From assembly GCA_003244015.1 (NCBI GenBank), contig QHBR01000269.1, forward strand, positions 1 to 39,430: a DNA stretch of 39,430 nt, written 5' to 3'. The position numbers were made by a program, and so were the translations under genes. This stretch comes from Hyphomicrobiales bacterium (lineage in GTDB: Bacteria; Pseudomonadota; Alphaproteobacteria; Rhizobiales; Beijerinckiaceae). Below, piece by piece: positions 1-39,430 of the stretch. How positions within the stretch are numbered: position 1 is the first letter of the stretch; each line of letters begins with the position of its first letter. The notes under the pieces were generated by a model. It saw nothing but the letters and a program-made list of their open reading frames with translations. It searched no databases and had not been told where the DNA came from.

Positions 1-377
1 CGCGCGCGCTTCTTGTCCGGCAGGGCTCTCGATCGTGAACCGCCCGCCCGCCGGCGTTTCCGCCTCGATGGCGGCTTGATCCTTCATGAGGCTAATCAGC
101 CGCACACCTTCTATTGCCGCGAGCGGCGCGAAACAAGCAAGCGGAATCGACTTTTGAAGGTCGATCAATTTGTTGCCTTGCCAGCCAACGCCGATTCGGA
201 AGCCTCTGGTGCCGATTCGCCCGGCCCATTTCGCGACGAGGCTTGGTTCTGGACGAAGATAGGGGATTGGCGCCGGAACGGTCTCCAAACTGGTTTGGAA
301 ACCGCGAGGAAGGCTCATGAGCGCGCTCTGAAAGGCAAAGTTTTCGTTTGAATCGAGAGCTTCGACGAAGCGAACCG

Positions 378-397
378 GCTTCGGCAAGCTTCGGCAA
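378..397. repeat. 10-bp tandem duplication GCTTCGGCAA x2 causing a frameshift
   Basis: ...ccgGCTTCGGCAAGCTTCGGCAAgg...; deleting one copy restores the TPR protein C-terminal frame. Confidence 0.95.
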
Positions 398-1950
398 GGT
401 GCGCAGAAGCTGGTGCATGTTCTTGCGGCACAGCAAGGTAACATCGGCGCCGGCGTCAACGAGACAGAGCAGATAACGCGAAAACTGGATCAGGTCGCCG
501 AGACCCTGCTCATCCCATACGACGATTGCTTGCCCGGCTAATTTCTGGCCCTCCCATATCGGCAAATCCGAGATGAGGGTTTTGGGTGGCGCATTCGAAC
601 GGTCCCAGCGGCTTTCGAAATCCTCGAAGCCGGCTTTCAAGCTGCCCTTGAGGAGGAGCGCGCCGGCCCGGTTGATTCGCGCATCCGGATAGCCGGGCTT
701 ATGGTTCAAGGCTTCGTCGAAATAGACCAGAGCCTCGTCGATCTTTCCTGCCTCCTTAAGAGCCAAGCCAAGACCGGACAAGGCTTCGGGATAATGAGGT
801 TTGATACGCAGGGCTTCGTTAAAGCGGGCCACGGCTTCAAGATGACGATCGAGTTCCTGCAAGACATTGCCGCGATTAAGCCACTTGTCCGGCGCGGCGG
901 GATTAAGGCGGACGGCTTCGTCGAGACTGGCCAGAGCCTCGCCCAGACGTCCGAGTTTGTGGAGCGCGGCGCCGCGAATGCCAAGACTCTGCGGATGTTC
1001 CGCGGCGCGCCGGACAACCTCGTTGCAGGACAGAATTGCCTCTTCGGCACGGCCCAATTGAAGCAGAATATTGGCGCGATTGATCAAGGCCGGCAAAAAC
1101 CCCGGCCGGATTTTTAAGGTATATGAGCAGGAGGCAAGCGCGTCTTCGAGCTGACCAAGCTCGTGCAGGATGTTGCCGCGATTGCAGGAGGCTTCGTAAT
1201 AGGAAGGATCGAGCGCAAGCGCGGCATCGTAAGCCGCGAGCGCATCTTGGGGCCTGCCAAGCCCCTGCAGGACTATCCCTTTGTTGTAGAGCGCCTGCGG
1301 GTAACCGTCGCGGTATCGCGAGGACAGGTCATAGGAGGCGAGCGCTTCTTCGAGACGGCCGAGCTTTTGTAAAACATTGCCTCGATTGAGCTCAGTTTCC
1401 GCATCGGGCGGACCGCGCCGGCCGGCTTCTTCATAAGCGGCGAGAGCATCTTCGTGGCGTCCGAGTTTTTGCAAGACGGAGCCCTTGTTGAACAGATTCG
1501 AGCAATCGCCGGGCCTTATCGTCTCGACGGCGTCGAAGCTGACGAGGGCTTCGTCAAGGCGTCCGAATCGTTCAAGCAAGGCGCCGCGATTCGTCAACGC
1601 CCCGCAATGCTCAGGGCTCCATTGCAACGCGGCCTCGTAAGCGGCAAGCGCATCGGTCATGCGCCCGAGGCTCTGCAAGACGGCGCCCACGCTAAATAAG
1701 GCCTCCGCGTCGTGCGGCCGGAGTTTTAGGATCGCTTCGAACGATTCCAGAACGTCATGTGGCTGACTAAGCCGCTGAAGAACGATGGTGCGGGCGGAGA
1801 GCGCTTCGGGAAAGCCTGGTTGCAAGGAAAGCGCGCGATCGAACCATGTGAGGGCATGGCGCAAATCGCCGGCATTGAAATAGATCAGGCCGAAGATATA
1901 GCATCCGGCATTGCTCCGCGCAGCAAGATCCGCATATTGCTTGATTTGCG

Positions 1951-2058
1951 CGATCGCCTCTTGCCGCGCGCCGGCATTGAGCAAGGCAAATGCTTCCGTG
2001 ATCGCGATCGCCTCTTGCCGCGCGCCGGCATTGAGCAAGGCAAAGGCTTCCGTGATCG
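1951..2058. repeat. 54-bp tandem duplication (2 copies, one mismatch) inside the TPR gene
   Basis: CGATCGCCTCTTGCCGCGCGCCGGCATTGAGCAAGGCAAA[T/G]GCTTCCGTGATCG occurs twice back to back; gives the 18-aa repeat AITEAFALLNAGARQEAI x2. Confidence 0.95.
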
Positions 2059-2479
2059 CGGCTTGGAGAAGCGCCCTGCCGCGAAACTCATCACGGGGAT
2101 CGGGGCTATCCAATTGTTCAACGTGCGGGACGCTCATTTGCCCGTGCTCTTCAGGATGCGGGACATCGAGCCCAAACCGCGTGGTCTTCATGGGTTATCC
2201 GGTACCGGCCGGAGAGGTCGAAAGGTGTCAAGGCGAGCGGCGCGACGATTACGATGACGCGCAAACGAAACATCGGACTAAGATTGAAGCGAAGAAAACT
2301 TTTGCGGGCCTGACGCGCCCGTGGCCGCTATCAAAATCCGCAACTATCCCGCGCCGCCATAGACGGCTTCATTCAAGCTGCTTCAATGCCGCCTGACGGA
2401 GGCCGACCTGCCTATGCGATCAGCCGCGCGATCGTGGCCCTTAAGCCAGCGATCCGCGAATGCGATCCCGCAGTTCGCA

Positions 2480-2720
2480 ATAGGCGCCGGCCGATGACCG
2501 GAACCAGCCCGCCGCAGATGGCCTCGTTGGCGCCATGAGCCGGCGCGGCAATCCTTACGATAAGGCCAAGACGGGAAAGCTTCACCAAGACATTGAAGGC
2601 CGAGGCAGTATATTTGAGGGACTACGCAACATTCGAGGACGTAACCGCCGATCTTCCCCCGCTTCGTCGACGAGGTTTGCAATCATCGGAGGCTCCATTC
2701 CGCGCCCAGCTATCTCAGGG
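2480..2720 (+). pseudogene. IS3-family transposase OrfB C-terminal remnant
   Basis: Frame pieces MSRRGNPYDKAKT, then KTLKAEAVYLRDYATFEDVTADLP, then RFVDEVCNHRRLHSAPSYL match the conserved IS3 OrfB C-terminus, with at least two frame changes. Confidence 0.8.
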
Positions 2721-2910
2721 CGGCGCGGCGTGAGGCCGGGCAAGACTAGCAAAAAAGCCGCACGGCGAGGTTGCGCGGGCCGCGCAACGGGTGCATTCTA
2801 TCAAGCCAATTTGCCGCTACGCTAGGGGGCTGCTGTCCAAGCGTTGCAATCCGAAGGGACGCACCGTGAACGGTTACTAAACAATCAGGAGAATTCTCAG
2901 GGAGGCAAGG

Positions 2911-3342
2911 ATGACTGTTGCACGCATTCTCGCGGCCAAGGGAAGGGACGTCGTCACCACCCAGCCGCATCAGACCTTGGCCGAGGCCGCCGCGCTTTTG
3001 ACGGCGCGGAATATTGGCGCGGCGGTGGTCACCGACGCGCAAGGCCGCGTCCTTGGGATGCTATCGGAACGCGACATCCTTCATGCGGTTGGCACGAGCG
3101 GCGCGGCGGCGCTCGACGACGCCGTCTCAAAACATATGACAACGCCGGTCGTGACAACGGAAGAGGACGAATGCGGTCATGTCGCCATGGAAAAAATGAC
3201 CGTCCGGCGCTGCCGCCACCTTCCTGTCGTCGTCGACGAGAAACTGGTCGGTATTGTGTCGATCGGCGACGTGGTCAAACACCGGCTCGAGCAAATCGAA
3301 CACGAATTTCAGGCGATGCGCGACTATATCGCGACCGCGTGA
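2911..3342 (+). CDS. CBS-domain-containing protein
   Basis: 143 aa with two CBS motifs (GRVLGMLSERDILHAV; EKLVGIVSIGDVVKHRLEQIE); preceded by GGAGGCAAGG. Confidence 0.9.
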   Translation: MTVARILAAKGRDVVTTQPHQTLAEAAALLTARNIGAAVVTDAQGRVLGMLSERDILHAVGTSGAAALDDAVSKHMTTPVVTTEEDECGHVAMEKMTVRRCRHLPVVVDEKLVGIVSIGDVVKHRLEQIEHEFQAMRDYIATA

Positions 3343-3358
3343 GCCAGGAAGGCCAAAT

Positions 3359-4477
3359 TCACCGCGGCGAGATTGCGCTCTCGAACGGAGGCATCGCGAT
3401 GTCGCCGGCGATGTCGGGTATGGCGCGGCGCGTGGCCTCGCGGCCGATCGCGATAAGTTCGTCGGCGCGATGAAAATCGAAGAGGCCGACTTTGCCGAGC
3501 CGCGCGTTGATGAGAACGTCGGGCGGATCGCCGCCGAGGCGCGAGCGCGAAATCCTGCCTTGCGCGATGTTGAACGCATCCATCATCGCGTTTGCGATCC
3601 CCGGCGCGCCGTCTTCGCGTTTGCCGAAAAGCCGGCGCAGATTGCCGCCCATTCCGCCGAAGATGCGCGCCCTCAGTGTGCGTCCCGCTTCCGGCGCGCC
3701 GAAGTTGTATTTTTCGAGCGCCGGCTCTAGCGAGAGAGGATCGTGGATGGTCGTTCCGCGAAAAGATGCGTCGCTGACGAGATTGACGGCGACGACAATC
3801 TCGGCGCCAAGCGCGCGGCAGAGCGTGACAGGGATAGGATTGACAAGCGCGCCATCGAACAGCCAGCGTCCGTTGATCTTCACCGGTTCGAAAATCCCGG
3901 GCATGGCGTAGGAAGCCCGGATGGCATCCGCCACATTGCCTTTGGTCAACCAGATTTCATGTCCCGTGCCGACTTCGGTCGCGACAGTGGCGAATTTTTT
4001 GTCGAGGTCCTCGAAGCTTAGGCCGGAGAATTCGTGTTCGAGCGCACGCCGCAGCCTTTCGCCCCCGATAAAGCTCACCCCCGAAAACGACACGTCCATG
4101 AGGCTTATGACACGCTTCTTGGTAAGGCCGAGGGCGAATGTCTCCATCTCTTTGAGCTTGCCGGCGGCATAGGCTCCCCCGACCACGGCACCAATCGATG
4201 TGCCGGCGACCACATCTGGATAAATCCCCTGTGCAATGAGTTCGAGCAGGACGCCTATATGCGACCAGCCGCGCGCGGCGCCCGCGCCAAGTGCGATACC
4301 AATAATTGGCCTGCGAACGGCAGCCGTGGCGGCCATGGCAGGGTCGTTAGCGCCCGCGCCGTTAACGTTCTTGCGGTAAAACGGCATCTTGTTCAATTGT
4401 CCGGTCCTCGCGTGAGCGTCTTGGCGCGAACTGCCATGACTTGGCGGCGCGGCCGACGGATTCTTGGCTTTCACCAT
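3359..4477 (-). CDS. patatin-like phospholipase family protein (RssA/NTE type)
   Basis: GxGxxRG motif (GAGAARGWSHIGVL), GTSIG serine elbow, and DGA motif (LFDGALVNPIPV). Start taken at MVKAKNPS. Confidence 0.9.
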   Translation of the reverse strand: MVKAKNPSAAPPSHGSSRQDAHARTGQLNKMPFYRKNVNGAGANDPAMAATAAVRRPIIGIALGAGAARGWSHIGVLLELIAQGIYPDVVAGTSIGAVVGGAYAAGKLKEMETFALGLTKKRVISLMDVSFSGVSFIGGERLRRALEHEFSGLSFEDLDKKFATVATEVGTGHEIWLTKGNVADAIRASYAMPGIFEPVKINGRWLFDGALVNPIPVTLCRALGAEIVVAVNLVSDASFRGTTIHDPLSLEPALEKYNFGAPEAGRTLRARIFGGMGGNLRRLFGKREDGAPGIANAMMDAFNIAQGRISRSRLGGDPPDVLINARLGKVGLFDFHRADELIAIGREATRRAIPDIAGDIAMPPFESAISPR

Positions 4478-4584
4478 GAACGTTCCACCTTGCTCCAGAC
4501 TGTTCCTATTCTTGGTTAAGAATGCCTTAAGCGGATGGGTGTTCACCGCGAACACGCGGATTTGACCAAGGCGGCACGGGAATT

Positions 4585-4620
4585 TTCGCTATCCCATTGA
4601 TATTCGCTATCCCATTGATA
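4585..4620. repeat. 18-bp perfect tandem repeat TTCGCTATCCCATTGATA x2
   Basis: Direct reading of the sequence; intergenic between the patatin gene and hisI. Confidence 0.95.
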
Positions 4621-4687
4621 AAGGCATAAATTTGAAAAACCAACATCGGCCGCCGTCCGGGACCTCCGGTATAAAATCGGAATTGCC

Positions 4688-5146
4688 TCAGTCGAAAACA
4701 AGCTTGGCTTTATCGCCGCTGAGCGCGACCTTGCGGTAGAAGCAGGAGCGTCGGCCGGTGTGGCAAGCGCCGCCGTTGCCGCCGGGTTCGACCGTCAAAA
4801 GCAGGGCGTCCTGGTCGCAATCGGTCCGGATTTCCGTGATTTTTTGAATCTGGCCCGACGTGTCGCCCTTGCGCCAGAGCGTTTGGCGTGAGCGCGACCA
4901 ATAATGCGCCACGCCGGTCACAAGTGTGAGCTGCAAGGCTTCCGCATTCATATAAGCGAGCATGAGTATCTGCCCGTCGCTCGCGTCCTTCGTCACGCAG
5001 GCGATCAGCCCATCGGCATCGAAGCGCGGCGTGAACGCGATTCCTTCTTCCAATTTGCTCCTTCCGGTCTGGCTCGCGCAGGGACCGGGCGATGGAGAGG
5101 GCAAGGATGTCAAATCGAATTTCCCGTGCCGTGCTACGCTGCCCAA
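4688..5146 (-). CDS. hisI: phosphoribosyl-AMP cyclohydrolase
   Basis: [10 protein letters not shown]..., [41 protein letters not shown] are HisI signatures. The start codon is uncertain. Confidence 0.93.
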
Positions 5147-5212
5147 TCAACAACTCCCGGGCCGGACACGGCCCGGGAATCTAGCGTTTACCCCGGCAAC
5201 GACGAGGAGTGC

Positions 5213-5851
5213 TCACTTGCCGCCGCGCAGCATTGTCAAGAACCGGATTTGCTCGGCGGGATCGTCGCGAAAGATGCCGGTGAATTGCGTCGTGACGGTT
5301 TCCGCGCCGTGTTTGCGAACGCCGCGCATGGACATGCACAGATGCTGGGCTTCGAGCATGACGGCGCAGCCGCGCGGGCGCAGATGCCGGTCGATCGCGC
5401 CGACGATCTCTGCGGTCAACGCCTCCTGCGTTTGCAGGCGCTTGGCGTAGACATCGACGAGTCTCGCGAGCTTGGAAAGCCCAACGACGCCGGTCTCGGA
5501 CGGGTAATAGGCGACATGCGCCATGCCGAAGAAAGGCACCATGTGATGCTCGCAGTGCGACGAAAACGGGATATCGCGGACGAGAACCACATCGTCATAG
5601 CCATGGACTTCCTCGAAGACGCGGGAGAGCACGCTCGTCGCGTCTTCTTGGTATCCGGAAAAAAATTCTTCAAAAGCCTTGACGACTCGTTTCGGCGTGT
5701 CGCGGAGGCCCTCGCGCGCGGGATCGTCGCCGGTCCAGCGCAGAAGAACTTGCACGGCCGCCTCGGCCTCCTCGCGGCTTGGGCGGGTAAACGGCGAACT
5801 GCTGGGTTGGGGTTGTGGACGTTGAAGCAAGGACTTAACCACGGCATCCAT
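5213..5851 (-). CDS. folE: GTP cyclohydrolase I
   Basis: [34 protein letters not shown], and MSMRGVRK are GTP cyclohydrolase I signatures. Confidence 0.95.
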
Positions 5852-6018
5852 GTGGCGCCTCCATTAGAGTTCGAATGAGCGTCCTTGGCCTTGCTCCCCA
5901 TGACAAAGAGCACCGGACGGACGGTTGTCCAGGGGTTCGCCTGGAAATTTGCCAGATCTCGTTCGCCAATCCCTGCTTTCCTATATAGTATGCGTTGGGC
6001 GCCGTCACGTGGACCTCT

Positions 6019-6531
6019 ATGTCAAGCGAAGCCAATTTTTTCGATATATATAACCACCGGATCCTCGATCTGGCCGCCAATATTCCGCGCCAAGGACGGC
6101 TCGCGGCGCCAGGCGCCACGGCAACGGCCCATTCGAAGCTGTGCGGTTCTACGGTCGTCGTCGATCTTGTCATGGAGGATGGCCAAGTCGTGGATTTCGC
6201 CCATGAGGTAAAGGCCTGCGCGCTCGGTCAGGCGGCGGCATCGATCATGGCCCGTCATGTCATCGGCTCGACCGGACTGGAATTGCGCGCGCTGCGTGAT
6301 CAGATGCGCGCCATGCTCAAGGAAAATGGACCGCCGCCGAGAGGCAAATGGGAAGATATCGCCATCCTCGAGCCGGTGCGCGATTTCAAGGCCCGGCACG
6401 CCTCGACCTTGCTCACCTTCGACGCGACGGTCGATTGCGTCAACCAGATCGAAGCCGCCCAAACCCGCGCGAGCGATCAGTCGCCGGGGCTCGGTCCACA
6501 CAATGATTTGATCAGAACCCATTCCAATTGA
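6019..6531 (+). CDS. iron-sulfur cluster assembly scaffold protein (NifU/IscU-like)
   Basis: LCGSTVVVDLVMEDGQVVDFAHEVKACALGQAAASIMARH, with conserved cysteines typical of SufU/NifU_N scaffolds. Confidence 0.8.
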   Translation: MSSEANFFDIYNHRILDLAANIPRQGRLAAPGATATAHSKLCGSTVVVDLVMEDGQVVDFAHEVKACALGQAAASIMARHVIGSTGLELRALRDQMRAMLKENGPPPRGKWEDIAILEPVRDFKARHASTLLTFDATVDCVNQIEAAQTRASDQSPGLGPHNDLIRTHSN

Positions 6532-7372
6532 AGGAATAGGCGACGACGACGCCCGCGGTGATGTCGTCGAGCGAGCCGAGCCGGTTCGGAATCGGGCTTC
6601 CCCCCGCGCTATCGACGTAGCGACTGACGCCGCCAAAAACCGTCGCGCTCCACGTCGGCGTGAAATCATATTTGATGGCCCCGAGTCCGCCAACCGACGT
6701 CAGACCTCCATGGGCTTGATAGGGAAAGACCTGGCCATTCAAGAACGCTTCCCCCAGCGTGACCGAGAAATACGCATTCATGAACTGAGAGTCGCCAAAT
6801 TGGAAGCGCGGCCCGGCCGAAAACGTCCAGGGACCATATCTCTCCACGACATCCAGTTCGATGTTGGCATCGAAGCCCTTGGCGCCGCTGACCCCCTGGC
6901 GCGCCTCGAAGCGGGCGCGGATGAATTCGGCAGGCCAGAGTTCCAGAAAGCCGCCGAGTTCGGCCGTGAACCCTACATTGTGCAGGCCGAAGAAGTTTTG
7001 ATTATTGCCGATGCTTCCAAAGCCGCCGCTGAGGGTGCGCTCGGAGATAAAGCGCGCGACCGGGCCAGCCTTGATCCAAGGAAGGTCGAGAAGCGCGATG
7101 CTCAATCCGTCGTCGGGAGAGACGAATGGTTCAGGTTCGCCTGGACGGCGGTAGGCAATATAGCCGGTCGGCCAAATCGAGACACTTTTTGCTCCGGGGA
7201 ACGAAGTGAAAACCTCGGGGCCGAGCCCCAAGGTAATCGTCCAGCCCTCGACCGGGGCGGTGGGTGGAGGCGTCAGATCCGCGGCATTGGCGGACGACGC
7301 GGCGATCGCGAAGAGGCCCGCGAGCGAGAAGCGTTGCGCATATGACAAGATAGCCACCCAATCTTGAACCAA
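6512..7372 (-). CDS. MipA/OmpV family outer membrane protein
   Basis: Signal peptide (SLAGLFAIAASSANAA), beta-rich repeats, VTLGEAFLNG and a terminal YSFNWNGF. Confidence 0.75.
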   Translation of the reverse strand: MVQDWVAILSYAQRFSLAGLFAIAASSANAADLTPPPTAPVEGWTITLGLGPEVFTSFPGAKSVSIWPTGYIAYRRPGEPEPFVSPDDGLSIALLDLPWIKAGPVARFISERTLSGGFGSIGNNQNFFGLHNVGFTAELGGFLELWPAEFIRARFEARQGVSGAKGFDANIELDVVERYGPWTFSAGPRFQFGDSQFMNAYFSVTLGEAFLNGQVFPYQAHGGLTSVGGLGAIKYDFTPTWSATVFGGVSRYVDSAGGSPIPNRLGSLDDITAGVVVAYSFNWNGF

Positions 7373-7444
7373 TCGAAACTAGGGAAATTATGAGCTGTCG
7401 TTTGAACCCGCGCCAGTGTATTTCTGCCACAGTGGCCCGCAATA

Positions 7445-7786
7445 ATGAAGCGCTTAGCGTTAAGCTCGATGCAAGGTTCGTCTCATCCGACTTCCATCTG
7501 CCGCTTTGCCGCGCATGTTGCCATACGTGGCTATCAGCTCACGCTGTCCTCGATCGCCGGGAGCCACTGCCGGCATTTGCCAACCTGCTCGGCCTATATG
7601 GACGAGGCGATCGCGCGGCATGGTCTTTGGGCGGGGGGCGCGATGGGCATTGCCCGGATTCTGCACTGCCACCCTTGGGGCACATCTGGATTTGATCCGG
7701 TGCCTGAGGCTTTGCCCCGCAATGCGCGCTGGTGGCTCCCATGGACTTACGCCCCGCGCGGCCACGACGGACGCGGCGAGAAGTAG
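7445..7786 (+). CDS. yidD: membrane protein insertion efficiency factor YidD
   Basis: IRGYQLTLSSIAGSHCRHLPTCSAYMDEAIARHGLWAGGAMGIARILHCHPWGTSGFDPVPE is the YidD signature. Confidence 0.93.
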   Translation: MKRLALSSMQGSSHPTSICRFAAHVAIRGYQLTLSSIAGSHCRHLPTCSAYMDEAIARHGLWAGGAMGIARILHCHPWGTSGFDPVPEALPRNARWWLPWTYAPRGHDGRGEK

Positions 7787-7788
7787 GT

Positions 7789-8694
7789 CTATCCCGCCAG
7801 TGCCGCATGCAACAGGGTCAGCGCGACGGCGCAGGCATTCGAGACATTGAGGCTCTTGATCGCGCCCGGCATGTCGAGGCGCACGAGGAAATCGCAATTT
7901 TCCCGGCTGAGACGCCGCAGCCCCTTGCCTTCGCCGCCGAGCACGAGCGCGATCGGGCGCCGCAAGGACACCGTTGCCAAACTTAGCTCCGCTTCCGAAT
8001 CGAGGCCAAGGCGCAGATAGCCCATCTCGCCCAACTCTTCGAGCGCGCGGGCGAGATTGACCACGCCGGCGATCGCGACATGTTCGAGGCCGCCGGAAGC
8101 GGCTTTCGCTACAACACCCGCCATTTCCGGCGCGTGGCGGTGCGTCATGACCAAGGCATCGACGCCGAACGCCGCCGCGGTGCGCAGGATCGCGCCGGCG
8201 TTATGCGGATCGGTGATCTGATCGAGCACGAGCACGATGCCGCTGCGCGATACGATGTCCGAAAGGTCGAGGGGCTCCAAGGCCAGAGCTTCGAGCATGA
8301 CGCCCTGATGCACGGCGCCCGCGCCAAGACGGCGGGCGAGGTCTTCGAGCGTGACAATATGGTGGCAAAGGCCCGCGCCGGCGATTTCGCCTTCGAGCCG
8401 CCGGGCGGCGGCTTCCGTGGCATAAATATCGAGGAGTTTTCGCCGCTTGCCGCGCAACGCCTCGCGCACCGCGTGAAAGCCGTAAAGAACCGCAAAGCCG
8501 CTTGCCGCACGCCGGAACACCGGCGTCTTGGCCCGCGCGACGTTTTGCCCGTTGGTCCCGGCGCCGGCCGGACGAAGCTCCGAGCGCCAGATTTTGTCAG
8601 GCGCGGCTTGGCGGGGAGACGACTCCGGCGCTTCCTTATGCTTGCCAGATGCGCCGGTTCTCGCGCCGGAGCGTTTCGATTTGTCGCGCGTCAA
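7789..8694 (-). CDS. rlmB: 23S rRNA (guanosine-2'-O)-methyltransferase RlmB (SpoU family)
   Basis: LYGFHAVREALRG, LDQITDPHNAGAILRTAAAFGVDALV, LVLGGEGKGLRRLSRENCDFLVRLDMPGAIKSLNVSNACAVAL. Confidence 0.93.
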   Translation of the reverse strand: MTRDKSKRSGARTGASGKHKEAPESSPRQAAPDKIWRSELRPAGAGTNGQNVARAKTPVFRRAASGFAVLYGFHAVREALRGKRRKLLDIYATEAAARRLEGEIAGAGLCHHIVTLEDLARRLGAGAVHQGVMLEALALEPLDLSDIVSRSGIVLVLDQITDPHNAGAILRTAAAFGVDALVMTHRHAPEMAGVVAKAASGGLEHVAIAGVVNLARALEELGEMGYLRLGLDSEAELSLATVSLRRPIALVLGGEGKGLRRLSRENCDFLVRLDMPGAIKSLNVSNACAVALTLLHAALAG

Positions 8695-8855
8695 ATCGCG
8701 GTTCCAAAACGTTGATGGATGAGCTTAATTCCTGGCACGGCAACTCTCGGCACGCAACGCAAAGCGTCGATGCGGCGGAGTTTTAGCGGGTGTTTTAAGT
8801 TGACAGCGACAAGCCCGGTTCGCATAAGCGCCTGCGCCCATGCCTTTCGGGCGTT

Positions 8856-8940
8856 GGGGGAGTGTCCCGAGCGGCAAAGGGGGCGGACTGTAAATCCGCT
8901 GGCTAAGCCTTCGTAGGTTCGAGTCCTACCTCCCCCACCA
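8856..8940 (+). tRNA. tRNA-Tyr (anticodon GTA), CCA encoded
   Basis: GGGGGAG acceptor pairs with CTCCCCC; class II variable arm; ACTGTAAATC anticodon loop; GGTTCGAGTCC T-loop; ends CTCCCCCACCA. Confidence 0.95.
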
Positions 8941-9029
8941 GCGTCAATCGCATTGCAGCACAATGACTTAGCCAAAATCTGTTTGGACAAAGGTGGGCAC
9001 TCGCTGACTTCACGACGTGACCAGTGCGA

Positions 9030-9582
9030 GTGCGGCGCTATCTGCGGCGCGGCGGGATCGAATGCGACAGTACCTGCTCCTCGTGCGGCTTACGCGGCCC
9101 GTACCGGGTCATGCCCCGCGGCTTGTACACTGACAGGTCGTGGCCACGAGCAACACCAGCAGGGCGGCACCGGCGTAGGCCACGAGTTGGATCCTCAGTC
9201 CGCCGAGATCGGCCCTGGACACTGTCCTCCCTGCCGCTACGTCCGCTAGGAAGCTAACTGGCTGCGTGTGCAGCAGCATGACGACGATGGCAGGGATGGT
9301 TAGGAGAAATTTCACCAGGACCCAATAGTACCGGAACAAGCCCCACTCGGTGCCCAGGGACAGGACAAGCCCGGTTAGTAGCGCGGCGAGGCCCAACGGG
9401 ACGATGACGAACCGATAGGTCAAGTCCATCGCGAGATAGGCGGCACGCACCATCTGAGCATCCTGGCCCGTCAGACCGGCGACGGCGAGAGCTAGGAAGC
9501 CAGCGACTGCCCCGAGCCAGCCGACCGAGGAAATGACATGCGCGGTGAGTGCGAACTTGCGGACGCTGGGTGTCATGTTCAT
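9030..9582 (-). pseudogene. predicted integral membrane protein (DUF2269-like), frameshifted near the C-terminus
   Basis: MNMTPSVRKFALTAHVISSVGWLGAVAGFLALAVAGL... is a 4-TM protein. Frame 1 ends ATTCQCTSRGA*, but the neighbouring frame reads LSVYKPRGMTRYGPRKPHEEQ, the expected family ending. The family name is from memory. Confidence 0.65.
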
Positions 9583-9725
9583 GGCTGCTGCACGCCGTGT
9601 TCCATGATGCTGGAGGAGTGTGCGTGGCCCCCCATGCCAGTGACGGTAAGGTGCACGATGACAAACAGCACGACTACAATGAATGCGAACTTGCCGCAAC
9701 CGTCGACAAGAATTCCGCGGACGCC

Positions 9726-9878
9726 ATCCCGCGCGAATTTGTCGTCCAATATGTCGTTGGAGCCTACATGGCCGTGTTGACCTGGTGGCTTGATGGGGGA
9801 ACGAAGCTGCCGCCTCAGCGGATTGATGCGATGTTTCGGCGCTTAGCGACCGAGGGCATCATGCCTTCGTACTCCTGA
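9726..9878 (+). pseudogene. TetR/AcrR-family regulator C-terminal fragment
   Basis: IPREFVVQYVVGAYMAVLTWWLDGGTKLPPQRIDAMFRRLATEGIMPSYS* resembles TetR C-terminal domains; no HTH region is present upstream. Confidence 0.65.
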
Positions 9879-10088
9879 AGGGTCGATCCAAATGTGGCGT
9901 GGCCCCGTCCCACGGTCGAGGATGCCGGCGTCGGAAGCGTCTGTTCCGTCGGAGAATTGTCTTCCTCGCGGCCTGCCCAGCCACCCAGCGCAAAAGAATT
10001 CCTAAGTCCGGCGTAAAAACGTGACACCTCGCGCGAGCGTCATTAGCCCAGCATTGGAAATCGCCGGATGCAACGGCGTTCCGCTATC

Positions 10089-10820
10089 TCAAACAAATGT
10101 GAATTGCTCGTCCTGCCGGAAAGCTTCGAGGACCGGGGCAGAGGCGTCGAACAAGACGCGATATCCCTTCGCGCCGCCGATTTTCTCGTAGCGCACGGCT
10201 TTGCCTGCGCGCCCGGCGGGATCGCGGGGAATGCGCTTGATGGCAATCAGACGACCGCCGTCCTTTAGTTGCGCAAAAAGCGCCTCGAGATTGGCCTCGA
10301 CCGCGCCATTGATGAAAATCAGGTCGAATGGCGCTTCCTTGGGCGCGCCTTCCGCAAGCGGGGCCAGGATGGTTTGAACCTTCGCCAAGCCGAAGGCGTC
10401 GAGATTGGACCGCAACGCATCATATAAGAAGCACTCTGATTCGAGCGCCACGACGCGCCCCGCGAGACCGGCGAGGAGCGCCGACGAATAGCCCGTTGCG
10501 GCCCCAACGTCGAGCACAGCGCCGGTCGATGCCACGCCGGCCCCTTGGATGAGGCGCGCGAGAACGAGCGGCGGCAAGAGCGTACGCCGTTCTCCGCCAG
10601 GTCTGGCGGGCTCAAGTTGCAGCCCAATATCGGAATAAGCGAGCGGCGCTAGCTCCAAGGGCAGGAAATGCTCGCGTGGGACTTCCAGCATGCGCGCCAA
10701 GAGCTGCGGGTCGGTCACGTCGAAAGTCCGAATCTGGCAGTCGACCATGGTACGGCGGTGAACCGCCGATTGCGCCAAGCGATCCGCGATGCCGCCGTCC
10801 TCGAGGCGGGTGTCCTGCAT
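10089..10820 (-). CDS. protein-L-isoaspartate O-methyltransferase family protein
   Basis: MVDCQIRTFDVTDPQLLARMLEVPREHFLP, LPPLVLARLIQGAG, VLDVGAATGYSSALLAGLAGRVVALE, and a YRVLFDASAPVLEAF tail. Confidence 0.85.
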   Translation of the reverse strand: MQDTRLEDGGIADRLAQSAVHRRTMVDCQIRTFDVTDPQLLARMLEVPREHFLPLELAPLAYSDIGLQLEPARPGGERRTLLPPLVLARLIQGAGVASTGAVLDVGAATGYSSALLAGLAGRVVALESECFLYDALRSNLDAFGLAKVQTILAPLAEGAPKEAPFDLIFINGAVEANLEALFAQLKDGGRLIAIKRIPRDPAGRAGKAVRYEKIGGAKGYRVLFDASAPVLEAFRQDEQFTFV

Positions 10821-10917
10821 GATTTCTTGTCGAGCCCTTTATCTTGCCAAGGCCTTTATCTTGCAAAGCCGTTTATCCGGCGGGACCTCGTGCGTTCGCG
10901 CCCCCCGCGCGGTCGAT

Positions 10918-12465
10918 TTATAGATTTCCCGGCTTCCTCTGTCCATTAAAACGCCGGACATTTCCGGAGGCTGGACATTTCGCGGAGAAAGAGACGCTCG
11001 TCGCCTGAGCAAAGGATGCCCATAAGTGTTGCGCGGCGTATGCTCGCCACGGGCGCCAACGCTCGGCCCGCGCGAGTAGCTCGCTCGGGCTCGGCCGCTT
11101 CCCGTCTTCATCGGCCATGGCGCGAATCAGTCCAATGTCCGCCGCGGGGAAAGCGTCCGGCTCGCGCAGCTCGCGCATCGCGATATATTGTGCGGTCCAC
11201 TCGCCGATGCCGGTCAAATTGCGAAGTTTCACAATTGCCTCTTCAAGGTTTCGTCTGGCGCCGAAAATCTCTGGATCGGCCACCACGGCAGCCGCCAAGG
11301 ATGAGAGGGCCGCAGCGCGCGTCCTTGGCATGCCGAGGGTCGAGAGATCGACACCGGCCAGGCGTTCAGGACGGGGAAACGTGCAAGTGAGCCGACTGTT
11401 TCCGGTATCGGAGGCGGCAAGAGGCTCGCCGTAAGCCGCCACCAATTTCCCTGCGAGGTCAATCGCCGCTTTCACCGTAATTTGTTGGCCGAGCACTGCG
11501 CGGACAGCAAGTTCGAAACCATTCCACGCTCCTGGCACTCGCAGCCCGGGTCTCGCGGCGATCAACGGCGCAAGCGCCCGGTCCTCCGCCAAATGGGCGC
11601 CGATCACGTCCGGATCCGCGGCCAAATCGAATGCTCGCCGCAAACGCGCGATGATCGTCGGCAATGCAGATAGCTTCGGAAATCGCACCGTGGCACGCAG
11701 CGCATTGCCGTCAGCTGTCAGCACCGCAACTGTTCCGCGCGCACCGTTGATCTCGATCGTGCGCGCATAACAATTGTTCGAAACCTCTTCGATACCGGGA
11801 ATGGCGCGGGCCTGTAAATAGGACAGCATCGCATGCCAGTCATAAGGCGGTCGATAACGCAAAAGAATCGTCACCTCGCCGCTTGCTCCAGCAGAAATTT
11901 CGGCAGCGTTGCTGCGGCGCAGGGCACCCGGCGCGCGTCCGAAAAGCTGCTGAAAGGTTTCATTGAATCGGCGGATGCTGCCGAATCCCGCAGCTAAGGC
12001 GATCTCAGACATTGGCAGACGCGTCTCGTGGATCAGCTGTTTGGCCAGCTGCACGCGTCGCGTTTGCGCAACTGCAATCGGCGATGCACCAAGATTCCTC
12101 CGGAACAACCGGCGAAGCTGACGCTCGCCTACCCCGAGCCGCTGGGCGAACGTCTCGACGTCCGCCTCGTCCAGCGCGCCCAACTCAATCAACGCCAGTG
12201 CCCGAGACACCGTATTCGAGGTGCCTCGCCATGCGCCGAGATCAGGCGCGGTCTCGGGACGACACCTCAGGCATGGACGGAAACCAGCTTCCTGGGCGGC
12301 TGCCGCGGAACGATAGAACGTGATGTTCTCGCTTCTCGGGGTCCGCGCGGGACACACCGGGCGGCAGTAAATTCCCGTGGTCTTGACGCCCGTGAAGAGC
12401 CGTCCATCAAAACGAACGTCACGGGTGCAAATAGCGCGATAGCAAGCGGCGTGATTGAGGTCCAT
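10918..12465 (-). CDS. alkA: Ada N-terminal/AraC HTH/AlkA fusion (DNA-3-methyladenine glycosylase with Ada metal-binding domain)
   Basis: CYRAICTRDVRFDGRLFTGVKTTGIYCRPVCPARTPRSENITFYRSAAAAQEAGFRPCLRCRPE (Ada Zn domain), AraC HTH, and AlkA HhH (LRNLTGIGEWTAQYIAMRELREPDAFPAADIGL). Confidence 0.92.
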   Translation of the reverse strand: MDLNHAACYRAICTRDVRFDGRLFTGVKTTGIYCRPVCPARTPRSENITFYRSAAAAQEAGFRPCLRCRPETAPDLGAWRGTSNTVSRALALIELGALDEADVETFAQRLGVGERQLRRLFRRNLGASPIAVAQTRRVQLAKQLIHETRLPMSEIALAAGFGSIRRFNETFQQLFGRAPGALRRSNAAEISAGASGEVTILLRYRPPYDWHAMLSYLQARAIPGIEEVSNNCYARTIEINGARGTVAVLTADGNALRATVRFPKLSALPTIIARLRRAFDLAADPDVIGAHLAEDRALAPLIAARPGLRVPGAWNGFELAVRAVLGQQITVKAAIDLAGKLVAAYGEPLAASDTGNSRLTCTFPRPERLAGVDLSTLGMPRTRAAALSSLAAAVVADPEIFGARRNLEEAIVKLRNLTGIGEWTAQYIAMRELREPDAFPAADIGLIRAMADEDGKRPSPSELLARAERWRPWRAYAAQHLWASFAQATSVSFSAKCPASGNVRRFNGQRKPGNL

Positions 12466-12655
12466 CGATTCATGATCGCATCCTTGGCGTCCGATGTCTC
12501 GCGGCTTTCGGACTCGGTCGTTTTGAAGTAAAGAGTCGCGGATTGCGGTTACGTTCCATGGTTATCATCACCGCTGATCAGGTCCGAAAACGGCCAGCAG
12601 GCTGTGGTGAAATCTGACATAGACGCAATGACTGCGATAAACGGGACCACTGCTC

Positions 12656-13195
12656 ATGCCAAATCTGATCTTCAATTTTGAACGCGTACCGACACCAACC
12701 GGGGACATGCTTGTTGCAACCGATGATGAAGGCTTTCTGCGTGCGCTGGATTGGGAAGACTACGAGACGCGGATGCATAGACTTCTGCGACTGCACTACG
12801 GCGATAACAACGTAACCCTGATCAATGCAAGCTCCGCGTCAGCCGCTCGCCGATCGATTGAGACATATCTGAAAGGCGATTTTTCGGCGATCGACAATCT
12901 CCCTGTGAAAACGGGCGGCACGGCATTTCAGCGCGAAGTGTGGGCGGCATTGCGCGCGATTCCAGCCGGTCAGACAGTCACCTATGGCGCACTGGCATTG
13001 CGGCTCGACCGTCCGAAATCAGTGCGCGCCGTCGGCTTGGCTATTGGTGCCAACCCGGTTGGTGTCGTTGTGCCCTGCCATCGCGTAATTGGCGCTGATG
13101 CAACTTTGACCGGATACGGCGGCGGTCTGGAGCGCAAGCGCTGGCTGCTGGAACACGAGGGCGTGCGGCTCCTGTCGAGGCGTCGCACCGGCTGA
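12656..13195 (+). CDS. ogt: methylated-DNA--[protein]-cysteine S-methyltransferase
   Basis: FQREVWAALRAIPAGQTVTYGALA ... VVPCHRVIGADATLTGYGGGLERKRWLLEHE, with the PCHR active site. Confidence 0.93.
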   Translation: MPNLIFNFERVPTPTGDMLVATDDEGFLRALDWEDYETRMHRLLRLHYGDNNVTLINASSASAARRSIETYLKGDFSAIDNLPVKTGGTAFQREVWAALRAIPAGQTVTYGALALRLDRPKSVRAVGLAIGANPVGVVVPCHRVIGADATLTGYGGGLERKRWLLEHEGVRLLSRRRTG

Positions 13196-13396
13196 CGACG
13201 CAAAGCTCGAAATCGCCCCTCAATTTGAGCTTTCACGCAAACCGAACAATTATTTGTCGTGAGGAAGAACATGAAAACCGCGCTTGCCTAGCGCGCATGC
13301 CGGGCGCGCGGGGTTTTGGCCTCGCGCCGGCCCTTTCATTGCCCTCATACCGGCGTCGCGGTACAACCCCAGGTTTCCAGCGCGAGGAGTTGGTTC

Positions 13397-13963
13397 ATGT
13401 CCGAATCTCCAGTTGAACATTTCGAGCACGCCGAACACGCCGGGCATGCTTCTCTTTTGGGCGATCCATTTCTCACGCAAGTATCGGTCACGATTGCGAT
13501 CCTTGCGGTCATCGCGGCGACCGTCGGCAGTCTCGAGACGCTCGAAACCGCGGATGCCATAGGCGACAAGAACGCCGCGGTGCTCTTGCAGAACAAAGCA
13601 ACCGACACGTGGAACTTTTATCAGGCAAAAAGCATCAAGAAAAATCTTTACGCCATCGCCGCGGCAACCCCCGGGCCGGCGGCCGACGAGCTCAATAAAC
13701 AGGCGGAAAAGTACGGCGCGGACGAACAGGAGCTCTTCTCCAAAGGCAAGGCGCTTGAACATCAAGCGGAGGAAAAGCTGAGGGACAGCGAACGGCACGA
13801 AAACCGCCATCATATTTTGACGGTTGCCGTAACGCTTCTTCATGTGGCGATCGCGATCGCGACCATCGCAATCATCGTGCGGGGCCAGCGTTGGCCGTGG
13901 TACGGTGCTCTCGTGCTTGGCGCGCTAGGCTCAATCGGCGCGGCCTATGCTTATTTTGTCTAA
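13397..13963 (+). CDS. DUF4337-type membrane protein
   Basis: N-terminal TM (TQVSVTIAILAVIAATVGSLETLETADAIGDKNAAVLLQNKATDTWNFYQAKSIKKNLY) and two C-terminal TMs; preceded by AGGAG. Confidence 0.75.
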   Translation: MSESPVEHFEHAEHAGHASLLGDPFLTQVSVTIAILAVIAATVGSLETLETADAIGDKNAAVLLQNKATDTWNFYQAKSIKKNLYAIAAATPGPAADELNKQAEKYGADEQELFSKGKALEHQAEEKLRDSERHENRHHILTVAVTLLHVAIAIATIAIIVRGQRWPWYGALVLGALGSIGAAYAYFV

Positions 13964-14025
13964 GCCGCACGGGACCGGAATAAGTTCCGGCCCCGAGTTT
14001 CTCATTCCGTGGTCCCGAGTCGGCG

Positions 14026-14799
14026 TTACCCTTTCAGACGCTTGTTGCACTCGCTCCAATAGCCGCCACCCTTTTGGATCCATTTCAGGCCGCCATTGGC
14101 ATTGGTTGCTTTGTTCGCCTTATATTGATCGTCGCAGGTTTTCATGCGCGCCTTACCTGGCTTTTCATTGGCATAGGCAGGTGCAATGGCGGTGGGAAAG
14201 ACGGCGGTGCCGGGCGTCGGGACCACGGCCGGCGCCATCGGCTTCGTCGTGGGTTTCTTGAGCGGATTGACCGGCGCTGGCGCTGGCGCGGCGACAACTG
14301 GCGCAGGTGCCGGGGGTGGCGCTGGCGCCGCGACGACGGGAGCCGGAGGTGGCGGCGGGGGTGGCGGCGCCGCGACAACGGGCGCGGGTGCCGGGGGCGG
14401 AGCAACCTCGGCCGCGGGCGGAGGTGCCGTGGCGGCGGGCGGGTTCGCCTTGGTTTCGGCCGAACACCGGCTATAAAATTGCGGCCAGGCTTCGCCGTTC
14501 AATGTCCCCGCCGCCTTGGCGGCCTGGTATTTTTCACTGCAAATGTGGCGTACGTCGAGAGGCGCTGCGGCTGCCGGCGCCGCCGCGGCCGCGGGCGGGT
14601 TCGTCTTGGCTTCCGCCGTGCACTTGCTGTAAAATTGCGGCCAAGTGTCACCGTTCAACGTGCCCGCCGCCTTCGCGGCCTGGTATTTTTCGCTGCATAG
14701 GTGGCGTACGTCTTGGCCCCAACTGTCGCTTGACAGCACCAAACTGAACACGGCCGAAGCCATGGAGAACCCGAGCAATAAGGAACGGCGAACCAACAT
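14026..14799 (-). CDS. secreted Ala/Pro-rich protein with repeated two-cysteine module
   Basis: Signal peptide; DVRHLCSEKYQAAKAAGTLNGDTWPQFYSKC and DVRHICSEKYQAAKAAGTLNGEAWPQFYSRC, a diverged third copy at the C-terminus (KTCDDQYKANKATNANGGLKWIQKGGGYWSEC), and a long PAPAPVVAAPPPPPP linker. Confidence 0.75.
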   Translation of the reverse strand: MLVRRSLLLGFSMASAVFSLVLSSDSWGQDVRHLCSEKYQAAKAAGTLNGDTWPQFYSKCTAEAKTNPPAAAAAPAAAAPLDVRHICSEKYQAAKAAGTLNGEAWPQFYSRCSAETKANPPAATAPPPAAEVAPPPAPAPVVAAPPPPPPPPAPVVAAPAPPPAPAPVVAAPAPAPVNPLKKPTTKPMAPAVVPTPGTAVFPTAIAPAYANEKPGKARMKTCDDQYKANKATNANGGLKWIQKGGGYWSECNKRLKG

Positions 14800-15018
14800 T
14801 GGTATTCTCCTTGGAAGTCTTCATCGCGAGGCGCCCGGAGCCGATGCGGCAACGTAGCTTTTCGAGCCTCCCGCGAAATCCGCTGCAAGTCAAATATAAA
14901 CCATAGGCAAGCAATCGGCGAAATTGCCCGGCCTTTCAGCGGCCGGCCGCAAACCGCGCGCGGGTAACCTGCCGCCCTGTCACGAAGCGGACACGATTGA
15001 GCCAGCAGATTTAGCCGC

Positions 15019-15948
15019 TCAGATATCGCCTCTGGCGGCGGCGACTTCCGCAGCAAAATCGCTTTCCTGCTTCTCGATTCCTTCGCCGAGTGCGTAGCGC
15101 ACGAAGGCTTTCACGCTGACCGGTGTTCTGGCCATCTTCCCGGCATCCGTGACAACCTGGCCGATTGTCTTGCCCGCATGTTCGGCATGGATCGAGGGCT
15201 GATCGAGAAGGCAAACTTCCTTGAAGTATGTTTTTAGCCCCGACTCAACGATCTTTTCGAGCACATGCGGGGGCTTGCCCTCATTCTTGCCGGCAAGCAC
15301 CGCTCTTTCTCGCGCGACGGCGGCCGGATCGAGGCCCGCTTCATCCAGAGCGAGCGGATTTGCCGCCGCGACATGAAGAGCGATCAAGCGTCCGAGCGGC
15401 GCCAGCGCTTGCGGATTGGCGCGAGACTCCAGGGCAACGAGAACGCCGATCTTTCCAAGGCCTTCGGATACCGCATTATGGACATATTGGCCAATGAACC
15501 CTTGGCCGGTATGCGCGGCGGCGGCGCGCCGCAACGTTATGTTTTCGCCGATCGTGGAGACGGCGTCGGCGATCGCGTCGCCGAGGGTCCCGCCGCCAGG
15601 ATAGGCAGCGGCTTTCAAAGACTCGACATCGGTCGTGCCGGTTTCGACGGCAAGGCGCGCAATGTTCCTGGCCAGCGCTTGAAACTCCGTGTTCCTGGCA
15701 ACGAAATCCGTCTCGGAATTGAGTTCGACAACCACCCCGTCGAAGCCGCGGATAAAAACGGCGACCAGCCCCTCGGCGGCGATCCTGCCGGATTTCTTGG
15801 CCGCCTTGGAAAGTCCCTTCTTACGCAGCCAGTCGATCGCCGCTTCGATTTCGCCGCCGGTCTCGCCGAGGGCATTTTTGCAATCCATCATGCCGGCGCC
15901 GGTCTTCTCGCGAAGATCCTTCACCATCGCCGCGGTGACGTTCGCCAT
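15019..15948 (-). CDS. tsf: translation elongation factor Ts
   Basis: [54 protein letters not shown]. Confidence 0.96.
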
Positions 15949-16066
15949 ATCGGTCTTCCTTCATCTTCCGGCAGGCGGTTCCGGGCGGCCGGCTCGCCGC
16001 CGGGGGGATCCGGAAAGCCCCAATCCAAAATCAAGAAATCATTCGGCTACTGCAGAAGCCGGTGCT

Positions 16067-17089
16067 TCAGCCAGCGACGAGACCGCGCGCGAGATCGATC
16101 CAGCCGTCGCGTTCGATGCGGCCGGCAAGCTTGAGATCATGATCGATCTTGGCGGCGTTTTCCGGCGTCATGGCGGCAATCTGCCAATAATGATAAATAC
16201 CGGCATCGTTGAGCTTCTTGACGATTTGAGGCCCGATACCCGGCAATTTGGCGAGATCGTCGGGGGCGCCGCGCGGCGCGGTAAGAAGCTCGAAAACTTC
16301 TCCGGGCGAATCATGACCGTCGCCCACCGCGCCATCGCCGGCGGGCAGCTCCTCGGCGGCCGGGCGTTCCATTTCGCCCAAATCGACGCGGACCGAACCT
16401 TGCGCGCGCGAAATGCCGTCGATAGCCGCGCGGGCGGCGAGATCGCAGTAGAGGGCGATCGCCCGGCCTGCATCGTCGTTGCCTGGAATCGGATAGGTGA
16501 TCCCGTCCGGATTGGAATTGGTATCGAGGATCGCCGCCACCGGAATACGCAGCCGCTGCGCCTCCTTGATCGCCAATTGCTCCTTGTTGGTATCGATCAC
16601 GAAGATCAGATCCGGCGTGCCGCCCATGTCCTTGATGCCGCCGAGCGCCTTTTCGAGCTTGTCGCGTTCGCGCGATATCATCAGGCGCTCTTTTTTGGTC
16701 AGTCCGGCGCCGCCGCCGCCGAGCAGGTCGTCCACCTTGCGCAGGCGCTGGATCGAGGCTGAAATCGTCTTCCAATTCGTCAACATGCCGCCAAGCCAGC
16801 GCGAATTGATGTAATATTGCGCCGATTTTTTCGCGGCATCGACGATCGCGTCCTGGGCTTGCCGCTTGGTGCCGACGAAAAGCACGCGGCCGCCCCTCGC
16901 GACCGTATCGGAGATCGCCTTCAAGGCCTGATGCAGCAACGGCACCGTCTGGGCAAGATCGATGATATGGATGTTGTTGCGGGCGCCGAAAATGAACGGC
17001 GCCATTTTCGGGTTCCAGCGGTGCGACTGATGCCCGAAATGAGCCCCGGATTCGAGGAGGCCGCGCATCGTGAACTCAGGCAAGGCCAT
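16067..17089 (-). CDS. rpsB: 30S ribosomal protein S2 (with C-terminal extension)
   Basis: [57 protein letters not shown]-terminal helix-hairpin-helix-like extension [39 protein letters not shown]. Confidence 0.96.
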
Positions 17090-17515
17090 GGTTCATTGTT
17101 CTCCGGTTAAGGCCGCCGCGGAGCGTCATGGACCTCTCTATCCGACAGGGATCGAAAGGCCACCGGGAGCGGCCCTTGAAGCAGGGCCGCGCGTTCCGCG
17201 TGTGGAATGGAGGTGCTTATAGGACCCAGGACGCCCGAAGGCAAGGTACCGTCAACCTTGTGAACCGGTCCCTTGCTAGGACGAAGCCTTGGGTGTTTTA
17301 TTCTGGTTCATGGCAGAAGCCGCGATGCGCGCTTGCCCCCTCAAAATCGATAGGAGCTCAATACAACCGCAATATCGATGGGTATCGTCTATGTGACGAT
17401 TAATAAGCGTGAGCTTTGTAACGCTGCTCTCCGCGGCAGCGAACACTTTGCGGTGAGCTCTTGCCCTCAGCCCACGAGGTGCTCGCCCTGCGAGCGAATT
17501 CTGGAGGAGATCAGC

Positions 17516-17770
17516 ATGAAGACCAATATCGTATCCGGTGCCACTCTCGCCGTTGCGGCGATCGCGCTTGCCATCGGCGGCCTGTCCCCCGTCCCGGCTT
17601 CCGCCAAGAAGGCGGCGATCGAGTGCATGGGTATCAACGCCTGCAAGGGCAAGAGCGCCTGTAAGACCGCGAACAACGCCTGCAAGGGTCAGAATGCCTG
17701 CAAGGGTCAGGGGTTCCTGCCGACGAAGTCAAAGGCCGCCTGCACCGCCAAGGGCGGCACCGTCGGCTGA
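17516..17770 (+). CDS. bufA2: BufA2-family bufferin-type metallophore precursor (formerly DUF2282-like)
   Basis: SD GGAGGAGA; signal peptide MKTNIVSGATLAVAAIALAIGGLSPVPASA; core ECMGINACKGKSACKTANNACKGQNACKGQGF. Confidence 0.88.
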   Translation: MKTNIVSGATLAVAAIALAIGGLSPVPASAKKAAIECMGINACKGKSACKTANNACKGQNACKGQGFLPTKSKAACTAKGGTVG

Positions 17771-17842
17771 TCCATTTCGAAGACAGGCGGATTGCTTGAT
17801 CCGCCTGTCTCCTTCTCGGACGATGGCGAATAGGAGCAATCT

Positions 17843-18687
17843 ATGGAGCGGCCTTCCCCGCTGGGTTTCGGCCTCGGTCTGCGGCCGGTCTACTACCAGG
17901 ACATCCTTGAGAAGAACCCGAGGGTCGACTGGTTTGAAGTGATTTCCGAGAATTTCATGGTTCCCGGCGGCGGCCTCTTGCGATGCTCGAGCGGATTCGC
18001 AACACCTATCCAATCGTGATGCACGGCGTCTCGATGTCGATCGCTTCAACCGCGCCGCTCGATTTCGACTATCTCAGGGCGCTCAAGAGCCTCGCCAGCC
18101 GTTTTCAGCCGGCATGGATCTCGGATCATTTGTGCTGGACCGGCGTGCACGGCGTCAATCTGCACGACCTCCTGCCCGTTCCCTATACGTTGGAGGCGCT
18201 GGACCACGTCGTCGACCGCATAAGGCGGGTCCAGGATTTCCTCGGGCGCCGCCTCGCGATCGAGAACGTGTCCAGCTACGTGACGTTCGCCGAATCCGAG
18301 ATGGACGAATGGACGTTTATCCGCGAGTTGGCAGAGCGCGCCGATTGCTGGCTTTTGCTCGATGTCAACAACGTCTTCGGTTCGAGCTTCAATCATAGTT
18401 TCGATCAGGCAAGTTTTATCGGCGCCGTTCCGGCCGATCGCGTGGTCCAGTTGCATCTCGCGGGCCATTCGGAGGCGGGGACGCACAAGATCGATACGCA
18501 CGATCAGCCGATCTGCGAGGAAGTTTGGTCGCTCTATCATGAGGTCTGCCCACGGTTCGGATCGATCTCGACGATGATTGAGCGCGACGACAACTTTCCG
18601 CCGTTCGACGAACTCATGGCGGAACTCGATCGCGCGCGAGCGGTCGCTGCTTGCGCGAGAATCCCAGCGCAGGGGGCCGCGGCATGA
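17843..18687 (+). pseudogene. bufB: DUF692 / multinuclear non-heme iron oxidase BufB, split by a frameshift at about 17963-17976
   Basis: Frame [44 protein letters not shown]. Frame B (ORF 17983..18687): [26 protein letters not shown]...WISDHLCWTGVHGVNLHDLLPVPYT...IENVSSY...LLDVNNVFGSSFNH. Together they form a canonical DUF692 protein. Confidence 0.85.
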
Positions 18688-19460
18688 AGCTCGCCGAACT
18701 GCAAATGCGATTCCAGGCCGGAATAGTGGAAGACGATAACGCGATTCTCGCCTCGATCGCGGATTCGCGGAGGACGGATCGCGCGACCCTGTTTGAGGTC
18801 TATCACGACGCTTATCGCTTGCGTCTGGCGGAATTTTTGTCGAACGACTTTCCGGTTCTTCGGGTTCACATCGGCGAGGAAGCGTTCGGACGTCTTGTCG
18901 AAGACTATATCGAGTCGGCCCCGTCGCGTCAGCCGAACGCGCGATGGTACGGCACGCGCCTGCCCGATTTCATGCAAGAGACGGCGCCATGGCGAAGGAA
19001 CCGGAGCGCCATTGATCTGGCGCGGTTCGAGCGCGCGCTGTCCGATGCCTTCGATGCCCCCGATGCTCCGATAAGCACTATCGATGCCTTGCGGGAAATC
19101 TGCGATGAAGACTGGCCGCGCCTCGCCTTCGAATTCCACCCGAGCGTCAGAATTCTCGATCTCGAAAACGGAACCGCGCAGATCTATGCGGCTCTCGCCG
19201 AGGAAGAAGAGGCGCCGGCCACCCAGCAAGGCGAGGAAGCGTTCATCTTCTGGCGCACCGATGGCCAGTCCTTCTATCGCCCTGTCGCGGACGACGAACG
19301 CATGGCGATGATGGAGGCAAGACGGGGCAAGATTTTCGGAGATATTTGCGCGCTTCTCGTTTTCCAGCGGAACGACACGGGCGTGACGCAGCGGGTCGCC
19401 GGCTTCCTCTCGCAATGGTTCGCCGACGGGCTCGTCACGCGATTGTCGCTCTCGGATTGA
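18684..19460 (+). CDS. bufC: DUF2063 / BufC-type DNA-binding-domain-containing protein
   Basis: MKLAELQMRFQAGIVEDDNAILASIADSRRTDRATLFEVYHDAYRLRLAEFLSNDFPVLRVHIGEEAFGRLVEDYIESAPSRQPNARWYG; 4-bp ATGA overlap with bufB. Confidence 0.85.
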   Translation: MKLAELQMRFQAGIVEDDNAILASIADSRRTDRATLFEVYHDAYRLRLAEFLSNDFPVLRVHIGEEAFGRLVEDYIESAPSRQPNARWYGTRLPDFMQETAPWRRNRSAIDLARFERALSDAFDAPDAPISTIDALREICDEDWPRLAFEFHPSVRILDLENGTAQIYAALAEEEEAPATQQGEEAFIFWRTDGQSFYRPVADDERMAMMEARRGKIFGDICALLVFQRNDTGVTQRVAGFLSQWFADGLVTRLSLSD

Positions 19461-19570
19461 AGCACTCTCACCGGCAGTTCCAACTCGTTGCTCGGCCGGC
19501 CCCATCGGCGTTTGGCGTCTTGCGGACCAGCGAATGGCGTGCAAAGTCCTTTGCGCACGAGGTTAATGAG

Positions 19571-21058
19571 ATGAAAGCGATGGACGTCGATGCAACCGTT
19601 CTCGCGCGGCGCGCGAAAATTGTCGCCGCCTTGCGAAGCATTGTTCCCGGCGAAGGCGTCATCGAGCAAGAGACCGGCCGGCGGCCTTACGAAAGCGACG
19701 GCCTGACCGCTTACCGGGCCTTGCCCATGGTCGTCGTTTTGCCAGACAGCGTCGCGCAACTGCGCGCCGTGCTCGCCTATTGTTACGCGCACAATGTGAA
19801 GGTCGTTCCGCGCGGCGCCGGAACCTCGCTCTCTGGCGGCGCCCTGCCGCTCGAAGACGGCGTTTTGCTTTCGATGATGAAATTCAACAAGGTCAAGGAG
19901 ATCGATTTCGACAACCGCTTTGCCGTCGTCGAGCCTGGCGTCACCAATCTCGCGATTACCCGGGCGGTCGAGGCGCAAGGCTTTTATTATGCGCCTGATC
20001 CCTCCTCGCAAATCGCGTGCTCGATCGGCGGCAATGTCGCGGAAAATTCGGGCGGCGTGCACTGCCTCAAATACGGCCTCACCACCAATAATGTCCTGGG
20101 CTGCGAGATGGTGCTGATGACCGGCGAGGTCATAAGGCTCGGCGGACGCCATCTCGACCAAGCGGGCTACGATCTGCTCGCTCTTGTCATCGGCTCGGAG
20201 GGAATGCTCGGCGTCGTGACCGAGGTAACGGTACGCATTTTGCGCGCGCCAGAATCTGCCCGCGCCTTGCTGATTGCATTCGACTCCAGCGAATCGGCGG
20301 GGGCCTGCGTCGCCGGCATTATCGCAGCCGGCATTATTCCGGGCGGCATGGAAATGATGGACAAGCCCGCGATCCAGGCGGCGGAAGATTTTGTCCATGT
20401 CGGCTATCCGCGCGAGGCTGAGGCGCTGTTGATCGTCGAGCTCGACGGCCCTCCGGTCGAAGTAGATCATCTCGTTTCGCTCGTCGAGAAGATCGCTCTC
20501 GCCCATGGCGTTTCAAACTGCCGGATTTCCGCCTCCGAGGCCGAGCGCCACGCGTTCTGGGCCGGACGCAAGGCGGCTTTCCCGGCGGTCGGCCGCCTCT
20601 CGCCCGATTATTATTGCATGGACGGCACGATCCCGCGCAAGCAATTGGCAAAAGTTCTCACAGGGATCCGGGAATTATCGGAGCGCCATGGCTTGCGCGT
20701 CGCCAATGTCTTTCACGCGGGCGACGGTAATTTGCATCCTTTGATCCTCTATGACGCCAACAATCCCAGCGAACTTTTACGTGCGGAAGAATTTGGCGCG
20801 GATATTTTGCGGCTTTGTGTGAAGCATGGCGGCGTGTTGACCGGCGAGCATGGCGTCGGCGTCGAGAAACGCGACCTGATGCCAGAAATGTTCAACGACA
20901 TCGATCTCGCCCAGCAAATCAACGTCAAATGCGCGTTTGATGCAAAGCAACTCCTTAATCCTGGAAAAGTCTTTCCGACGCTCCATCGCTGCGCGGAGCT
21001 AGGCCAGATGCATGTGCATGGCGGGCAATTGCGGTTCCCGGATATTCCGAGGTTTTAG
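19571..21058 (+). CDS. glcD: FAD-linked oxidase, glycolate oxidase subunit GlcD
   Basis: VVPRGAGTSLSGGALPLEDGVLLSMMKFNKV, GGVHCLKYGLTTNNVLG, VANVFHAGDGNLHPLILYD, GVLTGEHGVGVEKRDLM. Confidence 0.93.
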   Translation: MKAMDVDATVLARRAKIVAALRSIVPGEGVIEQETGRRPYESDGLTAYRALPMVVVLPDSVAQLRAVLAYCYAHNVKVVPRGAGTSLSGGALPLEDGVLLSMMKFNKVKEIDFDNRFAVVEPGVTNLAITRAVEAQGFYYAPDPSSQIACSIGGNVAENSGGVHCLKYGLTTNNVLGCEMVLMTGEVIRLGGRHLDQAGYDLLALVIGSEGMLGVVTEVTVRILRAPESARALLIAFDSSESAGACVAGIIAAGIIPGGMEMMDKPAIQAAEDFVHVGYPREAEALLIVELDGPPVEVDHLVSLVEKIALAHGVSNCRISASEAERHAFWAGRKAAFPAVGRLSPDYYCMDGTIPRKQLAKVLTGIRELSERHGLRVANVFHAGDGNLHPLILYDANNPSELLRAEEFGADILRLCVKHGGVLTGEHGVGVEKRDLMPEMFNDIDLAQQINVKCAFDAKQLLNPGKVFPTLHRCAELGQMHVHGGQLRFPDIPRF

Positions 21059-21071
21059 CCGTGTGTTGTCG

Positions 21072-21121
21072 CGCCGATCGTACCAAAACGTTTCACGTGA
21101 AACGTTTTGGTACGATCGGCG
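21072..21121. promoter_or_regulatory. 50-bp perfect palindrome containing a parS-like core GTTTCACGTGAAAC
   Basis: CGCCGATCGTACCAAAACGTTTCAC|GTGAAACGTTTTGGTACGATCGGCG; every position pairs. The central 14 bp match the parS consensus TGTTnCACGTGnAACA except its two outermost bases. Confidence 0.75.
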
Positions 21122-21335
21122 GACGGGGCAAATATACTTTCGCAAGGCGGCGGCGAAGTGCGGCGCGGGGATTTGGAGCGAGCGAAATAATGCGCTAGTA
21201 TCTAACTTTCGTCCTGGTATTTTTTAAAAATTTTCTTTCCGGCTAGACCAGAACCGAGCCTGCGCGGCGGTTAGTTGTTGGCAAGCGCGAGGCATGTCCG
21301 GGATTGGGATGATGCAACGATGAGGAGGAATGACG

Positions 21336-21476
21336 ATGGACCGGATCTTGTTGATCGGCGGGGCAATGGTCGCGGTTGGGATTGCATTGGCGGCGGTTTT
21401 TATGCTCGTCGCCCGTCATGGAGCGACATTCGAGATGCTCGAAGATAGCGTTGTGCGCTGGATCGGGAAGGTGTGA
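21336..21476 (+). CDS. small single-TM protein (46 aa)
   Basis: MDRILLIGGAMVAVGIALAAVFMLVARHGATFEMLEDSVVRWIGKV*, preceded by GAGGAGGA. Confidence 0.45.
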   Translation: MDRILLIGGAMVAVGIALAAVFMLVARHGATFEMLEDSVVRWIGKV

Positions 21477-21492
21477 GCGACTGTCGTTCTGG

Positions 21493-21960
21493 TCAACCGA
21501 TTTGCCATGCTGATTTCGTTCGAACAAAAGCGTTGAGGATTGTCAGGAGCTGACGGAGGCAGGCGATGATGGCGACCTTTTTTGGCGTGCCGCGCTGGAC
21601 AAGGCGCTGATAGGTTTTTTAACCACGGGGTTGTGCCGGATTGCGACGAGGCCCGCCATGGACAGGAAGTTGCGGACGGAAGTTCTTCCGCCTGCGAGCA
21701 TTCGGCGGCCGCGCCATGCGCCGGAATCGCAATTGAACGGCGCGACGCCGACAAGGGCAGCGAGTTTTCGGCAGTCGAGGCCGCAAAGTTCCGGCAGATC
21801 GGCGATGCGGGTTCTGGCGGCAACGGGACCTACGCCTGGCACGGAGGTGAGGAGGTCTTCCGCCTCGCGCCAGGCGGGCGAGGCGCGCACGCCCGCGGCG
21901 ACGTCGGCGAGTTCCTTTTCGAGGAAGGCGACATGGCGGCTCCCTTCGAGCCGTTTCGCA
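21493..21960 (-). pseudogene. IS110-family transposase C-terminal remnant
   Basis: RHVAFLEKELADVAAGVRASPAWREAEDLLTSVPGVGPVAAR...ELCGLDCRKLAALVGVAPFNCDSGAWRGRRMLAGGRTSVRNFLSMAGLVAIRHNPVVK, then frame change at A6 (21615-21620), then TYQRLVQRGTPKKVAIIACLRQLLTILNAFVRTKSAW. Confidence 0.85.
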
Positions 21961-22395
21961 GAGATGCCGCATCCTGTGATTGTTTAACGGTTCCAGGGTT
22001 CGGCGGCCCGAGCAACAGCTGTTCCAGCAAGATACGCCCCATACGCTTTGGAGCGAAAATTATAGGAGAGCATCGTGCGGGAAATCCGCAGGCTACGTTC
22101 GACGTGGCGGGGGCTAAAAACGGGCCGTGGTCGAGATGACGTGACACTCGCAAACGAAAGAGCGAGACAACGGGAACATGAACTTCGATCCAAACCGGCG
22201 CACCAGCCCTCGACCCTAGCGGAAGGCCGGCACCGTTGGCGCATTGCCATTCAGAGCTACGCGTACTTCAAGGAGAAGGTAAAAGCATCAATGCTTTTTT
22301 TGCCGCGCAACGCTCAAAAAATCCGCTCATTCAGCCACAAGAACACGCTCAAATACACCGCCTGAAATGCCTATCGACTATGAGCTGATTAATAC

Positions 22396-23079
22396 TTACT
22401 CGGGCTTGCGGAATAAGGCCCTGCCCACGATACCGGCCACCACGGCGCCAGAGACCGGCGCCAGCCAAAAGAACCAAAGCTGATCGACATATGCTTTGCC
22501 GGCGAAGATCGCCGGTCTGGTGCTGCGCGCGGGATTGACCGAGCCGTTGGTGACCGGAATGGCTATGAGGAGAACGAGGGTCAAGGTGAGCCCGATCGCG
22601 AGCGGCGCGAAGCCCGCCGACGTTGCCCCCAGAACGACCAGCACAAAAAAGAAAGTAAGAAGAGTCTCGATGATGGCGCAGGAAAGAAGATTGTATTGAC
22701 CGGGGCTCAAATCGCCGTAGCCGTTCGAGGCGAAACCGCCAAGCACAAAACCCGGGTCGCCTTCCGCCACGATTTTGAGCACCGCCGCGGCGGCGATCGC
22801 CCCGGTAACCTGGAAAACGATGTAAGGAATGACATCGCTGAATGGAACCCGGTTTCCGGCCCATAGGCCTATCGTGATTGCCGGGTTGAAGTGAGCGCCG
22901 GAAATATGCCCGACCGCATAGGCCATCGTCACCACGGTGAGGCCGAAGGCCAGCGCGACGCCGAGAAAGCCTATTCCGAATTGAGGATAGGCGGCGGCGA
23001 TGACCGCGCTGCCGCAGCCGCCGAAGGTTAGCCAAAAAGTACCGAGAAATTCAGCGACCGCGCGCTTGCCAAGATTCAT
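22396..23079 (-). CDS. aqpZ: aquaporin Z
   Basis: [18 protein letters not shown] and [16 protein letters not shown] (two NPA motifs), six TMs; start at [14 protein letters not shown]. Confidence 0.95.
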
Positions 23080-23387
23080 TGGGTAAATCCTCCATCTGGG
23101 ACGAATATCCAGGACGAAAACGTTTTGCCGCTGCGAAAGACGACGGCCGCCTTGGACGGGCTTGGCGTCATGAATGCGGCCGCCCCCGGCCGGGCGGCGA
23201 TCATTTTCTCCTTCGCAATGGGGGCAGCGGCCTGGGTTATTCATCTCCCTCTTTCGCGCCCGTGCCAGCCGCTTAAGCTGACGCATTTTTATAGCCGTTT
23301 TCATTTCGCTCGTCGAGCCTGTCTTGAGCGCGGCAAAGAAAAAATCGGGTGCGCCGCGATTTTGCTCCCATTCGCGGGGTTTTTTAT

Positions 23388-24194
23388 TTACTCGCTGCCG
23401 GCGAGCCTCGTCGAGAAATAGGCAATCGTCCGCGCATAGACGTCGGCCTTGTTCCATTCCTTGATGACGGCGAAATTGGCCGATCCCGGGGTCCACGCAC
23501 CGCCACGTTGCCAGCCATAACTGCGAAGGAAATTAGCGGTCGAGGCCAAAACGTCGGGCGCGCTATGAATGAGATCGCGGCGGCCGTTGCCGTCGAAGTC
23601 GACCGCAAATTTAAGATAGGACGAAGGCATGAATTGGGTCTGGCCGACTTCGCCGGCCCACGCGCCGCGCGTGCTTTGCGACAGGTCGCCGCGCTGAACG
23701 AGCCGCAAGGCGTCCATGAGTTCCGTCTGGAACATGTCGGAGCGGCGGCAATCGTAGGCAAGCGTCGCCAGCGCACGTAACGTCGGCGTGTTGCCGGAAA
23801 CCGCGCCGAAATCCGTCTCGAGCCCCCAGATCGCGACGATCACGGGGGCGGGCACGCCATAGGTCTGTTCGATCCGGGCAAAGGTCGCGGCGTATTGCTT
23901 CATTAAGCTCGCGCCCCGGCGAAGACGGTTGGCATTTACCATGCGGCTCGCGAATTGCTCGAAACTCTGCCGGAAGACACGTTGGCCATGATCCTTCGCG
24001 ACGATCCCCGGATCGTAGGCGACGCCATCGAGCGCCCCGATCGCCGATGGAGAAATGCCGCTAGCCGCGGCCTCCCTCTTGAAGCTCGCGAGCCAAGCGT
24101 CGAATCCCGCCGGATCGCGGCAGGTTGCGGCTTCAACGGGAGCAAGCCACAGGAAGCAAACGATCAAACCCAAAAAGCGTATAATCGATCGCAT
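23388..24194 (-). CDS. lytic murein transglycosylase (MltB family)
   Basis: [95 protein letters not shown]. Confidence 0.92.
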
Positions 24195-24586
24195 GAAAAC
24201 GACTCCAGCTGAAAAGCAAGAAGGACTATTCCTCGGGACGACGCCTGCGCAAGATTGCGGGCAGCGCTCGCGAGAGGTGCCGGCGCCCGATTTCGTTCAA
24301 GGCGGGCACGATCCCATCGTTAGCATGGGTGATTTGGTATTTGAACAGGGCTCTTGTGGGTTGCCCAGGATGATTTGATGAATAGCTCGAACTGCTTGAA
24401 CTAACTGGAATATTCTGATTCGAATAAGGTTTTCTGATGCGGCGAGGCCTTGGCGATGCAATTGCAGACGATTTTGCGGGCTTGTTCGCGGCCCGCGCGG
24501 CAAAACGGGGACGCGCTGTCGATAGCTAATTAAGTTGGCCGGTTTTGGTAGCACATCATATGTCCGCTTCTTCTGTTTTTGTTCTC

Positions 24587-24632
24587 CTGTGGGAATGTGG
24601 TCAAGGCTCTTGCCTTGTCCACATTTCCACAG
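24587..24632. repeat. large imperfect hairpin (21-bp stem, 2 mismatches, 4-nt loop)
   Basis: CTGTGGGAATGTGGTCAAGGC-TCTT-GCCTTGTCCACATTTCCACAG. Confidence 0.85.
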
Positions 24633-24650
24633 GCCGGCCGCCGAGCGGAT

Positions 24651-25065
24651 TCAAGCGGCTTTTCGTTCTGGCGCCGGGACGCCTGTTTTGTCGTAGCGCC
24701 CAAGGCATCGCGGCCCGTGGAAAACGGCGGAGTCTCCGCAAGGATATTGGCGCACCTTCACCCGCGCCTTGACGAACTGGGCGCGCAGCGGGCTTGTCCC
24801 AGATTTGCAGCTTGAGCCGGTTGAACGGCACGCAATTGCCGTTGCCGGCCTGCCGCTCCCCCTGAACGCATAAAATCTAAGCCAGATCGACGCCGGGGAT
24901 CGCCACGAAGGCCGAGCCCGCCTGCGCGGCCGCAACCGCGAATTTTGCATTATGCGCCGGAATATAGACCTCGCGCAGGAACAAGTTCGCCGCCTCGACC
25001 GTGACGATTCCGTTGAGCGCCAGTTCCTTGACCAGCCGATCCTGCAAGGTCTGGGACACCCGCGT
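24651..25065 (-). pseudogene. ISNCY-family transposase remnant (internally deleted, frameshifted)
   Basis: Pieces: LQDRLVKELALNGIVTVEAANLFLREVYIPAHNAKFAVAAAQAGSAFVAIPGVDLA*, then NRLKLQIWDK / SPLRAQFVKARVKVRQYPCGDSAVFHGPRCLGRYD in other frames. Together they resemble the C-terminal half of an ISNCY-type transposase, recognised from memory. Confidence 0.7.
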
Positions 25066-25094
25066 CCTTTCGCCCGCGCGCCTAGCCCGCCGCT

Positions 25095-25126
25095 CGCATA
25101 GGGCGTCCTTGCGGACGCCCTATGCG
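25095..25126. terminator. perfect 14-bp stem-loop (possible terminator or repeat hairpin; no T tract)
   Basis: CGCATAGGGCGTCC-TTGC-GGACGCCCTATGCG, downstream of the flippase stop. Confidence 0.5.
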
Positions 25127-25169
25127 GAGAGTAGGCCGCGATAGGCAGAAATCCAGGTCCATCGGTGAC

Positions 25170-26483
25170 TCACCAGAACGCGACAAAAATACCGGCGGCA
25201 GTGGCGCAACAGACCAGACTGTATAGCCGAATCGATACCGCATCTTTATAGTGGCGAGCCGCACCCTCGCCGTAGCCCAGCAAGCAAATGAGCGCCGCGC
25301 CGGCAAGAATCCATGAAGCAGCCAAGATGCCCCCGAGCGGGAGCAGAAGTACCAGCGCACCGCAGGTGAACGCGAGGGCAGCGATCTGGGTGCCAACTCG
25401 CCAACGAATCTGTCCCGACGCAACCAGTTGCAAGCCATAGGCGGACCCGAGAACTTTCAGCATGAGAAAGACGCCGACGCCGGGCCAGAGCGGCCGGACG
25501 GCATCATAGGCCGGACCGAAAACGATCGGGGTGGCAAGCCGGCCGAAGACGATCACGCCGAGACCGGCGACAATGCCGAGGGCAAAGAACTCCATGTTCA
25601 TGCGCCTCGCCAGGGACCGGTAGTCGTCCACCTTTCCGTTCGTATGGAGACTGGCCAGCGGAGGCATATAGACCGTCGCCAACATGCCCACGATCGGTAT
25701 GGCGTTCTGCACGAGCCGGGTCACCACCACATAGCGGCCGACGGAAGCGGTGTCGACGAAGAAGGCAATGATCACCACGTCGATCTGACTGGTGGCATTC
25801 GACAGAATGAGATCGACGGCATACACCTTCGCCGCAACCAGAAGAGCGAGCCCGTCGCGAAAGATCCCGCGTGCCGTCGTCCGGAATCCGGCCAGGGTTT
25901 CCCGGATCGCGTGGAGCGCCGCAACGAGATAAAGAGCCCGTCCGGCCGCGAAGGAAAGCGCCGTGAGCAGCACGTCGCGGGTCACGATCGCCGCGACGAC
26001 CACCAGGGCGACGGAGACGATGGTCGTCCACGCTACGATGATCATTTCCCTGTCGAACAACGACCGGACGCGCAGACCGATCAGGGCGTGGTCGGCGGTC
26101 GCCGCCAAGAAGTAGCCGATGATGGTGAGCGCGGCCGCGCGTTCCTCGTGGGCCGAAAGTCCCAATAGATGCACCCAGACCAAACAGGGCAGAAGGAGCA
26201 TTGCACTGAGGAACGCTTTGACAATCACGTCGAGCGATATCAGCACGTCGCGCCGCTCCGGCTTGGCACTGCCCCAACGCATGACATAGGTGTTCATGCC
26301 GAAATCCGACACGAACGAAGCCAGGGCCGCGACCGTGATAGCGGAACCAACGACCCCGAACTGATGCGGACCGAGGAACCGCACCTGGACAAGAAACGTT
26401 ATCAGCCCCCCCCCGAGCCGCAGAAACGTTGTCAGGACAGCAAAGAATTTCGACCAATGGATCGAACGTGAGGCTCTCGTCAT
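25170..26483 (-). CDS. oligosaccharide flippase family protein (Wzx-like)
   Basis: Many TM segments; FLRLGGGLITFLVQVRFLGPHQFGVVGSAITVAALASFVSDFGMNTYVMR; YVVVTRLVQNAIPIVGMLATVYMP. Confidence 0.8.
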   Translation of the reverse strand: MTRASRSIHWSKFFAVLTTFLRLGGGLITFLVQVRFLGPHQFGVVGSAITVAALASFVSDFGMNTYVMRWGSAKPERRDVLISLDVIVKAFLSAMLLLPCLVWVHLLGLSAHEERAAALTIIGYFLAATADHALIGLRVRSLFDREMIIVAWTTIVSVALVVVAAIVTRDVLLTALSFAAGRALYLVAALHAIRETLAGFRTTARGIFRDGLALLVAAKVYAVDLILSNATSQIDVVIIAFFVDTASVGRYVVVTRLVQNAIPIVGMLATVYMPPLASLHTNGKVDDYRSLARRMNMEFFALGIVAGLGVIVFGRLATPIVFGPAYDAVRPLWPGVGVFLMLKVLGSAYGLQLVASGQIRWRVGTQIAALAFTCGALVLLLPLGGILAASWILAGAALICLLGYGEGAARHYKDAVSIRLYSLVCCATAAGIFVAFW

Positions 26484-27943
26484 CGCGCGGGAGCCGCCGA
26501 TCGAACACCATTTCGCGCGCCCCCGGCCCGTAAGGGTCTGCTCATGCCATAGCCGAGGCAGAGGGCTGCGACAAATTCCAGCAATTCGCTGGTGAACGGC
26601 GACGACGCGGTCGAAATCGCCAAGATCAGCAGCAGTAACGCGAGGCACAAACGGCGCAAGGCCTCATCGGTGGAGGTTGCATTCGGATCACGATAGAAAA
26701 GATATACGCTACAGGACACTAGGAAAAGCAGGAAAAAGATGACGCCCAGCGCACCGCCCTCGGCAACGTACTTTGCCCAGCCCATATCCATGAGGAAGCT
26801 CGGAAATTCCGGACTTCCTCCATAAAGCAAATAGATCCCATAATCGTAATACAGTTGGCTGTAGTTGCCAAATTGGGCGGAGGCCGCGCTTCCGAAAGTC
26901 CCCCCTCCCGATCCGAGCGGGAAATGCTCGGCCGCGATGCGGAAGGACGCGTCCGTCATGCCGGCGCGTACATTGTCAATGGAATTGCTGCCGTAGAACA
27001 TGCCGACATGATCCAAGATGGCGGTCCCCAGCTCCGTAAAGTTAAGCACGAAAGCCGCAACGCCCGCCAGCGCCGCAAGTCCCACGCCGAGCGAAAGAAA
27101 TCCTGAGCGGTTCGGACGAAAGATAATCAGGAGGCCGACAAAGCCACCCACTATCTCCTTGAACGACAAAAGGCGACAGAGGAGCATGACAAACAGCGCG
27201 CAGAGCACAAGGTCAAGCGTCCGCTTCCGCAGCCGGTAACGCGTTGCGGCCGCAAAGACGCCGAAGGCATTGAGCCATGCGACTTCGATGTGGTGCAAGA
27301 AAAGCCCTTGCGGCTGCACAAAAGCACCCTTCACTTCCAGCGTACCGCCCTTGATGCTCACGCCCGTGTTCAGATCGTAGAAAATGAAGGGAATGTTGAT
27401 CAGGCACAGAATGATGATCAGAATAGCAAGACTTTCAAATACCTGCGTCGCGCTGCCCGTCTTCTGGAAAAGCCATGCAAAAGCAAAGGTCATAATGGCG
27501 AGCTTGGAATCAAGAAAAATAGTTAGTATTGCGGAAATTGGTTGGGAAACACCCTTATTGGGGACAATAATCGCTCCGAGCATAAGAACCGCGCAGAAAC
27601 CAAGCATAGACAGGGCGGGCAGCCAAGACCTCGGGTCTTGGAGATACAAAAAGGCGAGGGGTAGCACAATAAGGCACGTGATTTTATCGAGCAGCGAAGT
27701 TTCGTACTCCTGAGCTAACGCCAGTCTGATGTAGTGGATTGCCAAATAGAGATTGAAGAACCAGATCGTCGCTAATGCGCCGGAACGCATGACCGGCTTG
27801 TCGCGCCGCAAGCCTTTGCGAACGGAGCGCACGTCCGGATCGGACAGCGGCCCTCTGACAACCCCATAATTTGTTAGTTTGCGCAGGTTCACATCCCTAT
27901 GCAGCATATTCGTTGAGGTCAGCGATGCTTCGATTCGAGGCAA
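26480..27943 (-). CDS. O-antigen ligase / polysaccharide polymerase-like membrane protein (Wzy-like)
   Basis: About 10 TM segments, with an extended loop containing FRIAAEHFPLGSGGGTFGS (typical of O-antigen ligase/polymerase proteins); 4-bp overlap with the flippase start. Confidence 0.7.
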   Translation of the reverse strand: MPRIEASLTSTNMLHRDVNLRKLTNYGVVRGPLSDPDVRSVRKGLRRDKPVMRSGALATIWFFNLYLAIHYIRLALAQEYETSLLDKITCLIVLPLAFLYLQDPRSWLPALSMLGFCAVLMLGAIIVPNKGVSQPISAILTIFLDSKLAIMTFAFAWLFQKTGSATQVFESLAILIIILCLINIPFIFYDLNTGVSIKGGTLEVKGAFVQPQGLFLHHIEVAWLNAFGVFAAATRYRLRKRTLDLVLCALFVMLLCRLLSFKEIVGGFVGLLIIFRPNRSGFLSLGVGLAALAGVAAFVLNFTELGTAILDHVGMFYGSNSIDNVRAGMTDASFRIAAEHFPLGSGGGTFGSAASAQFGNYSQLYYDYGIYLLYGGSPEFPSFLMDMGWAKYVAEGGALGVIFFLLFLVSCSVYLFYRDPNATSTDEALRRLCLALLLLILAISTASSPFTSELLEFVAALCLGYGMSRPLRAGGARNGVRSAAPAR

Positions 27944-28998
27944 CGTAACAATATCTGCCTGAACGCGGAAAAATAGTCATGCGGTGTGAATGTGGCCGCA
28001 TATTGCTTTGCAGACACCGTGAGCGCGGTTCGCCGCTCCTCCGGTTCATTCATAAGATTTTCGATTGCTCTGGCGAGCGCAGCTGGATGCCCGGCCTCCA
28101 CGGCGATCGCGGTCACGCCATCGATCAGAGACCCCTCCAACCCCAGCACATCGGAAGCAACGACAGGGACCCCGGCCGCGATCGCGGCCGCGAGTCGACT
28201 CTGGCCGTTACTCTTCAAAGTCTCCTTAAGGCAAAGGGCACAGATCGCGGCGCCAGCAAGGAGTCGTTGATATTCGACGACGGTGATTTCGCGGAAAACT
28301 GTTGCACGCCCGTTCTTGTTGAGAGCGGTAACGCGCGGAAGGTCCTTGCCCGAGCACGCGACGATGAGAGGCCAATTTCCGAAATGCGCCGCTTCGAAAA
28401 GCGTCTTATAATCACAGCCATTGCGCCCGCCGGCGAAGACATATCCGCCTCTCGTCGCGCTGGTCGGATTCGAGCGCAACATTGCCTTGGTGGGAATGCA
28501 ACTCCCGTTGTGGACCTTGCTGTCCCACTCTGAAAGCGGCCACAGAACCACATGGAGCACGTCGTCCGGAAGGCCGTAGCGCTCCATGAATATCTGTCGC
28601 TCCCGGTTTGTGAAAACCTGAGCGGCTACAACGGACGCCCGCATACAGGGCCCGATGACATATTTGTAGACAAAGAGAATGGCCGCCGCGACGATGGGAC
28701 CTTTCTTCCCAACCTCGATATCGATGCACTCGAAAATGAAGATGTTGCGATTGCGCAAGATCGCCTGCAGGACACAGATCAGGCGCCCATACCGAAACCA
28801 ATCCGGCGCAATGAGCGAGAAATCCCGGCCGAGCCAGATCAGAAGCAGTGCCCGCAAGACGGAAAAGCGCAGAAGAAAACGCGCAAAGCGCGGTCCAATC
28901 TTTTCCTCAGCGTATTTCTCGAACGGGCACGCTATGCCATCCAGTTCCGAAAAATACCAAAAGTCGCACAATACCTGCTTTTTTTTGATATTTGGCAT
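27919..28998 (-). CDS. glycosyltransferase family 1/4-like protein
   Basis: GGYVFAGGRNGCDYKTLFEAA...; C-terminal QSRLAAAIAAGVPVVASDVLGLEGSLIDGVTAIAVEAGHPAALARAIENLMNEPEERRTL-type GT-B region. Confidence 0.75.
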   Translation of the reverse strand: MPNIKKKQVLCDFWYFSELDGIACPFEKYAEEKIGPRFARFLLRFSVLRALLLIWLGRDFSLIAPDWFRYGRLICVLQAILRNRNIFIFECIDIEVGKKGPIVAAAILFVYKYVIGPCMRASVVAAQVFTNRERQIFMERYGLPDDVLHVVLWPLSEWDSKVHNGSCIPTKAMLRSNPTSATRGGYVFAGGRNGCDYKTLFEAAHFGNWPLIVACSGKDLPRVTALNKNGRATVFREITVVEYQRLLAGAAICALCLKETLKSNGQSRLAAAIAAGVPVVASDVLGLEGSLIDGVTAIAVEAGHPAALARAIENLMNEPEERRTALTVSAKQYAATFTPHDYFSAFRQILLRCLESKHR

Positions 28999-29352
28999 CC
29001 TTGAATCAGCTCCCCTCGGTTAAACTACGCGCGATGGCTTGCTTTTGGCGCACGCCAAGCGTTACCGTGCGCATACGCCATCATGCTCGACAAAGGGCCC
29101 ACAGGAAGTTAACCAACACGCGTTCGACCCCCCCGCCATCAGAGCAATCGAGGGTTCAAGTTACGTGTCATACGTCGCTTAACAACGACGAATGCAATCC
29201 TAGAAACTTTGATTGAAATCATGACACACGCGACGATCGAAGTCCACCCCCAAGCAGGCCCGCCCACGACGAGGAACTCAGGTTAATCAGGATTTTGCCG
29301 TGACGAAGCGGAGCTGATTGGTCCGGCGCTCGGAACCGAACCGGGCGCCAGC

Positions 29353-29957
29353 ATGAACGATACGGCCGGTTTCAGCGATTTCACCACAAACGTTCAGATG
29401 ATCCCGTTTAGCTTTCAGGGCGAGAGCGGCATTTTCGTCCATTCGATGTATCTCGACAACGAGGCGCCAATCGTGGGCGGGCGCGAAATCCGGGGATTCC
29501 GCGGAAACAGGCGCGTCCCAAGTTTTCCCACGAGAGCAAGGTGCTTGCCGGCATGCTGCATTTTGGCTCGGTGCCCTGCGCCGCCGGCAGCATGAGCTAT
29601 AAGCACAAGGAGCTCGACTCCGGCCCGGTCCTGCGCGAACTCGTTTGCCCAAATTTCCTCATCAAGATCGTCCTGCATGTGAATGGCGGGCCACGCGTTT
29701 GCGAGCTTGTGCGCTATCGCTGGCAAGATGTTAGGCTCACGGGCGCCTGGAGCGGACCGGCGGCGCCTTAACTATTGGCCCATGCGCTGGGCAATGTCGC
29801 GAAACTTCCGGTCCTGAATGTGCTCTCCGGCACCAATTTCGTCGCCGATATGACGCTCGGCCCTTGGCGAGGTCGTGCATGATTATTTGGCGGATGGCAA
29901 CGAGGCGCCGGCGCAACACCCTTCCCTAGCGGCGGAGCCCGCGCAATGAGTGAAATG
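29353..29957 (+). pseudogene. acetoacetate decarboxylase relic, copy 1
   Basis: GFSDFTTNVQMIPFSFQGESGIFVHSMYLDNEAPIVGGREIRGF, frameshift, VLAGMLHFGSVPCAAGSMSYKHKELDSGPVLRELVCPNFLIKIVLHVNGGPRVCELVRYRWQDVRLTGAWSGPAA, stop, then LAHALGNVAKLPVLNVLSGTNFVADMTLG. Confidence 0.8.
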
Positions 29958-30075
29958 CGTCCGCCGCGCGCAAAGGCGCGCCGCGACGATATTCCGGCCA
30001 TACCATGGCCCCGCGCTCTACGATTCCGAAGCAATTAATGGATCTCCTGCAAGGCCACAGCGGGCGCGGGGAAGA

Positions 30076-31977
30076 TCAGATCGCGACCTGCCGGCCGATT
30101 TCGACGACGCTGTCGCTAGGGAGCCTGAAGAAATCGCTGACATGCACGGCGTTGCGCTCCATCGCGGCAAAGAGAGCCTCCTCCCATTTGGCTAGACCCT
30201 TCCTGTCCTCCCGGTGAACGATCGTCTCGTGGCCGACGTAATAGGTGACGTCGTCGAGATCGAGGGCGCAGCCTTGCGCCTGCGCCTGTCGTAAAAGGAC
30301 AGGAATGTCCGGCCTCTCCATGAATCCATATCGCGCCGTCGCGCGCCAGAAATTCGGCGCGACCTCACTCACAGACTGGCGCTCGGACTCTTTGACCCAG
30401 GGGATGGATTCGGTCACGACCCTAAGAACGAGAAGCTGCTCGTGCAAGGCACGATTGTGCTTGACGTGCCAGTCCATGACCGGCGGCGTGCCGCTCGAGG
30501 TCCCTGTGAGGAAAACCCCGGCGCCCGGAACGCGCGGAATCTTCCGGGATTCGACCATGCCCATGAACTCGCCGATCGGAACGAGCCGTTCGCTCACATT
30601 CCGTGTGACCGCCGTCGATCCACGATGCCAGATCAACATGACGCCATAGACGAGGCCCGCCAGAAGCAACGGAACATATCCTCCGTCGGCGACCTTCACG
30701 AGATTTGCGAGGAAGAAGCTGGCATCGACCCAGAGGAAGGCGCCGGCAATCGCTCCGCTTGCGAAGAGGCTCCATCCCCAAACCTCACGCATGGCGATGA
30801 ACAAGAGCGCCGAGGTCATAAGCATGGTCGCGGAAACAGCGATGCCGTAGGCGGCGGCCAGATTGTCGGACTTGCCGAAGAACAACGTCAGGCCAACCGT
30901 GACAATCATGAGCAGCCAGTTGACGACGCCGACATAGATCTGCCCGTAGCCTTTCTCGGACGTCTGGGTGATTTGCAGTCGTGGCAGCCAGCCGAGCTGG
31001 ATCGCCTGGCGGGTCATCGAGAATGCTCCGGTGATGATCGATTGGCTGGCGATAATCGTTGCAAGCGTTGCCAGAATGACGAAGGGAATGAGCAATGACT
31101 CGGGACACAGCCGGTAGAAGATATTGTCGGCGGTCGAAGACCCTTCGAGAACGATCGCGCTCTGACCGGCATAATTCAGGATCAGACTCGGGAAGACCAT
31201 GCCTGACCAGGCAAGCCGGATCGGCCGGGGGCCGAAATGCCCCATATCCGCATAGAGCGCCTCGGCCCCGGTCACGCACAGGAACACACCGCCCAGAACG
31301 ACAAAGCTCGCGTAACCGTTCGACAACAGATAGCGAAGCCCATAGAGGGGATTTAGGGCGGCAAACACCGCCGGATGGCGCATGACCCCCGATAGGCCGA
31401 GCATCGCGATCGACAGAAACCAAAGACCCATGATCGGGCCGAAGGCCTTGCCAATCCGCGATGTGCCGAGGGGCTGTATCGCGAAAAGCGCGACGAGAAT
31501 CGCCACCGCGGCCGGCAAGATGTAGGGCTTCAAGGCCGGCGCTGCGATGTTGAGGCCTTCGAGAGCGGAGAGAACCGAGATGGCGGGGGTAATCGCGCCA
31601 TCGCCGTAGATCAACGCGGCGCCAAACAGTCCGACGGCGACGATTGCAGGCCTTTGATGTTTCTTGATGCCGAGCAGCGACATGAGGGCGAGAATGCCGC
31701 CTTCGCCGTCATTTTCGATGCTCATCGCGAAGATCACGTATTTCACGGACGTGATGATGATCAGCGTCCACAGGATCAGCGAGAGGACGCCAAGGACGGC
31801 GCCGGGCGTCGGCATGCTGCCGGTCAGGTCGAGAACGGTCTTGAGCGTATAAAGCGGGCTCGTGCCGATGTCGCCGAAGACGATTCCGAGTGCGGACAGA
31901 CCCATCGCCGCCAGACTCGAACGAGCGCTCGGGCGAGTGGCATCAGGCTGTGGGATTTTGGGAGCGACTTGCTGCAT
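30076..31977 (-). CDS. kup: KUP/HAK/KT-family potassium transporter
   Basis: LSALGIVFGDIGTSPLYTLKTVLDLTG, LTVSVKYV-like segment, GDGAITPAISVLSALEGLN, FILATLATIIASQSIITGAFSMTRQAIQLGWLPRL. Confidence 0.95.
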   Translation of the reverse strand: MQQVAPKIPQPDATRPSARSSLAAMGLSALGIVFGDIGTSPLYTLKTVLDLTGSMPTPGAVLGVLSLILWTLIIITSVKYVIFAMSIENDGEGGILALMSLLGIKKHQRPAIVAVGLFGAALIYGDGAITPAISVLSALEGLNIAAPALKPYILPAAVAILVALFAIQPLGTSRIGKAFGPIMGLWFLSIAMLGLSGVMRHPAVFAALNPLYGLRYLLSNGYASFVVLGGVFLCVTGAEALYADMGHFGPRPIRLAWSGMVFPSLILNYAGQSAIVLEGSSTADNIFYRLCPESLLIPFVILATLATIIASQSIITGAFSMTRQAIQLGWLPRLQITQTSEKGYGQIYVGVVNWLLMIVTVGLTLFFGKSDNLAAAYGIAVSATMLMTSALLFIAMREVWGWSLFASGAIAGAFLWVDASFFLANLVKVADGGYVPLLLAGLVYGVMLIWHRGSTAVTRNVSERLVPIGEFMGMVESRKIPRVPGAGVFLTGTSSGTPPVMDWHVKHNRALHEQLLVLRVVTESIPWVKESERQSVSEVAPNFWRATARYGFMERPDIPVLLRQAQAQGCALDLDDVTYYVGHETIVHREDRKGLAKWEEALFAAMERNAVHVSDFFRLPSDSVVEIGRQVAI

Positions 31978-32051
31978 CGGTTAGCCGCACTAACTGCATG
32001 TCCTAACGCAACGCGTATATCAACAAGACTTGATTTTTCCAATCCGACAGG

Positions 32052-32398
32052 AAGGAGCTGGACCCGGCCCGGTCCTGCGCGAACTTGTCTGCCCAAATTT
32101 CCCTATCAAGATCATTCTGCATGTCGATGGCGGGCCACGCATTTGCGGACTTGTGCGCTATCGCTGGGGGGATGTTTCGCTCAAAGGGGCATCGAGCGGA
32201 CCGGCGGCGCATCAATTATTTGCCCATGCGATGGGCAATGTCGCGAAATTTCCGGTCCTGAATGTGCGCTCCGGCACGCATTTCGTCGCCGATGTGACGC
32301 TCGGCATGGGCGAGGTCGTGCATGATTATCTGGCCCGGGGCCGAGAGGGCCGGTTCAGAACCCTCCCCCGCGGCGGAGCCCGCCCAATGAACGAAATG
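32052..32398 (+). pseudogene. acetoacetate decarboxylase relic, copy 2 (5'-truncated)
   Basis: GPVLRELVCPNFPIKIILHVDGGPRICGLVRYRWGDVSLKGASSGPAAHQLFAHAMGNVAKFPVLNVRSGTHFVADVTLGMGEVVHDYLA in one frame; nucleotide-level similarity to 29607-29957. Confidence 0.8.
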
Positions 32399-32667
32399 TG
32401 TTCGCGGAAGGCAAACGCATTGGGTGATATTTCGGCTACTTGGCGCTCGGTTGCGAGGCAGTCTGCGCGGCGTTCGTTCCTTCAGGCCAATCGCGGCCGC
32501 GGAAGGGATTCCCGTCACCGGAAAAACTGGCGGCGGTTCGTCCCGCGGAGCCCGTGCAAGGCCCCCAGAGGGCGGCGATGCGGCCCCGCGCTTGATCGAT
32601 GAAGACATCTAACACCGTTGTGCTATTATACGAATGTACCCAATCATCATCTGAGGCTCGCTGCACA

Positions 32668-33800
32668 ATGTACAAGCTTGAACTTCACCATGAGAATTTG
32701 AACAACAACCGGATTATTGCAGACGCAGATCGAAGAATTGTGGAGAAAAAAGCTCGCGCATGGGAAACAGCCAGGGGCGTGACGGTTTTAGCGAAAGAGG
32801 CGGCAAATGATCAAACTGCGAAGGCAGAACCGACCATCGCAGAGTTAGAGCGGGTATTGATAGATGCACTTGAGCATCCCGGTATATTTGAATGGCACAA
32901 TTTAAAATTTAACGACGCCTATAATCAAGCCCCGCCGGAACCGCCGATTGCTCCGGATTTTCCTCCCGAACCTCAAGCATCCGAGTTCATCCCCAAAACG
33001 TCATTTTTCTGGAGAGTATGGCAAGCCGAGCGCGCGTTTCCGGCTCACCATATGGAATGGCAAATCGAGTGCGAACGCCTAAGGCAGCAAGCAGCCGTCG
33101 CTAAAGCAAGGTATTTGGCACAGCTGCAAGAGTGGCAAAAAGCCCGCGACGAACTCGGAGAAGATGCTGCGTTCCGGCAAGCATATGATAGACTTTGCGC
33201 GCGTCATTCGGCAGGAGACTCGGCGGCAATTAAGGATATTTGTGACATTATCCTGCGCAATTCAAAATATCCAGACTACTTTCCAAGCGACTGGAACCTG
33301 GATTTCGATTTGCAAACTGGAACATTATTTATCGAATTTCGCTTGCCATCGATTGCGGAGATGCCGACGTTCAAAGAGGTAAAATACGACATTTCCCGGA
33401 TGCATTTGTAGAATTTCGTCTGTTCGAAAGTTTATCGATGCCCTTTACGATTCCGTCGTTTATCAAGTCTGCGTGCGGACACTCCACGAGCTGTTCTCTA
33501 ATGATAAAATCCAAGCCCTAAAGGCAATCGTCTTTAACGGGTGGGTCAAATAAATCGATCCCGCAACGGGCCACGAAACCCAAGCCTATATTGTGACGGT
33601 GCAAGCGCTCGCCGAGCATTTCAGCAAAATTAATTTAGCCGCAGTCGATCCAAAGGCATGCTTCCGCTCGCTGAAAGGAGTTGGAAACACGCAAGTGCAG
33701 GCCATGGTGCCGTTGCAACCGTTGCTTCAACTGTACCGGACCGACCGTCGGTTCATGCCAATGTGGATGTCACCTCCCGCCGTGAACTTAATAAGCAACC
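32668..33800 (+). pseudogene. Mrr-type restriction endonuclease relic (N-terminal and middle region, catalytic domain missing)
   Basis: ORF to 33411 (...YPDYFPSDWNLDFDLQTGTLFIEFRLPSIAEMPTFKEVKYDIS), then frame +1 VRKFIDALYDSVVYQVCVRTLHELFSNDKIQALKAIVFNGWVK*, then IDPATGHETQAYIVTVQALAEHFSKINLAAVDPKACFRSLKGVGNTQVQAMVPLQPLLQLYRTDRRF. Resembles the region upstream of an Mrr_cat domain; recognised from memory. Confidence 0.7.
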
Positions 33801-33804
33801 CCAG

Positions 33805-34443
33805 CTAATGCCCCACACGGCATTTGGTACCCCGCGTGGCCTTGACCCAATCACGCGCGCGTTGCTCGGGATTGGCGTTCCGATAAATGTCGGTCACTAC
33901 CGCCGCGCTATCCGCTCCGGCTTCGAGTGCAGCTCCGGCGCGCTCCAGGGTGATACCCCCAATCCCAACGAGGGGTATCTTGCCTATTTTCTTCTTCCAT
34001 TCCGTAATGCGCGAAAGACCCTGCGGCGCGAAGGCCATGGCTTTCAGGATCGTGGGATAGACCGGCCCAAGCGCGATATAATCCGGGCTTGTAGCGAGAG
34101 CACGCGATAGCTCGGCTTCGTCATGCGTCGAGACGCCAAACCTCACCCCAGCTCGGCGGATCGCGGACAAATCCGCCGTCGCGAGATCGCCCTGGCCGAG
34201 ATGGATGAAATCGCAGCCGGCATCGATTGCTTGTTGCCAATAATCGTTGACGACGAGTTTTGCGCCGTAGCGCTCGCAACGCGCCTTGGCCTCCTTGATC
34301 TCCGCGCGGATCTTTGCGTCAGGTTGATTTTTGATCCGCAGTTGCACGAGCCTGACGCCGCAAGGCAAAAGCCGCGCGACCCAGGCCGCGCTGTCGACGA
34401 TCAAATAGAAAGGATCAAGCACGCGCAAGATCGCTGAAAGCAC
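33805..34443 (-). CDS. thiE: thiamine phosphate synthase
   Basis: [76 protein letters not shown]. Confidence 0.93.
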
Positions 34444-35227
34444 GTCCGATCACTGGCGTGGATGGTGCGGCCATGTCCCGCTCGTGCATCAAACCGGCGC
34501 GATAGCCAAGCCGCCCGCCCTCGACCGCAAGCGCGAAGGCGCGGGCCATTCTTGCGGGATCGGCGGCTCTGGCAATCGCCGTGTTCGAGAGGACTGCGTC
34601 AAAACCCATTTCCATCGCCGCCGCCGCATGCGAGGGCGCGCCAATCCCGGCATCGACGATCAGCGGCACATTTGGAAAATGCGCACGTAGCGATTTTAGC
34701 GCATAGGGATTGTTGAGCCCGCGCCCCGAGCCGATGGGCGAGCCCCAGGGCATCAAAACTTCGCAGCCCGCGCCGAGGAGCTTTTCGGCCGCGACAAGAT
34801 CCTCGGTGGTATAAGGAAAAACTTGAAACCCTTCGCGAGTGAGCGTTGCCGCCGCCGCGACGAGACCGAAGACATCGGGCTGCAAACTGTCATCCTCGCC
34901 GATGACTTCGAGCTTGATCCATGGCGTGTCGAAAACCTCGCGCGCCATCTCCGCGGTGGTCACGGCTTCCTTCACGCTGCGGCACCCGGCGGTATTGGGC
35001 AAAACCCGGACGCCAAGTTCGCGGATCAGCGCCCAAAAACGTTCGCCCGCCCGGCTGCCGCCGGACTCGCGCCTTAGCGATACCGTGACGACCTCCACTT
35101 TCGCCGCTGCAATCACGCGAGAGAGAATCGCGGGCGAGGGAAATTGCGCGGTCCCGGCAAGAAGCCGCGAGGAGAATTCGACGCCGTAGAGTTTGAGACC
35201 GTCCGCACCCATATCTGCCACGCCCAT
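34415..35227 (-). CDS. thiG: thiazole synthase
   Basis: [37 protein letters not shown]-type segment, [54 protein letters not shown]. Confidence 0.96.
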
Positions 35228-35228
35228 G

Positions 35229-35426
35229 TCAGCCTCCTTGGCGCGGCACCAGAATCTCGACCGCGTCGCCCTCTTTCAGTGGTGTCTTGCCGCGATCGGT
35301 CTTGCGGACGAAATTCTGATTGAGCGCGGTCGCGATGGCGCCGTCCTGGTAATCGAGTTCGCGCAACAGCGCGGCAAGCGTTGCCGCCGCGACGTCAAGC
35401 ACTTTGCCGTTGACGTGGATGCGCAT
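35229..35426 (-). CDS. thiS: sulfur carrier protein ThiS
   Basis: [65 protein letters not shown], ending in GG. Confidence 0.95.
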
Positions 35427-36417
35427 CCATGACCTCCGGAAAATAGGCGTCTTCGAGCACGGTTTGCACGGCCCGCCGGGCGAGCGCGGGCGCCAGCAAA
35501 AAGCCATGCCGGTAAAGGCCGTTGACATAGATCTTGCACCCATCGCGGCGGATTCTTGGCAGATTGTCGGGAAACGCCGGCCGCACGCCCGCTCCCGTCT
35601 CGACGATTTCCGCCTCGGCCAATGCCGGATGCAGGCAATAGGCGGCGCCAAGCAATTCCAACATGGCACGCGCGGTGATCCGGCCTGCCGCCTCGTTTTC
35701 GATCATCGTCGCGCCAATCATAAACCGCCCATCGCCGCGCGGCACGACAAAGACCGGATAGCGCGGATGCAGGAGCCGCACTGGCCGCGTCAGCGCGATC
35801 TCGCGGGTAGAGAGAACCAGCATTTCGCCCTTGACGCCGCGCAAATCGGGCAGGGCGTCTTGTGCCGCGAGGCCGCGGCAATCGATTGTCCAATCGGCAC
35901 GTTCCGGTGCTTGCGTCGCATCCACGCCATAGCGCAGCGCGACATTGCCGAAACTCGAAAGGCGGGCTGCGAGAGCTGCCATCGCCGCGCGGGGATCGAG
36001 ATGCGCTTCGGATGGAAAAAACAGCGCTTCCTCGAAGCGCCCTGCAAGATCGGGTTCGAGCGCCGCGATCCGCCTCGCATCGATGTATTCATATCCGCTG
36101 GTGCGGCGGGCAAATTGGGAAAGCTCGGGTCTATCCCGCGCGGGCGCGGCGACCAGCGTTCCTCGACGCGCCGCGACGGGCACGGTTGCGGTCCAGAATT
36201 CGAGCGATTCGAGGCCGAGTTCGAAAACAAGTTTTTCCGCGCTTTCGGCTTCGCACCAAGGCGCCAGCATGCCGCCCGCGAGATAGGAACAGCCAAGGCC
36301 CGGACCCTCGCGGCATTCGATGAGCTCGACATCGCAACCCGCGCGGGCGAAATCGAATGCGATGGTCAAGCCCACGATGCCCGCGCCCAATATTCGAATG
36401 CGCACGACCTTACCCAT
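35395..36417 (-). CDS. thiO: glycine oxidase ThiO
   Basis: IRILGAGIVGLTIAFDFARAGCDVELIE (FAD-binding), GCSYLAGGMLAPWCEAE, VFVVPRGDGRFMIGATMIENE, GLYRHGFLLAPALA. Confidence 0.92.
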   Translation of the reverse strand: MGKVVRIRILGAGIVGLTIAFDFARAGCDVELIECREGPGLGCSYLAGGMLAPWCEAESAEKLVFELGLESLEFWTATVPVAARRGTLVAAPARDRPELSQFARRTSGYEYIDARRIAALEPDLAGRFEEALFFPSEAHLDPRAAMAALAARLSSFGNVALRYGVDATQAPERADWTIDCRGLAAQDALPDLRGVKGEMLVLSTREIALTRPVRLLHPRYPVFVVPRGDGRFMIGATMIENEAAGRITARAMLELLGAAYCLHPALAEAEIVETGAGVRPAFPDNLPRIRRDGCKIYVNGLYRHGFLLAPALARRAVQTVLEDAYFPEVMDAHPRQRQSA

Positions 36418-36483
36418 CTGCGTCTCGCCGAGGCCAGGCAAAACAGATGCGAACGGACAGGTTTTTGTAAGGAAACATCACGT

Positions 36484-36586
36484 GACCATCCCTACGCCAG
36501 TACGAGCTGGATCAGGTTCGAAGGGTCGCGGGGCCGCTTTTAAAAGCGCCGCCCGCCTCTCAGCCCCCTGCCGGGGATCCCCTAGG
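36484..36586 (-). ncRNA. TPP riboswitch (THI element) upstream of thiO
   Basis: Minus strand reads CCTAGGGGATCCCCGGCAGGGGGCTGAGAGG...ACCCTTCGAACCTGATCCAGCTCGTACTGGCGTAGGGATGGTCACG, with the conserved CTGAGA and ACCCTT-GAACCTGAT-CTGG...GCGTAGGGA boxes. Confidence 0.95.
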
Positions 36587-36727
36587 TTTTCGCTTGCTTA
36601 ATTAGGCCCGCGGGCGGTCTGCGTCAAGGCGCTTGGATGTCCGCCTGTAGCGGAAGGCGCGGGCTTCCCTTGCGTTTCGATCCCGGCTATGGGAACGCAA
36701 CGCGCACTTCCTTCGACCGGGACAACC

Positions 36728-37177
36728 ATGAAAGCCGTCCACGTCCTGAATGGGCCGAACCTCAATCTCCTCGGCACACGGGAACCGGAAACCTATGGCC
36801 ATGCGACTCTCGCGGAAATCGAGGCCCGGCTTTGCGCGCGCTGCAACCCGCGCGGGATCGCTTTGCATTTTCGCCAATCGAACCACGAAGGCGACCTCGT
36901 AACCTGGGTGCAGGAAGCTGGCCGCGCCGGCGAGCCAGTGATCTTGAATGCCGGGGCCTTTTCGCATACGTCGATCGCGCTTTACGATGCGATCAAGGCA
37001 GCGAGTGCGCAAGTCATCGAGGTGCATCTTTCGAACATTCACGCCAGGGAAGACTTTCGCCGCCGCTCGATGATCTCCCCCGTCGCGCGGGGCGTGATTC
37101 TGGGGTTTGGCGCCTTCTCCTACGATCTCGCGCTCGAAGCATTTCTTGCCCGGGCCGAAGCGGCAGGCAAACCTTGA
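36728..37177 (+). CDS. aroQ: type II 3-dehydroquinate dehydratase
   Basis: VLNGPNLNLLGTREPETYGHATLAEIE, FRQSNHEGDLVTWVQEA, ILNAGAFSHTSIALYDAI, EVHLSNIHAREDFRRRSMISPVARGVILGFG. Confidence 0.96.
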   Translation: MKAVHVLNGPNLNLLGTREPETYGHATLAEIEARLCARCNPRGIALHFRQSNHEGDLVTWVQEAGRAGEPVILNAGAFSHTSIALYDAIKAASAQVIEVHLSNIHAREDFRRRSMISPVARGVILGFGAFSYDLALEAFLARAEAAGKP

Positions 37178-37274
37178 CCAGCTATCTCGTCAAGCAATTC
37201 ATGAAATCAGTTAGTCTTGATTCTGTGCTGCACAGAAACATCCCGGGCAACGGCGTAAACGAGAGTAGAAAAAG

Positions 37275-37748
37275 ATGAAATATCCGGAGCCAAAACCGGA
37301 CGGAGGCCCGGCGGCGACCGCAATCGACACGGAATTGGTCGAGATCCTGGCACAGCTCGTAACCCGTCTCGGGCTTTCCGAGATTGAAGTCGCGAAGGGC
37401 GAATTCAAAATCCGCGTCGCGCGGCAGGTTTCCGCCGCTAATATCCAGCCAGCCGTGACCTCGCCGCAGCCCGCCACGCCGGGCGCGGCGGGCACCGCGG
37501 CTCCGGCCGACGGTCCGGGCACGGTAAAGTCGCCGATGGTCGGAACCGTTTACTTGCGTTCCTCGGCGGACGCCGCCCCGTTTGTCGAGGTCGGCGCGCA
37601 GGTGAAGACAGGCGACAAGGTTCTTCTTGTCGAGGCGATGAAAACCTTCAACGAGATCCTCGCTCCCCGCGCCGGCACGGTGACGGGCATTCTGGTCGAG
37701 GACGGTCAGCCCGTCGAGTATGGCCAACCGCTGCTCGTGATCGAATAA
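37275..37748 (+). CDS. accB: acetyl-CoA carboxylase biotin carboxyl carrier protein
   Basis: C-terminal biotinyl domain [74 protein letters not shown]. Confidence 0.96.
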
Positions 37749-37771
37749 GGCCGCGTAGCCGGTGGACCGAC

Positions 37772-39133
37772 ATGTTCGAAAAGATTCTGATCGCCAATCG
37801 CGGCGAAATCGCCTTACGGATTTTGCGCGCGGCCAAGGAGCTCGGCATCGCGACCGTGGCGGTCCATTCGACGGCCGACGCCCATGCGATGCACGTGAAA
37901 CTCGCCGACGAATCGGTTTGCATCGGGCCGCCGCCCGCGCGCGATTCCTATCTCAACGTCCCAGCACTTCTCGGGGCTTGCGAAATCACCGGCGCCGAAG
38001 CCCTGCATCCGGGCTATGGATTTCTCGCCGAGAACGCGAGGTTCGCGGAGATTCTCGCCGACCATCACATCGTTTTCATCGGCCCCAAGACGGAGCATAT
38101 CAGGCTCATGGGCGATAAGATCGCGGCCAGAACGACGGCTATCCGGCTCGGCATTCCCTGCGTGCCTGGCTCGCCCGGCGCGGTCACCGGCGATAAGGAG
38201 GCGGCGGCGATCGCCGTGGCGCTTGGTTTTCCGCTCCTCGTAAAGGCGGCGGCGGGCGGCGGCGGACGCGGAATGAAAGTCGCCCGCACCGCGAACGATC
38301 TTCCGGTCGCGCTCGAAATGGCGCGGATCGAGGCCAAGGCGGCTTTCGGCGACGACACGGTCTATCTCGAAAAGCTTCTCGAAAAGCCGCGCCATATCGA
38401 AATCCAGGTTCTTGGCGATGGCCACGGCAAGGCTGTTCATCTTGGCGAACGCGATTGCTCGTTGCAGCGCCGGAATCAGAAAGTCTGGGAGGAAAGCCCC
38501 TCCTCCGCCCTCAACGCGTCGCAGCGCCTAGAAATCGGCGAAATTTGTGCAAGCGCGATGCGTGAACTCGGTTATGCCAGCGCCGGCACCATCGAGTTTC
38601 TCTACGAAAATGGCAAATTTTATTTCATCGAGATGAATACAAGGATCCAGGTCGAGCATCCGGTAACCGAAATGATCACCGGGGTCGATCTCGTCAACGA
38701 GCAGATAAGAATTGCCGCGGGCTCCCCCTTGACGTTGACCCAGACAGAAGTCGTCTTTCAGGGACATGCGATCGAATGCCGGATCAATGCCGAGCATTCC
38801 GCAACCTTCCGGCCCTCGCCGGGCAAGATCGCCTATTACCATCCGCCAGGCGGCCTTGGCGTGCGGGTCGATAGCGCGGTATATGCCGGGTACACGATTC
38901 CGCCAAACTACGATTCGCTTGTCGGCAAGCTCATCGTGCATGGGCGCAACCGCAACGAGGCGCTGATGCGGCTTCGCCGCGCGCTCGATGAATTCATTAT
39001 CGACGGCATCGATACGACAATTCCCCTGTTTCAAACATTGGTGCGCAATGCCGATATCCAAAATGGGCTCTACGACATCCATTGGCTGGAGAGGTTTCTT
39101 GCGCTGGGCGGGATGGACGAGGAATCCGCGTAA
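37772..39133 (+). CDS. accC: acetyl-CoA carboxylase biotin carboxylase subunit
   Basis: [60 protein letters not shown]. Confidence 0.97.
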
Positions 39134-39200
39134 TGTCTCGGCCGGAACTGCCGCGGCCGTAAGGACGCGCGTGGCTATGTCCCGGCCGAGACATTACGCG
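39127..39200. repeat. 19-bp perfect inverted repeat (36-bp spacer) overlapping the accC stop codon
   Basis: CGCGTAATGTCTCGGCCGG (39127-39145) and its exact complement CCGGCCGAGACATTACGCG (39182-39200). Confidence 0.9.
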
Positions 39201-39232
39201 ATATAACAGACGCTGCGCAGGATAACACAGAA

Positions 39233-39306
39233 TGGAGCGGGTGGAGGGAATCGAACCCTCGTATTCAGCTTGGAAGGCTGCTGCTCTACCATTGAGCTAC
39301 ACCCGC
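39233..39306 (-). tRNA. tRNA-Gly (anticodon TCC), CCA encoded
   Basis: Minus strand GCGGGTGTAGCTCAATGGTAGAGCAGCAGCCTTCCAAGCTGAATACGAGGGTTCGATTCCCTCCACCCGCTCCA. Confidence 0.96.
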
Positions 39307-39430
39307 ATGCTGTCTCATATCTACCGCATAGCTTTGTTTTTCCTTGCATTCTCGCTCGACGCTTTGTACATTGCGTCTCATAATGCCTCCCTGCAAAACG
39401 TCTCACAGAGTGCCAAAAAAAGTGCCAAGA

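Follow-up and report, generated by a model that had tools for sequence, protein, structure and literature searches.

A dispersed intergenic palindrome with a parS core in Beijerinckiaceae: a probable parS-homologous, REP-like repeat family

Chromosomal parS sites, the centromere sequences of ParABS systems, are normally located almost exclusively adjacent to the replication origin. Extra parS copies away from the native cluster or the permissive zones impose a fitness cost in Caulobacter, and the ter region is an unfavourable location for them in P. aeruginosa and B. subtilis (PMC5815017). The ParB protein of P. aeruginosa binds many scattered half-parS sites, which are proposed to retain ParB on the nucleoid (PMC10419367). 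The locus described here carries a complete parS core inside a palindrome located just downstream of a glcD-like gene, and this palindrome belongs to a repeat that is dispersed through intergenic regions.

The window (the whole stretch of DNA analysed, 39,430 nucleotides) belongs to a genome of 3.59 Mb in 429 contigs (G000). We infer a Methylocapsa or USC-alpha-like organism of a clade of soil methanotrophs because exact 30-mer matches in the genome contig search were confined to USCa_AHI, Methylocapsa bog_942 and two unrelated MAGs; the exact 30-mer scan for a viral source of the repeat found none. The palindrome (21072–21121) consists of two arms of 25 nt (21072–21096 and 21097–21121) that are 100% complementary with a spacer of 0, and its central 14 bp (21090–21103) match the parS core of the family, GTTTCACGTGAAAC, at 14/14 bp, so that the self-complementary structure and the parS-like centre described in the first-pass annotation were both confirmed. 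One other site in the window lies within two mismatches of this core (shuffles expect 0.08). The left half-module, CGATCGTACCAAAAC-GTTTCAC, occupies 21075–21096 on the plus strand and the right one, the same sequence on the other strand, 21097–21118 on the minus strand. A gap of 13 nt separates the stop codon of the glcD-like FAD-linked oxidase gene (19415–21058, plus strand) from the palindrome, which is followed by a sequence of ~100 nt called tail A (21119–21224, plus strand); this tail is found 3' of the palindrome at ~10 loci with 65–81% identity. Tail A shows a weak pattern resembling a promoter, for which the promoter scan gave no support. Other features of the neighborhood are a 46-residue membrane-like ORF (MDRILLIGGAMVAVG..., 21336–21476), with a start region that is conserved after tail A in two relatives (G152 and G156), the remnant of an IS110-family transposase on the minus strand (21543–21890, ~420 bp from the palindrome) and, at 17983–19460, an MbnB/TglH/ChrH-type RiPP-modifying enzyme adjoined by a DUF2063 protein.

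The repeat unit, ~44 bp in most copies, is made of two head-to-head half-modules CAATCGTACCAAAAY-GTTTCAC with the parS core at its centre. Recurring variants of the half-module carry CGTACC, CTTACC, CGCACC or CGGACA at positions -18 to -13. Outside the unit, ~10 copies have tail A (on the right side in the window) and ~10 others a different tail B. The two halves of one copy are uncorrelated among the 52 copies of G156 (arm agreement 416 versus 415.0 when shuffled), and a weak arm symmetry signal is present in the G000 copies (P 0.006). A constraint on the dyad or on an RNA hairpin had looked plausible on the 26 copies of the G000 type and was not borne out by the independent halves of G156, which indicate that the long dyad arises from one module repeated twice and not from selection for base pairing. 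The perfect 50-bp dyad of the window is thus best read as a good instance of the unit and not as a constrained structure. The half-module motif (AATCGGACAAA / AACCTTACAAGG) is found again in direct orientation ~16 nt outside the unit in many copies of G000 and G154–G156. In several copies (L003, L006, L030, L035, L036, L038 and L025:7032) the unit breaks off at +7 from its centre, where GAGACCTGGGCGCGGG or a close variant takes over; this sequence may be an element that uses the palindrome as its target, and in L030 a fragment of an IS5-like transposase is present ~290 bp away.

The exact 14-mer core occurs 29 times in G000, compared to 0 for a reversed control pattern at zero mismatches. These 29 cores comprise two sites upstream of mnmG, one inside a predicted coding sequence (L031; the gene is of the htpG type in our own reading of its codons, and the match is probably a coincidence) and 26 dispersed repeat copies, which become ~40 once damaged copies are counted. 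Most genomes of the family have 1–3 cores and nearly all those sampled 0–3; the count exceeds three in only six of 149 (the window genome, G049, G071, G074, G130 and G143). Two of these, G143 and G071, belong to another genus and harbor 31–34 near-parS cores (L051, L061–L078) within a composite GTTC-N7-GTT(C/T)CACGTGAAAC, which resembles a LexA box situated next to promoter-like sequence and looks like a separate phenomenon. Inside the genus, the dispersed half-module is present in 6 of 15 genomes (G000 and G152–G156) and the remaining nine have 0–1 matches, so the arms do recur at other sites and in relatives, a check that the earlier annotation had proposed. The five genus members without the dispersed form that were scanned for the core have exactly two cores each, separated by 2.2–2.3 kb; at the loci examined, one of the two lies upstream of mnmG.

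Is the parS match a coincidence of the repeat sequence? When copies were chosen by their arms alone, leaving the central 18 bp free, the exact core was recovered in 62 of 74, and per-base conservation was 97–100% over the 14 core positions and 70–80% at the two adjacent bases. The border of conservation coincides with the edge of the parS core, which makes a chance match unlikely. The arms point in the same direction. The arm GTGAAACATTTTTAGAATNATTCTAAA of G155 and of some G154 copies also flanks the true parS in G000, G153, G154 and G156, and the 20 G155 copies that were compared, in the arm that starts with GTGAAACATTTTT(A/T)GA, agree at 17–21 of 22 bases with whichever of the two parS arms of G000 is the closer match. 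The bases at -9/-8 of the dispersed copies agree with those of each species' own parS sites, being AG only in G153, AC and GT in G156, and AT in G000 and G154, a co-variation that is suggestive because there are ~4 true-parS halves per species.

For at least 10 G000 sites, a minority, the corresponding locus of G156 or G153 was found to carry a copy too, in flanking DNA that is ~69–84% identical. Identity between orthologous pairs decreases outward from the core (96%, a value inflated because the copies of the relatives were located through the core) to 78% in the inner arms, 67% in the outer arms and 59% in the flanks. At the glcD locus, the unit persists in G152 with one core change and with tail A, whereas G156 retains the left arm and tail A and has lost the core and the right arm; in congeners that do not belong to the clade the unit is absent there, at a divergence too great for a clean empty site. 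An assembly fold-back, raised initially as an artefact that might explain the palindrome, is excluded as a general cause, since the unit recurs at numerous loci unrelated to each other, some of them in the two genomes assembled as single contigs, and the orthologue of the glcD site carries the unit in G152 and has lost half of it in G156.

The exact 14-bp core next to glcD might be taken for a classical chromosomal parS with symmetric flanks or, as was also suggested from the window, for a lone centromere, either variant or cruciform-forming. The former is scarcely credible and the latter was not borne out, the palindrome being one among dozens of dispersed repeat copies. G000 has its own parS, two cores identical to that of the palindrome and located upstream of mnmG on contig C141, together with parA and the start of a ParB gene that is broken by the contig end (134 residues visible); ParB is intact in G153 and G156 with the normal motifs GERRWRAAQRAG and GKSRSHV. 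L094 (C299) encodes another ParB-like protein, a weaker one (50.6 bits, under the cut-off), next to apparent IS21-type transposase genes. The distance between the glcD orthologue and parS is ~1.08 Mb in G153 and 0.66 Mb in G156, so that the window copy, provided that synteny holds, is not origin-proximal. Thus both copy number and position contradict the parS reading; the copies are genome-wide, unlike the few sites clustered by oriC and parAB that characterize a chromosomal parS. The copies might instead form a functional set at which a ParB-like protein or another chromosome organiser (Noc-, SlmA- or MatP-like) acts, with selection on where they lie along the chromosome; this is improbable as well, if less so. 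Of the two single-contig genomes with the repeat, G153 (3.33 Mb) and G156 (4.15 Mb), the latter lends it something, as does the core conservation: the G156 copies are spread evenly all round the chromosome (Rayleigh p ~0.93 on 52 mapped copies, a lower bound because the region above 3.38 Mb is incompletely represented), and a 407-kb gap free of copies (2.081–2.488 Mb) holds parS (P ~0.02). However, this gap is less clear in G153, where the copies lie 0.27–1.39 Mb from parS, a regular spacing was rejected in G156 (no better than chance, P 0.46), only the minority of G000 sites mentioned above was found shared with G156 or G153, and the core is that of parS and of no known Noc site. The proposal of a Noc-like site also lacks its protein in G000, since the sole strong ParB-family protein, the partial one of 134 residues, scores 143 bits against a cut-off of 315 for the Noc model.

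A role at transcript 3' ends was also considered, in which an ordinary REP/BIME-like repeat would act as an RNA stem-loop, in RNA stability or in bidirectional termination and the parS match would be irrelevant to ParB. The gene context agrees with it: according to genes predicted by a home-made coding-potential caller, 0 of 86 copies in the relatives and few in G000 are located within genes, the closest gene boundary is a stop codon for 26 of 41 copies in G000, 12 of 14 in G153, 38 of 52 in G156 and 11 of 20 in G155, and many copies lie 23–60 nt from that stop. The RNA of the palindrome also folds strongly (z -5.35), although Rfam models returned for the bare hairpin only weak microRNA matches far under the gathering score. 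Against this role, the palindrome has neither a T tract after a G+C-rich stem nor a terminator-like match, which upholds the first-pass opinion that an intrinsic terminator was the weaker reading; the absence of co-variation between the G156 halves leaves no visible sign in that genome that pairing is constrained; sequence, and not pairing alone, is fixed in the core; and the arms held in common with the parS locus are left unexplained. The terminator and RNA-hairpin readings are accordingly weakened, and we consider a purely 3'-end role unlikely, though less remote than either of the positional readings.

The explanation that we favor, with reasonable confidence, is that these palindromes are clade-specific, REP-like intergenic repeats homologous to parS, whose intact copies carry the complete parS core and are predicted ParB nucleation sites. 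In the ancestor of the clade, either the parS unit itself or some repeat into which it had been incorporated would have multiplied. Because the core is what determines parS recognition, ParB would be expected to bind the intact copies, and hence repeat copies genome-wide. A bolder version, for which the sequences make a tentative and rather doubtful case, is that in this methanotroph clade a centromere sequence became a dispersed repeat and that ParB may be loaded at tens of full sites chromosome-wide in the course of normal organisation. Fifty working full parS sites would be unexpected given that extra parS sites are costly or disfavoured (PMC5815017). No account of a REP-like repeat family built around a parS core was found in the literature (open-licence papers). 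A natural clade with 14 to >50 copies of the parS core all round the chromosome provides a test of why parS stays origin-proximal, and it lets one ask what ParB, together with the SMC complex loaded by it, does when nucleation sites are everywhere.

Compared with known systems, the repeat has the 14-bp palindromic core of the chromosomal parS of ParABS; unlike chromosomal parS, which is present in few copies near the origin, it exists in tens of copies chromosome-wide and its core lies inside longer arms. It shares with the half-parS of P. aeruginosa, its nearest precedent in function, a scattered distribution of motifs and ParB binding, known for the half-parS and predicted for the repeat, but the half-parS are 7-bp half sites found genome-wide (PMC10419367) whereas the repeat consists of full palindromes in a dispersed family. 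By the definition of REP/BIME elements (PMC12306157), it is short, palindromic, extragenic and multicopy, is often located shortly after stop codons and has modular arms; it differs from them in having tens of copies and not hundreds, a parS core and arms common to the parS locus. A RAYT protein above the cut-off was not detected in G000, where the single Y1 transposase is of the IS200 type (26.7 bits with the RAYT model versus 80). The repeat is therefore REP-like by its anatomy, though without a RAYT, and, though its number and position are unlike those of a centromere, it is parS by its core.
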